Part shown: positions 1 to 64,000 of the stretch, one piece after another
How positions within the stretch are numbered: position 1 is the first letter of the stretch
Layout of the letters: every line of letters begins with the position of its first letter
Assembly (NCBI RefSeq): GCF_009937995.1
Contig: NZ_AP021881.1
Coordinates: forward strand, 2,914,001-2,978,000
Origin: Sulfuriferula nivalis
GTDB taxonomy: Bacteria > Pseudomonadota > Gammaproteobacteria > Burkholderiales > Sulfuriferulaceae
DNA: 64,000 nucleotides
Direction: 5' to 3'
Program-made: the position numbers and the translations under genes
Notes under the pieces: generated by a model
What the model was told of the DNA's origin: nothing
Seen by the model: the letters and a program-made list of their open reading frames with translations, nothing else
Database searches by the model: none

Positions 1-448
1 AATTCAGCGGGGTTTCACCCAGCCATGCCCGATGTGACAAGGTATCCAGCATCAGCGTGCCGCAGTTAAGTTGTGGGCTGTTGACCTGCGTACCACGCCG
101 CACCAGAGCACGTAATCGGGCTTCAAATTCACTCAAGGCAAAGGGCTTAATCATATAATCATCCGCACCCAGATCCAGACCACGCACTCTGTCGTTGACT
201 GCATCTCGCGCTGTTAAAATCAGCACCGGACAGGTTTGTCCCCGAGTACGCATATGTTTAAGCACAGTAAAGCCATCGATACCCGGCAAACCAATATCCA
301 GCACCACCAGATCATACGTTTCTGCAGTCAAGGCCAGATCGGCGCGTTCTCCACTGTTAACACGATCGACCGCATAACCCGTTTGATCCAGAGCGCGAAC
401 CAGTCCCGCAGCCAACAAATCATCATCTTCAACTATTAATACTCGCAT
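1..448 (-). CDS. OmpR-family response regulator, C-terminus cut by window edge
   Basis: The visible 149 residues begin MRVLIVEDDD and contain a full receiver domain: acidic pocket Asp8/Asp9, phospho-acceptor Asp51 (LVVLDIGLPG), Thr79 and Lys101 (MIKPF). The start of a winged-helix DNA-binding domain follows and runs off the window. The ATG directly follows the TAA of the RND pump gene with no spacing, so the two are probably cotranscribed and translationally coupled. This is the usual arrangement of metal-efflux operons that carry their own two-component system (CzcR/PmrA/QseB-like). The partner kinase would lie outside the window. The metal sensed cannot be told from the sequence. Confidence 0.9.
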   Translation of the reverse strand, partial: MRVLIVEDDDLLAAGLVRALDQTGYAVDRVNSGERADLALTAETYDLVVLDIGLPGIDGFTVLKHMRTRGQTCPVLILTARDAVNDRVRGLDLGADDYMIKPFALSEFEARLRALVRRGTQVNSPQLNCGTLMLDTLSHRAWLGETPLN

Positions 449-3400
449 TTATTCCTCACTCGGTTTAGGTGACGTTGCATTCCGCTGAAATACCAACGGC
501 AGAAGTAGCAATGTAAACAAAGTGGCAGAAACGATACCACCGACGATAACCACGGCAAAAGGACGCTGTGTTTCCGAGCCTATGCCATGTGAAAGTGCAG
601 CTGGCAGCAGGCCCAGGCCCGCCATCAACGCTGTCATCAAAATAGGGCGTAACCGCTGTACAGCACCTTCCATCACAGCGGTACGCATGTCTGCACCATT
701 ACGCAACAGATCAATAATCTGCTCCATCATGATCACACCATTTTGCACAGAAATACCCGCTACTGCGATAAACCCTACCGCTGCTGATACGGACAAATGC
801 AAGCCTGCCAGACCCAGACCGGCAATACCGCCTATCAAAGTAAACGGCACCATCATCAGCACCATACTGGCCAGACGCATGGATCTGAACGCCCAGAATA
901 ACAGCGCAAATATCATAAACAGACTAATCGGCACAATGACCTTTAGCCGCTTCATGGCGCGTTGCTGGTTCTCGAATTGCCCACCCCAGGTAATGCTATA
1001 TCCGGGCGGCAATACAACTTGCTCCTTCACTTTCTGTTGCGCTTCAGCCACGAAACCGCCCTGGTCGCGCCCCAGTATGTTGGATTTTATCGACACATTG
1101 CGCCCACCGCCCTCGCGACTAATTCGGGAAGCGCCCTGCTTGACGCCAATACGCGCAATATCACCTAACGCGACAGTTCCTGCACCATTAGGTAATGCCA
1201 CTTGCAAATTGGCTACGTCATCAACCGCTTCACGATAATCTTTTTCCATACGTAAGGTGACATCAAATCGACGTTCGCCTTCATAAAAATCATTCACCAC
1301 CAGTCCACCCAGTGCAGTTTGAATCACGCTATTGGCATCAGCCACATTAATGCCCAGACGTCCCATTTTGGCTCTGTCCAACACAATATTCAGCTCGGTC
1401 TGCCCACCTACCTGTATCGCCGCTACGTCAGTCGCACCCGGCACTTTGCTAAGTATCGAAGCGATCTGGTCGGCTTTATCCTGCAGAATTTCCAGGTCAG
1501 GGCCGAACACCTTGACCGAAATCTCACCCTTCACCCCGGACATCGCTTCTTCAACGTTATCCTGTATGACCTGAGAGAAGTTAGTCGGCAAGCCAGGAAT
1601 AGACTTCAGCTTAGCCGTCATGCTTGCGATCAAGTCCTCTTTGGTCGCAAAACGCCAGGTATCGTGTGGGTTCAAGTCCGCCAGTATTTCCATATTGTTC
1701 GGCCCTTTAGGATCAGTCCCGTCATCCGGTCGGCCAACCTGGGTAATAATATTGCCTACTTCAGGGTAGCTGCGCAGTATGGCACGCACCTGCCGCTCGA
1801 CTTCCTTAGTTTTATCCAGTGCAGTTTGCGGTGGCAAGCTGATGGTCAGCCAGATATTACCCTCATCCAGCTTAGGCAAAAACTCGCTACCCAGCATCGG
1901 CGCACCTGCCAACGCCACCACCAGTAACGCGATCGAACCTGCCAGTATCATCTTGTAACGATCAGCAGCCCAGATTAGCAGTCCACGATATCGTTTTTGC
2001 AGCCCATGCATCCAGTTGGAATGTTTCTCTTCCATCCCCGGCTTTTTCAACGTAAATGACAATAGCGTCGGTATCAGCGTCAACGTTAATATCAGCGCGC
2101 CTAACAAGGCAAAACTCAGGGTTAAAGCGACAGGGGTAAAGATTTTCCCTTCCACACGCTGAAACGTGAAAATAGGCAGAAACGCCAGAATAATAATAGC
2201 TTTGGAAAACAGGATGGGGTGACCGAGTTCAATAGCTGTTTGCTTGAGTGCATGAGTACGCCAACTCAGCGTATTGTGTGCAGGATTGGATGCGCCCATC
2301 GCCAGACGCACCATCAGCGCCTCAACCAGCACCACAGCACTATCGATGATAATACCGAAGTCGACTGCACCCAGCGAAATCAGATTCGCTGACACACCCC
2401 GCGCATCCATCAGCGTAAAGGCAAACAGCAAGGCTAATGGAATTATGGATGCAACTATCAGCGCCGCACGCCAGTTACGCAGGAACACGATCAATATGGT
2501 AATGACCAGCACTGCGCCCATGATAAGGTTTTCAGTCACGGTATGCACAGTGTGCTTAATCAGCTCAGTACGGTCGTAAATGGTATGCAGCTTCACGCCT
2601 GGAGGCAATTTGGCACTAATCTCAGCTATCTTGAGTTTTAGTTCTGCAACCACCTTGGCCGCATTTTGCGCCTTGACCATTTGTACTGTGCCTTCAACCA
2701 CGTTATCCTGATTGTTGAAAGCAACCACACCTGAACGTGGACGTGCGCCTATAACCACTTCACCGATATCGCCCACCTGCACCGTTTTACCATCTTTAGC
2801 CAGCACCACCACATGGGCAATGTCATCCAGACTGGTAAACAAGCCTTGACCGCGAACCACCAGTGATTCATCACCACGCCGCATCAATCCACCGCCAACG
2901 TTGGCACTATTGACGCTCAAAGCACTTGCGACCTGATCCAGCGTCACCCCGAACTTTTTCAACAAATATGGATTGGCATTTACCTGATACTCACGAATCA
3001 CACCACCGAAACTCACGACATCCGCGACACCTTTCACCATGCGCAACGCAGGACGAATCTGCCAGTCCTGAATAGCACGAATTTCTGACAGTGGCATATC
3101 GGCAGGTGCTTCAACCACATAGCGGAAAACCTCGCCTACTGCGGTGGATAATGGTGCCAGACTAGGCTGTATATTGGGAGGCAGCGTCACACCCTGCAAT
3201 TTTTCCAATACCTGCTGACGTGCGAAATAATCATCAGTATGGTCAGCAAAGGTTAGCGTGACGATAGATAAGCCTGTCATCGACACTGAACGCAACTGGG
3301 TAATATGCGCAACCCCGCTCATTTCACGTTCTATCGGCAGGGTAATGGAGCGTTCCACTTCCTCAGGCGCCTGACCAATGGCTTGGGTCACCACCTGAAC

Positions 3401-3538
3401 CTGCACGTCCTGCACATCTGGGAAAGCTTCTATCGGTAAATTATCCAGCGCATTAATCCCCAGCAACACCAGTGCAAAGGTGAGGATGAGTATAAAAACG
3501 CGCTGCTGTAAGGCAAAAGTAATGAGTTTATCTAACAT
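449..3538 (-). CDS. czcA: CzcA-type heavy-metal efflux RND permease
   Basis: This 1029-residue inner-membrane proton/metal antiporter has the usual family length. It opens with a transmembrane helix after MLDKLITFALQQR and has two large periplasmic loops and a duplicated RND fold. The TM4 motif DFGIIIDSAVVLVE carries the two Asp and one Glu spacing known for the HME1 subgroup (Co/Zn/Cd/Ni exporters); Cu/Ag exporters such as CusA differ here. It is the third gene of an outer-membrane factor - membrane fusion protein - RND operon and is followed at once by a response regulator. Specificity for Zn/Co/Cd/Ni is inferred from that motif; the exact metal is unknown. Confidence 0.93.
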   Translation of the reverse strand: MLDKLITFALQQRVFILILTFALVLLGINALDNLPIEAFPDVQDVQVQVVTQAIGQAPEEVERSITLPIEREMSGVAHITQLRSVSMTGLSIVTLTFADHTDDYFARQQVLEKLQGVTLPPNIQPSLAPLSTAVGEVFRYVVEAPADMPLSEIRAIQDWQIRPALRMVKGVADVVSFGGVIREYQVNANPYLLKKFGVTLDQVASALSVNSANVGGGLMRRGDESLVVRGQGLFTSLDDIAHVVVLAKDGKTVQVGDIGEVVIGARPRSGVVAFNNQDNVVEGTVQMVKAQNAAKVVAELKLKIAEISAKLPPGVKLHTIYDRTELIKHTVHTVTENLIMGAVLVITILIVFLRNWRAALIVASIIPLALLFAFTLMDARGVSANLISLGAVDFGIIIDSAVVLVEALMVRLAMGASNPAHNTLSWRTHALKQTAIELGHPILFSKAIIILAFLPIFTFQRVEGKIFTPVALTLSFALLGALILTLTLIPTLLSFTLKKPGMEEKHSNWMHGLQKRYRGLLIWAADRYKMILAGSIALLVVALAGAPMLGSEFLPKLDEGNIWLTISLPPQTALDKTKEVERQVRAILRSYPEVGNIITQVGRPDDGTDPKGPNNMEILADLNPHDTWRFATKEDLIASMTAKLKSIPGLPTNFSQVIQDNVEEAMSGVKGEISVKVFGPDLEILQDKADQIASILSKVPGATDVAAIQVGGQTELNIVLDRAKMGRLGINVADANSVIQTALGGLVVNDFYEGERRFDVTLRMEKDYREAVDDVANLQVALPNGAGTVALGDIARIGVKQGASRISREGGGRNVSIKSNILGRDQGGFVAEAQQKVKEQVVLPPGYSITWGGQFENQQRAMKRLKVIVPISLFMIFALLFWAFRSMRLASMVLMMVPFTLIGGIAGLGLAGLHLSVSAAVGFIAVAGISVQNGVIMMEQIIDLLRNGADMRTAVMEGAVQRLRPILMTALMAGLGLLPAALSHGIGSETQRPFAVVIVGGIVSATLFTLLLLPLVFQRNATSPKPSEE

Positions 3539-3548
3539 TATCGCCTCG

Positions 3549-4697
3549 TTATTTAGCCGTATCGAGTTCGGAATTAAGCAACAATGCGCCTGAAGTGACG
3601 ACTTTATCTTGAGCAGTCAGACCCTCAGCGGCATAGCTGTAATCACGATATTGCACTACCAGTGGTATGCGACGTTTTTTCAACACTCCCGGTGCGATTT
3701 CTACAAACACATAGCTGTATAAGCCATTGCTGACTATTGCCCCATTCGGAATGCGGAATGCGTTTTCGTCAGCTTCGGCCAGCAAAGTCACTTTGGCGTA
3801 CATCTCGGGTTTAAGCAGATTTTTGCTGTTATCCACCGAACAACGTACGGTGATACGACGAGTGACGGGATCCAGCGCAGGCGCGATTTTCTCGATACGT
3901 CCGGCGAAATGCTGATCAGGGTAAGCATCCACGCTAATGCTGACAGGGTGCCCCACTTCGGCTTTAGCCAGCAAAGATTCAGGCAAATCTATCGTCACCC
4001 ATACCTTGGCTGGGTTGGTAATGATAAACAAAGGGTCAGGCAAATCTGGACGGACTTCTTCGCCTGGATTAAGTTGACGTTGCGCCACTACGCCACTGAT
4101 AGGACTACGCAAAGCATAACCTTCAGCGGCATTGTTTATTCCCTGTGGCGCCAGATTTTTCAGGCGTAATATTGCGCGACGTGACTCAGCAGTAGCGGCA
4201 GCATAGTCAGATTGCGCAGACTCCAAATCCTTGCGTGCAATTGCTTCGCCTTGATACAAGGTTTTGGCGCGACTCAAGTTCAATTGTTTAAGTCGCGCAT
4301 CCGCATTAGCTTTTTCCACATCAGCAATAGCATTCCCCAAATCGGGGGAGTCCATGACAAATAAAGTTTGACCCGCTTTTACCTCATCACCCAACTGCGC
4401 TTTAATATTTAATACCCGCCCACTGATAGGCGAGTTAATCCGTGTAGTGACATCCTCGTCATAGGTCACTTTTGCATTCAATGGATCCGCAAGCGGCACA
4501 GGTAATTGTGGCAAAGTTTCACTATGAATAGCAGCCAATTGCGGCGCACCCGCCGGGTAGCGCAATTCATCAGCAGGCGTGGTTGACACAGTTACTGGCT
4601 TGGCAACAGGCTTGGCAGCACCGCCACCAAATTCGTAGTAGGCGCCCACTAACCCAACAGCGATTAAAGCAATAATAAGTGCAGTCTTTTTCATCAT
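3549..4697 (-). CDS. czcB: RND efflux membrane fusion protein (CzcB/HlyD family)
   Basis: This 382-residue periplasmic adaptor has an N-terminal hydrophobic anchor (residues about 5-23), a lipoyl/barrel-sandwich half with SGRVLNIKAQLGDEVKAG, a coiled-coil hairpin of about 80 residues, the second lipoyl half (SGVVAQRQLNPGEEV), and beta-barrel and membrane-proximal domains. It links the RND pump to the outer-membrane factor. It sits 6 bp after the upstream gene and 10 bp before the pump gene. No His-rich metal-binding N-terminal extension is seen, unlike classical CzcB. Confidence 0.9.
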   Translation of the reverse strand: MMKKTALIIALIAVGLVGAYYEFGGGAAKPVAKPVTVSTTPADELRYPAGAPQLAAIHSETLPQLPVPLADPLNAKVTYDEDVTTRINSPISGRVLNIKAQLGDEVKAGQTLFVMDSPDLGNAIADVEKANADARLKQLNLSRAKTLYQGEAIARKDLESAQSDYAAATAESRRAILRLKNLAPQGINNAAEGYALRSPISGVVAQRQLNPGEEVRPDLPDPLFIITNPAKVWVTIDLPESLLAKAEVGHPVSISVDAYPDQHFAGRIEKIAPALDPVTRRITVRCSVDNSKNLLKPEMYAKVTLLAEADENAFRIPNGAIVSNGLYSYVFVEIAPGVLKKRRIPLVVQYRDYSYAAEGLTAQDKVVTSGALLLNSELDTAK

Positions 4698-4703
4698 CCG
4701 TTC

Positions 4704-5990
4704 CTAATTCTGTGTAGTCAATGTTTGCCAGCTATGTTGAGCGCGGGCGTAATCCGATTGTGCGCCGAGGGCTTCAAGCTGGATGGCGCGCCAGGTGCGA
4801 CGAGCATCGAGCAAATCAACTGCCGAGATTGCGCCGTTGGCAAAACCAAATTCCGCCGCGTCCATGGCACGACGCGCTGATGGCAACAAATCTGTCTGAT
4901 AACGCAGCAAGCGTGCCTGGCTGCTGGATAATAGTGCTTGTGCGCGCTGTAACTCACCTGTTGCCAGCGCCTGCGTCTTGGCCAGATTATCTTCCGCGGC
5001 ACTCAGCGCAACTTCAGCATTGCGGATATCGCCTTCATAATTATTGCCTAGCAGCAACGGGAAACTGATACCCAAACCCATAGTGTTATCGGTTTGCCCT
5101 GGGTAATGCTCGGCTTGTAAACCCACAGAAATATCGCGGGTACGCTGTGAGCGCGCCAGCTCCTTATACTGGCGTGCAGCTTCCACGCGTGCCTGCGCAG
5201 CCTGTACATCGGCGCGACGATTAATAATAGCGGTGAGGTCAACAGGTGTAAGTGTAGATGCAGGTTGCGGCCAGTCTGATACCACGCTGATAGCGCTGGC
5301 ACTGCCATCCAGACCCAGCATATAAGCCAGGGCTATGCGTGCGTTACTGGCATCCGCCACAGCTTGTTCCGCATCGTTCTGCGCGCGTAATGTATCCACA
5401 CGGATATTAGCAACCTCTGAAGCCGCAATATCGCCAGCCGCCAAACGTAGTTCAGCTTTCTTTTGCCCCTGCAGCGCCAAATTTGCCGCATCCGCAGTCA
5501 GCTTTATTTTTCCCTGCGCGTAGGCCACATCGTAAAATGCGTTATACAAAGCAATAAGCTGCTGGCGTTGAGCATCAGCCAGATCGGCAGTGCTAGCGGT
5601 CGTAAGTGCCTGTGCAGTTTTAATACGCAAATCTCGCTTGTCGCCACGTTCTATGACCTGATCTACACGCAAAATGGTATCGATTTGCTTATCTGACCAG
5701 CTCCCAGCACCAAAATTATGCGGATTAATGCTGGTGGTATTTAATGAAATTTGCGGATTAGGTCGCGCAGCCGCACTCAGCTCGGTAGCTTGTGCGGCTT
5801 CTACATTGCGTTGCGCTGCCAGCAAATCACGGCTATGTACCAGCATCAGCGCTTGCGCTTGCGCCAATGTGAGTGCAGCAGGGCTTACTGCCACGGCCGC
5901 TGGCGCAGCATAAGCACCTATCGGCGTAGCGAACAATAAAAAGAGGGATAAGGCAAAACGTGTTTTCAAAACCACTCCCAATATGGGCAA
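4704..5990 (-). CDS. czcC: Outer-membrane factor of RND efflux system (CzcC/TolC family)
   Basis: This 428-residue protein has a signal peptide (hydrophobic core ALSLFLLFATPIGAYAAP) and two repeats of the outer-membrane efflux (OEP) fold rich in Ala/Gln/Glu helices. It forms the outer-membrane and periplasmic tunnel of the metal exporter and is the first gene of the four-gene minus-strand operon. The first ATG is used; a start at the GTG six codons later would leave a tighter signal peptide and is possible. The upstream 80 bp before argH are AT-rich and contain CCCAATATGGG, a possible but untested operator. Confidence 0.88.
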   Translation of the reverse strand: MPILGVVLKTRFALSLFLLFATPIGAYAAPAAVAVSPAALTLAQAQALMLVHSRDLLAAQRNVEAAQATELSAAARPNPQISLNTTSINPHNFGAGSWSDKQIDTILRVDQVIERGDKRDLRIKTAQALTTASTADLADAQRQQLIALYNAFYDVAYAQGKIKLTADAANLALQGQKKAELRLAAGDIAASEVANIRVDTLRAQNDAEQAVADASNARIALAYMLGLDGSASAISVVSDWPQPASTLTPVDLTAIINRRADVQAAQARVEAARQYKELARSQRTRDISVGLQAEHYPGQTDNTMGLGISFPLLLGNNYEGDIRNAEVALSAAEDNLAKTQALATGELQRAQALLSSSQARLLRYQTDLLPSARRAMDAAEFGFANGAISAVDLLDARRTWRAIQLEALGAQSDYARAQHSWQTLTTQN

Positions 5991-6073
5991 AAAAACACAT
6001 CATGCCAGATTTATCTGACAGAAAACTTACTTCAATATGACAATTTGCTTACTGTTGTATTTTAGCTAATCAC

Positions 6074-7459
6074 TCACAGCTGGGCACGACCTCGCGCAAC
6101 TGCAGCACGCACTTGCGCAGGCGCAGTGCCGCCGATGTGATTACGGCTATTCATTGAACCCTCCAATGACAGCACCTCGTAGATATCATCAGCTATCAGG
6201 CTGGAGAATTGCTGCAAACTGACCAGTGGCAAATCCGCCAAATCACAGCCTTGTGTTTCAGCATGACGCACGGCTAGCGCAACGGCTTCATGGGCATCAC
6301 GGAACGGCAGGCCTTTTTTGACCAGATAATCCGCCAGATCGGTGGCCGTGGCATAGCCTTGCAACGCTGCATTGCGCATCGCTTCAGGCTTGACGCGTAT
6401 GCCTGGCAGCATTTCCGCAACGATGGCAAGCGTATCGATCAGGGTATCAACGGTGTCGAACAATGGCTCCTTGTCTTCCTGATTATCCTTGTTGTACGCT
6501 AGCGGTTGACCTTTCATCAAAGTCAGCAACCCAACCAGATGACCATTGATGCGACCTGTTTTGCCACGAATGAGCTCAGGTACATCCGGATTTTTCTTTT
6601 GCGGCATGATGGACGAACCGGTACAGAAACGATCAGCCAGATCAATGAAACCAAAACGCGGATTCATCCACAAGATCAGCTCTTCCGACATGCGCGAAAA
6701 ATGCGTCATGATCAGACTGGCGCAGGCGGTGAATTCTATGGCGAAATCACGGTCGGACACGGCATCCAGCGAGTTTTCACATACACCGTCAAAACCCAGT
6801 TCACGCGCTACCATTTCACGGTCTATTGGGTAACTCGTACCTGCCAATGCAGCCGCACCCAGCGGCAGGCGATTAACCCGACGACGACAATCCGTCAGAC
6901 GTTCGGCATCACGCTTGAGCATTTCAAAATACGCCAGCAAGTGGTGCCCGAACGAAACTGGCTGCGCGACTTGTAAATGGGTGAAACCTGGCATCACCGT
7001 ATCGGCATGCGTTTCAGCCAGATCTAATAACGCAGTCTGAGCTGCCCGAATAAGCTGCAAAATGCCATCTATGTTATGACGCAAATACAAACGGATATCC
7101 GTTGCCACCTGATCATTACGTGAGCGGCCGGTATGCAAGCGCTTACCTGCATCGCCCACTTTGGTAGTAAGCGCTTTTTCAATATTGAGATGCACATCTT
7201 CCAGATCCAGCAGCCACTCAAACTGACCTGCATGGATGTCAGCCAGTATTTCACTCATGCCGCGCTGTATATCAGCCAAATCCTGCTGGCTGATAATAGC
7301 CTGATGTGCGAGCATGTTGGCGTGGGCAAGCGATCCTTGTATATCAAATTCAGCTAAACGATAATCAAAGCTGATGGATGCGGTATAGCGCTTAACACGC
7401 TCTGAAACAGGCTCAGTAAAGCGACCAGACCAGAGTTGCGGCGTAACAGAATTAGACAT
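6074..7459 (-). CDS. argH: Argininosuccinate lyase
   Basis: This 461-residue enzyme cleaves argininosuccinate to arginine and fumarate, the last step of arginine synthesis, in the cytosol. It has the fumarase/aspartase superfamily signature [11 protein letters not shown] with the catalytic Ser in the mobile loop, and the N-terminal motif LWSGRF typical of ArgH. Its length matches the family. It is divergent from the AlgZ-like kinase gene with only 48 bp between start codons. The argH-algZ-algR neighbourhood is conserved in pseudomonads and many betaproteobacteria. Confidence 0.97.
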
Positions 7460-7507
7460 GACAATAACCTGATAATATAACGTTGAGATGAAGAGAATAA
7501 GCGCACG

Positions 7508-8518
7508 ATGACTATGCCTAGCACCACTGACTATCCTGACCGGTTACCCGATTTCTGCAATCTGGGCATCATGATGCGTATTTTACTCGGAGTCGAGGCT
7601 TTAGTGTGGATAACTGCGTGGTTACAAACCCCACACCTATCCGAAATGATACGTTTATTTGTTGGCTATTCGTTGGTAGTGCAACCCGCATTGCTGTTTA
7701 CTTTAGCCATATTATGCCTGACCGGTAAACCGTTGCGACGCCAGCCTTATCCTCAAGGTGTGGCCATCAGTGTATTCATCGCATTATTCACAACCGCCCT
7801 GATTATGAACGGCTTGAGCAATTTACTGCTGGATAGCCACATCGCTATGACCTGGCGGGACGCATGCAATGTCATCGGTATCAGCGCGATCATATTGAAG
7901 TATTTCAATCTGCGTGGACGCGCACTTTCACCCGCACTCACCGAAGCCAGATTGCAAGCCTTGCAGGCACGCATACGCCCTCATTTTTTATTCAACAGCC
8001 TGAACGCCGTACTCAGCCTGATGCGCAGCGAACCCCGTCGCGCCGAACGTGCACTGGAAGATCTGGCAGATTTATTTCGTGTAGTCATGGCCGACAACCG
8101 CCAGCTCAGCACTTTGAAACGCGAAGTCGAAATCAGCCGTCAATATCTAGAATTAGAGGGCTTGCGCTTAGGTGACCGACTGCGGGTGGTATGGCATATC
8201 GACAAAGCGCCAAGCAATGCACTGCTGCCACCGCTAGTACTGCAACCGCTGCTGGAAAATGCGGTATATCACGGCATCGAACCAGCATTAGAGCCAGGCG
8301 AAATCAGCGTCAATATCTATCGCAATGCCAATCAAATGCATATCATCATCCGCAACCCATACAAAAAAACAGGCGACCATCATTCAGGTAACAAGATGGC
8401 ATTGGGCAATATTAAAAGCCGGCTCATGCTGCATTACGACGTAGAAGCCAGCTTGCAAACTCAGGTACAGCAAGACTACTATCAAATCCACATTACCTTG
8501 CCTTATCAAATCTCATGA
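7508..8518 (+). CDS. algZ: AlgZ/LytS-type sensor histidine kinase
   Basis: This 336-residue protein has four predicted N-terminal membrane helices (about residues 20-140), then the atypical kinase core: the phospho-acceptor motif [10 protein letters not shown], followed by a reduced HATPase domain ([15 protein letters not shown] as N-box). This is the unorthodox His_kinase family found with LytTR regulators. Its stop overlaps the regulator start (ATGA), so the two are translationally coupled. In Pseudomonas the homologous pair controls alginate and twitching; the targets here are unknown. Confidence 0.9.
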
Positions 8519-9261
8519 CTCAGCCATTACGCATTCTCATCGTTGACGACGAAGCTCCAGCGCGTAACCGCCTGCGCGACGTGCTAACTGACTGCGCAGT
8601 CCAATTGCCCCTGACTATCGTCGGCGAAGCGGAAAATGGCGTACAAGCATTGCAACTGCTGGCACAAACACAAGTTGACGTAGTCTTGCTGGACATCCAC
8701 ATGCCCGGTATGGATGGCATGGCACTCGCACAACATCTGGCGCAACGCGAACACCCTGTCGCTGTGATCTTCACCACGGCCTATGATGCGCATGCATTGC
8801 AAGCCTTTGAACTCAACGCACGTGACTACCTGCTTAAACCTGTACGTGCAGAACGACTATTGGCCGCGCTACGCAAAGTGATCGCCACCACACCCACAAA
8901 AACGCCACCAAAACGGCAGTACCTCAGCGCCACCGAACGCGGCCGCGTCTTGCTCGTCCCCATCGACGAAGTTATCTGCTTACGCGCCGAGCAAAAATAC
9001 GTCGCCGCGCGTACCGCCAAACATACTTATCTCATCGAAGACAGCCTCACCAGCCTGGAACAATCCTTCCCTGATTATTTTGTACGCATACACCGCAACA
9101 CACTTATTGCAAAATCAGCCATTGCCGGGTTTGTCCTCAAAGATCAGGGTGACGGTGAACACAGCGGCTGGTTCGTTTTATTAAAAGACAGCGACGAAGC
9201 GCTGCCCGTCAGCCGCCGCCAGTACTCGGTGGTAAAACAATTTAAACAAGGCGAAGCATAA
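8515..9261 (+). CDS. algR: AlgR-like LytTR response regulator
   Basis: This 248-residue protein has a CheY-like receiver (Asp-Asp pocket in ILIVDDE, phospho-acceptor in VVLLDIHMPGMDG, KP motif DYLLKPV), a linker, and a LytTR DNA-binding domain containing YVAARTAKHTYLIEDSL and FVRIHRNTLI. It is translationally coupled to the kinase upstream. In many relatives the next gene is hemC; here about 9 kb of other genes intervene. Confidence 0.93.
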   Translation: MTQPLRILIVDDEAPARNRLRDVLTDCAVQLPLTIVGEAENGVQALQLLAQTQVDVVLLDIHMPGMDGMALAQHLAQREHPVAVIFTTAYDAHALQAFELNARDYLLKPVRAERLLAALRKVIATTPTKTPPKRQYLSATERGRVLLVPIDEVICLRAEQKYVAARTAKHTYLIEDSLTSLEQSFPDYFVRIHRNTLIAKSAIAGFVLKDQGDGEHSGWFVLLKDSDEALPVSRRQYSVVKQFKQGEA

Positions 9262-9394
9262 CGATCAAAGTGCTCGCACAGTTTTTCCAGTAAGCAAAAA
9301 ACAGTGACTTGAAATATACTATGCCGCCTTCATACGAAGGCAAACATAAACAGCAGGCGAAGACCTAACTATTTTTATAACAACGGAGCAACAC

Positions 9395-9850
9395 ATGATC
9401 AACATTACCAAAAAAGCCTTTCCCATATTAGCCAGCCTGTTATTAACCGCAGGCGCAGCTCACGCTGACTACGTTAAACCCGATATCACCCATGCGCCTT
9501 ATGGACATCAGCAAGTGGTTTATCAAATCAATGGTGGCGATGCAAAATTGCAGTTCCACGCACTCAAAAATGTGTTGAATCATGTCACCACAGTAGAAGA
9601 CATTGATGCTGTCATCGTGGTGCATGGTGAAGGCATATCGTTGTTAACGACAAAAGACCCTGAAATCACAGGTATGCTGGATAAGCTGCGCGAGAAGCAC
9701 GTCAAAATTGACGTATGCAATAACACGCTTAAAGGTAAGAATCTGGACTGGCATGAGCTATATCATGTTGAAGAATCCGATATCGTGCCATCAGGCGTAG
9801 CTGAAGTTGGCTACCTGCAATCGCAACATTATGCCTACGTCAAACCTTGA
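9395..9850 (+). CDS. Periplasmic DsrE-family protein
   Basis: This 151-residue protein has a clear signal peptide (cleavage after about Ala24 in GAAHA-DY) and a DsrE/DsrF-like fold: VVYQINGGD, alternating strands and helices, and one conserved-position Cys in KIDVCNNTL. DsrE-fold proteins act in sulfur transfer or bind small ligands. The exported single-Cys subtype is common in sulfur-oxidising betaproteobacteria, but its role is not established. A good ribosome site (CGGAG) precedes the ATG. It is convergent with the cyanase gene across a strong hairpin. Confidence 0.8.
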   Translation: MINITKKAFPILASLLLTAGAAHADYVKPDITHAPYGHQQVVYQINGGDAKLQFHALKNVLNHVTTVEDIDAVIVVHGEGISLLTTKDPEITGMLDKLREKHVKIDVCNNTLKGKNLDWHELYHVEESDIVPSGVAEVGYLQSQHYAYVKP

Positions 9851-9874
9851 AATAACGAATCTCGACCAAGCTGA

Positions 9875-9910
9875 ACTTTTGCGCAACACCTGTCGTTGTT
9901 GCGCAAAAGT
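9875..9910. terminator. Bidirectional terminator-like hairpin
   Basis: A perfect 14-bp inverted repeat (ACTTTTGCGCAACA at 9875-9888 and its complement at 9897-9910) encloses an 8-nt loop. It lies between the convergent DsrE-like and cyanase genes. The stem carries a run of T/A at its outer end rather than a separate U tract. Confidence 0.7.
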
Positions 9911-9919
9911 AAAAGCACA

Positions 9920-10363
9920 TCAATACGTTTTGTAGGGTAAGAATTTACCATTCAACACTATCTTTACCCGGTCACCTTTAGGATCGGCTACACGAGAAAT
10001 GTCCATGCTGAAATCAATTGCGCTCATGATGCCGTCGCCAAATTCCTCATGGATCAGCGCCTTGATAGAAGTACCATACACATTGATCAGCTCGTAAAAA
10101 CGGTATATCAATGGATCAGTTGGTACAGCCGATGGCAAGGAACCTTTGTAAGGCACGACTTGCAACGCTGCAATCGCTTCGGCTGGCAAATCCAGCATTT
10201 TGCCTATAATCGTCGCCTGCTCCACATCCAGCGTCATTTGCCCAAGCAAGGCGGCCGTTGTCCACTCTTTACTTAAACCAATTGCTTTGCCGAGGTCATC
10301 CCATTTCAGCCCTTTGGCAATTTTGGCAACCAGTATCAAATCAGTTACATCGGTACGTTTCAT
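9920..10363 (-). CDS. cynS: Cyanase (cyanate hydratase)
   Basis: This 147-residue enzyme converts cyanate plus bicarbonate to ammonia and CO2. An N-terminal helix-turn-helix-like domain (about residues 10-80) is followed by the catalytic C-terminal domain. The catalytic Arg88, Glu91 and Ser114 fall in YRFYELINVYG and GIMSAIDFSM with the same spacing as Arg96/Glu99/Ser122 of the E. coli enzyme. It is the last gene of the minus-strand ABC-transporter operon, 24 bp after the ATPase gene. Its role would be detoxification of cyanate or nitrogen acquisition from it. Confidence 0.96.
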   Translation of the reverse strand: MKRTDVTDLILVAKIAKGLKWDDLGKAIGLSKEWTTAALLGQMTLDVEQATIIGKMLDLPAEAIAALQVVPYKGSLPSAVPTDPLIYRFYELINVYGTSIKALIHEEFGDGIMSAIDFSMDISRVADPKGDRVKIVLNGKFLPYKTY

Positions 10364-10387
10364 GGTAGTTCCTTTCAGTTGATAGCA

Positions 10388-11302
10388 TTAATTAACAAGA
10401 TGAATAGCAGCCTGCTTGAGCGGACGCGGTGTTGCATCAGCATCCTCATCCATTTCACCGGGTCTGACTTCAGGTGGATTCCGCGGGTCATAATCTGCGT
10501 CTGATGTAAGCGCTAGCTCACGCGAACGACTCACCAGGAAATCTACCAGATGGTTACGTATGCGGTAATACTGAGCATCCTTGTGAATATCATTGCGAGT
10601 ACGGTTGCGTGGCAACGTGTTGACAACTATTTCGGCAATACGCGCACGAGGTCCATTGGTCATAAGAATAATTTTGTCAGAGAGCAAGATCGCTTCGTCT
10701 ACGTCATGCGTAATCATGAATACAGTTTGCTGAGTAGCGGCGCATATTTTCAGCAACTCATCCTGGATTACGCCACGAGTCAAAGCATCCAGCGCGCCGA
10801 ATGGCTCATCCAGCAGCAGCATTTTAGGCTGGATGGAAAATGCACGCGCAATACCGACACGCTGTTTCATACCACCCGACAACTCGGATGGCTTCTTGTG
10901 CTCGGAACCTGTTAACCCCACCAGATCAATAAATTGCTGGCTATGCTGCTGAATTTTTTCCCTGGACCAGTCTGGCCAGCGCGACTTGACGGCGAATTCA
11001 ATATTCTTCATCACCGTCAGCCACGGCATTAACGCATGTCCCTGAAACACCACGCCACGATCCAGACTAGGGCCCGACACTTCGCGCCCATCCATAATCA
11101 CGGTGCCGGCACTGGGACTATCGAGTCCAGCCAACACATTAAGAATAGTCGATTTGCCACAACCAGAGTGCCCGACTATGCAGACGAATTCACCCTTAGC
11201 GATGCTGAAATGGATGTTTTCAAATACCGGTACTGGTGTTTTTCCTCGACTAACCGGATAAACCTTACTTAACGCTTCAACTTTCAAAAAATCGGTTTGC
11301 AT
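10388..11302 (-). CDS. cynD: Nitrate/cyanate-type ABC transporter ATPase
   Basis: This 304-residue ATPase has Walker [11 protein letters not shown]-loop, signature [15 protein letters not shown], Walker [13 protein letters not shown] and a switch His in [11 protein letters not shown]. It belongs to the NrtD/SsuB/TauB group. The C-terminal tail of about 45 residues beyond the core is acidic and Pro-rich ([16 protein letters not shown]) and may be regulatory. It lies 10 bp after the permease gene and 24 bp before cynS, which favours cyanate as the substrate over nitrate or sulfonates. The substrate has not been shown. Confidence 0.88.
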
Positions 11303-11312
11303 ATCTGGCCTC

Positions 11313-12155
11313 TTAATCGTTATATGCCACTAATCGCGACAACCAGCCGAACACCATGTCCAGCATCATGCCGACGATGCCTATCATGAGTACGGCGAAA
11401 ATGACGTTGGTGAGACTGAGGTTATTCCATTCATTCCACACAAAATAACCGATACCAGTACCACCCACCAGCATTTCAGCCGCCACGATGACTAGCCAGG
11501 CTATGCCCATGGAAATACGCATGCCAGTCAGTATGGTCGGTGCTGCTGCTGGCAATATCACCAGAAAAGCTTTGCGCAACGGGCTGACTTCCAGCGTTTT
11601 GGCAACGTTCAGCCAGTCACGTTTGACTGCGGCAACACCGTAGGCAGTATTGATCAGCATAGGCCACAACGAGCAGATGAAGATCACGAAGATCGCCGAT
11701 GCCGACGAGTCCTTGATGGTATAGAGTGCCAGCGGCATCCACGCCAGCGGTGAGATCGGTTTGAGTATCTGGATGTAGGGATCCAGCGCCCGATGCATGA
11801 TAGGCGACATCCCAACCACAAACCCCAACGGTATCGCCACCAGTGCAGCAAGCGCAAATCCGGCCAGCACGCGCGTCAGCGAGTAACCAAGCTGAATGCC
11901 GATACCCTTGTCGTTAGGACCATGGTCGTAGAACGGATCAGCAAGCTTTTCCCGGAACGTATGTCCCACCTCAAGCGGCGTCGGCATGCCTGACTTTTTA
12001 ACGGCACCACCACCCATTAATGCAGCGTATTCGGCATCAGCTTGCGACACTGCTACCGTTTTCTGCGGCAGTGTCGCCAGATACCAGCCCATCAACATCA
12101 CGCCAAAAATCAGCGCAGATAACAGATAAGCACGAAAAGTCAGGGATTTGCTCAT
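11313..12155 (-). CDS. cynB: Nitrate/cyanate-type ABC transporter permease
   Basis: This 280-residue inner-membrane protein has an N-terminal helix, a periplasmic segment with [11 protein letters not shown], and the BPD_transp_1 core of five helices ending [12 protein letters not shown]. The EAA-type loop is seen around [31 protein letters not shown]. It begins 2 bp after the stop of the substrate-binding protein gene, so the operon is tight. It belongs to the NrtB/CynB group by its partners. Confidence 0.88.
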
Positions 12156-12157
12156 GA

Positions 12158-13507
12158 TCAGGCCCTGCTTATCTTAAAGGATTTGAGATATTGCTCAGGC
12201 TTAGCCGGATCAAACTCTTTGCCCATGATGGTGTATTTACTGTAGTTGCTGGCTGGCGCCGACAACCCCATTTCCTTCATACGTTTGCGTGCATCTGTGG
12301 CGAGGAATACCTGCTCTGCAATTTGCTTGTAATTGACATCGCCTTTCAGATAACCCCAACGCTTCATCTGCGTCAGCATCCATACTGCCATCGACTGCCA
12401 TGGGAACGGGTCGAAATCAACGCGATCCGGCACATTGCGCACTTTGCCCAGACCATCGGCAAAGTGACCCGTCATGACCTGTTCCAACACCGGAATAGGC
12501 TGGTTGAGGTAGTTAGCTGGCGCAATGGCCTTGATGATGTCGTCGCGGTTTTCCGGCTTGTGCGCATATTCGGTCGCACTGGCAATGGCACGGAACAGTG
12601 CGGCAAAGGTGTTTGGATAAGCTTTGGTAAACTCATGCGACACACCGAACGCGCAGCATGGGTGACCATCCCAGATATCGCGTGACAGCGTGTGAATAAA
12701 GCCGACTTCTTCATATACGGCACGCTGGTTGAACGGCTCAGGTCCAAGGAAACCATCAATATTGCCCGCGCGCAGATTAGCAACCATATCAGGCGGCGCC
12801 ATGATGCGCAGTTCTACATCCTTGTCTGGGTCTATGCCGTTTTCAGCAAGGAAATAACGCAACAGGAAGTTATGGATGGAGTAATCGAACGGGATACCGA
12901 ATTTCAGACCCTTCCATTGTTTCGGATCCAGATTGTTTTTGTGCTTGACGTGCATGGTAATGGCTTGACCATTGATATTCTCGATGGCAGCCACGTCGAT
13001 AGGCTGTGCCTGTGAACCGAGGCCAAGGCTGATTGCCAGCGGCATAGGCGAGAGCATATGCGAAGCGTCATATTCCTTGTTCATAACCTTATCGCGAACC
13101 ACAGCCCAACCGGCCGTTTTCAGCAGCGATACGTTAAGTCCTTCACGCGAATAGAATCCCATGGGACCGGCCATGATAATAGGGGTGGCGCAAGTAATAG
13201 GTACGAAGCCGATTTTCAAGTCAGGCTTTTCCAGCGGGGCGCGGTCAGCGGCCAGTGCTTTTGCTGCCGCCATTGGGAACAGCGTGGAAATAGCAGCGAA
13301 CGCCGTGCTGGCACCGACAGCACGGATGAAATTGCGGCGAGTTTCGTCATGTGGAAATAACGCGCGCATCACGGTGGTTTCGACCACGCGACCAATGCGG
13401 GCATCTTCGTCAAGCTGATGCTCGGTCTGGTTACTATGGCGGCCGCAACTACAGCCCTGGCTGGCAAGTTTGACCTTGGGGTCAAATGGATCGTCAAAAG
13501 CTGACAT
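12158..13507 (-). CDS. cynA: Tat-exported NrtA/CynA-like substrate-binding protein
   Basis: The start is placed at the ATG preceded by GGAGATATACG, giving 449 residues; the open frame runs 23 codons further upstream without a ribosome site. About 55 hydrophilic residues, including a CSCGRH motif, precede a twin-arginine signal (TRRNFIRAVG) at about residue 56. The NMT1/NrtA-like ligand-binding domain (LKIGFVPITCATPIIMA) follows. Such a long pre-Tat extension is unusual. The protein should bind substrate in the periplasm for the permease and ATPase that follow. Transcription is probably from the sigma-54 site at 13560-13576. Confidence 0.88.
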   Translation of the reverse strand: MSAFDDPFDPKVKLASQGCSCGRHSNQTEHQLDEDARIGRVVETTVMRALFPHDETRRNFIRAVGASTAFAAISTLFPMAAAKALAADRAPLEKPDLKIGFVPITCATPIIMAGPMGFYSREGLNVSLLKTAGWAVVRDKVMNKEYDASHMLSPMPLAISLGLGSQAQPIDVAAIENINGQAITMHVKHKNNLDPKQWKGLKFGIPFDYSIHNFLLRYFLAENGIDPDKDVELRIMAPPDMVANLRAGNIDGFLGPEPFNQRAVYEEVGFIHTLSRDIWDGHPCCAFGVSHEFTKAYPNTFAALFRAIASATEYAHKPENRDDIIKAIAPANYLNQPIPVLEQVMTGHFADGLGKVRNVPDRVDFDPFPWQSMAVWMLTQMKRWGYLKGDVNYKQIAEQVFLATDARKRMKEMGLSAPASNYSKYTIMGKEFDPAKPEQYLKSFKISRA

Positions 13508-13559
13508 CGTATATCTCCTTAACATTTGATTAACAAAATTTATCTGCTGGGTATCAATT

Positions 13560-13576
13560 AGCAGCAATCGTGCCAA
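13560..13576 (-). promoter_or_regulatory. Sigma-54 (-24/-12) promoter of the cyn operon
   Basis: Read on the minus strand the site is TTGGCACGATTGCTGCT. It matches the consensus YTGGCACGRNNNTTGCW at all but one position (CTGC for TTGC), with GG and GC exactly 10 bp apart. It lies about 40 bp upstream of the transcription-ready start codon at 13507 and is divergent from the activator gene. Confidence 0.75.
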
Positions 13577-13656
13577 CCTGACAAATTACTGATTTCATAA
13601 GGCTTGCAGGCTTATCATATGTTTTCTGATATTTTCCTCGCCCGATTTTTGCTTAC

Positions 13657-13674
13657 ATTGTGTAAACAATTTGT
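13657..13674. promoter_or_regulatory. Putative enhancer (UAS) for the NifA-like activator, copy 1
   Basis: The plus strand holds the inverted repeat ATTGTGTAAACAAT (13657-13670). On the minus strand the site reads ACAAATTGTT (13674 to 13665) followed by TACACAAT. The same ACAAATTGTT occurs at 15305-15314 in the same orientation and distance (91-92 bp) to the other sigma-54 promoter. It is also 20 bp upstream of the activator start, so autoregulation is possible. Confidence 0.6.
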
Positions 13675-13694
13675 TCATGACAGGAGAGGTCAAA

Positions 13695-15278
13695 ATGGAT
13701 ACTGCAAATATTCGAACTGCGCCAGAGACACTGATAGATGAAGAGCTATTAGTAATACGTGAAGCGTCTGCGCTAATGGGCAAGAGCCCAGATCAGCACT
13801 ATGTCATCCGTGAAATACTGCATTTACTGTCCGAGTTACTGGGTTTAAATCGTGGGCGTGTCGTGCTGCCAGACGCCGAGACCGATATATTACGCATCGC
13901 ACACGCTTATGGACTGTCGCAAACAGAGATTAAACGCGGTCAATTCTCACCAGGCGAAGGCATTACCGGACGGGTGATGCAGACCGGACAAATGGTAATA
14001 ATTCAGGATATCGACAGCGAGCCTGAATTCCTGTTTCGCACCGTAGTACGCGATCAGTTACCGCATGAAACAGTATCTTATATTGCCATGCCTATTGAGC
14101 AGGGTGGCAAAGTACTCGGCGTACTCGGCGTGCACCGCTTGCGCGACCGTCCACGACCGCTGGCGCGTGACTTGCAGATGTTAAAAATCGCCGCCACCCT
14201 GATCGCCCAGGTCATTATGCTTAACCGTTATATACAGGAGCGTACCGCCCGACTGGAAACCGAAAATCGCGAGTTGAAATGGGCGCTAAACAAGAATCCA
14301 TCCACGCTGGGATCCTTCGGTATCGTCGGCGAATCCATGCCGTTACGGCGTGCGCTAAAGCAAATCGAACAGGTTGCGCAAACCGATGCGACGGTGCTGT
14401 TATTAGGTGAATCCGGCACTGGCAAAGAGCTGTTTGCGCGCGCCTTGCACCTTTCCAGTGCGCGCCGGGATTTTCCGTTCATCAAGGTCAATTGTGGTGC
14501 AATACCGGAAAACCTGTTTGAATCCGAGTTATTTGGTTATGAAAAAGGCGCCTTTACCGGCGCGACCAGCAGTCGGCCCGGCTATTTCGAGCAGGCTAAC
14601 AATGGCACCATATTTCTCGATGAAATCGGCGATATGCCGCTGGCGATGCAGGTCAAATTATTGCGGGTGCTGCAGGAAAACACCATACAGCGCGTCGGGG
14701 CGCGTCGGGAAGCTGCGATTAATGTGCGCATAGTGACTGCTACCAATCAGGATCTGCAACAGGCAGTCAGTCGCGGCAAATTTCGACTCGATTTATTTTA
14801 TCGCATCAATGTAATCCCGGTGCGACTGCCGACCTTACAGGAACGCCCCGAAGATATACGTCATCTGGTGCGCTATTACCTGAATCAGATTAATCAAAGT
14901 TATCAGCGCAACGTTAATATTGCACCCGATGCGCTCGAGCAACTTGCAGCTTATAGCTGGCCAGGCAATGTGCGGCAATTGCGCAACGTGCTGGAACGAC
15001 TGGCCTTACTATCTGAAAACCGATTAATCAGTGCAGCCGACGCTGCATCAGTGATTGCCAGCGAAACCATGAATGAAGCATCCACGCACCCAGTTGCTGA
15101 CATTGAGACGACGCTACCAGGAGGCTTACGCACTTATCAATCGGTACAAACCAGTGATCGTGCGAGCATTATTCAGGCGCTGGCCATAAGTAATGGCAAT
15201 AAGTCGCGCGCAGCACAACAGCTGGGCATGACCTTACGTCAGCTAAATTATCGTATTCAGCGCCTGGGGATAGACTAA
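13695..15278 (+). CDS. NifA-like sigma-54-dependent transcriptional activator
   Basis: The ATG at 13695 is preceded by CAGGAGAGG and gives 527 residues. The order is an N-terminal GAF sensor domain (about residues 20-170), an AAA+ domain with Walker A GESGTGKE, the sigma-54 contact loop GAFTGA and Walker B FLDEIGDM, and a C-terminal Fis-type helix-turn-helix ([20 protein letters not shown]). It opens the sigma-54 polymerase complex by ATP hydrolysis. No nif genes are near. The two flanking -24/-12 promoters with matching upstream elements indicate that its targets are the cyn operon and the OsmC-rubredoxin operon. The GAF ligand is unknown. Confidence 0.93.
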
Positions 15279-15304
15279 ATCCCGGCTCGACCACGACTTG
15301 TTAT

Positions 15305-15320
15305 ACAAATTGTTAACAAT
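15305..15320. promoter_or_regulatory. Putative enhancer (UAS) for the NifA-like activator, copy 2
   Basis: ACAAATTGTT followed by AACAAT contains the perfect 12-bp palindrome ATTGTTAACAAT (15309-15320). A second, imperfect half (TTGTTATACAA, 15298-15308) adjoins it. It lies 92 bp upstream of the -24 GG of the OsmC-operon promoter, matching copy 1 at the cyn promoter. Confidence 0.6.
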
Positions 15321-15404
15321 CTGTTCGCTTACAAAACCAAGGAAGGACTGAGCTTTTATTTATTTATTGTTAATAATCATGCAATTATAGTTATTTTTCG
15401 ATGC

Positions 15405-15420
15405 TGGCATGGCGTTTGCA
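15405..15420 (+). promoter_or_regulatory. Sigma-54 (-24/-12) promoter of the OsmC-rubredoxin operon
   Basis: TGGCATGGCGTTTGCA fits TGGCAYG-N4-TTGCA exactly, with GG (15406-15407) and GC (15418-15419) separated by 10 bp. The start codon of the first gene is 61 bp downstream of the -12 element. Confidence 0.8.
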
Positions 15421-15480
15421 ATAGTGTCAATGTGTCCAATGGGCCACTTACATTAATTGTCATCGCATAAGGAGCAAATC

Positions 15481-16023
15481 ATGCCAGAAGCAGCCGTACT
15501 AAAAATGAATACCGTGTTAACCCCCATCGACAAAGCAGGTCTGGAAGCGCTTGCGGTCAAAGGCAAAGCTAACCCACAGAACGTCGTCACCTTAAAATCC
15601 AAAACGGTGTGTGAAGGTAAATTCCGCAATTTAAGCTATGTACGCAACTTGCCAGCACACGTCATTGATGAACCACCTCACTTGTTGGGCGACGATACCG
15701 CACCTAACCCATCTGAAGCCGTGCTGGCAACCCTCGGTTCCTGTCTCTCGGTTGGCTTGCATGCCAACGCAGTTGCACGCGGCATTTCACTGACCAAGCT
15801 CGAATTAGAACTTGAAGGTGATATCAACGTGACTGCAGTCTGGGGGGTCGGTGATTTATCTGATAGCAAAATCCTTGGCTTTACGGATATCCGCGTCAAA
15901 GTGTATTTGGAAGGCGATGCCAGCCAAAGTGAACTGGAAGAATTAGTCGCACACGCCAATCGCTGGTCACCTGTAGCCAACACTATGCGCAACCCCGTAG
16001 GTGTGACGGTAGCATTAGCCTGA
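15481..16023 (+). CDS. OsmC-family protein lacking the second catalytic Cys
   Basis: The ATG at 15481 follows AAGGAG, giving 180 residues. The OsmC fold is evident in PNPSEAVLATLGSCLSVGLHANA, with Cys88 at the usual first redox position. The usual second Cys, in the family motif CPV, is Ser163 here (RWSPVANTM), so a classical two-Cys peroxide reductase mechanism is unlikely. It is the first gene downstream of a strong sigma-54 promoter and is followed by the acyl-CoA-dehydrogenase-fold gene. It may be a thiol- or ligand-handling partner of that enzyme; this is inference. Confidence 0.85.
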   Translation: MPEAAVLKMNTVLTPIDKAGLEALAVKGKANPQNVVTLKSKTVCEGKFRNLSYVRNLPAHVIDEPPHLLGDDTAPNPSEAVLATLGSCLSVGLHANAVARGISLTKLELELEGDINVTAVWGVGDLSDSKILGFTDIRVKVYLEGDASQSELEELVAHANRWSPVANTMRNPVGVTVALA

Positions 16024-16080
16024 CCCTGTCAGCTGAAAATGGCTGACCTTGCGGCAGCCATGTAAAAACAAGGAGTTATC

Positions 16081-17232
16081 ATGCAAGTTGAAATGTTAAA
16101 ACCAGTAATGGATACAGAAACGGGTGAATCGTTACCAGGCATGGCTGAGCTAATCCGTACCGAATTGTGTCCACGGGTGGTAAGCATCGATCTCAAGGGT
16201 GAGTACCCCCGTGAATTCATGCACAAACTGGGCGCGATTGGCGGTTTCGGTGCTATGGTTGCGCCACAGTTTGGTGGCACTGGTTACGGTCTCAAGAATG
16301 CGATACGGATAATCGAAGATGTGTCGCGCGAATGCGTATCTACCGGATTCATGGTGTGGGCACAGTACGCTTGCGCCTGGTATTTGCAGAACAGCAGCAA
16401 CCTCGCCATCCGCCGCGACGTGCTGCCGCTAATTGCCAAAGGCATAGTGCTAGGCGGTACCGGACAATCCAACGCAATGAAATCCTGCGCGGCTATCGAA
16501 GATAACCGCCTGACGGCAAAACGTGTTGACGGTGGTTATCTGGTTAATGGCACGCTACCCTGGGTTTCCAATATTGGCATCGATCACTACTTCCATGTCG
16601 GCATTGATGTCGAAAACGAACCTGGACTATTGATAGCACTGGTCAAGGGTGATCATCCGGGGCTTACGCTCAACCAGAATGCCCACTTCATCGCGATGGA
16701 AGGCACCAACACCTTCGCCTGCAATTTCAAGGGCGTATTTATTTCCAATGAATCCGTCGTTTCACACCCCAGTGAATTTACCCAATTCAAATCACGCACC
16801 AAAGCTGCATTCATCCTGATGCAAATGGGCATGGGGCTAGGACTGATCGATGCGTGTGTGAGTATGATGAAACGCTCCAACAAAACCCACGGCCACGTCA
16901 ACTGTTTCCTCGACGACCAGGCTGAAACTATCGAAAGTGAATTGTTAGCCGCGCGCGAAGCATGCTATCGTCTAGCCGATAAAATTGACGCTATGCCCGA
17001 TGCCAATCACGAACGCGAAACGCTGGCACTGCGTCTGGCGGGCGGCGAGATGTCGCTGAAAGCAGCTAACTCCGCCATGTTGCATCTCGGCGCCAAAGGC
17101 TATCTGGTCGGAAATGCTGCCCAGCGCCGCGTACGTGAGGCTTATTTTATTGCGATAGTGACGCCCGCTATCAAACACCTGCGCAAAGAATTGCACGATA
17201 TCGACACTGGCAGCTGCGCCTGCACTGCCTGA
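16081..17232 (+). CDS. Acyl-CoA-dehydrogenase-fold flavoprotein
   Basis: This 383-residue protein has the N-terminal helical, middle beta and C-terminal helical domains of the acyl-CoA dehydrogenase superfamily (FGAMVAPQFGGTGYG; GGTGQSN; YLVNGTLPWVSN; MGMGLGLIDACV; REAYFIAIVTPAIKHL). The C-terminal EGT-type flavin/substrate segment of true dehydrogenases is not apparent, so it could be an SfnB/DszC-like flavin oxygenase or an unusual dehydrogenase. The C-terminus ends in a CAC motif. The neighbouring rubredoxin could pass electrons to or from it. RBS AAGGAG precedes the ATG. The substrate is unknown. Confidence 0.82.
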   Translation: MQVEMLKPVMDTETGESLPGMAELIRTELCPRVVSIDLKGEYPREFMHKLGAIGGFGAMVAPQFGGTGYGLKNAIRIIEDVSRECVSTGFMVWAQYACAWYLQNSSNLAIRRDVLPLIAKGIVLGGTGQSNAMKSCAAIEDNRLTAKRVDGGYLVNGTLPWVSNIGIDHYFHVGIDVENEPGLLIALVKGDHPGLTLNQNAHFIAMEGTNTFACNFKGVFISNESVVSHPSEFTQFKSRTKAAFILMQMGMGLGLIDACVSMMKRSNKTHGHVNCFLDDQAETIESELLAAREACYRLADKIDAMPDANHERETLALRLAGGEMSLKAANSAMLHLGAKGYLVGNAAQRRVREAYFIAIVTPAIKHLRKELHDIDTGSCACTA

Positions 17233-17253
17233 ATGCTGAAAGGAAGGAAAGCG

Positions 17254-17646
17254 ATGCTCACTTTTACTGTCAATCTGGATGTAGACACAGCCGTGGCCAA
17301 GCTCAGCGAAGCTGTGGCGGCCGTGCCGATGGGACTGGTCGCGCATATTAACGGTCAGGCCAATGCCGCCAAGCGCGGCCTGACCGTACCCGCCGACCAG
17401 ATACTGGAAGTGTTCCGCCCCGATTTTGCGATTCGCGTGTGGCAAGCGGACAAACGCGCCGGGATCGATATCCCGCTGCGCATTCACGTTTACGAAGCCG
17501 CAGGCAAGACGCATGTCGCCATGCGTAGCCCGATGGAAGTATTTTTACCTTACGCTAGTGCCGAGCTCGATAAGCTGGCTACCGAACTGACGCCAATTTT
17601 TGACAACATACTCGCGTCCCTAACACCTTATAAGGAAGCATCATGA
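17254..17646 (+). CDS. DUF302-family protein
   Basis: The ATG at 17254 with AGGAAGGAAA upstream is preferred over the one at 17233, giving 130 residues. The core VFRPDFAIRVWQADKRAGID, LPLRIHVYE-type strand and later FLPYASAELDKLATELTPIFDNIL resemble DUF302 domains, a small alpha/beta fold of unknown function often found in sulfur-metabolising bacteria. There is no signal peptide, so it is cytoplasmic. It overlaps the rubredoxin gene by 4 bp (ATGA), implying translational coupling. Assignment to DUF302 is by eye. Confidence 0.7.
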   Translation: MLTFTVNLDVDTAVAKLSEAVAAVPMGLVAHINGQANAAKRGLTVPADQILEVFRPDFAIRVWQADKRAGIDIPLRIHVYEAAGKTHVAMRSPMEVFLPYASAELDKLATELTPIFDNILASLTPYKEAS

Positions 17647-17831
17647 ATACCTGTACCGAAGTGGTAACGCAACAATGGATATGCCTGATTTGCGATTTTA
17701 TTTTCGACGAGACTCTGGGCATGCCTGACGAAGGCGTCCCGCCAGGCACGCGTTTTGAAGATATTCCTGAAAGCTGGGTATGCCCGGATTGCGGCGTAAC
17801 CAAAAGCGACTTTGAATTAGTCCAGGCGTAA
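17643..17831 (+). CDS. Rubredoxin
   Basis: This 62-residue one-iron electron carrier has Cys14-X2-Cys17 and Cys47-X2-Cys50 (WICLICDF and WVCPDCG) as iron ligands. The Gly normally following the first pair is Asp18. It is the last gene of the sigma-54-driven operon, with a start overlapping the DUF302 stop. It probably donates electrons to the acyl-CoA-dehydrogenase-fold enzyme encoded upstream (inference). Confidence 0.95.
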   Translation: MNTCTEVVTQQWICLICDFIFDETLGMPDEGVPPGTRFEDIPESWVCPDCGVTKSDFELVQA

Positions 17832-17849
17832 TTTATACGTTAAACAGAC

Positions 17850-17883
17850 TCAACATTGAAGCCACCAACGTCTTCAATGTTGA
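17850..17883. terminator. Hairpin between rubredoxin and thioredoxin-like genes
   Basis: A perfect 12-bp inverted repeat (TCAACATTGAAG, 17850-17861, and its complement 17872-17883) with a 10-nt loop lies between convergent genes and overlaps the last codons of the minus-strand one. No long U tract follows. Confidence 0.6.
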
Positions 17884-18350
17884 TTAGTCTTAGTCACACC
17901 TGCATCTATCAACCCATCCAGATAACTGCCGTAATATTCCTCGGGACCTAACCCGACCAGCGGGTCAGCGGCAGCCGTGCCATCTGGCGTGTACACTATT
18001 ACAGTGGGAGTAAAGCGAGCTTTTTGCGTAGCTGCATACGCTTGCTGTGTCGTCACCGCACCATCGAAGCCTATCAACTTGCTGGCATTATTAATTTCCA
18101 CACGGCGCATCATTACTTTGTGGGTGTATTCCGGGTTGCGCTGCATAGGGATGAGAAAGTTATTCATCACTCTTTCGCAATAATGACAATCTGGACTGGT
18201 AAAAATGATCAGAACAGGCACATGATTTTGGGCAGCAATTCGCCCGTCTTTTTGCAAGTCAGTGGCATAAACAATGGTATCGGTCTTGGCTATCGCTGTA
18301 TTAACAAATAAAGCCAGGCAGATAATTAAATAAGTGTATGCTTTTTTCAT
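17874..18350 (-). CDS. Exported thioredoxin-fold protein
   Basis: This 158-residue protein has an N-terminal signal peptide (cleavage near Ala21) and a thioredoxin-like fold with the redox motif Cys55-His-Tyr-Cys58 (FTSPDCHYCERVM) and a cis-Pro region (RFTPTVIVYTPDG). It is similar in type to SoxW/DsbC-like periplasmic reductases. It lies at the distal edge of the block inserted between algR and hemC, divergent from hemC by 84 bp. The partner is unknown. Confidence 0.82.
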   Translation of the reverse strand: MKKAYTYLIICLALFVNTAIAKTDTIVYATDLQKDGRIAAQNHVPVLIIFTSPDCHYCERVMNNFLIPMQRNPEYTHKVMMRRVEINNASKLIGFDGAVTTQQAYAATQKARFTPTVIVYTPDGTAAADPLVGLGPEEYYGSYLDGLIDAGVTKTNQH

Positions 18351-18434
18351 AGGGCAACCTTAAGGTTTGATAGTAGCGCGCTTAATTGAGTTAAAATAAG
18401 CACTTGATTACCGATTCTACCAACAGGTTATATT

Positions 18435-19376
18435 TTGTTAAATAGTCCAAAACTCCCCCCGAAACTTGTGATTGCATCACGTGAGAGCGCCTTGGCCATG
18501 TGGCAAGCGGAACACATCGCAGCCCGCCTAAGTCAACTATACCCGCAAATGGCCGTCAGCATTCTGGGTATGACCACGCAAGGCGATCAAATTCTGGATG
18601 TTTCATTGAGCAAAATCGGTGGTAAAGGCCTGTTTGTAAAAGAACTGGAAACCGCAATGTATGAAGGACGGGCTGACATTGCCGTGCATTCCATGAAAGA
18701 CGTGCCGATGAATTTGCCCGAGGGGTTTACCCTGGCAGCCATCGGTCAGCGTGAAGATCCGCGCGACGCCTTGGTTTCCAACAAATTTGATACGCTGGAT
18801 GCGCTGCCACATGGCGCACGCGTTGGTACATCCAGCCTGCGCCGCGAGAGCCAGTTACGCGCACGCTTCCCGCACCTGATCATCGAACCTTTACGCGGCA
18901 ACGTGCAAACCCGTCTACGCAAGCTGGATGAAGGTCAGTATGACGCGATTATATTGGCAGCAGCAGGCCTGAAACGCTTAGGGCTGGGCGACCGCATCCG
19001 TGCCGAATTACCAGCGGAACAAAGCCTGCCAGCGGTCGGTCAAGGTGCTTTGGGTATAGAGTGTCTGGAAAATCGCGACGATTTAATCGCCCTGCTCGCC
19101 CCGTTAAACGATGCCGACACTGCTGATTGCGTGCGTGCCGAGCGCGGCATGAGCCGCACTTTGGGTGGCAGTTGCCAGGTGCCGCTGGGCGGCTACGCGG
19201 AAATCATTGCTGGCCAGATACAGCTACGCGGCTTTGTCGCAGAAGTCGATGGCAGCCGCATTATCAGCGGCAACATCACAGGCGCGCGGGATCAGGCAGA
19301 AACTTTGGGCGCAACACTGGCCGAACAACTCATCGCGCAGGGCGCAGATAAAATACTCGCGGAGTTGTCACTATGA
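18435..19376 (+). CDS. hemC: Hydroxymethylbilane synthase (porphobilinogen deaminase)
   Basis: This 313-residue enzyme condenses four porphobilinogens in tetrapyrrole synthesis. [15 protein letters not shown], the Arg-rich sites [16 protein letters not shown] and [12 protein letters not shown], and the dipyrromethane-cofactor Cys in [12 protein letters not shown] are all present. The start is TTG, preceded by AGG 8 nt upstream; the next in-frame ATG would delete the conserved IASRES strand, so TTG is needed. Its stop overlaps the hemD start (ATGA). Confidence 0.97.
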
Positions 19377-20149
19377 GCATCGATTTAAACAAACAAGGCA
19401 TACTCGTTACGCGCCCGGCTCAACAAGCAGCAGAGCTCGCTGAACAAATTAGCGCAGCGAATGGCAAGCCAGTGATATTCCCCGTGCTGGAGATACTCGA
19501 CACAGCAGACCTGGCACCGCTATACGACTTAATCGACCGCCTCGACACAGTTGATATGGCAATATTCATCAGCCCCAACGCCGTCAATAAGGCAATGAAT
19601 CTGATCAAATCACGCCGGGCTATCCCTGCGACCTTACAAATTGCCGCCATCGGCCGCGGCAGCAGTCGTGAGCTCAAACACTTCGGCATAGAAAAAATCA
19701 TCGCGCCGACTGCACGTTTTGATAGCGAAAACTTACTGGAAATGCCTGAACTGCAAGACGTAGTGGGCAAACATATCGTGATATTCCGTGGTGATGGTGG
19801 TCGTGAATTATTAGGCGATACCTTGACCGAGCGCGGCGCAGTAATCGAATATGCAGAATGCTATCGTCGTAGCCGCCCTGACGTAAATGCCGGTAACTTA
19901 ATGCGCCAATGGTCACGCAATGAAATTAACGCTGTCACCATTACCAGCTCTGAAGGCTTGCGCAACCTCTACGACATCCTCGGCAAGCTAGGTCGCCAAT
20001 GGCTGAAAACCACCCCAGTATTTGTTCCGCACGAACGCATACTGGAAGTCGCAAAAGAATTAGGGCTGGAATATGCCATCCTCACCGAATCAGGTGACGA
20101 AGGCTTAATTGCTGGCATGAGCACCTGGTTTGCAGAACACCATGTCTGA
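19373..20149 (+). CDS. hemD: Uroporphyrinogen-III synthase
   Basis: This 258-residue enzyme cyclises hydroxymethylbilane with D-ring inversion. The divergent family is recognised by [57 protein letters not shown] and the C-terminal [11 protein letters not shown] plus VFVPHERI segments, and by its position directly after hemC with a 4-bp overlap. Its 3' end overlaps the next gene by 8 bp. Confidence 0.93.
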
Positions 20150-21161
20150 CGCAAACGACCAGCCCGATTTACTCGACAAGATCGGCGATTATTTCGATCC
20201 CGCGCTTATTATCGCAGTTTTGGCACTGGCATTTGCCGGCTGGCAATGGTGGCAAACTCGCGTAGAGTTGAGCACCTTACGCATAGAAGTCAGCCAGCGC
20301 CTGACTACCGCGAATGATGCCGCACAAGCCAGCCGCACACTAAGCCAGCAAACTGCCGACAACAGTCGCGACATGGCAATACGTCTCGGTGAAATACAAG
20401 CCAAATTGGCCGACTCACAAAATCAGCAACTGGCGCTGGAAGCACTTTACCGCGACATGTCCAAGAGCCGTGACGATGCCACGCTGGCGGATATTGAGCA
20501 GACCGTACTCACCGCGAATCAGCAATTGCAATTAGCCGGCAATGTCAAAGCCACCATCATCGCGCTGCAAAACGCAGACACCCGGTTACAAAGTATCGAC
20601 AAGCCACAATTCACCAATCTGCGCCGCGCACTCAAGGCGGATATCCAGCGTTTACAATCCTTGCCACAAGTCGATACCGTCGGTATTACGCTGGCGCTAG
20701 ATAGCCTGATCGCGAACATCGACTCCTTGCCATTGTCCAGCGACCACGAAATTCCTGCCACCTCGCCGACAGTAGCACCCAAGCTCACGACAGTCGGTGC
20801 GGCGCACGAATTCAGTCAGGAAATGTGGCATGAGATTAAGGGTCTGGTGCAAATACGCCGAGTAGACACCCCCGACAACGCATTGCTTGCCCCCGAGCAA
20901 AGTTATTTTTTACGCCAAAATTTAAAACTGCGCTTACTCACTGCACGCATAGCTTTATTTGCGCATGATGAAACCAGCTATAAAACAGATTTAATCGCAG
21001 CAAAAACCTGGCTCGCACAGTATTTCAGCACACACGACAGCCGCACTGCCAAAGCTTCCAAACAGATAGACAGTTTGATCGGCAGCCCAATCAGCATCCA
21101 GCTCCCTACCCTGGCCGAAAGCATCGCGGCGCTCCAATCCAGCCGTCTGGGTAGCAAGTAA
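20142..21161 (+). CDS. hemX: HemX-family membrane protein
   Basis: The ATG at 20142 is chosen over an upstream TTG. The 339-residue product has one membrane helix (about residues 20-37, ALIIAVLALAFAGWQWW) and a long Ala/Gln/Leu-rich periplasmic helical region ending in a conserved globular part (FSQEMWHEIKGLVQIRRVD, then APEQSYFLRQNLKLRLLTARIALF). This matches the HemX family found between hemD and hemY. The old name uroporphyrinogen methyltransferase is not supported: no SAM-binding motif is seen. Overlaps hemY by 1 bp (TAATG). Confidence 0.9.
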   Translation: MSDANDQPDLLDKIGDYFDPALIIAVLALAFAGWQWWQTRVELSTLRIEVSQRLTTANDAAQASRTLSQQTADNSRDMAIRLGEIQAKLADSQNQQLALEALYRDMSKSRDDATLADIEQTVLTANQQLQLAGNVKATIIALQNADTRLQSIDKPQFTNLRRALKADIQRLQSLPQVDTVGITLALDSLIANIDSLPLSSDHEIPATSPTVAPKLTTVGAAHEFSQEMWHEIKGLVQIRRVDTPDNALLAPEQSYFLRQNLKLRLLTARIALFAHDETSYKTDLIAAKTWLAQYFSTHDSRTAKASKQIDSLIGSPISIQLPTLAESIAALQSSRLGSK

Positions 21162-21580
21162 TGCGCACACTGATCTGGACGCTACTGATATTCGGCCTGG
21201 CGGTAGGATTCACGCTGGCTGGCAAATTCGACCCGGGTTATGCCGTATTAGTCTACCCACCCTATCGCATAGAATTATCGCTAACCTTACTGGTGGTCAT
21301 ATTTCTAGGTCTGGTCGTAGTCAGCGACTTATTCGCCCGACTGGCAGACCTCACCCTGAATCTCCCCAAACGCGTCCGCACCCATCGTTTGCAACAACGT
21401 CAGGAACAAGGTCAAAAAGCATTATTAGCTGCAATGGATCATTTCTTAGCGCAACGTTATGCTGATGCGGAAACAGCTGCCCAGCTTGCACTGAGTCTGG
21501 AAGCCCATCCGGAGTTGGCGAAAAAAATAACCGATCAAGCAAAAGAAAAACAACACCCTAAAGTCAATCAGCATTCCTGA
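21161..21580 (+). CDS. hemY: Short HemY-family protein (N-terminal domain only)
   Basis: Only 139 residues are present where HemY proteins are usually near 400. Two membrane helices (about residues 5-20 and 42-60) and the HemY N-terminal domain with GYAVLVYPPYRIELSL and SDLFARLADLTLNLP are intact. The TPR-rich periplasmic part is lost after about one repeat and ends in a polar tail. No continuation is seen in other frames in the next 200 bp. The accessory cassette-like region begins just downstream, which suggests truncation by insertion or deletion. Confidence 0.8.
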   Translation: MRTLIWTLLIFGLAVGFTLAGKFDPGYAVLVYPPYRIELSLTLLVVIFLGLVVVSDLFARLADLTLNLPKRVRTHRLQQRQEQGQKALLAAMDHFLAQRYADAETAAQLALSLEAHPELAKKITDQAKEKQHPKVNQHS

Positions 21581-21705
21581 GCTGTAAGTAACACAAGCGG
21601 TCACCCATACTGACAAATCATTACTATTCACCCTAATCAGGCGAGCGTAACCGATTTGCAGTATTATCACATCATATGATAGACGCTAAAATTGATGGAG
21701 TGAAT

Positions 21706-21777
21706 ATGAATCAACAACTTATCAGAACACTACTCGCCTCATTATTAACAACAATACTGACCGCTAAGTCCGTCTAA
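21706..21777 (+). CDS. Possible 23-residue peptide
   Basis: A 23-codon frame, MNQQLIRTLLASLLTTILT then AKSV, with a good ribosome site (GATGGAG) 7 nt before the ATG. The composition is that of a short hydrophobic or signal-like peptide. It lies between truncated hemY and the small membrane protein gene. It may be a remnant or a leader peptide; there is no further support. Confidence 0.25.
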   Translation: MNQQLIRTLLASLLTTILTAKSV

Positions 21778-21797
21778 TAACTGTTAGCGATCACCTT

Positions 21798-22109
21798 ATG
21801 AAAACAGCGGCAATCCTAATAATCGGCGCGGCACTTCCCGTGAGTATTGCAGCCTCATTTTTCTCACGCCGACTCTGGCTTGGCTTTTTGCTTCCACTCG
21901 GAGGTCTCGCGGTCTATTTAGTGCTTGCCTCATTCCATGCGACCGGATGGAAACTTGATCAAATCGGCCTGCCCCTCGCATTTTCAACCGCACTAATGCT
22001 TACGCTCGGCCTGCCCATGAGTGCTATCTCAGGTATTGGTGCATGGTTTGGCTTGTATCTGTCGAAACGACGTTTCTCAACAGAAAAAGCACCAGAAAAT
22101 GGAGCTTGA
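21798..22109 (+). CDS. Small membrane protein (cassette-like)
   Basis: A 103-residue protein with three to four hydrophobic segments (about residues 3-20, 26-46, 57-88) and a charged C-terminus. I do not recognise a family. An attC-like site (22113-22175) begins 4 bp after its stop, so it has the layout of an integron gene cassette. The proper start may be the ATG at 21798; no strong ribosome site is seen. Confidence 0.6.
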   Translation: MKTAAILIIGAALPVSIAASFFSRRLWLGFLLPLGGLAVYLVLASFHATGWKLDQIGLPLAFSTALMLTLGLPMSAISGIGAWFGLYLSKRRFSTEKAPENGA

Positions 22110-22112
22110 AAT

Positions 22113-22175
22113 CGCTAACGAATAAGGTTAGATTGTGATCGCGAAGCGAGCCACAATCTGAACCGTTTGTTGGAC
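22113..22175 (+). repeat. attC-like integron recombination site 1
   Basis: The architecture matches attC: a left R-type box CGCTAAC, an unpaired spacer GAATAA, a stem GGTTAGATTGTG pairing with CACAATCTGAACC with one extra unpaired G, a small terminal hairpin (GCGAAGCG), spacer GTTT, and a right simple site GTTGGAC that fits GTTRRRY. It starts just after the stop of the preceding small gene. The left box fits its consensus less well. Confidence 0.55.
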
Positions 22176-22427
22176 AAGCCCGGCATGGCTGGGGCGGGTG
22201 TTGCTTGAGCGCTTATGGAAATATCTTTTTGACTATGCTGGCATAACTGGACGCGTTACGCATCCCACCCGCCATTTCACGACCTTCACGTTGCCATTGC
22301 AGCAACTTATTCTATTCAACTCACCGTTTTTAGTCGGCTTTTCGGGCATGTTAACCCAATTTCAGCCTTCTTCAGGGCGAGCACGGCCATACCTGCCTAG
22401 TCTGGCAGGTGGGCGGTGTGGGCTGGT

Positions 22428-23543
22428 TTAGCGCATGGTCTCCCACCCTGTGTCATCTGCTCTGTGTTCCCGTTTTATAGATGGGGCTGATGTGGCTAGC
22501 GGTATCGCTTTGATACGTGTGCGCACTATCTTCATCACCCCACCGCAACATTGGCAACGTATCGCTGGTCTGGGTTGCGCTGGCGGCGGATTGTTCCGTC
22601 GCCATAGGTGGGTCAGCTGTAGCTGGGTGAGTAGTTTGCTATTGGGATGCAGGTAGCCAAAGTTGCGGGCGCGGCGGTAGCCTTTGGGCAGAATGTGTTG
22701 CAGTATCAGTCGCAGGAAGGCTACACCACTCAAGGTACGGGTTTCCATTTGTTTGGTTTGGCTGTTCCGGTAACGGAAGGTGACCTGACCATGCCGGTCG
22801 GAGAGGATGTCTTTCTCCTGTATCACCCCCCGATACAGATAGCGCCCAAGGTAGATCAGAGCGTGCTGTCCAGTGCCGACGGCTTTGCAATCCACCACCC
22901 AATCGGTCGGGTAATCGTTTGGCAGGGTGAGTCCTGCTTGTCTGATGCCTGCCAGTAATTTGGCACGAAATACTTTGGCCAGGGCTTTGTGGTTAAACAG
23001 GTAGTTGCCGTGTTTATGACGCATGCGTCGCTGTTTGGGGTTAAAGGCGACAGCGGGCATGACGAGATGCACATGGGGGTGATAGTCCAGTCGGCGGTTA
23101 TGGGTATGCAGTACAGTCACCGCCCCTGCGCTGCCGCGCAGCTTGTTGTCGTTTTGGCTGAAGGTGTTGACTGTTTCCCACGCGCAGCGTGTGATCAAGT
23201 CATACATGACGCGCTGATGTTGCCAGGCCAGTGTGCGCAACTGGGCGGGCACGGTGAAGGTGAGCATGAAGTAGTTGGCGGGGATGGATTTGTGTAATTG
23301 CTGGTCTATCCAGCGCTGTGATTCGTGCGCCTGGCAATGCGGGCAATGCCGATGACCGCAGGAATGTGGCAGGTAGCTGGGTGTTTGACAATCATCACAG
23401 GCAAGTTGCATCCTCGGGCTCATCTGGCTACGGCAGGTTTGAAAGGCGGTTAAGGCAGCTTGCTGGCTGGGCAATAGGTGATGACCGTGTTGTGCAAGCA
23501 GTTTAGCTGCGTAGGTTGCTACGATGTGCGCCAGTCTGATCAT
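22428..23543 (-). CDS. IS91-family HUH transposase
   Basis: The ATG at 23543 overlaps the recombinase stop (ATGA), giving 371 residues. An N-terminal zinc-finger-like segment ([23 protein letters not shown]) precedes the HUH motif [10 protein letters not shown] and the catalytic tyrosine region [10 protein letters not shown]. These are hallmarks of IS91 rolling-circle transposases (Y2_Tnp). A further CxxC pair follows near the C-terminus. It nicks single-stranded DNA at the origin end during rolling-circle transposition. Confidence 0.93.
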
Positions 23544-24453
23544 TTGACTTTGCCCCAATGAATGTGGAATTTCTCCATTAATTGATTAAGGCGAGTGTGT
23601 GCGCTCTGATGGCGTTGTTCGGTGAGGTGGGTGTAGCGGATGGTGGTGAGGATGGACTGGTGTCCGAGTATCTGCTGAATTTCGAGTAAATCGATGCCAG
23701 CTTCTATCAGGTGGGTGGCATAGCTGTGGCGCAGGCTGTGTGGTGTAATTCTTTTTTTAAGCCACAGTCACGGGTCACTTGACCCAAGGTGGTCTGGATA
23801 CCACCACGATCCAGCGGGGTGCGTGCCAAGTGCGATTTGGCAAGACCGCCGTGTCGATTAGGAAAGAGCAAGCTTGGGTTGCGATGGGTGAGCCAGAAAC
23901 GGCGCAATACCTGCAAGGTGTTCTCTGATAACGGCACCAATCGATCACGGTTGCCTTTGGCGTTGCGTACTTGCACCCGCATCCGATCCGCATCGATATC
24001 CCCTACCTGCAAGCGTAAGCCTTCGCCTAATCGTAAGCCCAGGCTGTAGAGGGTGAAGAAGAATACGCGGTAGCTCAATACGCGGGTGGCCATGAAGATT
24101 TGTTGTGCCTGGGCGACGGTAATGATGTCGGGCAGGCTATATGACTTGGGTGGTTTAACCAGATCCGCACCTGGCCAGGGTTGGCTGAGTACATGGGCAT
24201 AATAGAACTTCAGTCCATACAGATCATGTTTGAGCGTACTCCATGAATGGGTATCCAGGATGCGAACAAAATAGTCGGTTAATTGTGGCTTGGTGAGCGC
24301 GTCTATCTGGTCATTAAAATACACCGCTGCGCGCCGTACGCCGTGTGAATACAAGGCGATGGTTTTAGGCTGCATGCCTCTGAGCTTGAGGCAATTCAGC
24401 AGTCGCTGGTGATTGTGCTCGAAGTGCGCGGGGATGGGTGTGGGGGCTGTCAA
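23540..24453 (-). CDS. IS91-associated tyrosine recombinase, frame-disrupted
   Basis: Frame 0 starts at a TTG with GGAG upstream and encodes the SAM-like N-domain and the first catalytic part (Arg in [11 protein letters not shown], Lys in [12 protein letters not shown]). It then ends early at 23707. The missing part, [23 protein letters not shown] and the tyrosine region IRYTHL, is intact in the -1 frame down to 23540. The switch lies at a run of seven A on the minus strand (23752-23758). Either a -1 ribosomal slip on A AAA AAA G makes the whole enzyme, or one A was lost. The HxxR and Tyr residues depend on it. Confidence 0.75.
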
Positions 24454-24558
24454 TGTCGTCTCCTCGTGGTACAGTAATCAAAATTCCATTGCTGGGGGAG
24501 ACGAAATTATGCTGCGTAATTTGATGGTTCGGGAATATTTCTCCGCGATAGCGGCTTC

Positions 24559-24616
24559 GTTCAACCCGGCATTCAAGCGGGACACCTATCGGCGCCCCTT
24601 AATTTTACATTAGAGC
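24559..24616 (+). repeat. attC-like site 2 (degenerate)
   Basis: A left box GTTCAAC fits RYYYAAC. It is followed by CCGGC, then the stem half ATTCAAGCGGG and, after a variable hairpin, its partner CCCCTTAAT, with unpaired C residues as in attC L boxes. The right simple site reads ATTAGAG instead of GTTRRRY. It ends 5 bp before the next gene. Confidence 0.4.
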
Positions 24617-24621
24617 TAGAT

Positions 24622-25128
24622 ATGAACCTGCCTGTGTACCAAGTGAAAAATACAATTTTTACAGCGCTGAGCTTGTTTATTGTAGATGCCTTTGTAATGA
24701 ATCAAGGTGCTATTGCAGTAATAACCGGAGTGGTAATAGTCTTATGGCTATTGCCGAAATCTTTGGTACTGAAATACAAAAGGGAATCAGCGCGTGTTCC
24801 ACTCACAAAAGCAGCTATATATAGCATAATGGTTCTGTTAGTTTTTCTGGCTAATGTTGCTAACAATAAGCTTGCAAAATACCGCGCAGAGAATTTAATT
24901 GTTGCTATAGAAAAATATCATCAAGAAACAGGGCATTACCCTGAAAAATTAAATAACCTTGTGCCAGAATATATTTCAAATATACCACTCGCAAAGTACA
25001 CGCTATTTTTCAACAAATTTAGGTATATAAATCATAAAGATACCCAGGCACTGTATTATGTTGAGTTGCCGCCATTTGGTAGACCCACATATAGTTTCAA
25101 CCGACAATCATGGGGTTACATTGACTAG
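24622..25128 (+). CDS. Hypothetical membrane protein (cassette-like)
   Basis: This 168-residue protein has two hydrophobic hairpins (about residues 9-46 and 64-84) followed by a soluble part, VAIEKYHQETGHYPEKLNNLVPEYI, of the type seen in pseudopilin-like cassette proteins. I do not recognise a characterised family. AT-rich codon use differs from the housekeeping genes around it. It lies between two attC-like segments and so probably is a captured cassette. Confidence 0.65.
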   Translation: MNLPVYQVKNTIFTALSLFIVDAFVMNQGAIAVITGVVIVLWLLPKSLVLKYKRESARVPLTKAAIYSIMVLLVFLANVANNKLAKYRAENLIVAIEKYHQETGHYPEKLNNLVPEYISNIPLAKYTLFFNKFRYINHKDTQALYYVELPPFGRPTYSFNRQSWGYID

Positions 25129-25129
25129 C

Positions 25130-25250
25130 CCTAACACATCTCTCAAGGTCGCTCCTCGCTTTGCTCATCACTGGACAGCTCCAGTCACAACGCATTTGCT
25201 TCGCAAATTGTATGCGCTGTATTCGACAACCGTCTAGTTTGGAAGGGCTT
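25130..25250 (+). repeat. Possible long attC-like site 3
   Basis: It starts with AGCCCTAAC just after a stop codon and ends with GTTTGGAAGGGC, partly complementary ends. In between are several hairpins, including CGCATTTGC-TTC-GCAAAT. The left box is nearly right, but the right box does not fit GTTRRRY, so this is weak. Confidence 0.25.
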
Positions 25251-25275
25251 GAAGTCCCAACAAGATGGAGTAACA

Positions 25276-25971
25276 ATGACTAAATCAATAGCCTTGCTCG
25301 GTGAATACACACCAACATTCCCACCACATGTTTCCACCAATGTAGCCATTGAGCATTCTTTAAGCCAATTGGGCGTGGATGTGGATGCAAGATGGGTTTC
25401 AACAGCAGACATCGACCAAACACTATTTGAACGTTATTCAGGGATATGGGTTGCACCTGGAAGTCCATACAAGAGCATGGAGAATACGCTTTGGGCCATT
25501 CGCTATGCGAGGGAAAATAATATCCCTTGCTTCGGCACATGCGGAGGATTTCAACATATTGTAATTGAGTATGCCCGTAACGTCCTTGGTTTCAAAGACG
25601 CGCAACACGCCGAGTACGACCCATATGCCTCAAGTCTTTTCATCTCCCAATTGGCTTGTTCACTGGCAGGCCGCGGAATGCAACTTCATTTTGCGCCAGG
25701 ATCTCAGGTAGCGGCAATCTACGGTGAGTTATCAGCGAAAGAACACTACTACTGCAATTTTGGGGTCAACCCAGATTGCATTCATGAGTTGAAGCAGGGA
25801 AAGCTGAAGATATCAGGCTCCGATGCTGAAGGTGAAATCCGCGTCATTGAATACACCGACCATCCATTTTTTATTGGCACGCTATTTGTGCCTCAAGCTC
25901 GCTCATCACCTGAAAATCCACATCCATTAGTTACCGCTTTTTTGGAGGCCGTAGTTGGTCATGCTGCCTAA
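25276..25971 (+). CDS. Class-I glutamine amidotransferase-like protein
   Basis: The ATG at 25276 follows GGAG, giving 231 residues. The fold and motifs resemble the glutaminase domain of CTP synthase: IALLGEY at the start, IWVAPGSPYKSMENTL (oxyanion strand), and the nucleophile Cys in FGTCGGFQH at about residue 89. A partner synthetase domain is absent, so the acceptor reaction is unknown. The catalytic His-Glu near the C-terminus is plausibly in NPHPLV. It lies in the cassette-like region between attC-like segments, far from nucleotide genes. Confidence 0.78.
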   Translation: MTKSIALLGEYTPTFPPHVSTNVAIEHSLSQLGVDVDARWVSTADIDQTLFERYSGIWVAPGSPYKSMENTLWAIRYARENNIPCFGTCGGFQHIVIEYARNVLGFKDAQHAEYDPYASSLFISQLACSLAGRGMQLHFAPGSQVAAIYGELSAKEHYYCNFGVNPDCIHELKQGKLKISGSDAEGEIRVIEYTDHPFFIGTLFVPQARSSPENPHPLVTAFLEAVVGHAA

Positions 25972-26020
25972 TACAACATTCAAGCGGAACGCGCTGAAAC
26001 ACGCCTTTTATTCTATTATG
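25966..26020 (+). repeat. attC-like site 4 (degenerate)
   Basis: GCCTAATACAA overlaps the stop codon of the amidotransferase gene. It is followed by CATTCAAGCGGAAC, which shares CATTCAAGCGG with attC-like site 2, and by a partner CGCCTTTTATT. A clear GTTRRRY end is missing, so the site is probably decayed. Confidence 0.35.
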
Positions 26021-26054
26021 TGTATATACGAATAAGAATATTTATGGGATGACA

Positions 26055-26558
26055 ATGAAACTTGAATTAGCCAACATAAATCAGCTTGAAGAAATATTGA
26101 ATCTGGTGAATCTGTCCTACCGTGGTGAAATCGGCTGGACTAGAGAAACAGATATCGTTCAAGGTAACAGGGTAACGGACACCGAAATCAAACACGCCAT
26201 TCTAGATAGCGATTCACATTTACTTGTTTACGTTGAAAATGGAAAAGTGCTTGCTTGCATTAGAATTGCAACCGAGCAAGAAGAAGCGCACATAGGTTTA
26301 TTTGCGGTCGACCCGCAACTTCAGAGACAAGGCATAGGAAAAATGGTGCTTGCAGCGGCAGAACATTATGCCGCCAGTAATCTAGGGGCCAAAAAATATG
26401 TCATGCTTGTGGTTACGCAAAGACCAGAACTCATCGCCTATTACGAACGCAGAGGCTATAGTCGAATAGGTGTTAGCGCAGAATATCCTGTTCACCTTAA
26501 TGTTGGTATTCCAAGAAAAGCTGGGCTAACGATAGAGTATCTGGCAAAAGTCGCATGA
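26055..26558 (+). CDS. GNAT-family N-acetyltransferase
   Basis: A start at 26055 uses GGGATG as ribosome site; ATG 26049 is the alternative. The 167-residue product has the GNAT fold with the acetyl-CoA loop QLQRQGIGKMVLAAAEHYA and the strand HIGLFAVDP before it, and ends with the usual LIAYYERRGYSRIG. The substrate cannot be predicted. Single GNAT genes are frequent cassette cargo. Confidence 0.85.
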   Translation: MKLELANINQLEEILNLVNLSYRGEIGWTRETDIVQGNRVTDTEIKHAILDSDSHLLVYVENGKVLACIRIATEQEEAHIGLFAVDPQLQRQGIGKMVLAAAEHYAASNLGAKKYVMLVVTQRPELIAYYERRGYSRIGVSAEYPVHLNVGIPRKAGLTIEYLAKVA

Positions 26559-26647
26559 CTGTAAATGGCACAAGTTGGCCTTGCATTTCACACAAAAACA
26601 ACAAGATAAAAGTAAATTCGGACACTGTTACTACATAAGGTGAAAAT

Positions 26648-27052
26648 ATGAAGGGTAGTTGTTTATGCGGTGTTATTGAATATGAAATAGATCAATTGGA
26701 CATGCCAATTAGTCATTGCCATTGCCGTACTTGTCAAAAAGCACATGCTGCTGCTTTTTCATCAACAGCGGGTGTTATGCGGGATCACTTCCGCTGGCTT
26801 AAAGGCAAAGAGAAGCTGGCTGCCTTTGAGTCTTCACCGGGAAAGTTCCGGCATTTCTGTTCTGTTTGTGGTTCTCACCTCATGGCCGAGCGCATCACAC
26901 AGCCACATGTCATTGTGCGCGTGGCAACGCTCGATGAGGATCCGCGCAGCAAACCTGCTATGCACATCTGGTGCTCACATGACGTTCCATGGCTGCAAGA
27001 CGACAAGGACATTCCACACTTTCAAGAATGGCAACCCGGTAGAGGTAACTGA
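26648..27052 (+). CDS. GFA/CENP-V family zinc protein
   Basis: This 134-residue protein has the Cys pattern of the glutathione-dependent formaldehyde-activating (GFA) family: GSCLCGVIEYE, HCHCRTCQKAHAAAFS and FCSVCGSHL, which bind two zinc ions. True formaldehyde-glutathione activity is proven for few members, so the function stays open. RBS AAGGTG lies before the ATG. It is flanked by single-gene units (GNAT and VOC), again cassette-like. Confidence 0.85.
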   Translation: MKGSCLCGVIEYEIDQLDMPISHCHCRTCQKAHAAAFSSTAGVMRDHFRWLKGKEKLAAFESSPGKFRHFCSVCGSHLMAERITQPHVIVRVATLDEDPRSKPAMHIWCSHDVPWLQDDKDIPHFQEWQPGRGN

Positions 27053-27120
27053 ACGGCACCTGAACTATCATTCCACCGAACCTGCGTAAAAAATTCGCAG
27101 GTTACTCACTTCCACTTTAA

Positions 27121-27525
<405 letters not shown>

Positions 27526-27782
27526 CATTGCAGCCAAATAGAACAGTGCTTAAGTCGAACTATCTACCTTGAACGTATGGCAACCACTCCGAAAGAACTT
27601 GATGATTATTAATCTGACATAGAAATCACCATTCAGGAAAGTGCTGCCTGCAATTGGGGCTTTAGAGGTATGCATGGTGATGAAATAACGTTGAATTATA
27701 AAATCGATGTCTAAACCGAATTCCTCAGTATTCAAAGAAGGCGGGATGGAGCTGGTCAAATACATTAACCCGCAACGTTACA
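27526..27782. other. Gene-poor stretch
   Basis: No frame with coding character is seen between the VOC gene and the ompA terminator. GCTTAAC at the VOC stop would fit an attC left box, but I find no matching right half, so it may be decayed cassette DNA. Confidence 0.4.
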
Positions 27783-27820
27783 AAACAACAAAAGGGCGGT
27801 GCCTTATACAAAGCACCGCC
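27783..27820 (-). terminator. Rho-independent terminator of the OmpA-like gene
   Basis: On the minus strand GGCGGTGC (27820-27813), a 10-nt loop and GCACCGCC (27802-27795) are followed by CTTTTGTTGTTTTG, a good U-rich tail, about 100 bp after the gene's stop. Confidence 0.85.
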
Positions 27821-27917
27821 TCCCTGTTTCCTGTTCAATATCCTAGCGCTTTACCAAGCGGCCTGTTACAGCACACTCGGTGTAGTACTCTGATATTTCC
27901 AAGCTTAAATCTGTTAC

Positions 27918-28922
27918 TTAGTTCATTATTTCAATTTCTACGCGACGGTTTTCTGCGCGACCAGCTTTAGTTTTGTTACTTGCAACAGGCTTGGTTTCAC
28001 CGTAACCTTTGGTGGTCATACGGCTAGCAGCAATCCCTTTTGACTCCATATAGTTCTTAACTGTCATCGCACGCTCTTCAGACAGTTTCTGGTTATATTT
28101 AGCTTTACCAACGCTATCTGTGTAACCAGTAATCTCAACATCAATATCTGGATACTGGGTCAAACTTCTAACGTTATCATCAAGCTTTGCTTTACCTGCA
28201 GGACGTAAAGTAGCCTTGTCAAAATCAAAATTTGTTCCTTCAAAAATGACTTTGGTATGCGCTACTGGACGAGCGATTTCAGGCTGTGCAGCTGGTGCTG
28301 GCTCAGGCGCTGGCGCAGCGGCTGGAGCTGGTGCAACGTAAGGTGCTGGTGCAACATAAGGCGCTGGTGCAACTGGTTTAGGACCTATTGGGATTACCAA
28401 GCCTGCTGATATGATCCAGTCTTGTGGGCTGAAGGTGTTAGCTCCGCCAGCAACACCGTCAATATAACGATAACGGACATCAGCACGGAAAGCGATGTCA
28501 TTCTTCCATGTCATGAAACCCAGACCTGCGTTAGCAGCCAGATTATTTTCTGAAACGCCGGTATAACGTGTTTGAACATCACCCGCACCGATAATTGCAT
28601 AAGGTGAGAAAGCAGGGTCGCGGTTGAAAAAATACAAAGCATCAGCCATCACAGCAGAGTTCTGAACTCGGCCTGACGTGCTAGCACCCTTGGCATCCTG
28701 AGTGGCAAAAGTAGCATTTAATTCTATATTCCAACGATCTGAAACTGGCTTACCAATACCTATGCCTACACCATAACCATCATCCGTACCCCAGTCTTTA
28801 TCGGTAACGGTATAGTTTATAGTTGGACTGACATATAAGCGAGTATCTAGTTCTGCAGCAGCCGCTTGACCAGCCATTATTGCGCAAGAGATTGCGACGA
28901 GATTACGTAAAATAGGTGACAT
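27918..28922 (-). CDS. OmpA-family outer-membrane protein
   Basis: This 334-residue protein has a signal peptide (cleaved after about GQAAAAE), an eight-stranded beta-barrel of about 170 residues, a Pro/Ala linker with repeated PAPYVA units, and a C-terminal OmpA peptidoglycan-binding domain (FDFDKATLRPAGKAKLD, GYTDSVGKAKYNQKLSEERA, GYGETKPVASN, ENRRVEIEI). It tethers the outer membrane to the cell wall and may form a pore. It is monocistronic with its own terminator. Confidence 0.93.
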   Translation of the reverse strand: MSPILRNLVAISCAIMAGQAAAAELDTRLYVSPTINYTVTDKDWGTDDGYGVGIGIGKPVSDRWNIELNATFATQDAKGASTSGRVQNSAVMADALYFFNRDPAFSPYAIIGAGDVQTRYTGVSENNLAANAGLGFMTWKNDIAFRADVRYRYIDGVAGGANTFSPQDWIISAGLVIPIGPKPVAPAPYVAPAPYVAPAPAAAPAPEPAPAAQPEIARPVAHTKVIFEGTNFDFDKATLRPAGKAKLDDNVRSLTQYPDIDVEITGYTDSVGKAKYNQKLSEERAMTVKNYMESKGIAASRMTTKGYGETKPVASNKTKAGRAENRRVEIEIMN

Positions 28923-29204
28923 ATAATTTTCCCTTAAAATAAAAGTGTAGTCATAGTGCTATGACCACTTATGTTGCAACAAAATAGACAACTAACAAAA
29001 AACAGTAAGAACACGTTGCGGAAGCAGCGACTTGCTTCGTAGCTGTACCTATCTGAAAATGATCACTATCAATCATTTTTGAATAATCGGCTTATTCTCA
29101 AAAGCGATCTGTGCGCTAGCGCACCTAGCGCATAAAAAATTTCTGCTGCATGCCACCCCAAATCACGAACGGTGCATGCAAACTGTTAACCACGACAATA
29201 AATG

Positions 29205-29525
29205 TTATTTTTGCTCAGTCGGTACTGGAACAACAATTACTGCACCATCACCTGTTTTGCCAGTTGCACCAGTGTCACCCTGAGCACCTTGATACCCTTG
29301 CGAACCAGTTTTACCAGTGTCGCCTTGAGCACCATCATAGCCCTGCTCGCCCATTCTGCCCTGTGTCCCAGAGTCACCTTGCATGCCTGTCGCACCTTGT
29401 GGACCAGCCGGCCCTGGCACAGCGACTGGAACGGGCGTTGCTGGCACATTAACTACAGTGGGTTTATCACAACCACTTAATCCGAAAGTGGTTATTAGTG
29501 CAGCGAGTAACATGGAATATTTCAT
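29205..29525 (-). CDS. Collagen-like lipoprotein
   Basis: This 106-residue protein has a lipoprotein signal (lipobox LSGC, Cys19), a short Pro/Val stretch, then 18 uninterrupted Gly-X-Y triplets (GPA GPQ GAT GMQ ... GKT) and a short tail VIVVPVPTEQK. Such a triplet run is the collagen-like repeat, which can form a triple helix. A surface or periplasmic lipid-anchored stalk is plausible. RBS GGAG precedes the ATG. Similar short collagen-like lipoproteins exist in other proteobacteria, but no role is established. Confidence 0.8.
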   Translation of the reverse strand: MKYSMLLAALITTFGLSGCDKPTVVNVPATPVPVAVPGPAGPQGATGMQGDSGTQGRMGEQGYDGAQGDTGKTGSQGYQGAQGDTGATGKTGDGAVIVVPVPTEQK

Positions 29526-29937
29526 AATGGAGCCTCTTTTTAAAATAGATAGGGATTAGCGTACCCCAATATGGGCATTAAGTCGTAACGAAGCAGTGGT
29601 CAAATTTCGCACCCGTGAACCGCGATTTGGACTACTACGTCAGAGCAACGCTGCGGCAAGGGTAAGTTGAATTGTCGGCCAGTTCTGTACGCTGACGAAC
29701 ATAGCGCGATATTTATTATGAAAACGACGTGATTGGCAGAGCACCAGCCAAACCCCAATATGATTTCCACATATTGGGATTAATGAAGCAAAAATATACG
29801 TACTCTGTGTTCCAGCGCACAGACCAAGCATATATATCTTGATAAATTTGCAACTGGGGGCACTGAATTTGTAACGTTACTAACCCATCATCTTTAAATG
29901 AAATGCCGCCACTTCTAATCTCAAAGGCTAACTAAGT
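29526..29937. other. Intergenic stretch with one hairpin
   Basis: No convincing gene. CCCAATATG (29754-29762) and CATATTGGG (29770-29778) form a 9-bp inverted repeat with a 7-nt loop. CCCAATATGGG also occurs at about 29568. These could be regulatory sites for the GGDEF-EAL gene or the collagen-like gene. Confidence 0.35.
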
Positions 29938-32031
29938 ATGGACAAGCAGGACGACTGTGTACTGATTATCGAGAGCGACCCTGATGCGGCAGCATTTATT
30001 AGTGCCGCACTAGTAGACGCCAAAGATGGCCCATTCATTGTAGAGTGGATTACAACTCTTCAAGATGGGATAGAACGACTAAAAAAGGGGAAAGCCAAAG
30101 CAGTCTTGCTTAATATGTTTCTATCTGACAGTAAGGGCATAGAGACATTTAATAAGCTTTATGCCAGCAATAGCCAGGTTTCTATCCTGGTTCTGAGCGA
30201 TCAGGAACATGAAGAAGTGGCAAAACTAGCGATACAGTCTGGCGCGCAGGATTATCTACTAACAGGTTTCATAGATGCTCATTCGCTATCTCGGGCAATT
30301 CGTAACGTAATGGCGCGTCAAGTAGTGGAAGATGAATTGTTCCTTGAGAAAGAGCGTGCTCAGGTCACGCTTAATTCCATTGGTGACGCGGTTATCAGCA
30401 CGGATATTAATGGCAATATCACCTATCTGAATATGGTAGCCGAACACATGACAGGCTGGTCGCAGAATGAAGCCGTAGGTCAGCCGTTCACCAAGGTATT
30501 TCAACTCATTGACGGTCTCACTCGTGAGCCCTTACCCAACCCTATGGACTCAGCTGTGCAGAAGAACAAGACTGTCGGTATTGACATTGACAGCGTGCTG
30601 ATACGGAGAGATGGCGTAGAGACTTCTATTGAAGACTCTGCCGCACCCATCCGTGATCGCGGCGGTCGTGTTATTGGCGCGGTGATCGTGTTTCACGACG
30701 TCAGCGCAATTAGATTGATGGCGCTCAAAATGTCACACCAGGCTCAGCACGACTTCCTCACCGATTTACCCAATCGCTCATTATTAAATGATCGCCTTAC
30801 ACAGGCTATTTCACAAGCACACCGTAGCCAAAAACAATTGGCGGTGCTATTCATTGATCTGGATCACTTCAAGAATATCAACGATTCACTAGGGCATTTG
30901 ACTGGTGACAAACTGCTACAGTCGGTTGCTCAACGCTTGACAGCATGTGTACGCAGCTCGGATACAGTCAGTCGCCAGGGTGGCGATGAATTCATCGTGC
31001 TACTTGCCGATGTTGACCATCCTTCAGCAGCAGGGTATAGCGCCTCCAAAATACTGGCCGCATTATTAGAACAGCATAATATCGATCAACATGAGCTGAA
31101 TGTGACTATGAGCATCGGTATCAGCATCTTTCCTGATGATGGTGAAGATGCGGATACCTTACTCAAGAATGCCGATGCTGCGATGTATCATGCCAAAGAA
31201 CAAGGGCGCAACAACTACCAATTTTTCAAGCAGGAAATGAATGATAAAGTGGTAGAGCGGCTATCAGTGGAAAATGGTTTACGTCAAGCATTAGCCCGTC
31301 AAGAATTCATCCTGCATTTCCAGCCAAAAATTCATTTCAAAACTGGCCTGATTACCGGCGCAGAAGCATTAATCCGTTGGCAGCATCCGGACCGCGGGCT
31401 ACTCCATCCTCAACAATTCATCAAAATTGCCGAAGACTCCGGATTTATCATACCCATAGGTCAATGGATGCTGAAAACGGCCTGCCAACAAGCCAAAGAC
31501 TGGCAGCATGAAGGTCTGCGCCCCATCCCTGTATCGGTAAACATCTCCGCTGTAGAATTCCGTCACGACGGGTTGGTTAATAATATTCGCAACACGCTTG
31601 CGGAAACGGAAATAGAGGCAAAATATCTGGAAATCGAATTGACTGAAAGCACATTGGTTCAGGATGCCAAGTCAACCATGATAACCCTGCATGCACTAAA
31701 GGCTATAGGCGTTAAAATTGCCATTGATGATTTTGGGACCGGTTATTCCAGCCTGAGTAACCTGCGCCAATTTCCTATCGACACACTAAAAATTGACCAA
31801 TCGTTCGTGCGTGACATGATTAATGATGACGATGATGCGCTTATTGTCAGCGCCATTATCGGTCTGGGTAACAACCTGAACTTCAAAGTCAGTGCCGAGG
31901 GTGTAGAAACGCAAAAGCAACTGGCTTTCTTGCAGGCAGAACGCTGCGAAGAAGGACAAGGTTACTATTTCAACCCACCTGTCGATGCAGTCGCTTTCGC
32001 TACATTACTAGGAACCAACCACGCAGCATAG
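29938..32031 (+). CDS. REC-PAS-GGDEF-EAL cyclic-di-GMP protein
   Basis: The order in 697 residues is a receiver domain (1-125), a PAS domain (about 140-260), GGDEF (about 270-430, with intact GGDEF in RQGGDEFIVLL) and EAL (about 445-690, with EALIRW, ELTES, and DDFGTGYSSL). Both catalytic signatures are complete, so it could make and break c-di-GMP. The receiver is degenerate: the phospho-acceptor is Asn59 (AVLLNMFLSD) and the conserved Lys is replaced (YLLTGF), so it cannot be switched by ordinary phosphotransfer. It stands alone; a TAA end is followed by a gap before the glucan synthase gene. Confidence 0.93.
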   Translation: MDKQDDCVLIIESDPDAAAFISAALVDAKDGPFIVEWITTLQDGIERLKKGKAKAVLLNMFLSDSKGIETFNKLYASNSQVSILVLSDQEHEEVAKLAIQSGAQDYLLTGFIDAHSLSRAIRNVMARQVVEDELFLEKERAQVTLNSIGDAVISTDINGNITYLNMVAEHMTGWSQNEAVGQPFTKVFQLIDGLTREPLPNPMDSAVQKNKTVGIDIDSVLIRRDGVETSIEDSAAPIRDRGGRVIGAVIVFHDVSAIRLMALKMSHQAQHDFLTDLPNRSLLNDRLTQAISQAHRSQKQLAVLFIDLDHFKNINDSLGHLTGDKLLQSVAQRLTACVRSSDTVSRQGGDEFIVLLADVDHPSAAGYSASKILAALLEQHNIDQHELNVTMSIGISIFPDDGEDADTLLKNADAAMYHAKEQGRNNYQFFKQEMNDKVVERLSVENGLRQALARQEFILHFQPKIHFKTGLITGAEALIRWQHPDRGLLHPQQFIKIAEDSGFIIPIGQWMLKTACQQAKDWQHEGLRPIPVSVNISAVEFRHDGLVNNIRNTLAETEIEAKYLEIELTESTLVQDAKSTMITLHALKAIGVKIAIDDFGTGYSSLSNLRQFPIDTLKIDQSFVRDMINDDDDALIVSAIIGLGNNLNFKVSAEGVETQKQLAFLQAERCEEGQGYYFNPPVDAVAFATLLGTNHAA

Positions 32032-32103
32032 TGAAACTTTCAGCGAACCTGCCTTTACAGGCATTATCGATCACTCATCACCCAGATCATCTGTAAGTAT
32101 ATA

Positions 32104-32119
32104 TGTACGGTAACGTACA
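32104..32119. promoter_or_regulatory. Inverted repeat upstream of glucan synthase
   Basis: TGTACG-GTAA-CGTACA is a perfect 6-bp inverted repeat, about 170 bp upstream of the likely start of the ndvB-like gene. It may be an operator; no regulator is known. Confidence 0.3.
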
Positions 32120-32276
32120 GACCTACCAGAAACGCCAACCTACACTTGAATACCTTGAGCCCGGGACGTAGCGTGCGCTCGCCCATTTGCCTGGGACAGC
32201 ATATAAATCAGGCCACGAATGACGCTGGCAAATCGGCTGAAATTCATTCCGCCTGGCAAAACATGAGGAGAGTATC

Positions 32277-35200
32277 ATCAAGGAATTCAGTTTTTCGCTA
32301 AAAACACACAACTCCCTGCATAGCGATCAGGATACCGCCTTACTCAGCTCGGAACTGTTCAGCATTGAACAACTGAAGCGGCATGCGGTACTTCTGGCGG
32401 GACAGCACCTGATAGACCCACAACTGGGGATAGACAAACTGTTGCCACGACTGGCTGACAATGAACGAGTTCTGCTCTTGGCCTATAACGTCGTAACTGC
32501 TGCAGCGACTCAGGGGCAGCGACTGATGCCAGCAGAGACCTGGCTACTGGATAATTTCTACCTGATCGAACAACAAATCACGCTTGCGCGCCAACATCTG
32601 CCACGTGGCTACAGTCGGCAATTGCCACGTTTGGGTGATGGTTCATCATTTGGCTTTCCTCGCGTCTATGATTTAGCGCTGGAGTTGATTTCGCACATGG
32701 ATGGGCGTATTGATAGTGACAATACCACCCAATTTATTGCTGCTTATCAGACCGTAGCGCCATTAAAACTGGGGGAGTTGTGGGCTTTCCCTATCATGCT
32801 ACGGTTGGCGCTACTGGAGAATCTACGTCGGGTAGGCTTGCGCATCGCTCAACGGCGGGAAGAACGTGATACCGCCATCGTCTGGGCAGAACGCATGCTC
32901 GCAACGGCAGAGAAAGAACCCAAGCAACTCATCCGCTTACTGGCAGAATTTGTTAATGCCGACGTGTCGCTGACCGCTGCTTTTGTAGAAGAATTTTATG
33001 CCAGACTCCAGGCTCAAGGAGCAGTAATGGCGTTCGTTCAAACCTGGGTTGAACAACAGCTACTCGAACAGGGAGTGACCGCAGCCCGGCTATCCGAGAC
33101 CGCCAGCAGAGTCGCCGCAACTGACCAGCTATCTATCGCCAACAGCATAGGTAGCTTACGCTTCATAGGCGCTAACGACTGGCGCAACTTTGTTGAACAG
33201 CTCAGCATCGTTGAACAAATCTTATGTGAAGACCCGACAGCGATGTACGCCAACCAGGATTTTGCTACCCGCGACCGTTATCGTCACGTCATAGAAGATG
33301 TAACCAAAGGTAGCTCGCACACTGAATCAGCGGTAGCGCGCGAGGCCATCATACTTGCGCAAACTGCGGTAACGCGACTGGGCTCCAGCCATCGCAGTGC
33401 ACATATCGGCTATTACCTGATTGATGATGGGCGAAAAAGTCTGGAACAGGCTGTCGGCTGCCATATATCGTGGATATCTCGCATCAGCCGAATAGGCCGG
33501 CATTTTCGATTGTTTCTGTACCTTTTGCCTATCACGTTATTCACGGGATTAGCTACGTACTTCATGTTAACCGATATCAGCGAATTACCTCCGAATGACT
33601 GGCGTTATGGGTATTTTGCCATTGCTGGCACCATCGCTATCTCAGCACTGGTAGTCGCGCTGACGAACTGGCTGGTTACCCTGACTGTTTCGCCACGGGC
33701 TTTACCCCGACTGGATTTTTCGCAGGGCATACCTGACATTCATCGCACCATGGTCATCGTCCCCACCTTACTCAATAAGTCGCATGAGATTGACGACTTG
33801 CTTGAAGCACTGGAAATACGCTATCTGGGCAATCGCGACACCAATCTCTACTTTGCTTTACTGACCGACTTTCATGATGCACATGAGGAAATACTCCCAG
33901 ATGATAGCGCATTACTCAACTACGCCCGTGCAGCAATCAGGGTACTGAATGAAACTTACCAAGATGGTCGCCCAAATATTTTCTATCTGTTTCACCGTCC
34001 TCGGTTGTGGAATCCAGTGGAACAATTATGGATGGGCTATGAACGCAAACGTGGCAAACTGGAGCAGTTCAACGCTTTGCTGCGTGGCGGTGCGCAAACT
34101 GCGTTTTCGGTAATTGTCGGCGATCAGTCGATTTTTGCCAGTATCAAATACGTCATCACGCTAGATACTGATACACAACTTCCCCGTGATGCCGCACGCA
34201 TGCTAATAGGCAATATTGCCCACCCACTCAATCGCCCAGTCTATGATGCTAAACAGGGTCGTATCGTCGCAGGTTACGCGATCCTGCAACCACGCGCCTC
34301 GATCAGCCTGATAAGTGCTAATCAATCACGCTTTACCAAATTATTCGCGGGTGAATCAGGCATAGACCCTTATACCCGCGAAATTTCAGATGTATATCAG
34401 GATGTATTCGCGGAAGGCTCATTCATCGGCAAAGGTATCTATGATGTAGACGCTTTTCGGCAAGCGGTCGATGGTCGCTTTCCAGAGAACCTTATACTTA
34501 GCCATGATTTACTGGAAAGCGGATATGCACGATCCGCACTGGTGACGGATGTTGATCTGATAGAAGAACATCCAGCCAGCTACACCATAGAAACAAGTCG
34601 ACGCCATCGCTGGATACGCGGCGACTGGCAAATTGCAGCCTGGTTACTCCCCCGCGTACCAACGCCATCCGGACCGAAGACAAAATGGCTGGCAAATCCG
34701 CTATCAAATCTGGCTCGCTGGAAAATTCTTGATAACCTGCGACGCAGCCTGGTATCCCCAGCTTTGCTCGCCCTCCTGGCTGGCGGATGGCTATGCAGTC
34801 CTGATATTGCATGGGATTGGACACTATTGGTCATAGGCATACTGTTCCTGCCGAGTTTGCTGTCCACCATCACTGAGCTTATCCGCAGGCCTGAACAACG
34901 GGACTGGCTGTCACACTTATACCTGACTGGAAAATCTGCAACACACCCTATCACCCATGCGACACTGACCTTGGTTCTGCTTCCTTATGACACACTGATT
35001 TGTCTGGATGCAATTATACGTTCCGGTATACGCATGCTGTTTACCCACCGAGGATTGCTGCTGTGGCAACTGCCGAGTTATGCCGTTCGTAATAAACGCC
35101 ATACATTGCTCAATTTTTTTGCTGAAATGTGGGTTTCACCTGTGCTGGCCATAGTACTGAGTATGACATTGGTTGGGCTATGGATGCTGGGAGCAAGTCA

Positions 35201-38200
35201 ATTTACAGCATGGTTTGCCAGTGCGCCTATCTTGTTTTTGTGGCTGATATCGCCTGCCGTGGCCTACTGGATCAGCAAGCCATTATCATCTAACACACCC
35301 AATCTGAGCTCGGCGCAACGTACATTCCTGCGTGGATCAGCCCGTCGTACCTGGCGCTATTTCGCTGATTTCGTTGGCCCACAGGACAACTGGCTGCCAC
35401 CTGATAATTTTCAGACCCATCCAGCGCCAGTCATCGCCACACGCACCTCGCCTACCAATATCGGCATGGGGCTGCTGGCGGATCTGGCTGCCCATGATTT
35501 CGGCTACATTACTACCAGCACATGCCTGCAATTGGTCGGAAACACTCTGACCACAATGGAAAAACTGGAACGCCACCGTGGCCATTTCTACAACTGGTAC
35601 GATACCCGCAGCCTGCAAACTTTACACCCACAATATGTTTCTTCGGTAGACAGCGGCAACCTTGCTGGCGCCCTGCTGACCTTACAAGCTGGGCTAGCTG
35701 AGCTAAAAAACCAGCCTGTGCTGTCACCCAACGCACTGCAAGGATTGCAGGATACGTTGCAGGTACTGGCCGAGCAGATAGCACCCTCTCCTGCAGAAGA
35801 TTTAGCGCACAAAATCCGCTGGTTGCAAGACATGCTAAATACTGCAAAGCAACTGCCGCAGACACCCGCAGGCATAGCCATACTACTGAAAAAGCTACTA
35901 GCAGCAAGCACGGTGGTAGTAGTATGGCTAGCGGCAGACATGGATAGCGAAGCCTATTATTGGGCGCTGGCATTTGAACAGCAATGCCGGGCACTACGCG
36001 ACAGCCTTACAGCACTGATACCCGAACCATGGCATGGTGGCCACATTCCAACACTGGTAGAGCTGGCAATAGATCAGTCAGATAATGCCATCATCGCAAC
36101 AGAACAAATCACAACCATCGACAACCTGATTGATCGTTGCCGCAAATTGGCTATGATGGATTTCGAATTTCTATATGACACGTCGTGCGGGTTACTGTCC
36201 ATCGGTTACGATGTGGGGGAACGTCGCCGCGACCCATCCTGCTACGACCTCCTGGCTTCAGAAGCCAGATTGGCCAGCTTCCTGCTTATCGCAGAGGGGC
36301 AGGTAACGCAAAAGCATTGGTTCGCACTAGGTCGTTTGTTGACCAGTTATGGTGGTGCCGTGAGTCTGATTTCATGGAGCGGCTCAATGTTCGAATACCT
36401 CATGCCACAGCTGATCATGCCGAGTTATGAGAACACGCTACTGGATGAGACCTGCAAAGCTGCCGTATCACGACAGATCGAATATGGTAGACAGCGCGGG
36501 GTGCCGTGGGGAATATCCGAATCCTGTTACAACGCAACCGATGCCAATCAAGTCTATCAATATAGAGCCTTTGGCGTACCTGGGCTGGGCTTCAAGCGTG
36601 GACTCGGTGACGACCTGGTGATTGCACCCTATGCCAGCGCGCTGGCGCTAATGGTGATGCCAAGTGCTGCATGCCGTAACTTGCAGACGCTTGCAGATCT
36701 GGGCTTCCTCAGCACTTATGGATTTTATGAAGCCATCGATTACACCCCTTCGCGTGTATCCAGAGGCAAAAGTCACGTTATTGTGCGCGCTTTCATGGCG
36801 CATCATCAGGGTATGAGCCTGCTGTCCTTTGCCCATGTTTTGCTTAATCAGCCTATGCAGCGCCGGTTCATGTCTGCACCACAAGTGCAGGCAACCGAGT
36901 TACTGCTACAGGAGCGCATACCGAAAAAGAGCGCTACCTTGCAACCCCATGCCGCAGAAGTAAGCTCTGCTGCACGTCCACCTGTCGCTGAAGTCGCGGG
37001 GGTCATGCGCGTGTTTACCAATCCGAATACCATCATACCCGAGGTTCACCTGTTGTCTAACGGCAGCTGCCACGTCATGGTGACACATGCAGGCGGAGGG
37101 TACAGCCGCTGGCGCGATTTAGCCGTAACACGTTGGCGTGAGGATACAACTTCCGATTGCTGGGGCACGTTTATTTATTTGCGTGATCGTGACACTGGAC
37201 ATTACTGGTCAACTACCTACCAACCGACATTGCACAAGGCTGACCACTACGAAGCGATCTTTGTGCAAGCACGGGCTGAATACCGCCGCCGTGATTACGC
37301 AATCGAAGCCCATACTGAAGTAAGCGTCTCACCAGAAGACGATGTCATGATTCGCCGTGTCACCCTCACCAACCAATCACCCCGTATCCGCCGTATCGAA
37401 GTAACGAGCTATACGGAAGTGGTTCTGGCAGCGTTGAATGCCGATCTGGCACATCGCTCATTCAGCAACCTGTTTGTACAAACCGAAATCCTCCATGATA
37501 AGCAAGCCATATTGTGCACACGACGACGCCGTACGCCTGATGAACAGGTGCCATGGATGTTCCATCTGCTGGCAGCACCCGGGGTGGTTGCCGATACCGC
37601 CTCTTATGAAACTGACCGTGCCAAATTTATCGGGCGAGGACGCACACCTGCAAATCCGCTGGTACTTGATCACAGCAGTACCCTGTCACATTTATCACAA
37701 CAGCTATCCAATACTGATGGTTCGGTGCTTGATCCGATAGTAGCCATCCGTCGCACCGTGACTTTACAGCCAGATGAATCAGCCAGTGTACAAATCATCT
37801 CGGGTGTCGCAGATACACGCGAGGGCGCGTTGGTTATGCTGGAAAAATACTGTGACCGACACTTTGTGGAACGCGCTTTTGAAATGTCATGGTTCCAGAG
37901 TCAGGAAGTACTGCGGCATCTCAATATAGCTGAAGCCGATGCGCAAATCTATGGGCGTCTGGCCAGCTCCGTCATCTATGGCAACGCTTTGCGTCGCGCC
38001 TCACCCAGCGTCATTGCCCGCAATCGATTAAGACAGTCTGGCCTGTGGCGCTTTGCGATTTCAGGCGACTTGCCTATCGTACTGCTACGCACAGCTGACC
38101 TGAATCGTATCGACCTGGTTAAACAGGTTCTGCAGGCGCACGCCTATTGGCGCATGAAAGGTCTGATTTCGGATTTGGTAATCGTGAACGAAGATTTTTC

Positions 38201-40913
38201 CGGTTATCGCGCCGTGCTACAAGACCAGATTATGGGGCTGATCAATGCCGGTCCAGAAGCACACATGGTAGACAAACCCGGCGGGATTTTTGTGCGCCGC
38301 GCGGAAGATCTGTCTGAAGAAGATCGTGTGTTATTTCAGACTGTTGCCCGCATCATTTTTACCGACACGTCGGAATTACTGGTCGAACAACCCGAACGAC
38401 GCGTGTCAACAGAACGGGTATCAGATCGTTTTGAAGCCGTCATGTTGCCAATAGCTGTACCCGCTAATCCACTGCCGCCACGCGAACAGATATTCTGTAA
38501 TGGTCTGGGTGGCTTTACCCCAGATGGCCGTGAATATGTGATCACACTGGAACCCGGTCAGCAAACGCCAGCACCATGGGTCAACGTCATCGCCAGTCCG
38601 TACATCGGTACGGTTGTCAGTGAGAGCGGTGGTGCCTATACCTGGGTGGAAAACGCACATGAGTTCCGACTGACGCCCTGGAACAATGATCCTATTAGCG
38701 ACAGCAGCGGCGAGGCGTTCTATATCAGGGATGAGGAAACAGGACAGTTCTGGTCACCAACTCCTCTGCCTGCTCGCGGCCTAACTGGCTACGTATGTCG
38801 ACACGGCTTTGGCTACAGCGTTTTCGAACATATAGAAGCTGGCATTTCCTCAGAAATGTACACTTATGTCGCCATGGATGCCCCAGTGAAATTCGTGGTA
38901 ATAAAATTGCGTAACCTGACTAAACATACACGCAAATTATCATTGACCGGGTATTGGGAATTGGTAATGGGAGAATCGCGTCATAGCAATCTGATGCACA
39001 TCGTTACCGAAATCGATCCCAATACTGGCGCACTGTTCGCCCATAATGCCTATGGTCGCGAATGTGCCAATCGAGTCGTGTTTGCGCAAGTCAGTGAGCA
39101 TGCAAGCACAGTAACCGGGAACCGTACAGAATTCATCGGTCGCAATGGCTCACTGGTCAGTCCAGCCGCAATGCGTCGCAAGCGACTGTCAGGGCAGACG
39201 GGGGCAGGTCTGGATCCATGCGCTGCGATACAAAGCCGTATCGAACTGGCGGAAGGACAGGAACGTGAGATTGTGTTCGTCTTTGGTGCGGCTCACGACA
39301 CGGGTGAAGCGCAGCACTTTATCCAGCGTTTCTCGGGGCCAGCGCGCGCGCGACAAGCACTGGAAATGGTATGGGAACACTGGAATCGCACCTTGGGTGC
39401 GGTGCATGTCGAAACCCCAGACCCCGCGCTGGATGTGCTGACTAACGGCTGGTTAATTTACCAGACCCTGTCCTCCAGATTGTGGGGGCGCAGTGGTTAT
39501 TATCAATCTGGCGGTGCTTATGGCTTCCGCGATCAGTTGCAGGACACCATGGCGCTGATACACACCACGCCGTGGCTGGCTCGCGAGCAATTGATACGCT
39601 GTGCCGAACGCCAGTTCCCACAGGGCGATGTGCAACACTGGTGGCACCCGCCTGGCGGACAAGGTGTACGTACTAATTTTTCCGATGATTATCTGTGGTT
39701 GCCTTATGCCACCTGCCGGTATGTGATGACGACGGGGGACACAGGCATACTGGACGAATCTCTGCACTTTCTCGAGGGGCGTGAGCTGACGGCTGGAGAA
39801 GAGGCTTATTACGACCAGCCACAGCGCTCATCACAAGTAGCGAGTCTTTATGAACACTGTGTGCGTGCGCTCAAGCATGGTTTGCGTTTTGGTGAACATG
39901 AACTGCCACTCATGGGTGGTGGCGACTGGAACGACGGCATGAACCTGGTTGGTCACAAGGGCAAGGGTGAAAGTGTCTGGCTAGCGTGGTTCCTGTATGA
40001 AAACCTGCAGTTGTTTGCAGGCCTGGCTAACGGCCGGAATGATTCGACCTTTGCCGAAATTTGCACAAGCCAGGCGACGCTACTGCGTAACAATATTGAG
40101 GCGCATGCCTGGGATGGCGCTTGGTATCGGCGCGCCTATTTTGATGATGGCACGCCGTTAGGCTCATCCAGTAACGACGAATGCCAGATCGACTCTATCA
40201 GCCAGAGCTGGGCGATTATTTCTGGTGGCGGCGATCGTATCCGCTCCCGTCAGGCCATGAAGTCTGTGGATCATCGACTGGTACGTAACGATGCGCAGAT
40301 CATCCAGTTACTCGATCCGCCGTTCGACAAATCTGACCTGGAACCAGGTTATATCAAGGGTTATGTACCGGGTGTACGTGAGAATGGTGGTCAATATACC
40401 CATGCCGCCATCTGGAGCACGATGGCATTTGCGATGATGGGTGAACGTGACCGGGCGTGGGAATTATTTGCCATGCTCAATCCTGTCCATCATAGCAGCA
40501 CCCCTGAGCAGATAGCACGTTATAAAGTCGAGCCATACGTAATGTGTGCAGATATATACGGCGCGCCGCCACACACCAGTCGCGGTGGCTGGACCTGGTA
40601 CACGGGGGCAGCTGGCTGGATGTATCGACTGACACTAGAGACCCTGCTCGGCCTGCAACTGGAAGTAGATCACTTGCGCATAGCGCCATGTGTGCCATCG
40701 ACGTGGAAATCCTACAAAGTTCACTATCGCTATCGTGAAACCACCTATCACATTACCATCAATTGCGGCGCTGATCAGTCCAAACAGGAAGTGATTATGG
40801 ATGGTGTTAAATGTACAGGTAACAGGATTCCACTGGTCGATGATCGGCAGGAACACAAGGTCGAAGTGAACGTAGCTGCGGTATCTGCAGTCAATAGATT
40901 ATCCGGCGTATGA
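32277..40913 (+). CDS. ndvB: Cyclic beta-1,2-glucan synthase (NdvB-like, GT84-GH94)
   Basis: A giant inner-membrane enzyme that makes cyclic beta-1,2-glucan from UDP-glucose. The frame contains an N-terminal region, several membrane helices (around residues 400-470 and 850-1020), a glycosyltransferase centre with ITLDTDTQLPRDAAR, a glycoamylase-like part, and C-terminal GH94 phosphorylase-type modules (GGGDWNDGMNLVG with the catalytic Asp). The frame is open from 32241, and family-like sequence (ELFSIEQLKRHA, LLPRLADNER) begins upstream of the first TTG (32442). No ATG, GTG or TTG precedes it. GAGGAG at 32265-32270 points to ATC at 32277 (or 32274) as start, giving about 2878 residues. Otherwise TTG 32442 gives 2823. 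Confidence 0.85.
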   Translation: MKEFSFSLKTHNSLHSDQDTALLSSELFSIEQLKRHAVLLAGQHLIDPQLGIDKLLPRLADNERVLLLAYNVVTAAATQGQRLMPAETWLLDNFYLIEQQITLARQHLPRGYSRQLPRLGDGSSFGFPRVYDLALELISHMDGRIDSDNTTQFIAAYQTVAPLKLGELWAFPIMLRLALLENLRRVGLRIAQRREERDTAIVWAERMLATAEKEPKQLIRLLAEFVNADVSLTAAFVEEFYARLQAQGAVMAFVQTWVEQQLLEQGVTAARLSETASRVAATDQLSIANSIGSLRFIGANDWRNFVEQLSIVEQILCEDPTAMYANQDFATRDRYRHVIEDVTKGSSHTESAVAREAIILAQTAVTRLGSSHRSAHIGYYLIDDGRKSLEQAVGCHISWISRISRIGRHFRLFLYLLPITLFTGLATYFMLTDISELPPNDWRYGYFAIAGTIAISALVVALTNWLVTLTVSPRALPRLDFSQGIPDIHRTMVIVPTLLNKSHEIDDLLEALEIRYLGNRDTNLYFALLTDFHDAHEEILPDDSALLNYARAAIRVLNETYQDGRPNIFYLFHRPRLWNPVEQLWMGYERKRGKLEQFNALLRGGAQTAFSVIVGDQSIFASIKYVITLDTDTQLPRDAARMLIGNIAHPLNRPVYDAKQGRIVAGYAILQPRASISLISANQSRFTKLFAGESGIDPYTREISDVYQDVFAEGSFIGKGIYDVDAFRQAVDGRFPENLILSHDLLESGYARSALVTDVDLIEEHPASYTIETSRRHRWIRGDWQIAAWLLPRVPTPSGPKTKWLANPLSNLARWKILDNLRRSLVSPALLALLAGGWLCSPDIAWDWTLLVIGILFLPSLLSTITELIRRPEQRDWLSHLYLTGKSATHPITHATLTLVLLPYDTLICLDAIIRSGIRMLFTHRGLLLWQLPSYAVRNKRHTLLNFFAEMWVSPVLAIVLSMTLVGLWMLGASQFTAWFASAPILFLWLISPAVAYWISKPLSSNTPNLSSAQRTFLRGSARRTWRYFADFVGPQDNWLPPDNFQTHPAPVIATRTSPTNIGMGLLADLAAHDFGYITTSTCLQLVGNTLTTMEKLERHRGHFYNWYDTRSLQTLHPQYVSSVDSGNLAGALLTLQAGLAELKNQPVLSPNALQGLQDTLQVLAEQIAPSPAEDLAHKIRWLQDMLNTAKQLPQTPAGIAILLKKLLAASTVVVVWLAADMDSEAYYWALAFEQQCRALRDSLTALIPEPWHGGHIPTLVELAIDQSDNAIIATEQITTIDNLIDRCRKLAMMDFEFLYDTSCGLLSIGYDVGERRRDPSCYDLLASEARLASFLLIAEGQVTQKHWFALGRLLTSYGGAVSLISWSGSMFEYLMPQLIMPSYENTLLDETCKAAVSRQIEYGRQRGVPWGISESCYNATDANQVYQYRAFGVPGLGFKRGLGDDLVIAPYASALALMVMPSAACRNLQTLADLGFLSTYGFYEAIDYTPSRVSRGKSHVIVRAFMAHHQGMSLLSFAHVLLNQPMQRRFMSAPQVQATELLLQERIPKKSATLQPHAAEVSSAARPPVAEVAGVMRVFTNPNTIIPEVHLLSNGSCHVMVTHAGGGYSRWRDLAVTRWREDTTSDCWGTFIYLRDRDTGHYWSTTYQPTLHKADHYEAIFVQARAEYRRRDYAIEAHTEVSVSPEDDVMIRRVTLTNQSPRIRRIEVTSYTEVVLAALNADLAHRSFSNLFVQTEILHDKQAILCTRRRRTPDEQVPWMFHLLAAPGVVADTASYETDRAKFIGRGRTPANPLVLDHSSTLSHLSQQLSNTDGSVLDPIVAIRRTVTLQPDESASVQIISGVADTREGALVMLEKYCDRHFVERAFEMSWFQSQEVLRHLNIAEADAQIYGRLASSVIYGNALRRASPSVIARNRLRQSGLWRFAISGDLPIVLLRTADLNRIDLVKQVLQAHAYWRMKGLISDLVIVNEDFSGYRAVLQDQIMGLINAGPEAHMVDKPGGIFVRRAEDLSEEDRVLFQTVARIIFTDTSELLVEQPERRVSTERVSDRFEAVMLPIAVPANPLPPREQIFCNGLGGFTPDGREYVITLEPGQQTPAPWVNVIASPYIGTVVSESGGAYTWVENAHEFRLTPWNNDPISDSSGEAFYIRDEETGQFWSPTPLPARGLTGYVCRHGFGYSVFEHIEAGISSEMYTYVAMDAPVKFVVIKLRNLTKHTRKLSLTGYWELVMGESRHSNLMHIVTEIDPNTGALFAHNAYGRECANRVVFAQVSEHASTVTGNRTEFIGRNGSLVSPAAMRRKRLSGQTGAGLDPCAAIQSRIELAEGQEREIVFVFGAAHDTGEAQHFIQRFSGPARARQALEMVWEHWNRTLGAVHVETPDPALDVLTNGWLIYQTLSSRLWGRSGYYQSGGAYGFRDQLQDTMALIHTTPWLAREQLIRCAERQFPQGDVQHWWHPPGGQGVRTNFSDDYLWLPYATCRYVMTTGDTGILDESLHFLEGRELTAGEEAYYDQPQRSSQVASLYEHCVRALKHGLRFGEHELPLMGGGDWNDGMNLVGHKGKGESVWLAWFLYENLQLFAGLANGRNDSTFAEICTSQATLLRNNIEAHAWDGAWYRRAYFDDGTPLGSSSNDECQIDSISQSWAIISGGGDRIRSRQAMKSVDHRLVRNDAQIIQLLDPPFDKSDLEPGYIKGYVPGVRENGGQYTHAAIWSTMAFAMMGERDRAWELFAMLNPVHHSSTPEQIARYKVEPYVMCADIYGAPPHTSRGGWTWYTGAAGWMYRLTLETLLGLQLEVDHLRIAPCVPSTWKSYKVHYRYRETTYHITINCGADQSKQEVIMDGVKCTGNRIPLVDDRQEHKVEVNVAAVSAVNRLSGV

Positions 40914-40958
40914 TAACCAAAACATCAGGAATGAGTAGCGGCATAAAGTCAGGATTTT

Positions 40959-41000
40959 CACGCTTTGTTTAATGATACGGCTATTCTTCAACAAAGCGTG
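40959..41000 (+). terminator. Hairpin after glucan synthase gene
   Basis: CACGCTTTGTT (40959-40969) and AACAAAGCGTG (40990-41000) form an 11-bp inverted repeat with a 20-nt loop, 45 bp after the stop. There is no U tract, so termination is only possible. Confidence 0.4.
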
Positions 41001-41059
41001 TATCCTGCGAGAGTGGTACTGGAGGCGCGTGCTAACACTAAGAGACAGGTTGAATAACT

Positions 41060-41185
41060 ATGAAAACAAATATGCATAACCCCTATGCCCCTCTGACCAT
41101 CATCCGCCGTGATATGACGCAACATTGCAGCCCGACTCAAATAGCGGTCATATCCATCAACACCCTTATCTCCTCTGATTATTGA
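41060..41185 (+). CDS. Possible 41-residue peptide upstream of the broken gene
   Basis: A 41-codon frame (MKTNMHNPYAPLTIIRRD...) whose TGA overlaps the ATG of the next gene (TGATG). That arrangement suggests translational coupling, although no strong ribosome site is seen. I do not recognise it. It may be a leader for the KaiC-like operon. Confidence 0.35.
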   Translation: MKTNMHNPYAPLTIIRRDMTQHCSPTQIAVISINTLISSDY

Positions 41186-41434
41186 TGCTTATGCCAACCA
41201 GTGAATTGTCACGACACCAGAGAATTAACAGCCTCGCGGCGCAAGATACCGAGAAGATTGTGGGTACCGCAATTTTGCTATGGGAGCGTATGGCGACCCA
41301 GATCATTTCTATCGTCGGCGAAGCCGGTTTTAATTCACTGTTCACACGCAGTGTAGTAAGCGTCCAGCCCATCCACCTGTCATTGCCCGCCAAACTCATG
41401 CAATCTAGCTGCTTTTTTATGAAAGGCACGCTAG

Positions 41435-41740
41435 ATGGCTACTCGACACACGCCTGATTTTTGGCAAACGCACCTTACCGCTTGGCAACAAACCAAACTG
41501 ACCGTCACAGCTTATTGCACCCAGCACGGCTTATGTGCCAAGACCTTTTATCGCTGGCGCAGCCAGCTGACAACAGCGCCCAATCTCACGCGCCAGCCAC
41601 CGCTAACCCTCATCCCCGTCAGTGTTCAACCTGCGCCTGTCACGGGCACGCTCCAGCTCCACAGCCCCACTGGCTGGCGGGTAGAGCTTCCCATTGCTAG
41701 CACGCCCTGGCTAATTGACTTGTTGCGGCAACTGCCATGA
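41435..41740 (+). CDS. tnpA: IS66 TnpA
   Basis: This 101-residue accessory protein has an N-terminal helix-turn-helix-like region (WQQTKLTVTAYCTQHGLCAKTFYRWRSQ) of the IS66 Orf1 type. Its stop overlaps the tnpB start by 4 bp (ATGA). It is required for IS66 transposition in studied elements. The ATG follows AAGGCACG. Confidence 0.9.
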   Translation: MATRHTPDFWQTHLTAWQQTKLTVTAYCTQHGLCAKTFYRWRSQLTTAPNLTRQPPLTLIPVSVQPAPVTGTLQLHSPTGWRVELPIASTPWLIDLLRQLP

Positions 41741-42096
41741 TATCTGCCCATCCCATCAGCCCCATCGCCACCCAGGTCTGGCTAGTCATCGAACCCGTGG
41801 ACATGCGCATCGGCATAGATGGCCTTTCCCAGCGCATCCAGCACCGCCTGGGTCGCAGTCCCTGCGACGGCGCCGCCTACGCCTTCCGTAATCGTCGCCA
41901 AACGCGGGTCAAGCTCCTGGTCTGGGATGGCACAGGGGTCTGGTTGTGCCAACGCCGACTGCATCGTGGTCACTTCACCTGGCCAGACATCGCTGCCATC
42001 ACCCATCCTTTAACCCCCACACAGTGGGACTGGCTGATCACAGGTATCGACTGGCAAAGACTCAGTGCCCCAGCCCCTGCCCACTGGCAGGTGTAG
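41737..42096 (+). CDS. tnpB: IS66 TnpB (Orf2-like)
   Basis: This 119-residue protein has the IS66 Orf2 signature: VWLVIEPVDMRIGIDGLS, DGAAYAFRNRRQTRVKLLVWDGTGVWLCQRRLHRGHFTWP. It is an accessory transposition protein of unknown biochemistry. It is translationally coupled to TnpA. Confidence 0.92.
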   Translation: MISAHPISPIATQVWLVIEPVDMRIGIDGLSQRIQHRLGRSPCDGAAYAFRNRRQTRVKLLVWDGTGVWLCQRRLHRGHFTWPDIAAITHPLTPTQWDWLITGIDWQRLSAPAPAHWQV

Positions 42097-42176
42097 CCAC
42101 TCATGATTCAGTAAAAACATGCCTGAAACCCGCATTATTGCTGGTTTCAGGCGGGGTGAAATGGTATAATTCAAGC

Positions 42177-43805
42177 ATGGATTCAGCCCAACAACTTGCC
42201 CAATTTATCCCCGATCCCGCCTTGGCGGCGTATGTGGATAAGCTGTTGGCGCAGGTTAAACAGGATGCTGAACTCATTCAACAAAACACAGTATTACTCC
42301 AGCAAAACACCGCACAAATCCTCACGCTGACTAAGCAAATCCAGCACGCCGAACTCAAGAACCAGGCTTTGGTACTGGAACTTGCCTATTACCGCCGCAT
42401 CCGCTTCGCCAACAAGAGCGAGCAGCTCTCGCCTGAGCAGCGTGCGTTGTTTGATGAGTGCTGGGCAGCCGACATCACGGCCATTGAAGCCCAAATCGGG
42501 CAGCCAGATACACCTAATACCGAAGATGCGACAACCGCTATCCCCAAGCCTGCGCGTCCACGCGCAGGTCGTCAGCCACTGCCTGACCATCTGCCCCGCA
42601 TCATTCATCGCCATGAGCCTGCATCTTGCCAGTGCGGTGCGTGTGGTGGTGCGTTAATCAAAATCGGTGAAGACATCAGCGAACAACTGGATGTCGAACC
42701 TGCCCAGTTCACCGTGCATCAACACATCCGTCCACAGTATGCTTGTCGCCACTGCGAAACCGTTGCTGCCGCCCCCATTCCAGCTGCCGTCATCGACGGC
42801 GGCGTGGCGACATCAGGTTTGCTGGCGTGGGTGATGATCAGTAAATTCGTTGATCATTTACCGCTCTACCGTATAGAACACATTGCCCAGCGCAGCCAGG
42901 TGACCCTGGCGCGTTCCACCTTGGCGGAGTGGGTCGGACGTGTGGGGGTAGCGTTGCAACCGTTGGTCGACAGGCTCACTGAATTACTGCTGGCACGCAG
43001 TGTATTGCATGCGGATGAAACGCCAGTGCCACAATTAGACCCCGGGGCGGGCAAAACCAAGAAAGCTTATCTGTGGGCTTACCGCACGGGTGATTTGGCA
43101 TCCCCTTCATCCGCACCGCCTATCGTGGTGTTTGACTATCAGCCAGGGCGACAGGGATTGCATGCGCGGCACTTTCTGGCAGGTTGGCAAGGACACTTGA
43201 TGGTTGACGATTACGCTGGTTATAAAGCGTTATTTACCCAAGGCATCACTGAGCTGGCATGCTTCGCACATGCACGTCGGAAGTTCTTTGATTTGCATGC
43301 GGCCAACCAAAGTCCAATTGCAGCGGCTGCGCTGCAGCGTATCGCGGCACTCTATGCCATTGAGCAGGCTGCGGACAAGCTGGATGCGGCAGGTCGTTTG
43401 CAGTTGCGCCAGACTCAGGCAAAACCGTTATTGGGCGAACTGCATGACTGGTTAATCCAGACTCGCGTCAAAGTGGCCGATGGCAGCGGCACAGCCCGCG
43501 CGTTGGATTACAGCATCAAGCGTTGGCCAGCACTGATACGCTATGCGGACAGCGGCATCTTGCCTATTGATAACAACCCAGTCGAAAATGCGATACGACC
43601 CATTGCCATCGGCAAAAAGAATTGGCTGTTCGCAGGCTCAGAACGTGCAGGCAAACGCGCTGCAGCGATTCAGAGTTTGTTGGCTACCGCCAAGCTCAAT
43701 GGCTTGGAACCCTATGCATGGCTCAAAGATACGTTGGAAAAATTACCGGTCTGGCCTAATAGCCAGATTGATGAATTGCTGCCGTTTAAAAATGAACTAC
43801 CATAA
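42177..43805 (+). CDS. tnpC: IS66 TnpC transposase (DDE)
   Basis: The ATG at 42177 (MDSAQQLAQFI) is preferred; the open frame extends 77 codons upstream across the tnpB end. The 542-residue product has an N-terminal coiled coil (about residues 25-65), a zinc-ribbon-like CQCGACGG...CRHC segment, and the DDE domain with LHADETPVPQL, MVDDYAGY and PIDNNPVENAIRP. TATAAT ends only 6 bp before this ATG and no ribosome site is visible, so its message may be leaderless or come from tnpAB readthrough. Confidence 0.93.
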   Translation: MDSAQQLAQFIPDPALAAYVDKLLAQVKQDAELIQQNTVLLQQNTAQILTLTKQIQHAELKNQALVLELAYYRRIRFANKSEQLSPEQRALFDECWAADITAIEAQIGQPDTPNTEDATTAIPKPARPRAGRQPLPDHLPRIIHRHEPASCQCGACGGALIKIGEDISEQLDVEPAQFTVHQHIRPQYACRHCETVAAAPIPAAVIDGGVATSGLLAWVMISKFVDHLPLYRIEHIAQRSQVTLARSTLAEWVGRVGVALQPLVDRLTELLLARSVLHADETPVPQLDPGAGKTKKAYLWAYRTGDLASPSSAPPIVVFDYQPGRQGLHARHFLAGWQGHLMVDDYAGYKALFTQGITELACFAHARRKFFDLHAANQSPIAAAALQRIAALYAIEQAADKLDAAGRLQLRQTQAKPLLGELHDWLIQTRVKVADGSGTARALDYSIKRWPALIRYADSGILPIDNNPVENAIRPIAIGKKNWLFAGSERAGKRAAAIQSLLATAKLNGLEPYAWLKDTLEKLPVWPNSQIDELLPFKNELP

Positions 43806-44101
43806 GTAGTGAAGGGATTGGAGTGGCTGGGCTGGACGCTTACGCAGTGTATTCCTTACCCAAGCTACGTTTCCCTGGTTATTGTCCAACTCGTCATTAA
43901 CACTGTCTGATCAACGATTCGCAGAACTACAAACAAGCTTACAGCAACAAGCACCCGTGCTAGCCAGTGAAGCGAATACGCTGCTACTGATCACTTTTAC
44001 TGACATCCTGGCCACCTTAATTGGCGAGGAGTTAATGTCCAGTATTTTACGTGCCGCCTGGGTTAACGACGTTACGGACAAGACCGACAAGGAATTCAAA
44101 A

Positions 44102-45562
44102 ATGAGTAACAAGGTAAATATAAGACGCCTAGCAACAGGTGTACCTGGTCTGGACAATCTATTGGGAGGAGGTCTGCCAGAATTCTCATTTAACCTGATT
44201 GCAGGAACGCCAGGCAGTGGCAAAACCACGCTTGCACACCAGATCATGTTTTCGCAGGCTAATTCAGATAATCGGGCGCTGTTCTTTACCGTGCTCGGCG
44301 AGCCTGTTCTGAAAATGCTGCGCTATCAACAGCAGTTTCCATTTTTTGATATTAATAAGGTCAACGACTCGATCCGTTTCGTCAACCTGTCCTCTGATCT
44401 GCTGGAAGGAAATTTTGATCAGGTGTTGTCACGCATCGCTGAAGAAGTAAAAAGTTTCGCACCCAGCATGGTATTCGTTGATTCGTTCCGCTCAGTCGTG
44501 CAGTCTGCCAAACAGATGAAACACGGGGTATCTGAGCTCCAACAGTTTGTGCAGCAACTGGGCATGCAAATGACAACCTGGCAGGCGACTACCTTTTTGA
44601 TCGGCGAGTATTTAACTCCTGAATCCGAGTCCAGCCCGGTTTTTACCGTAGCAGACGGCATACTCTGGTTGACACAGAACATGCAGCGCAACTCCATGCT
44701 ACGCAAAATCCAGATAGTCAAAATGCGTGGCCAGGCACAAGTACCAGGTTTACATACATTCCGCATCAGCGATAAAGGCATACAGATTTTCCCGCGCGCC
44801 ATTATCCAGAAAGGATCAACCGTCGGCATACCAACCTCGGCCATTACGGGCGAGCAACGCGTTGCGATGGGGGTAGCAGGTCTGGATGAAATGCTGGGCG
44901 GCGGCTTGCCTGCCGGGTATTCGCTGCTGGTGGTCGGGCCTTCTGGTTCAGGCAAAACTATACTGGCGACAGAATTCCTCGCCGAAGGGGTACGCAGAGG
45001 CGAGCCTGGCGTGATTGCCGCATTTGAGAAAAGCCCGAATCAATTATTGAGCAATCAGTTACATACACTGGTCAATGAGGGACATGTGGGCGTGATCGAT
45101 ACGCGCTCACTGGATTTGTCCATAGACGAAACCTTGCATGACCTGATCGAAATGATTACCCGCATGCAGGCAAAGCGTGTCGTGATTGACTCCTTGTCTG
45201 GCTTCGAGCTGGCACTGGCACCCGAATTCAGCGAAGATTTTCGCGGCTCGCTGTACCGCATGGTTGCCGAACTCACCAGCATGGGCGTGACCATATTAAT
45301 GACCTCAGAACTGGAAGATCGCTATACCGATCTGCGCTTCAGCCCCTTTGGCAGCGCATTTCTGGCAGACGCCATTATCGTACAGCGCTATATCGAAATT
45401 GCAGGGCAGTTCAAACGCGTATTCTCAGTGGTTAAAGTCCGTGGCAGCGAGCACAGTAAAGACATACGCTTATTTGATATTACCGACCAAGGCATCATTG
45501 TTGGTGAAGTCCTGTCGGAGTATGCCGGCATTATGACTGGCCGACCTGCGGTTACGCCGTAA
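44102..45562 (+). CDS. KaiC-like double-domain ATPase
   Basis: The ATG at 44102 overlaps the stop of the broken upstream gene; 486 residues. Two RecA/KaiC domains in tandem: Walker A GTPGSGKTT and GPSGSGKT, Walker B MVFVDSF and RVVIDSLSG, each domain starting with a TGVPGLDNLLGGG / MGVAGLDEMLGGG motif. This is the KaiC-fold arrangement, but no KaiA or KaiB is visible, and these two-domain proteins in non-cyanobacteria usually act with kinases in signalling. A hybrid histidine kinase gene follows after 30 bp. It lies between two IS66 copies. Confidence 0.9.
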   Translation: MSNKVNIRRLATGVPGLDNLLGGGLPEFSFNLIAGTPGSGKTTLAHQIMFSQANSDNRALFFTVLGEPVLKMLRYQQQFPFFDINKVNDSIRFVNLSSDLLEGNFDQVLSRIAEEVKSFAPSMVFVDSFRSVVQSAKQMKHGVSELQQFVQQLGMQMTTWQATTFLIGEYLTPESESSPVFTVADGILWLTQNMQRNSMLRKIQIVKMRGQAQVPGLHTFRISDKGIQIFPRAIIQKGSTVGIPTSAITGEQRVAMGVAGLDEMLGGGLPAGYSLLVVGPSGSGKTILATEFLAEGVRRGEPGVIAAFEKSPNQLLSNQLHTLVNEGHVGVIDTRSLDLSIDETLHDLIEMITRMQAKRVVIDSLSGFELALAPEFSEDFRGSLYRMVAELTSMGVTILMTSELEDRYTDLRFSPFGSAFLADAIIVQRYIEIAGQFKRVFSVVKVRGSEHSKDIRLFDITDQGIIVGEVLSEYAGIMTGRPAVTP

Positions 45563-45592
45563 CCAGCACGAGCAGCTTGCAGAAAGCCGTTA

Positions 45593-47092
45593 ATGAACAC
45601 AAAAGACAGCAATGATGTCCAGTTAACTGCCCGCAAAGGCGAGCGGCGGCATAAAAAAAATGCTGCCACCGACCATGAACTAGCTGTACAAAGTCGTGAT
45701 AAGTTAATCACGGCACGGGAAGATTTGACGCAACTGCGAGAAGATGCGGTACATGTACGTGAAGTTGATATACATGAGGCCGAAACGAAACAGGTCGCTA
45801 CTGATAATCACATACTGCTTTTGCAGCAAGTGAACGAACGTTTGGTCATTTCCACCATAGAAGCGCAGAAACTGGCTGAAAAATTACAAGTAACGCAAAT
45901 CCATTTGGAAAACGCCAAACTGGCGGCAGAACAAGCCAACCTCGCTAAATCCGAATTCCTCTCCAGCATGAGCCATGAACTGCGCACCCCACTCAATGCG
46001 GTGCTGGGTTTTGCCCAACTACTGGAAGCCGGCACTCCGCCACCAACAGCCACCCAGGCTAGCAGGCTACAACAAATCATCAAAGCGGGCTGGTATCTGC
46101 TCGATCTGATTAATGAAATTCTTGATCTCGCTACGATCGAATCTGGCAAACTTTTATTATCACTGGAACCGGTTTCGCTGGATGAAATTCTGCATGAGAG
46201 CAAGACCATGATAGAACCGCTGGCGCAACATCACGGCATACAAATTAAGTTCGCACCCTGTCACCCCAACTGGTTTGTCAATGCTGACTACACGCGCCTG
46301 AAACAGGTGCTGATCAACCTGCTTTCCAATGCAGTTAAATACAACTGTGAACACGGAACGGTAGAAGTAGGTTGTAACGCAAGCTCGCCTGAACATTTTC
46401 GCATCAGTATCAAAGACAGCGGAGCGGGCCTATCTGCCGAGAAAATGGCACAACTGTTTCAGCCGTTTAATCGCCTCGGTCAGGAGACTGGCAATGAAGA
46501 AGGGACAGGAATTGGACTGGTAGTGTCCAAACGACTGGCCGAACTGATGCAAGGTAGCATCGGTGTAGAAAGCGTGGTCGGCGTGGGCAGCGAATTCTGG
46601 ATCGAACTAACCCGCAACGTTGCTCCACAGCTTGCTGCCAAAACTGACATACCCATGGCAGCTGAGTCGCCACAATTGAATAACGTTCAATCACGCACGC
46701 TGCTTTATGTGGAAGATAATCAGGCAAACCTGATGCTGGTCGAACAAATAGTTGCACGCCACCCGCATCTCAACATGCTCAGCGCAAGCGATGGCTACCT
46801 CGGCATCACACTTGCACGTGAACACCTGCCAGATGTCATCCTGATGGACATCAATTTACCCGGTATGAATGGCTATGAAGCACTGGCTATCCTGCGCTCA
46901 GATCCAGCTACCAAGCACATTCCAGTGATCGCTATCAGCGCCAATGCCATGCGCCATGATATCGACAAGGGCAGCAATGCCGGATTCTTTTACTACCTCA
47001 CCAAACCCATCAAAATCGATGAACTAATGGCGGTACTGAATAATGCACTAGCACTTGCTGAGTGCGAGTCTATTAACCCAAAACCTGATTAA
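45593..47092 (+). CDS. Hybrid histidine kinase with C-terminal receiver
   Basis: This 499-residue cytoplasmic protein has an N-terminal charged coiled coil (about residues 25-115) and no PAS or membrane segment. Then come HisKA (FLSSMSHELRTPLNAVLGFAQLLE), HATPase (INLLSNAVKYN, GTGIGLVVSKRLAELM) and a C-terminal receiver (LLYVEDNQ, phospho-acceptor in DVILMDINLPGMNG, YLTKPIKI). With the KaiC-like protein upstream it resembles known KaiC-kinase signalling pairs. The coiled coil probably takes its input from the ATPase (inference). Confidence 0.92.
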   Translation: MNTKDSNDVQLTARKGERRHKKNAATDHELAVQSRDKLITAREDLTQLREDAVHVREVDIHEAETKQVATDNHILLLQQVNERLVISTIEAQKLAEKLQVTQIHLENAKLAAEQANLAKSEFLSSMSHELRTPLNAVLGFAQLLEAGTPPPTATQASRLQQIIKAGWYLLDLINEILDLATIESGKLLLSLEPVSLDEILHESKTMIEPLAQHHGIQIKFAPCHPNWFVNADYTRLKQVLINLLSNAVKYNCEHGTVEVGCNASSPEHFRISIKDSGAGLSAEKMAQLFQPFNRLGQETGNEEGTGIGLVVSKRLAELMQGSIGVESVVGVGSEFWIELTRNVAPQLAAKTDIPMAAESPQLNNVQSRTLLYVEDNQANLMLVEQIVARHPHLNMLSASDGYLGITLAREHLPDVILMDINLPGMNGYEALAILRSDPATKHIPVIAISANAMRHDIDKGSNAGFFYYLTKPIKIDELMAVLNNALALAECESINPKPD

Positions 47093-47093
47093 G

Positions 47094-47573
47094 TCAGCCA
47101 CTGCTACCCAGATCAAGATACATACGCGACAGCTCCGTTTTAACCCTGCTTGAATTACGTGCGAACTCCCCAGTAGTGAGCGATTCACGCGCCTCATCAT
47201 CTCGCCCCGACTGAACCAGCGTAATCACTTTAGCGGCTGCTTGGTGAAAATCCGCATGCGCAGCACGTAGCCGGTGATACTCCTCGCTTTCACTCAACAT
47301 GATCGCCACTTCACCGTGTATCCACTTGCCCGGCTCACATTGATCATCACGGCACACATGCAATGGATCCAGCGCATCACGCCCGTTCTGACTGGCAAGC
47401 AAATCATCCAGTCGTTTTTTCCATGCCATATGCGCATTAATAGCTGCATTCACATCCAGCCCCAAGTCGAGACTGGCAATGCTGCCAACCTGTTGTTCTG
47501 ACTGTTTACGATGGCGTGGTTTAACCTCATTATATTCAGCTGATTGAAATAAACGTGTAAACCAGGAAGCCAT
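47094..47573 (-). CDS. CZB-domain (zinc-sensing) protein
   Basis: The ATG at 47573 (MASWFTRLF, preceded by AAAGGGG) is chosen over an upstream start; 159 residues. The C-terminal half matches the chemoreceptor zinc-binding domain: His48 (AHMAWKKRL), Cys79 (RDDQCEPGKWIHGE), His106 and His110 (AAHADFHQAA). CZB domains usually sit on chemoreceptors or diguanylate cyclases; here the domain is free-standing. It is convergent with the hybrid kinase gene. It could report zinc or oxidant status to another protein; no partner is seen. Confidence 0.8.
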   Translation of the reverse strand: MASWFTRLFQSAEYNEVKPRHRKQSEQQVGSIASLDLGLDVNAAINAHMAWKKRLDDLLASQNGRDALDPLHVCRDDQCEPGKWIHGEVAIMLSESEEYHRLRAAHADFHQAAAKVITLVQSGRDDEARESLTTGEFARNSSRVKTELSRMYLDLGSSG

Positions 47574-47760
47574 GTTGCCCCTTTCAAAAAACAAGCAAAA
47601 ACACTTGGATTTTATAAGAGTGCAAGTTCTATGCCATGCATGAAACACAAGGCATGCAAGCTATTCAAGCCTAATTTGTCAGTAAGCGTCCAGCCCATCC
47701 ACCTGTCATTGCCCGCCAAACTCATGCAATCTAGCTGCTTTTTTATGAAAGGCACGCTAG

Positions 47761-48066
47761 ATGGCTACTCGACACACGCCTGATTTTTGGCAAACGCACC
47801 TTACCGCTTGGCAACAAACCAAACTGACCGTCACAGCTTATTGCACCCAGCACGGCTTATGTGCCAAGACCTTTTATCGCTGGCGCAGCCAGCTGACAAC
47901 AGCGCCCAATCTCACGCGCCAGCCACCGCTAACCCTCATCCCCGTCAGTGTTCAACCTGCGCCTGTCACGGGCACGCTCCAGCTCCACAGCCCCACTGGC
48001 TGGCGGGTAGAGCTTCCCATTGCTAGCACGCCCTGGCTAATTGACTTGTTGCGGCAACTGCCATGA
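47761..48066 (+). CDS. tnpA: IS66 TnpA (copy 2)
   Basis: Same 101-residue product as in copy 1, with the helix-turn-helix-like N-terminus, coupled by ATGA to tnpB. Confidence 0.9.
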   Translation: MATRHTPDFWQTHLTAWQQTKLTVTAYCTQHGLCAKTFYRWRSQLTTAPNLTRQPPLTLIPVSVQPAPVTGTLQLHSPTGWRVELPIASTPWLIDLLRQLP

Positions 48067-48422
48067 TATCTGCCCATCCCATCAGCCCCATCGCCACCCA
48101 GGTCTGGCTAGTCATCGAACCCGTGGACATGCGCATCGGCATAGATGGCCTTTCCCAGCGCATCCAGCACCGCCTGGGTCGCAGTCCCTGCGACGGCGCC
48201 GCCTACGCCTTCCGTAATCGTCGCCAAACGCGGGTCAAGCTCCTGGTCTGGGATGGCACAGGGGTCTGGTTGTGCCAACGCCGACTGCATCGTGGTCACT
48301 TCACCTGGCCAGACATCGCTGCCATCACCCATCCTTTAACCCCCACACAGTGGGACTGGCTGATCACAGGTATCGACTGGCAAAGACTCAGTGCCCCAGC
48401 CCCTGCCCACTGGCAGGTGTAG
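48063..48422 (+). CDS. tnpB: IS66 TnpB (copy 2)
   Basis: Same 119-residue Orf2-like accessory protein as in copy 1. Confidence 0.92.
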   Translation: MISAHPISPIATQVWLVIEPVDMRIGIDGLSQRIQHRLGRSPCDGAAYAFRNRRQTRVKLLVWDGTGVWLCQRRLHRGHFTWPDIAAITHPLTPTQWDWLITGIDWQRLSAPAPAHWQV

Positions 48423-48502
48423 CCACTCATGATTCAGTAAAAACATGCCTGAAACCCGCATTATTGCTGGTTTCAGGCGGGGTGAAATGGTATAATTCAA
48501 GC

Positions 48503-50131
48503 ATGGATTCAGCCCAACAACTTGCCCAATTTATCCCCGATCCCGCCTTGGCGGCGTATGTGGATAAGCTGTTGGCGCAGGTTAAACAGGATGCTGAACT
48601 CATTCAACAAAACACAGTATTACTCCAGCAAAACACCGCACAAATCCTCACGCTGACTAAGCAAATCCAGCACGCCGAACTCAAGAACCAGGCTTTGGTA
48701 CTGGAACTTGCCTATTACCGCCGCATCCGCTTCGCCAACAAGAGCGAGCAGCTCTCGCCTGAGCAGCGTGCGTTGTTTGATGAGTGCTGGGCAGCCGACA
48801 TCACGGCCATTGAAGCCCAAATCGGGCAGCCAGATACACCTAATACCGAAGATGCGACAACCGCTATCCCCAAGCCTGCGCGTCCACGCGCAGGTCGTCA
48901 GCCACTGCCTGACCATCTGCCCCGCATCATTCATCGCCATGAGCCTGCATCTTGCCAGTGCGGTGCGTGTGGTGGTGCGTTAATCAAAATCGGTGAAGAC
49001 ATCAGCGAACAACTGGATGTCGAACCTGCCCAGTTCACCGTGCATCAACACATCCGTCCACAGTATGCTTGTCGCCACTGCGAAACCGTTGCTGCCGCCC
49101 CCATTCCAGCTGCCGTCATCGACGGCGGCGTGGCGACATCAGGTTTGCTGGCGTGGGTGATGATCAGTAAATTCGTTGATCATTTACCGCTCTACCGTAT
49201 AGAACACATTGCCCAGCGCAGCCAGGTGACCCTGGCGCGTTCCACCTTGGCGGAGTGGGTCGGACGTGTGGGGGTAGCGTTGCAACCGTTGGTCGACAGG
49301 CTCACTGAATTACTGCTGGCACGCAGTGTATTGCATGCGGATGAAACGCCAGTGCCACAATTAGACCCCGGGGCGGGCAAAACCAAGAAAGCTTATCTGT
49401 GGGCTTACCGCACGGGTGATTTGGCATCCCCTTCATCCGCACCGCCTATCGTGGTGTTTGACTATCAGCCAGGGCGACAGGGATTGCATGCGCGGCACTT
49501 TCTGGCAGGTTGGCAAGGACACTTGATGGTTGACGATTACGCTGGTTATAAAGCGTTATTTACCCAAGGCATCACTGAGCTGGCATGCTTCGCACATGCA
49601 CGTCGGAAGTTCTTTGATTTGCATGCGGCCAACCAAAGTCCAATTGCAGCGGCTGCGCTGCAGCGTATCGCGGCACTCTATGCCATTGAGCAGGCTGCGG
49701 ACAAGCTGGATGCGGCAGGTCGTTTGCAGTTGCGCCAGACTCAGGCAAAACCGTTATTGGGCGAACTGCATGACTGGTTAATCCAGACTCGCGTCAAAGT
49801 GGCCGATGGCAGCGGCACAGCCCGCGCGTTGGATTACAGCATCAAGCGTTGGCCAGCACTGATACGCTATGCGGACAGCGGCATCTTGCCTATTGATAAC
49901 AACCCAGTCGAAAATGCGATACGACCCATTGCCATCGGCAAAAAGAATTGGCTGTTCGCAGGCTCAGAACGTGCAGGCAAACGCGCTGCAGCGATTCAGA
50001 GTTTGTTGGCTACCGCCAAGCTCAATGGCTTGGAACCCTATGCATGGCTCAAAGATACGTTGGAAAAATTACCGGTCTGGCCTAATAGCCAGATTGATGA
50101 ATTGCTGCCGTTTAAAAATGAACTACCATAA
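48503..50131 (+). CDS. tnpC: IS66 TnpC transposase (copy 2)
   Basis: Same 542-residue DDE transposase as in copy 1, starting at MDSAQQLAQFI directly after TATAATTCAAGC. All three catalytic segments are intact, so the element should still be active. Confidence 0.93.
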   Translation: MDSAQQLAQFIPDPALAAYVDKLLAQVKQDAELIQQNTVLLQQNTAQILTLTKQIQHAELKNQALVLELAYYRRIRFANKSEQLSPEQRALFDECWAADITAIEAQIGQPDTPNTEDATTAIPKPARPRAGRQPLPDHLPRIIHRHEPASCQCGACGGALIKIGEDISEQLDVEPAQFTVHQHIRPQYACRHCETVAAAPIPAAVIDGGVATSGLLAWVMISKFVDHLPLYRIEHIAQRSQVTLARSTLAEWVGRVGVALQPLVDRLTELLLARSVLHADETPVPQLDPGAGKTKKAYLWAYRTGDLASPSSAPPIVVFDYQPGRQGLHARHFLAGWQGHLMVDDYAGYKALFTQGITELACFAHARRKFFDLHAANQSPIAAAALQRIAALYAIEQAADKLDAAGRLQLRQTQAKPLLGELHDWLIQTRVKVADGSGTARALDYSIKRWPALIRYADSGILPIDNNPVENAIRPIAIGKKNWLFAGSERAGKRAAAIQSLLATAKLNGLEPYAWLKDTLEKLPVWPNSQIDELLPFKNELP

Positions 50132-50287
50132 GTAGTGAAGGGATTGGAGTGGCTGGGCTGGACGCTTACATTTGTCATGACAAATCACTGGCTCATGACA
50201 ACAACGTCATGACATATTGGCAGCACCAAAATTGCTGTTACCCCAGCATTAACTGTGTAAGTACTGCATCCGTCACCCGAGTCCAGC

Positions 50288-50923
50288 TCACCACTTCAAC
50301 AATATTTTCCCCAGCCACACACCCAGCAATGCCACGCCTATCATAGGCAGGTAATGCCATTCGATCACATGGATAATGGAGTTGGTTTGCTCTGACAGTC
50401 TGAGGGTGATTGCACCTATGCTAAAAGCCGAGAGCATGGTCACTACCCCTGCAAAACGGCGGTGGGTGCTGGCGAGCTGGCGCATGCTGTAGAACATCCA
50501 TGCCGCTGGCAGCAGTGCCAGCACTGCAATTGTCAGCGAACACTGGTAGCTGTGGACTGGCGGTGGCGCGGGTGGGTTATCTGCTTGCCAGGCCAACGCG
50601 ATGACGCCGATAAAGATGATGAACATGAATATGGGTGCCAGCGTCCAGCGGCTACGCTGATAAATATCAGGGTATGCCAGCAAACTGGCACTCAGGGCAG
50701 TAGTGACAACTATGGCGACCAGCAAGCCCATTTCGGCAATAAACATGGTGCTATGCAGTCTCTCCACCACATCTGCACGCACGCCGAGTACCAGCAGGGA
50801 GATAACGATATACACTACCGCTATCCCCATCCATTTCAGCCACAACATCAATGGACTGGGCGCAGGTTGTACGCTATCGGCGTCTGCCACCAGGCTGGCT
50901 ATCTGTTTTTCCATTGCATCCAT
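50288..50923 (-). CDS. nrsF: NrsF-type anti-sigma factor (DUF1109)
   Basis: This 211-residue protein has about 30 cytoplasmic N-terminal residues and then six hydrophobic helices (about 30-48, 60-82, 92-112, 127-147, 158-178, 188-206). It has the size and layout of the NrsF/DUF1109 family of membrane anti-sigma factors. Its ATG directly follows the TAA of the ECF sigma gene. In Azospira suillum, NrsF holds SigF until reactive chlorine releases it. Here the msrA-yedZ-yedY-mrpX set is divergent from the pair, matching that regulon. Confidence 0.85.
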   Translation of the reverse strand: MDAMEKQIASLVADADSVQPAPSPLMLWLKWMGIAVVYIVISLLVLGVRADVVERLHSTMFIAEMGLLVAIVVTTALSASLLAYPDIYQRSRWTLAPIFMFIIFIGVIALAWQADNPPAPPPVHSYQCSLTIAVLALLPAAWMFYSMRQLASTHRRFAGVVTMLSAFSIGAITLRLSEQTNSIIHVIEWHYLPMIGVALLGVWLGKILLKW

Positions 50924-51463
50924 TTATTTACTCAGCTTCTCTCTTAAAATTTTATAGGCGCGAAAAGCCGCTACCTTGACCGCAGATTCTTTCATACCTA
51001 TCTTGGCGGCAACCTCTTTGGCGGTATAACCTTCCTCATGCATCAATGACAATATCGCTGCCTGTTTTTCTGGCAGCTGATTCACCTCTCCACTAATTGA
51101 TTCGTAACTGAAGTCGGAATTAGTTACATCTGCGGGCAAAGTATTTTCCAGCTCGCCCAATTCGGTCGCTGTTCTGAGCTGATCTGCATAATAAGTGCGC
51201 AAATAATCCTGCAGACGAAAATGCGCAATTGCGAACACCCAAGGTTTGTAGGGGCGCATACCATCGTAGGTATGGCGCGCTTTATGGATGGAAACGAGGA
51301 TTTCCTGCAGCAAGTCATCGACATCGCTGGCAGCACTCAGGCGTTTGCTCAAATAAGGGCGAAGGAATTGCGCGGTATCTCGCAGCAGATCAGCATAGGC
51401 GCGTTTATCTCCTGTCAGCGCCTGCTGCATCAGCATTTCCAGCGATACGCTAGTTTTGGCCAC
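50924..51463 (-). CDS. sigF: ECF sigma factor (SigF type)
   Basis: A GTG start at 51463, with CAGGAG upstream, gives 179 residues; the open frame extends further without a ribosome site. Sigma region 2 (SDVDDLLQEILVSIHKARHTYDGMRPYKPWVFAIAHFRLQDYLR) and region 4 (EGYTAKEVAAKIGMKESAVKVAAFRAYKILRE) are clear. It is followed at once by the membrane anti-sigma gene. It probably activates the msrA operon from the promoter at 51707-51733. Confidence 0.9.
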   Translation of the reverse strand: MAKTSVSLEMLMQQALTGDKRAYADLLRDTAQFLRPYLSKRLSAASDVDDLLQEILVSIHKARHTYDGMRPYKPWVFAIAHFRLQDYLRTYYADQLRTATELGELENTLPADVTNSDFSYESISGEVNQLPEKQAAILSLMHEEGYTAKEVAAKIGMKESAVKVAAFRAYKILREKLSK

Positions 51464-51540
51464 ACTCACTCCTGAAAGATTAAGTCGCCATGTCCGCCAT
51501 CTGCACCATGCAGTCAACTTTGTGGTTTATATCACATATA

Positions 51541-51680
51541 GAGACCTTTGCACGATTACTGCGCTTGTTCATACGTCGTTGGAAATCAGCTCAAAATGCT
51601 CATGTACTACTTGTACACTCCGCTTTTTCGCTGATTTCCGCCTCATCTGAACTGCGCTCGCTACATCGTGCAAAGGCCTC
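51541..51680. repeat. 140-bp MITE-like palindromic element
   Basis: The ends GAGACCTTTGCACGAT (51541-51556) and ATCGTGCAAAGGCCTC (51665-51680) are inverted repeats matching at 15 of 16 positions. ATATA flanks both sides as a likely target duplication. Inside is a second inverted pair GGAAATCAGC/GCTGATTTCC. No coding frame is present. It lies between the sigma factor gene and msrA and resembles a non-autonomous derivative of a transposon with GAGNCCTTTGC termini. Confidence 0.75.
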
Positions 51681-51706
51681 ATATATAAAATTATTTTTGA
51701 CGCCGT

Positions 51707-51733
51707 GTAACCTTTTTTCTGCCCAGCGCGAAT
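51707..51733 (+). promoter_or_regulatory. Candidate ECF (SigF) promoter of the msrA operon
   Basis: GTAACC (51707-51712), a 16-bp spacer and CGAAT (51729-51733) have the form of an ECF -35/-10 pair, about 40 bp upstream of the msrA start. It lies on the msrA side of the MITE-like element, so the insertion has not removed it. The SigF consensus was not available to me for comparison. Confidence 0.45.
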
Positions 51734-51773
51734 CAACCAGTAAGCTCGATTGAGTTACAAAGAGGAGATCAAC

Positions 51774-52442
51774 ATGGAACTGCTAAATCATTTACTGCCC
51801 AGGTTAAGCGCACTGGCAATTACCGCCGTACTGGCTACTGGATCGGCGCTGGCTGACGGCCAGTTGCGCAGCTTGCCTGACCCGATTCAGGATACCGTCA
51901 GTACAGGCAATCAACAAACTGCAGTTTTTGCAGGTGGCTGTTTCTGGGGTGTTGATGCTGTATTCAAACATGTCAAAGGCGTAGTCAGCTCAACCGCTGG
52001 ATATGCTGGTGGTAAAGCCGATACCGCTGGTTACTATCAGGTAAGCACCGGCACCACTGGTCATGCTGAATCAGTCCGGGTGGTGTTTGATCCCAAACAG
52101 ATTTCATACGGACAACTGCTGAAAGTATATTTCGCAGTCGCACACAACCCTACCGAGCTGAATTATCAAGGTCCAGATCACGGCACCCAGTATCGCTCGG
52201 CTATATTTGTTACGGATAACAACCAGCGTGAAGTGGCTATGGCGTATATCAAACAGTTGCAAACTCAGCATCTGTACTCAGCACCTATCGTGACGCAGGT
52301 TGTGCCCTTACCCGCCTTTTATCCTGCCGAAGACTACCATCAGGACTATCTGGCGCTACATCCGGATCAGCTGTATATCGTCGCCAACGATATGCCCAAA
52401 CTGGCGCACTTACAAGAACAATTCCCGAGGTTATATAAATGA
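51774..52442 (+). CDS. msrA: Periplasmic peptide-methionine (S)-S-oxide reductase
   Basis: The ATG at 51774 follows AGAGGAGATC, giving 222 residues. A signal peptide (LSALAITAVLATGSALADG) precedes the MsrA domain with catalytic Cys in AGGCFWGVDAVF (about residue 56), GYAGG, YYQVSTGTTGHAESVRVVFDP and AEDYHQDYL. It reduces methionine-S-sulfoxide; export is unusual for MsrA and fits repair of periplasmic Met residues, in particular those of the Met-rich peptide at the end of the operon. It overlaps the next gene by 4 bp. Confidence 0.93.
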   Translation: MELLNHLLPRLSALAITAVLATGSALADGQLRSLPDPIQDTVSTGNQQTAVFAGGCFWGVDAVFKHVKGVVSSTAGYAGGKADTAGYYQVSTGTTGHAESVRVVFDPKQISYGQLLKVYFAVAHNPTELNYQGPDHGTQYRSAIFVTDNNQREVAMAYIKQLQTQHLYSAPIVTQVVPLPAFYPAEDYHQDYLALHPDQLYIVANDMPKLAHLQEQFPRLYK

Positions 52443-53032
52443 ACGGGGCGCAAATCATCCATCCATGGTGGCTCAGGGCTACCCACTGGATCAACGCATT
52501 AGCCGTGGTAGCAATGGTTATGAGCGGCTGGAAAATCTATAACGCATCGCCGATTTTTCATTTTAATTTTCCCGAGGAAATAACGCTGGGCGGATGGCTG
52601 GGTGGCGCGCTGCTGTGGCACTTTTTTGCGATGTGGATACTGATGGCTAACGGGCTGATCTACCTGAGTCTGAATCTGGCGACTAAGCGATTCAAACGCA
52701 AATTTTTCCCGATTTCGCCCCGCGCCCTGTTGCTGGATATGCTGGCCGCCATCAAAGGCAAGCTTGCACATACCGACTTGAGCCACTACAACCAGCCGCA
52801 AAAGCTGGCCTATCTCTTCATCATCATCGACATCATAGTGCTGGTGATGTCAGGGCTGGCGATATGGAAATCAGTGCAACTGCCATTGCTGCGCGAACTG
52901 ATGGGTGGTTATGACAACGCACGCATTGTTCACTTTGTAGCGATGTCGGCATTAGTCGCGGTAGTCGCCGTGCATCTGCTCATGGTTGCATTAGTGCCGC
53001 GCACCTTGCTGCTGATGATACGTGGACGTTAA
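52439..53032 (+). CDS. yedZ1: Membrane b-type cytochrome (YedZ1-like)
   Basis: This 197-residue protein has four hydrophobic helices with His ligands in IHPWWLRATHWINALAV, LLWHFFAMWILM, and VHFVAMSALVAVVAVHLLM. This is the cytochrome b561/hydrogenase-cytochrome-b fold. It probably passes quinol electrons to the molybdoenzyme encoded 10 bp downstream, playing the MsrQ/YedZ part although it is not an MsrQ homologue by length and His pattern. Its ATG overlaps the msrA stop. Confidence 0.85.
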   Translation: MNGAQIIHPWWLRATHWINALAVVAMVMSGWKIYNASPIFHFNFPEEITLGGWLGGALLWHFFAMWILMANGLIYLSLNLATKRFKRKFFPISPRALLLDMLAAIKGKLAHTDLSHYNQPQKLAYLFIIIDIIVLVMSGLAIWKSVQLPLLRELMGGYDNARIVHFVAMSALVAVVAVHLLMVALVPRTLLLMIRGR

Positions 53033-53042
53033 GGAAAACATC

Positions 53043-53816
53043 ATGTTCAAACCGAAAAAAATACAAACCCTGGACGAGCAAGCTATCGTTAAAGCCGCCC
53101 TGCAAGCCATGCCGCAGCCATCACGCCGCCTGTTTTTACAGCGTGGATTATCCTTAGGTGGCTTGTCATTGCTAACTGGCTGTACGCTGGATAATGAAGA
53201 TTCGGTAGAGCGCGCGTTGATGCGTGTATCCACCTTCAACGACAAGGTGCAAGCCTGGTTATTCAACCCCAACAAACTGGCACCGACTTACCCTGAATCC
53301 ATGATTACCCGCCCGTTTCCGTTCAATGCCTTTTATGGCATCGAAGATGTCCCCAAAATCAATGGTGACAGCTTCCAGCTTGAAGTCGGCGGACTGGTTG
53401 CCAATAAGCGGCCATGGACGCTGGCACAGCTGCATGCGCTCCCTCAGGTCAGCCAGGTCACCCGCCACATCTGCGTCGAAGGCTGGAGCGCGATAGGTAA
53501 ATGGGGCGGCGTGCCTTTTGCTACCTTTCTTCAGCATATAGGCGCGGATCTCACGGCGAAATATGTGGGTTTCAAATGCGCTGATGATTATTACACCAGC
53601 ATCGACATGCCCACCGCGCTACAGGCGCAGACGCAATTATCGTTAACCTACGACGGGCAGATACTGCCCCCTGAATATGGCTATCCGATGAAACTGCGGA
53701 TACCCACCAAGCTGGGGTACAAAAACCCCAAGCATATCCAAGCTATTTATGTAACCAACGTCAACCCCGGCGGCTATTGGGAAGATCAAGGTTACAACTG
53801 GTTCGGCGGCAGTTGA
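53043..53816 (+). CDS. yedY1: Sulfite-oxidase-family molybdoenzyme (YedY1-like)
   Basis: The ATG at 53043 gives 257 residues. The twin-arginine signal SRRLFLQRGLSLGGLSL ends in LTGC, so it may be a Tat-exported lipoprotein. The sulfite-oxidase-type Mo-cofactor domain follows, with the Mo-ligating Cys in TRHICVEGWSAIGKWGGVP and the later GYPMKLRIPTKLGYKNPKHI. This is the YedY/MsrP class, which reduces methionine sulfoxide in the periplasm. It lies between the cytochrome and the Met-rich peptide gene, as in the chlorine-stress regulon of Azospira. Confidence 0.9.
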   Translation: MFKPKKIQTLDEQAIVKAALQAMPQPSRRLFLQRGLSLGGLSLLTGCTLDNEDSVERALMRVSTFNDKVQAWLFNPNKLAPTYPESMITRPFPFNAFYGIEDVPKINGDSFQLEVGGLVANKRPWTLAQLHALPQVSQVTRHICVEGWSAIGKWGGVPFATFLQHIGADLTAKYVGFKCADDYYTSIDMPTALQAQTQLSLTYDGQILPPEYGYPMKLRIPTKLGYKNPKHIQAIYVTNVNPGGYWEDQGYNWFGGS

Positions 53817-53876
53817 ATGTTCAACCGCCCTGATGTTATGGCAATCTTGCCTTTTTTAAATATGGAGAAAATCGAA

Positions 53877-54128
53877 ATGCGTAAATTATTAGCTACTATC
53901 ATTACTACTGGTCTTTTATTGGCAGGCACACAGGCTTTTGCCGATGACATGATGAAAAACGACAGCATGGCGAAACCAGCCATGGCTAAAGATGAAATGA
54001 AAAAAGATGTGATGGCGCATGATGGTATGAAGAAAGACGCCATGGCTCATGACAGCATGAAAAAAGACAGCATGGCACATGACGGTATGAAAAAAGATAC
54101 GATGGGCAAAGATACAATGGCCAAGTAA
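53877..54128 (+). CDS. mrpX: Methionine-rich periplasmic peptide (MrpX type)
   Basis: The start at 53877 follows ATGGAGAAAATCGAA, giving 83 residues. The signal peptide ends at about Ala22 (TQAFA-DD). The mature 61 residues contain 13 Met in near-perfect repeats of the form MKKDxMAHDxM, with little else than Lys, Asp, Ala and His. In Azospira such a peptide scavenges hypochlorite by Met oxidation and is recycled by a methionine sulfoxide reductase. The operon here supplies both MsrA and a YedY-type reductase. Confidence 0.85.
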   Translation: MRKLLATIITTGLLLAGTQAFADDMMKNDSMAKPAMAKDEMKKDVMAHDGMKKDAMAHDSMKKDSMAHDGMKKDTMGKDTMAK

Positions 54129-54150
54129 TAAACAAAGCGACGCAAGGAAC

Positions 54151-54184
54151 TGTGCGATCATCGTGAGCAGGCGATGATCGCACA
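54151..54184 (+). terminator. Hairpin after mrpX
   Basis: A perfect 13-bp inverted repeat, TGTGCGATCATCG (54151-54163) and CGATGATCGCACA (54172-54184), with an 8-nt loop lies 23 bp after the mrpX stop. No U tract follows. Confidence 0.55.
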
Positions 54185-54220
54185 ATTCAGCTTAATAATG
54201 ACCAGATACAGAGGTGTGAA

Positions 54221-54532
54221 ATGTTATCTACAACTGGACTGACTTCAAATATAGGTAACGCAGGCTTAGACACTACGTCGCAACTCGCACGCCTGCAACA
54301 CCAGCTATCTGATTGCGTTAATTGCGCAACGGCCAATACCACAGCAGGCAAAGCCAAGATTCAGTCTATATCCGACCAAATTGGCGCTATCAAAGAACGC
54401 CAGCAACACGCACAGCAGAACACAGTTAATCAAACACCGAATGCGCAAACTTCGCCACAATTCCAGCGCGACGCGAACAACCACCCAATTCCCGGTGCAG
54501 CCGTCGGCGGCACTATCAACATCGCAGTCTGA
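54221..54532 (+). CDS. Hypothetical small protein
   Basis: This 103-residue polar protein has Gln/Asn/Ala-rich sequence, a paired CVNC motif at about residues 32-35, and a short helix (AKIQSISDQIGAIKERQQHA). RBS AGAGGTG precedes the ATG. There is no signal peptide and no family I can name; the helix-heptad part is faintly like FlxA proteins. It is convergent with the rep gene with 6 bp between stops. Confidence 0.6.
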   Translation: MLSTTGLTSNIGNAGLDTTSQLARLQHQLSDCVNCATANTTAGKAKIQSISDQIGAIKERQQHAQQNTVNQTPNAQTSPQFQRDANNHPIPGAAVGGTINIAV

Positions 54533-54538
54533 TTTAGT

Positions 54539-56527
54539 TCACTTCTGCGCCAGCATCGCCTTGATATTCGCCAGCCTGTCGTTGCCTTGCTGACGTTGCT
54601 CTACAGGATCAACATCCTGCCCCGACTGGCGCATGTCGTCTTGTGAAATTTCACCGATAAAACGTGAAGGCTCACAGGTTTGCAATTCGCCCGCACGTTT
54701 GCGGCGCTTGCAGTAACTGATGGTTAGTGAACGTTGCGCGCGGGTAATGGCGACGTACATGAGACGACGCTCCTCTTCCAGCGTACCGTTTTCAACCGAC
54801 TCACGGTGCGGCAGGATATCTTCTTCCGCACCCACCAAAAAGACATGACCGAACTCCAGCCCTTTGGCAGCGTGGATAGTGGACAACCGCACCGCATCAA
54901 TTTCATCTTCGCTGCGGTTTTCCAGTAGCGTAATCAAGGCAATGGTTTGCGTGAGCTCGATCAAGTTTTTATCATCGGCCTCGCCCTTTTTACCCAGCCA
55001 GCCCACGAATTCCTGTACGTTATTCCATTTGTTTTGCGCAGCGCGGGTTTCGTCACTGTCGAAAATATAGACTTCGTAGTCTATCGCCTTGAGCAAATCC
55101 GCCATGATTTCACTGACCGGCGTATTGCGCACACGAGCTTCCAGCGCGTTGATGTACTGGCAAAAAGTGAGCAATGGCTCAAGCTGGCGTTCGGTCACAC
55201 GACTGACAAAACCTGCTTCAAACACCGCTTCAAACAGGCTGATTTTACGTTGCCCGGCGTATTCGCCCAGCTTTTCCAATGTAGCGGCACCGATGCCGCG
55301 TTTGGGTGTGGTAGCGGCGCGAATGAAAGCAGGATCATCATCGCTGTTAGTGAGCAGGCGCATGTAGGAAATCAGATCCTTGATCTCGGACTTCTCAAAA
55401 AACGACTGCCCGCCCGACATCACATAAGGTGCTTTTTCATTGCGCAACATTTGCTCAAACACGCGTGCCTGATGATTACCGCGATATAAAATCGCATAAT
55501 CGCCATAGCGAGTACGGTGCTCAAATTTATGCGCCAGCATACGCATCACCACATTTTGCGCTTCTTCAGTTTCGTCTTTGCACGCCATTACATGCACAGG
55601 ATCGCCGTTGCCGTGTTCGCTCCATAACTGTTTGTCGTACAGCCTGTCGTTATTGCCGATGACACTGTTAGCCGCGCGGAGTATGCGTAACGTGGAACGA
55701 TAGTTTTGCGTGAGTTGGATGACTTTGAGTCGCGGGTAATCTTCATGCAACTGATGCAGGTTTTTCACATCCGCGCCGCGCCAGCCGTAGATAGCCTGAT
55801 CATCGTCACCCACGGCAGTAAATGCGCCCGATACGCCACAGAGCTGTTTTACAATTTGATACTGGCAGGCGTTGGTATCCTGATATTCATCGATGAGCAA
55901 ATAGCGTAATTTCTTGCGCCATTTTTCCAGCATTTCCATATCAGTAGCAAACAGTTCGGCAGGCAAGCGGATGAGGTCATCAAAATCCAGCGCCTGATAG
56001 GCTTTGAGCGTGTCCTGATAACGCTGGTAAATTTTAGCGTAAGTGGCGTCAAGGTCAGATTCCGCCGTTGCCAGCGCAACATCGGGCGTGATCAAACCGT
56101 TTTTCCATCCAGAAATACGCCACTGAGCGCGACGGATTTCCTGCTTGTCAGTGGTTTTTAATATTTCATTGATAATCTGCATGGCATCAGCAGAATCAAG
56201 AATAGAAAATTGTGGTTTGTAAGCTAATCGATGTGCTTCCTGGCGCATAATCTGCACACCGAGCGCGTGAAAGGTACAGACCGTCAGACCTTTTGCTGGC
56301 TTGCCCGGTCTGAGTTTATCAACCCGCTCCTGCATTTCGCGTGCGGCTTTGTTGGTAAACGTAATCGCGGCAATATGATTTGGCGCATAACCACATTCAT
56401 CGATAAGATATGATATTTTCTGAGTAATGACTCGCGTCTTGCCCGACCCTGCACCCGCTAGCACCAGCAAAGGACCGTCGAGATATTTAACCGCTTCGCG
56501 TTGTGGGGCGTTAAGATGAGAGAGCAT
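54539..56527 (-). CDS. rep: ATP-dependent DNA helicase Rep
   Basis: This 662-residue SF1A helicase begins LNAPQREAVKYLDGPLLVLAGAGSGKTRV (Q motif and Walker A), then TFTNKAAREM (Ia), LLIDEYQDTN (II), GDDDQAIYGWRGA (III), LTQNYRST (IV), VRLSTIHAAKGLEF (V) and ERRLMYVAITRAQ (VI). The length and short C-terminus (about 670) fit Rep better than UvrD. It clears proteins ahead of replication forks. The start is followed upstream by a palindromic intergenic element. Confidence 0.92.
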   Translation of the reverse strand: MLSHLNAPQREAVKYLDGPLLVLAGAGSGKTRVITQKISYLIDECGYAPNHIAAITFTNKAAREMQERVDKLRPGKPAKGLTVCTFHALGVQIMRQEAHRLAYKPQFSILDSADAMQIINEILKTTDKQEIRRAQWRISGWKNGLITPDVALATAESDLDATYAKIYQRYQDTLKAYQALDFDDLIRLPAELFATDMEMLEKWRKKLRYLLIDEYQDTNACQYQIVKQLCGVSGAFTAVGDDDQAIYGWRGADVKNLHQLHEDYPRLKVIQLTQNYRSTLRILRAANSVIGNNDRLYDKQLWSEHGNGDPVHVMACKDETEEAQNVVMRMLAHKFEHRTRYGDYAILYRGNHQARVFEQMLRNEKAPYVMSGGQSFFEKSEIKDLISYMRLLTNSDDDPAFIRAATTPKRGIGAATLEKLGEYAGQRKISLFEAVFEAGFVSRVTERQLEPLLTFCQYINALEARVRNTPVSEIMADLLKAIDYEVYIFDSDETRAAQNKWNNVQEFVGWLGKKGEADDKNLIELTQTIALITLLENRSEDEIDAVRLSTIHAAKGLEFGHVFLVGAEEDILPHRESVENGTLEEERRLMYVAITRAQRSLTISYCKRRKRAGELQTCEPSRFIGEISQDDMRQSGQDVDPVEQRQQGNDRLANIKAMLAQK

Positions 56528-56556
56528 GGATTTTATGAAACGAATGTAGATGGGTA

Positions 56557-56803
56557 TTTTAACCCAGAAACGTCAGCTGGACACGTTGTAGTGTCCGCAC
56601 ATCGCGGTGCAGAGCAAGGCGCGACAAACGCTGAATGGTTATCCATTCAAGTGCGGAGCAACGCCGCTATGTGACGTGAGGGGCGGACAGTTCGACGGGT
56701 AACGTTGTTAAGAACAGATCACAAATAAATAATGGAAATAAGGATTAAGTGTCATGCTGTTAAGCTACTATATTAGTGGTCAACTGGCGTTTCTGGGTTA
56801 AAA
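56557..56803. repeat. 247-bp palindrome-ended intergenic element
   Basis: TTTTAACCCAGAAACGTCAG (56557-56576) is repeated in inverted form at 56784-56803 with one mismatch. The interior has further hairpins (GAATGGTTATCCATTC and GCGGTGCAGAGC/GGAGCAACGCCGC) and no gene. The right repeat ends one base before the apaH ATG, so it includes the apaH leader and probably its promoter. It looks like a MITE or extragenic palindromic repeat. Confidence 0.6.
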
Positions 56804-57625
56804 ATGAGCACCTACGTCATCGGCGATTTACAGGGATGTTTTCCCGCATTGCAACAAATGCTGGAGCTTATCGCGTACGACCCCGCGCAAGACCGCATTA
56901 TCTTACTGGGCGATTTGGTTAATCGCGGTACTAACTCGCTCGCTGTGCTGCGCTGGGCGCGGGACAACCAGATCAGCGCAGTACTGGGCAATCATGACTT
57001 GCATTTACTCGCCGTGGCGGCGGGCTATGAAAAACATCACAAGGGCGACACCCTCCTCCCCATACTGGATGCGCCAGACAAGGATGAATTGCTGGACTGG
57101 CTGCGTCATCTGCCATTGGCAATATACACATCAGGCTATTTTCTGGTACATGCAGGCGTACTGCCGCAGTGGAGCATCAGCCAGGCATTAAGTCTGGCTG
57201 GCGAAGTAGAATCAGCATTGCGCGGCGACAATTACCTGGACTACCTGCGCACTATGTATGGCAACGAACCCACTCAATGGCATGACAATTTAACGGGGAA
57301 GGATAGATTACGCGTCATCACCAACGGCATGACGCGACTGCGCTTCTGCTCTGCTACGGGCGAAATGGACTTCACCGCCAAAGCCGGACTAGACTCAGCA
57401 CCCGAAGGTTATTACCCATGGTTCCACGCGCCCAATCGCCTAAGTGAGGGCTCACCTATCGTTTTCGGCCACTGGTCAGCGCTGGGATTACAAGTAGAAA
57501 GCGACAACATCGCCCTCGACACAGGCTGCCTCTGGGGTGGTCAACTCAGCGCATTACGACTGGAAGACAGGCAGGTATTTCAGGTGGAATGCGGCGGCAT
57601 GGCGGGGATTAAGCGCTGGCATTAA
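56804..57625 (+). CDS. apaH: Diadenosine tetraphosphatase (symmetrical)
   Basis: This 273-residue metallophosphatase hydrolyses Ap4A to 2 ADP and can remove Np4 RNA caps. Motifs: YVIGDLQGCFPALQQML, LLGDLVNRGTNSLAVLRW, VLGNHDLHLLAVAAG, LVHAGVLPQW, FGHWSALG and LDTGCLWGGQLSALRL, the last diagnostic for ApaH. The ATG has no clear ribosome site and abuts the upstream inverted repeat. Confidence 0.95.
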   Translation: MSTYVIGDLQGCFPALQQMLELIAYDPAQDRIILLGDLVNRGTNSLAVLRWARDNQISAVLGNHDLHLLAVAAGYEKHHKGDTLLPILDAPDKDELLDWLRHLPLAIYTSGYFLVHAGVLPQWSISQALSLAGEVESALRGDNYLDYLRTMYGNEPTQWHDNLTGKDRLRVITNGMTRLRFCSATGEMDFTAKAGLDSAPEGYYPWFHAPNRLSEGSPIVFGHWSALGLQVESDNIALDTGCLWGGQLSALRLEDRQVFQVECGGMAGIKRWH

Positions 57626-57640
57626 AATTCCGATGGAAAT

Positions 57641-57659
57641 TATACGCTTTAAGCGTATA
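57641..57659. promoter_or_regulatory. Palindromic operator upstream of the toxin-antitoxin pair
   Basis: TATACGCTT-T-AAGCGTATA is a perfect 9-bp inverted repeat around one base. It lies just upstream of the HigB/HigA-like genes, where such systems are normally autorepressed by the antitoxin. It is 16 bp after the apaH stop. Confidence 0.6.
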
Positions 57660-57667
57660 GCTTAACC

Positions 57668-57978
57668 ATGCTAACATTATCGAAACTAGTATATTCATTC
57701 AATATGCAAACACCGTATGGGATGAAGACGAGCGCATAGCATTTGTGAATTGGATTGCAGCCAACCCACTGGCGGGTGACGTAGTACCTAAAAGTGGCGG
57801 ATGTCGTAAAGTACATTGGTCGCGTGCAGGCATGGGTAAACGAGGCGGCGTAAGGGTTATATATTTTAATCAGCTTGCTGCGGGTGAAATCATATTACTG
57901 ATGGTCTATGCCAAAGCAAAATATGACAACCTGCCTGCGGAATTTTTTAAGCAACTTAAGGAGGTGTTTGATGGCTAA
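57668..57978 (+). pseudogene. HigB/RelE-family toxin, probably frameshifted at the start
   Basis: The body (WIAANPLAGDVVPKSGGCRKVHW, GKRGGVRVIYF, LLMVYAKAKYDNL) is a RelE/HigB-type mRNA interferase fold. Family-like sequence starts earlier in the same frame (IETSIFIQYANTVWDEDERIAF), but that frame has no ATG: the ATG at 57668 is one base out of register. Inserting one A would restore an MLTIIETSIF start. A GTG at 57745 would give a truncated 77-residue protein. The toxin is therefore either inactivated or started at a rare ATT (57676). It overlaps the antitoxin by 8 bp. Confidence 0.65.
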
Positions 57979-58264
57979 ATTAGCGAACGATCCAGATATG
58001 GCGCAGTTTTGTGCCGACTTCCTAACCTCTGCCCGTGAAATGAAAGCAGGCGTAAAGGCGCGCAGCACACAAGTGAACTTACCACCTGTCGTCATTGCAC
58101 GTAATAAATCAGGACTTACACAAAGTCAATTTGCGGTATTGTTGGGCGTATCAGTACGCACACTGCAAGGTTGGGAGCAGGGGCGAATTAAGCCCAGTGG
58201 TGCGGCCAATACTCTAATTCGCATTGCCATTACCCATCCAGAAGTATTGCAGGCAATGGCTTAA
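57971..58264 (+). CDS. HigA-type XRE antitoxin
   Basis: The ATG at 57971 follows a perfect AAGGAGG, giving 97 residues. An N-terminal toxin-neutralising segment (about residues 1-40) is followed by a helix-turn-helix domain, SGLTQSQFAVLLGVSVRTLQGWEQGR, ending PSGAANTLIRIAITHPEVL. It should bind the palindrome at 57641-57659 and repress the pair. Toxin-first gene order is typical of HigBA. Confidence 0.9.
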   Translation: MAKLANDPDMAQFCADFLTSAREMKAGVKARSTQVNLPPVVIARNKSGLTQSQFAVLLGVSVRTLQGWEQGRIKPSGAANTLIRIAITHPEVLQAMA

Positions 58265-58364
58265 CCTGACAGATTTCATCAAATCCACGGCTAAACCAAG
58301 CTGGTTAGTAACAAGCACAGGGCATTAAAAGCTAACTTACATGTTATTAATTTTGGAGCATGTC

Positions 58365-58670
58365 ATGCATATTTGGTCAGTTAAAAGTGCAAAAGCACGA
58401 TTTAGCGAATTTTTAAATACCTGCCTATCAGAAGGCTCACAAATGGTGACCAGAAGCGGCGCAGAAACAGCAGTGCTTGTACCTGTACAGGAATGGCAAC
58501 GCCTACAGTCAACGACACGCCCCTCATTAAAGCAATTACTGCTGGCTGATCAAGCACGCACGGACACACTCACGCCAACGAGTGACCTAGGATCGGGTAC
58601 AGAAAAAACACATAGATTGCGCTACATATCTAGACCAGCCCCCGATGCTCTGGAGGGTCTATGGCAATAA
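58365..58670 (+). CDS. Phd/YefM-family antitoxin without adjacent toxin
   Basis: The ATG at 58365 follows TTTTGGAGC, giving 101 residues. The N-terminus WSVKSAKARFSEFLNTCLSEGSQMVTRSGAETAVLVPVQEW is the Phd/YefM DNA-binding fold. The C-terminal toxin-binding part (about residues 50-101) is polar. The next gene is not a PIN, Doc or YoeB toxin but a membrane protein that overlaps it by 10 bp. It may be an orphan left after toxin loss. Confidence 0.8.
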   Translation: MHIWSVKSAKARFSEFLNTCLSEGSQMVTRSGAETAVLVPVQEWQRLQSTTRPSLKQLLLADQARTDTLTPTSDLGSGTEKTHRLRYISRPAPDALEGLWQ

Positions 58671-59270
58671 TTGGTCTTATTACTTCGTTTGCCATGTTTA
58701 CTGTTTATTTCTGTACTAAATATACCTATGCCCTACGCGCAGTAGCGTATCAATCAAACATATCATTTAAAGATGTATGGAATTTTTCTTTTGATGGACA
58801 TCCTATGCGTAGAAGCATTGTCCCAATGAAGTATATTGCAATATTTTTTGCATGTACGAGTTTATTTGGATGGGGTCACGATCTCAGTTCAAAAGATATA
58901 AGAAGTTTATGGATCATGGTATTGATGTTAATAGCGTATCTGGGTACATGGGCTCGCATTGCGATTTATGAGGCCACACATTGGAAACAAGGTGTTGAAA
59001 AATCGCTGACTAAGAGTGAAATGTTTAAAAGAAGCATTAAGGATATTGGTTGGTTTCCGCAAGGTAAAGACTGGTTATCGAGAATAGTTAATGCATCAAA
59101 TGTAGTTCTACTGATTGTTGTTATATTGCGAGTTATTTCACTTTACTTTTACGGTTAGAGGTCGCTGGATCTAGAAAAAATGCATTACTGCGCTACACGA
59201 AGTCGCAGGGTCGGTCTAGCAAAGAGGCATAAATGCACTACACCTCTAGCCCCGTCCCTGATGTGCTTTA
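58612..59270. repeat. Diverged short repeats around the membrane-protein gene
   Basis: A sequence of the form TGCGCTACATATCTAGACC followed by AGCCCCCGATG (58617-58647) recurs in altered form at 59230-59262 (TGCACTACACCTCTAGCCCC, GTCCCTGATG). Related TCTAGA-centred pieces occur at 59169-59215 and, inverted, at about 59735-59757. They flank the two membrane-protein genes. The copies are decayed, so the unit and its nature are unclear. Confidence 0.35.
58661..59158 (+). CDS. Hypothetical membrane protein
   Basis: This 165-residue AT-rich protein has four hydrophobic segments (about residues 2-20, 55-72, 83-102, 143-163) and a polar loop with WKQGVEKSLTKSEMFKRSI. I do not recognise a family. It starts inside the end of the antitoxin gene. 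Its base composition differs from the surrounding housekeeping genes. It is bounded by diverged copies of a short repeat, which suggests it was acquired as a unit. Confidence 0.6.
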   Translation: MAIIGLITSFAMFTVYFCTKYTYALRAVAYQSNISFKDVWNFSFDGHPMRRSIVPMKYIAIFFACTSLFGWGHDLSSKDIRSLWIMVLMLIAYLGTWARIAIYEATHWKQGVEKSLTKSEMFKRSIKDIGWFPQGKDWLSRIVNASNVVLLIVVILRVISLYFYG

Positions 59271-59722
59271 CAAATAAAATTGATCTGATAGTTAAAATAT
59301 ATCGGTGTAAACAACAAAGTCAAAAAACCACTAAACCACTCTTCATCTTCTGTTGAGATTTCAAAAAGAGCATTTAGCCTGTTCCTGGCTTTAAAACCCC
59401 AAACGATAAACAATAACTCTAAGACACTATCCGCTATATCGCTTATTAGTTCTATCAGTTGCCCATCATTTACGACCAAGGACGCAATAAACATCGTGAG
59501 TGAACTATATGCGATTATTAATATAACCTTTATAAACCCTGTCGATATTCTGTCTTTTTCATCAACCATCTCGTTTATAGTTACAGTCTGACTTTTAATA
59601 TAGTGCGCAAAGTAAACACCAAATGTCACTATCCCAAGACTCAGTAATCGCCACGTACTTTGGTCTTTGAATTTCTCGAGAAGTTTAATTTCTCTCACAT
59701 TATCTCCATAAGGATCACTCAC
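59246..59722 (-). CDS. Hypothetical membrane protein, DUF4234-like
   Basis: This 158-residue protein starts with a charged stretch (VREIKLLEKFKDQSTW) and then hydrophobic segments around residues 27-42, 63-82, 93-110 and 128-146. The layout (short cytoplasmic head, LGIVTFGVYFAHYI, polar loop, further helices) is like DUF4234 proteins, but this is only a resemblance. It is AT-rich and lies between diverged TCTAGA repeats. Confidence 0.55.
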   Translation of the reverse strand: MSDPYGDNVREIKLLEKFKDQSTWRLLSLGIVTFGVYFAHYIKSQTVTINEMVDEKDRISTGFIKVILIIAYSSLTMFIASLVVNDGQLIELISDIADSVLELLFIVWGFKARNRLNALFEISTEDEEWFSGFLTLLFTPIYFNYQINFICKAHQGRG

Positions 59723-59825
59723 GAAATCGCAGAGGCAGGTCTAGAAAATGCGCGAAGTACCCGCCGCACCCTGGATAAAACCTAGTTCAACCTTCAAGCC
59801 TTATATTCCAGAAAAAGGTCTTATT

Positions 59826-60485
59826 TCAATCCCCACCACCACAGCCACCTCCGCAACCTGAATCGCCGCTACAACCTCCACCACATCCTCCGCCACCCCC
59901 AGAACTACAACCAATATCTCCAGCACAATAACCGCCCCCACCAGAGCTACCATTATCGAGTCGATTCTTACAGTTTAACGAATACTTGTATCCATTCTCA
60001 ATATTTAACAGACCATCTATTGCAAACAACAAAGGTAATCTTTCTGGCGATTTTGGATTTATCTGTTCTCGAATACACGACAACCTCCAGGCACGTTTTA
60101 TGCCGATTTCTGCATGAGTAGGCGTAACCATCGCCTCTGTGGGCGTATGATGCAAATATCGACCCAATGCTTTATTACAGAAATCTTGATACGCTTTGGT
60201 GAAAATAATGAACTCATGCCATGCCATATCAACAGCTTGAGATGGCATGGCAACCATTCTCCGATTAGCGCTATTACAAATACGGAAGTATGAACGCAAA
60301 CCCTCAAATATAAGCGCTATCTGCTCTTCATTTAAGTGAGGATATTTAGCCACCAACTTATTCTTAATGGAAGAGTGAAAAACAAAATTATCAATGAATT
60401 TGAGTTGACGGGCTCTCCTCAGACCAAAAAGCCAAAATGTAGCAGCCGTTATAATCACTAATAACACTACAATTGAAAAATCCAT
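59826..60485 (-). CDS. GRDP-like domain protein with Cys/Gly-rich tail
   Basis: This 219-residue protein has one N-terminal membrane helix (about residues 4-20), a helical domain with AVDMAWHEFIIFTKAYQDFC and LGRYLHHTP, resembling the glycine-rich-domain-protein (GRDP-like) motif, and a C-terminal tail of about 45 residues made almost wholly of Gly, Ser, Asp and Cys (GGGCGGGC-type repeats with about nine Cys). The tail could bind metal or form disulfides. No function is known to me for bacterial members. Confidence 0.7.
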   Translation of the reverse strand: MDFSIVVLLVIITAATFWLFGLRRARQLKFIDNFVFHSSIKNKLVAKYPHLNEEQIALIFEGLRSYFRICNSANRRMVAMPSQAVDMAWHEFIIFTKAYQDFCNKALGRYLHHTPTEAMVTPTHAEIGIKRAWRLSCIREQINPKSPERLPLLFAIDGLLNIENGYKYSLNCKNRLDNGSSGGGGYCAGDIGCSSGGGGGCGGGCSGDSGCGGGCGGGD

Positions 60486-60548
60486 TTACGAATACCTTTC
60501 TTCAAATTCGCGAAATGACACGTAACAAAAGATTCTTGTAATGTACTG

Positions 60549-61310
60549 TTAAATTTCGTCTATATGCGGCGCAGACAGGTTTAATACAGCAGCGATCGCC
60601 GCTTCGCTAGCCACCGCCAGATCACGTCTATGCATCTGACTATTCGGTACCACAGGTACACAATAGGTAGCGACGACGGGTATCTGTGGTACTGCCATGA
60701 TGCGCCAGATTGATGACAAAAAGCCCATATTATCTATCCACACCGCTGCGTCATGCTCATAGCGTAACGCCACGGGCTGGCAGATGACATTGGCATCAAG
60801 TGCGACCTGAAATAGTGGTGGCTTGAACGGGAGTAATTGCTTGCCGTTGGTGGTGGTGGATTCGGGGAACATGCCAACCGCGCGCCCTGACTGCAATGCG
60901 GCGGTGAAATTCTGGGTGACTTTATGAACGTCACGCGCACGTTCGCGCTGGATGAAGATGGTGCCTGCTTGCGCCGCCAGCCAGCCAAAAACCGGCCAGC
61001 TGCGAATTTCCGCTTTGGCGACAAAATGGACGGGGGAACCCGCTATCAGGACGAAAGGATCCGCCCAGGATACGTGATTGGCAACTACCAAGGCGGCAGC
61101 GCAGGGGGGTTGCCCAACTATACGCAAACGGATGCCGACGATGTAGATGAGCGCTTGCGACCAGCGCTGCATAACGCGCTCACGTGCAGATACAGACAGC
61201 ACCGGGAATGCAATCCCCAGCGTGATTAACCCCACGATGATCAACATCAGCAAGGCACATGCCCGCACGGGGCGCAACAAATAGGCAGTTAAAAATCCGG
61301 ATAAATTCAT
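60549..61310 (-). CDS. olsA: 1-acyl-glycerol-3-phosphate-type acyltransferase (OlsA-like)
   Basis: This 253-residue membrane-associated PlsC-family acyltransferase has an N-terminal hydrophobic hairpin (about residues 15-40), the catalytic HX4D motif NHVSWADP, and MFPESTTT in place of the usual EGT block. It is 20 bp downstream of an OlsB-like gene, so it probably adds the second acyl chain to lyso-ornithine lipid. Phospholipid PlsC is the alternative. The same-strand pair is probably one operon. Confidence 0.82.
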   Translation of the reverse strand: MNLSGFLTAYLLRPVRACALLMLIIVGLITLGIAFPVLSVSARERVMQRWSQALIYIVGIRLRIVGQPPCAAALVVANHVSWADPFVLIAGSPVHFVAKAEIRSWPVFGWLAAQAGTIFIQRERARDVHKVTQNFTAALQSGRAVGMFPESTTTNGKQLLPFKPPLFQVALDANVICQPVALRYEHDAAVWIDNMGFLSSIWRIMAVPQIPVVATYCVPVVPNSQMHRRDLAVASEAAIAAVLNLSAPHIDEI

Positions 61311-61330
61311 CCGCCAATTTTACTTGAATC

Positions 61331-62086
61331 TCAGCCCTTGTTCATGAAATGCTTGGCGTAGAGCGCATTCATTTGCTTGATCGACAGCAGCATCATGAAA
61401 TCGGCACAATTGAAATCTGCATCCCAGGCAGGTTCACCACAGATATAGGCACCGACGCGCAAATAGCCTTTGATCAACGGTGGCGTGGTGACTTTCAGAT
61501 CGCTTTGCAGGCGTTCCAGTGGCAATGGGGTACGTGGGAATACACGCCATTCCACCGGGCTCAATACTTCTGCAGCTAGCTTATGATACAGGCTGGCAGC
61601 AGTGTGTCCGCCATCACTCATGCCGACGCTGGCACAACCGATGAGGTAGTCATAATCATGCTGGCGCAAATAATCTGCCAGTCCTGACCACAGCAAGGTT
61701 ATCACCGCGCCACCGCGATAATCTGGATGTACGCATGAACGCCCTATCTCCACCATACCCGCACGTAAATGCACCAGGCGGGTAAAGTCGAACTCCTGCT
61801 CGGAATAATAGCCACCGATACGCGCTGCACGGTCTGGTGGCAAAATGCGGTAAGTGCCGATGACTTTACCTGTATCCGTATCGCGGACGATGAGGTGATC
61901 GCACACGCTGTCGAACTCGTCTTCGTCCAATCCACTGTGCGCAGACATCAGCTGCGCACCCATTTCTTCGGCAAATACTTTATAACGCAACGCCTGCGCT
62001 TCACGGATTTCATGCTTGTCACGTGCCAATGACACGACTAACGAGTTGCGTGTGCGGGGTTGGCGGGATATTTGTTGTTCTAACAT
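61331..62086 (-). CDS. olsB: Ornithine N-acyltransferase-like protein (OlsB)
   Basis: The ATG at 62086 has ATGGAG eight bases upstream; a start at 62098 is the alternative. The 251-residue GNAT-like acyltransferase (hemolysin/OlsB family) has REAQALRYKVFAEEMGA, LDEDEFDSVCDHLIVRD, GTYRILPP, EIGRSCVHPDYRGGAVITLLWSG and the C-terminal LIKGYLRVGAYICGEPAWD. It transfers a 3-hydroxyacyl group from ACP to ornithine, the first step of phosphate-free ornithine lipid synthesis. It is paired with an OlsA-like gene. Confidence 0.87.
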   Translation of the reverse strand: MLEQQISRQPRTRNSLVVSLARDKHEIREAQALRYKVFAEEMGAQLMSAHSGLDEDEFDSVCDHLIVRDTDTGKVIGTYRILPPDRAARIGGYYSEQEFDFTRLVHLRAGMVEIGRSCVHPDYRGGAVITLLWSGLADYLRQHDYDYLIGCASVGMSDGGHTAASLYHKLAAEVLSPVEWRVFPRTPLPLERLQSDLKVTTPPLIKGYLRVGAYICGEPAWDADFNCADFMMLLSIKQMNALYAKHFMNKG

Positions 62087-62228
62087 GGTACGCTCCATCT
62101 ATGGTCTATGGAGCGTAACAGTAAACATACTACGTGACGTAACGATGAAAAATGCGTTACAAATTGAAGAAAACCCCGCATCACTGACGCGAAATAGTGA
62201 AATTAAGAACTACTAAATACAGGGGGTG

Positions 62229-63566
62229 CTAATTACTAGTGGAATTTAACTGTCCAATCACAGCACGTAAATTCAATGGTGCGAAGTACTGAAACGCTTT
62301 GCCATTTTTCTGCTCCTGCAGCAAGCCAAACGTGACCAAATCCATTAAATCCTGCCGTGCCGTTGCGTAAGAAATGCCATGTGACCGCTGATGACTGCTA
62401 ATTGTATAGGTATCAGCACGCCCTTTAAGCGCTCCGGTGATAAGCGCAATTTGGCGCAAATTTAACTTGTTATTCATACCTGTTAGCAATTGCTGGGTTT
62501 GCTGTAATTCATTTTGCTTAATTGCCAGATATTCACGCAACGCATAAATAGCGCTTTGTATGGTTTCTAATTGATGAATGAGAAAATAGGTTACATCACC
62601 ATCATCTGTTTCAGTATAAAGATAAGCACGTTTATATTGCCCCGTCGCCTTACGCAAAATGCTGGAAATCGACACATATTCCATTAAACGATAACCATGC
62701 CGCACCATAGCCCAATAAAATAAAGCGCGTGCGGTACGCCCATTACCATCGGCGAATGGATGATCATATGCAAGCATAAAATGCAGCAATATGGCACGTA
62801 CCACAGGATGGCAGTATGGCTCATCATCCTCGGACTGATTAGCAAAAACACATAAGCGCTGCATACGTTGGGCTAACTCAGTTGCAAGCGGTGGTTGATG
62901 CAATACCGCGCCATCTCGATTATCGACAACATTAATCGTATCATCTTGCCGAAAACGACCTTCATCAGCCGAGTTCTCTAATGTGCCACGCGTGATTATT
63001 CGCTGAATTTCACAAATCATCTCTGGTGTTAAGTCGGTTTTTGCCAGTGTTTGTATGTATTGCATGGCGGCAAAATTATTGGCTATCATACGTTCAGAGC
63101 CATCCACAGGTTTACGTCCTGTACGCAACAACTCCTCAGCAACGCGGCGGGTGGTGGACGCACCCTCTAATTGACTAGATGTAATTGACTCTTCGATCAA
63201 TTGTCCAAAAATATAATTATCACGTGCTGCCGTATCAATTTGTGTATCCGCCCCACCTGCATGACGATCTATATAACGCAATGCTTTTAATACCGACTCA
63301 GCCAACACATAACTAAAAGGCGAGCCCTGTTTGTCACTTAGCAAAGCTAAGTTTCTGGCTTGACTCACGCGGGCGAATTTAGTTATGAGCCACCATTCAT
63401 CATGAGTAATACCCGCTGGAGTGGGCCGATGGCGTAACTCATCCCAATGAAAATAACGTTCATTTCTGACTGATTGTATAGGCAACGACACTAACTCACT
63501 CACACGCGTAGAGGAAAGTTGCGTAAGTAATTGATGTAATGACGGCGGTGTGACGGGCAAGGACAT
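62229..63566 (-). CDS. Fic-domain protein
   Basis: This 445-residue protein has the Fic active site HPFADGNGRTARALFYW (catalytic His, complete HPFx(D/E)GNGR). An inhibitory-helix motif of the [S/T]xxxE[G/N] type occurs N-terminal to it (SSQLEGASTT, about residue 135), which makes it a class II Fic protein. The C-terminus is a winged-helix-like domain (HGISYATARQDLMDLVTFGLL). It probably transfers AMP to a protein target and is autoinhibited. No separate antitoxin gene is next to it. The upstream DNA is very AT-rich with repeated ATCTATCAATTT-like words. Confidence 0.92.
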   Translation of the reverse strand: MSLPVTPPSLHQLLTQLSSTRVSELVSLPIQSVRNERYFHWDELRHRPTPAGITHDEWWLITKFARVSQARNLALLSDKQGSPFSYVLAESVLKALRYIDRHAGGADTQIDTAARDNYIFGQLIEESITSSQLEGASTTRRVAEELLRTGRKPVDGSERMIANNFAAMQYIQTLAKTDLTPEMICEIQRIITRGTLENSADEGRFRQDDTINVVDNRDGAVLHQPPLATELAQRMQRLCVFANQSEDDEPYCHPVVRAILLHFMLAYDHPFADGNGRTARALFYWAMVRHGYRLMEYVSISSILRKATGQYKRAYLYTETDDGDVTYFLIHQLETIQSAIYALREYLAIKQNELQQTQQLLTGMNNKLNLRQIALITGALKGRADTYTISSHQRSHGISYATARQDLMDLVTFGLLQEQKNGKAFQYFAPLNLRAVIGQLNSTSN

Positions 63567-63784
63567 AACTATTAATTTACAAAAAATTGATAGTTAATGA
63601 TAGGCGTAGTCAAAAAAAATATCTATCAATTTCTTAAAAACTAATAGATATTTATGTAGCCAGTTATTTTTACAACTTATAACATATTGATATTAATTAC
63701 AATAATTTACCATTCGTGATTATTATCCGCATTTAATTATTAATTTTATTAAAGTTAATAACCATCCCCATCTATCAATCGTCA

Positions 63785-64000
63785 TTAAATTGATAGATTA
63801 TTTTGCATTAGCTGAGCTATCTCAAGCTCATAAAAATTACTCGATTGCGCTAACACATCAACAACACCCTGCTGATCGGCTAACGGGCGATTTTGACTGA
63901 GCTTAAATTTGCCAACTATTTCAGTAATTTCTATCTCGAAACCCACTATCATGCCCAACAACTTCGTGCGCTGATCATCGGTTAGCGTTAAATTCCACGG
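63785..64000 (-). CDS. PaiB-like FMN-binding protein, C-terminal end only
   Basis: The last 71 codons, entering from beyond the window edge, encode WNLTLTDDQRTKLLGMIVGFEIEITEIVGKFKLSQNRP... GVVDVLAQS, ending NNLSI. The segment IVGFEIEI-x5-GKFKLSQNRP is typical of the C-terminus of FMN-binding negative transcriptional regulators (PaiB family). The rest is outside the window. It is too short for the frame listing but is clearly coding. Confidence 0.8.
   Translation of the reverse strand, partial: PWNLTLTDDQRTKLLGMIVGFEIEITEIVGKFKLSQNRPLADQQGVVDVLAQSSNFYELEIAQLMQNNLSI

Follow-up and report, generated by a model that had tools for sequence, protein, structure and literature searches.

Gene content and organisation of the locus

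The analysed window (64,000 nucleotides of Sulfuriferula nivalis contig NZ_AP021881.1) carries two divergent operons on either side of a sigma-54 activator gene. Genes were called by family profile searches of the window open reading frames, with scores compared with curated cut-offs, and the following features were obtained:

9920–10363, minus strand: cynS, cyanase (cyanate to ammonia and CO2); TIGR00673 181.4 bits (cut-off 113.3) and NF002773 225.3 bits, both above cut-off
10388–11302, minus strand: ABC transporter ATPase, NtrCD/CynD type; TIGR01184 308.7 bits (cut-off 291.8)
11313–12155, minus strand: ABC transporter permease, NtrB/CynB type; TIGR01183 227.8 bits (cut-off 209.05)
12158–13507, minus strand: substrate-binding protein, CynA/NrtA/CmpA type (NMT1_2); PF13379, 1.2e-82
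13560–13575, minus strand: -24/-12 sigma-54 promoter of the cyn operon; promoter scan, present in 8/8 same-genus loci including the window
13656–13674, minus strand: putative upstream activator element ACAAATTGTTTACACAATG; kept in 8/8 same-genus loci, one of two exact genome matches
13695–15278, plus strand: NifA-like sigma-54 activator (GAF / AAA+ / HTH_8) of an OsmC-linked clade; profiles, tree and domain comparison
15305–15324, plus strand: putative upstream activator element ACAAATTGTTAACAATCTGT; kept in 8/8 same-genus loci, the other exact genome match
15405–15420, plus strand: -24/-12 sigma-54 promoter of the OsmC operon; promoter scan, present in 8/8 same-genus loci
15481–16023, plus strand: OsmC-family protein with a single invariant cysteine, Cys88; PF02566, alignment column counts
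16081–17232, plus strand: flavoprotein of acyl-CoA dehydrogenase (ACAD) fold, proposed to act as an oxygenase, whose C-terminal catalytic Glu is missing; PF02771/PF00441, structure model, Foldseek, alignments
17254–17646, plus strand: DUF302 protein; PF03625, 1.5e-13
17643–17831, plus strand: rubredoxin, proposed electron donor; PF00301, 2.3e-20

The product of 9920–10363 is identified as cyanase at the equivalog level of TIGR00673. The cynA-B-D-S genes are contiguous on a single strand, and cynA is preceded by a -24/-12 promoter and a divergent sigma-54 activator. This half of the locus resembles cynFABDS of Pseudomonas pseudoalcaligenes CECT5344, for which the divergent sigma-54 activator CynF is reported to be essential for expression and a sigma-54 promoter is predicted before cynA (PMC6627978). 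Unlike in that strain, the window activator has on its other side a second operon that carries matching control sites. The original prediction knew of no described pathway with this gene set; one correction is that control of cynABDS by sigma-54 and a divergent activator has been described before (PMC6627978). For the OsmC half we found no description in the open-access literature searched, nor any paper there that treats OsmC together with thiocyanate and either rhodanese or acyl-CoA dehydrogenase. One comammox genome paper (PMC5596200) reportedly mentions OsmC, acyl-CoA dehydrogenase and cyanate.

Promoters, upstream elements and the activator

The two -24/-12 sites and their upstream elements lie at the originally predicted positions, to within 1–2 bases. 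Scored against what we take to be the sigma-54 consensus, TGGCACGNNNNTTGCW, the minus-strand promoter TGGCACGATTGCTGCT (13575–13560) and the plus-strand promoter TGGCATGGCGTTTGCA (15405–15420) have one mismatch each. The same scan returned a third one-mismatch site at 14161, within the activator gene, so that a promoter match by itself is weak proof. The sequence ACAAATTGTT occurs at 13665–13674 (minus strand) and 15305–15314 (plus strand), some 90 bp away from the -24 boxes, and both copies overlap an ATTGT..ACAAT repeat. Eight of 18 genomes of the genus carry the OsmC gene, and in all eight loci, the window among them, both promoters and both elements are retained, whereas a large part of the remaining intergenic sequence differs, which argues that these sites exceed chance. 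The expected conservation of the shared element and promoters at orthologous places is thus borne out within the genus; in a more distant locus (L032) the genes are kept, but the Sulfuriferula upstream elements are not recognisable. Exact matches to ACAAWTTGTNNACAMWM in the 3.44-Mb genome number only two, both being the window's upstream elements, and at up to one mismatch there are four, against three for a backwards-read control pattern. As the pattern was derived from these two sites, the scan speaks for specificity rather than independent discovery.

Across the wider set of loci, whose rows are partly redundant, OsmC is preceded by a -24/-12 site with up to two mismatches in 20/24 loci that encode a sigma-54 activator (exceptions L077, L079, L092 and L099), in 15/19 that have a TetR gene (exceptions L083, L089, L094 and L095) and in none of nine with neither regulator. 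Of the 21 sigma-54 activators counted in the locus survey, two (L087 and L088) belong to the cyn-adjacent clade.

The window activator is 527 amino acids in length, with a GAF sensor domain. We do not take it for NifA, since its score against the nifA model TIGR01817 (471.4 bits) falls below the cut-off of 528.85. A regulator tree, from which three short sequences (L069, L075 and L141) had been omitted beforehand, separated 22 OsmC-linked from 11 cyn-adjacent regulators at 100/100 and placed the window activator among the former. Regulators adjoining cyn genes elsewhere differ in length (about 620–660 amino acids) and contain PAS domains in the two examined. Clade and domain make-up also led us to reject an identity with CynF, the comparison being with cyn-adjacent regulators rather than with CynF's own sequence.

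OsmC and the ACAD-fold flavoprotein

Cys88 of the OsmC protein is found in 53/53 alignment rows, as is Ser163, within an SPV motif at what is presumably the resolving-cysteine position. The protein thus has no counterpart to the second (resolving) cysteine of two-cysteine OsmC/Ohr peroxiredoxins.

The flavoprotein had been predicted to have an acyl-CoA dehydrogenase fold, and this is confirmed: the structure model has a mean pLDDT of 93.2, and, judged by their titles or known projects, the 50 Foldseek matches listed are all of acyl-CoA dehydrogenase type (TM 0.75–0.85 relative to the query). The dehydrogenase label does not stand. Alignments, with the final step of the register aligned by hand from REAYF, place Thr361, within a conserved VTP motif, at the position of the catalytic Glu, which we assume to be that of the C-terminal EGT motif in acyl-CoA dehydrogenases. 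Since this residue has been lost, the protein is not an ordinary acyl-CoA dehydrogenase and should not be named a dehydrogenase. An assignment as SfnB-type sulfur acquisition oxidoreductase was also rejected (TIGR04022, 33.4 bits against a cut-off of 430.9). With SfnB-type flavoproteins and ACAD-fold monooxygenases the window protein has in common the fold, an organosulfur context and weak model matches (SfnB, DszC and HsaA), but it is rubredoxin-linked and scores far below every cut-off.

Recurrence of the gene set

OsmC and the flavoprotein recur together as a conserved gene pair among alpha-, beta- and gammaproteobacteria. The 54 loci mapped comprise 48 with both genes, four with OsmC only (L078, L080, L091 and L098) and two with the flavoprotein only (L033 and L035). 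A non-redundant set of 37 paired loci was used for counting, after removal of L072 and L100 for short or weak flavoprotein matches; L100 is the only actinobacterial case (41% identity for OsmC, 27% for the flavoprotein). A rubredoxin, or a rubredoxin-reductase-fusion relative, is present in 20/37 loci and a ferredoxin-reductase-type protein in 3/37, reductase relatives being assigned by BLAST label and the rubredoxin domain checked in L097 and L099. Rubredoxin and ferredoxin modules substitute for each other between loci. Rhodanese is encoded in 18/37 loci, occurring in the other seven same-genus loci and in alphaproteobacteria, but is lacking in the window genome. In two other loci (L092 and L093) a relative of sulfur dioxygenase takes its place.

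These accessory genes would also suit a defence against cyanide, with the flavoprotein acting as a cyanide monooxygenase that yields cyanate, rhodanese making thiocyanate in parallel and cyanase clearing the cyanate. Rhodanese and cyanase are classic cyanide-linked enzymes, and the electron module is suitable for a monooxygenase. We regard this as improbable: an importer binding protein is present in 29/37 loci, though HCN diffuses and needs no importer, and the replacement of rhodanese by a sulfur-dioxygenase relative in L092 and L093 suggests that the pathway forms sulfane sulfur instead of consuming it.

Linkage to cyanase

Co-occurrence of the two operons, as predicted, was found in other genomes. 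In a class-level sample cynS was present in 13/16 OsmC-positive versus 37/353 other genomes (p 4.8e-10), and in a partly overlapping phylum-level sample in 13/14 versus 56/384 (p 5.7e-10); within the genus the figures were 8/8 and 3/10. The OsmC-positive genomes G077, G153, G383 and G594 have no cynS. Where a genome encodes both, the two genes lie within 12 kb of each other in 20/24 cases, against a random expectation of roughly 1 percent, and on different contigs in the remaining four (for G553, with two copies of each gene, the same-contig pair was taken). Coupling of the OsmC operon to cyanate is well supported.

The frequency of cynS in OsmC-positive genomes and its proximity to OsmC both weigh against two independent nitrogen-scavenging operons, one for cyanate use and the other with an unrelated peroxide or organosulfur function, merely placed under one nitrogen-responsive activator. 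Such an arrangement would fit the 22/37 paired loci without cynS in the fetched stretch (15/37 have it), as well as the cyn loci of OsmC-less genomes, 7/20 of which have their own sigma-54 activator, six of these in the other clade. On balance we think it quite unlikely. The common control protein, the matching switch sites and the joint recurrence in other bacteria indicate that the two operons probably constitute one undescribed route.

Importer and substrate

In 17/37 loci the importer belongs to the nitrate/cyanate type, which serves small inorganic anions, and a second importer type is found in 13/37. The nearest solved chains to the window binding protein are nitrate and bicarbonate transporter components, and the binding-protein tree largely tracks taxonomy, with several long branches. 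As the relatives are nitrate/bicarbonate-like and the tree is not decisive, the binding protein is no proof of thiocyanate, and reading the substrate from it was set aside. The thiocyanate hydrolase gamma subunit model TIGR03887 had no match in the window genome, nor in the control genomes. Cyanase alone is reported to be an unreliable marker of a thiocyanate pathway (PMC5328954, PMC6504805). The original suggestion of thiocyanate or a similar sulfur–nitrogen compound gains support from the rhodanese of the seven other genus loci and the alphaproteobacteria and from the sulfur dioxygenase of two loci; thiocyanate itself, and the chemistry set out below, we infer. We know of no report of thiocyanate use by Sulfuriferula.

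The linkage evidence fits any compound yielding cyanate and sulfur, so that the same regulon may serve an isothiocyanate, a thiourea-like or another organic thio-nitrogen compound, cleaved by the flavoprotein to cyanate and sulfane sulfur. The second importer type points in this direction, the binding protein of L094 matching the aliphatic-sulfonate model TIGR01728 (97.9 bits, under the cut-off of 163.5). We nevertheless consider it unlikely in view of the small-anion importers and of the absence of a further recurrent gene: the 45 clusters listed for genes in at least three loci all looked by eye like antisense shadow frames, a search that families of one or two loci would escape.

A proposed oxidative route through cyanate

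Our preferred reading, with a probability of about 0.52, is that both operons form one sigma-54 regulon that serves to obtain nitrogen (and sulfur) from a small sulfur–nitrogen anion, most likely thiocyanate, by oxidation via cyanate. The GAF-domain activator would bind both ACAAATTGTT elements and drive both promoters, and the ABC importer would take up thiocyanate and/or cyanate. Rubredoxin would relay electrons from NADH to the ACAD-fold flavoprotein. Using O2, this enzyme would oxidise the S–C bond, converting thiocyanate to cyanate and sulfane sulfur. AlkB-type systems are rubredoxin-dependent oxygenases with the order NADH, reductase, rubredoxin, oxygenase proposed here, although their terminal enzyme is a di-iron membrane enzyme and not a flavoprotein. 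The one-cysteine OsmC may accept the sulfur as a persulfide, to be passed onward by rhodanese (in sister species) or other sulfur enzymes, and cyanase would convert cyanate to ammonia and CO2. The DUF302 protein may also have a role in the pathway. An OsmC-like protein is reported beside sulfane-sulfur genes in a Rhodococcus dithiodibutyrate proteome (PMC5157978).

Two thiocyanate pathways are described, by thiocyanate hydrolase and by a copper dehydrogenase (PMC5328954). The proposed route shares with the latter its proposed products, cyanate and zero-valent sulfur, and a sigma-54 activator in the operons (PMC5328954, PMC6504805), but uses a flavoprotein with rubredoxin and OsmC instead of an exported copper enzyme. 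With the hydrolase (carbonyl sulfide) pathway, near which a cyanase gene can be found (PMC5328954), it shares ammonia as a product of thiocyanate, by a different chemistry. More broadly, and with somewhat less than even confidence, we propose a third, O2- and flavin-dependent way of breaking down thiocyanate, in which a rubredoxin- or ferredoxin-fed ACAD-fold desulfurase works with a one-cysteine OsmC sulfur acceptor. It would be carried by chromosomes and plasmids across the alpha-, beta- and gammaproteobacteria, might extend to actinobacteria, and would often be preceded by sigma-54 promoters.

Significance

The locus places a cyanate operon under a different kind of activator. If the proposed route is correct, the gene set would be a candidate, open to experiment, for an additional enzymatic route of thiocyanate use. 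It could explain how heterotrophs obtain nitrogen from thiocyanate, growth on which as nitrogen source has been reported for several of them (PMC5328954). The set would bear on waste water from mining and coking and on the use of cyanate for nitrogen. It would also give a likely role to the one-cysteine OsmC proteins as a subfamily and to a family of ACAD fold whose current annotation is acyl-CoA dehydrogenase.

Gene set and control sites of the window

Family searches placed a sigma-54 activator gene between a cyn operon and an operon encoding OsmC and an acyl-CoA-dehydrogenase-fold flavoprotein (ACAD):

Features of the cyn-OsmC region
9920-13507, minus strand: cynS and the ATPase, permease and binding protein of the importer
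13575-13560, minus strand: -24/-12 site, cyn side, one mismatch to consensus
13695-15278, plus strand: sigma-54 activator with GAF, AAA+ and HTH_8 domains
15405-15420, plus strand: -24/-12 site, OsmC side, one mismatch to consensus
15481-17831, plus strand: OsmC, ACAD, DUF302 and rubredoxin

The original prediction of two -24/-12 promoters flanking the activator gene, with a common upstream element, was borne out. Each site was one mismatch from the consensus, and ACAAATTGTT was found approximately 90 bp upstream of each. Since the same scan also returned a one-mismatch match inside the activator gene, the case for the promoters rests on conservation and not on the match. The cyn-side element (13656-13674) lies 21-39 bp 5' of the ATG of the activator, a position from which the activator may additionally regulate its own expression. 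Further along the window, two minus-strand ORFs (22428-24453) resembled, by eye, a transposase of the IS91 type and a tyrosine integrase.

Conservation within Sulfuriferula

Of 18 Sulfuriferula genomes, eight contained the OsmC gene, all eight with the divergent layout, and a full-length ACAD was present in 7 of 17 same-genus genomes (70-96% identity). Alignments and promoter scans showed the upstream elements and both promoters (≤ 2 mismatches) at orthologous places in all eight loci, as had been predicted, the aligned elements reading [ACG]CAAATTGT[TC]AACAAT on the OsmC side and ACAA[AT]TTGT[TCA]TACA[CT]A[AG]TGTAAGC on the cyn side. A composite element pattern matched the window genome exactly only at these two elements; with up to one mismatch it gave four matches, versus three for a backwards-read control. 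The shared control sites are more than chance.

The other seven Sulfuriferula loci carry an extra gene between promoter and cynA encoding a two-domain rhodanese of approximately 285 amino acids (PF00581 in the family search with that of L015, one of these loci). In the window strain, the sequence (13507-13695) resembles that of its congeners through the promoter and then runs directly into cynA without the rhodanese gene, and no close copy was found elsewhere in the genome (single match, E = 4.6e-4, 31% identity). The regulon of the window is therefore a reduced one. In G010, a congener genome with 64% completeness, the ACAD at locus L035 (242-831) was found in two pieces without the middle (residues 122-297), through either genuine loss or misassembly.

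Distribution and link to cyanate

OsmC relatives (E up to 1e-25) were detected in 16 genomes of 14 genera among 369 genomes of the class, and in 14 genomes of nine genera among 398 of the phylum. Matches were also present in 41 plasmid records, seven of which were examined. A cyanase gene was present in 13/16 OsmC-positive versus 37/353 OsmC-negative genomes of the class (Fisher p = 4.8e-10; 2.9e-9 without the window genome) and in 13/14 versus 56/384 of the phylum (p = 5.7e-10; 1.6e-8 without the window genome and G167), the samples partly overlapping and the p-values being inflated by kinship among genomes. Within the genus, cynS was found in 8/8 OsmC-positive versus 3/10 OsmC-negative genomes. 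The expected co-occurrence of the two operons also held in these samples: of the 24 genomes having both genes, 20 had cynS and OsmC no more than 12 kb apart, and the remaining four had them on different contigs. We put the probability that the OsmC-ACAD system is coupled to cyanate at roughly 80%.

We took 28 genome regions and mapped genes in 54 loci. Non-redundant loci in which OsmC and ACAD occur together numbered 37 (window counted; L072 and L100 excluded); of these, 29 had an importer binding protein, 20 rubredoxin or a relative of a rubredoxin/NorW-like reductase fusion, 18 a rhodanese, 15 cynS inside the examined stretch, 12 DUF302 and three a ferredoxin-reductase-type protein. The Sulfuriferula layout was repeated in L066, from a different family. 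OsmC, ACAD, the rubredoxin-reductase fusion, importer and cynS were found together on an Acetobacter plasmid and, with an activator, on a Marinobacter plasmid. Pseudosulfitobacter accounted for 18 matching plasmid records, including a plasmid typed as conjugative (L096) with an OsmC-ACAD-rhodanese set flanked on both sides by transposase genes.

L085 (10-4677) contained two NrtA/CynA-type binding proteins, one within a cynABDS set and the other encoded last in the OsmC operon; cyanate and the primary substrate may each have their own importer there. At L033 (9722-11148), an ACAD of 44% identity adjoined a rubredoxin; in this genome (G060, 1.8 Mb, from the same order), no OsmC match was found, nor an importer or cyanase within the 19.5 kb examined. 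L098 (3890-8546), on a plasmid of Rhizobium sp. AB2/73, encoded a three-gene nitrile-hydratase-like set with the beta subunit split into two genes (alpha 249.9 bits, slightly above the TIGR01323 cut-off; 222.1 bits against a cut-off of 291.45 for thiocyanate hydrolase gamma), together with DUF302, CbtA/CbtB, an aquaporin and an OsmC sharing 50% identity with that of the window, without ACAD.

Activator types

In the published account, CynF of Pseudomonas pseudoalcaligenes is a sigma-54 activator divergent from cynABDS and essential for cyanate use (PMC6627978). Of the cyn loci taken from 20 OsmC-less genomes, seven had a sigma-54 regulator (> 200 bits). A tree of 33 regulators (L069, L075 and L141 omitted as short) split with 100/100 support into 11 lying directly beside cyn genes (six from OsmC-less loci, five from loci with OsmC) and 22 linked to OsmC, including that of the window. 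PAS domains were found in two regulators of the former group and GAF domains in three of the latter. Judged by tree and domains, the activator beside the cyn operon in Sulfuriferula and L066 is of the OsmC type, in a position that the other type occupies elsewhere. L092 (2584-10371) contained both, a PAS activator beside cynA and a GAF activator beside OsmC, plus a sulfur-dioxygenase relative.

A -24/-12 site (≤ 2 mismatches) preceded OsmC in 20/24 loci with a sigma-54 activator, 15/19 with a TetR gene and 0/9 with neither; close relatives are among these loci, and one locus is counted double (as L022 and as L086). Such matches arose in no more than 5 of 200 shuffled versions of the same upstream DNA.

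Flavoprotein, OsmC and sulfane sulfur

The ACAD (16081-17232) gave a confident structure model (mean pLDDT 93.2), with acyl-CoA dehydrogenases as nearest folds among the best 50 structure matches (16-21% identity). The profile alignment with dehydrogenase structures reaches about REAYF; with the register continued by hand beyond it, Thr361 of a conserved VTP occupies the position of the catalytic Glu of the EGT motif, and the protein should not, on this alignment, work as a dehydrogenase. In view of the electron-supplying proteins encoded nearby (a reductase of the rubredoxin or ferredoxin kind and, by eye, a ferredoxin in L083), we read it as an electron-consuming enzyme, probably O2-using.

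OsmC has a single invariant cysteine, Cys88, and Ser163, presumably at the position of the resolving cysteine of two-cysteine relatives, both in 53/53 partly redundant rows. The rhodanese loop CFKGAR was kept in 29/29 aligned rows. No rhodanese was found in the examined stretches of L092 and L093, and in both a sulfur dioxygenase family protein adjoins the reductase fusion relative. These proteins scored 383.1 and 389.2 bits over the dioxygenase part of the Blh model (cut-off of the two-domain model, 625), and the best solved relatives of that of L092 were 9g8t and 4ysk. As a sulfur dioxygenase of this kind uses up persulfide, its presence suggests sulfane sulfur as a product.

Proposed mechanism

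Among the open-access papers listed by literature searches, no title dealt with the combination of OsmC, ACAD, rubredoxin and cyanase. For thiocyanate, two pathways have been described, one through a hydrolase yielding COS (PMC5328954), the other through a copper dehydrogenase yielding cyanate and sulfur, with a sigma-54 activator nearby (PMC5328954, PMC6504805); an Afipia strain is predicted to employ a dehydrogenase-type enzyme together with cyanate hydratase (PMC8061750). In our proposal, the importer would take up thiocyanate (and cyanate), the rubredoxin-fed flavoprotein would oxidize thiocyanate, and its sulfur would go to Cys88 of OsmC as a persulfide, to be passed on by rhodanese or oxidized by a dioxygenase, with cyanase handling the cyanate. 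The odds that thiocyanate, an example already named in the original prediction, is the main substrate seem to us about even.
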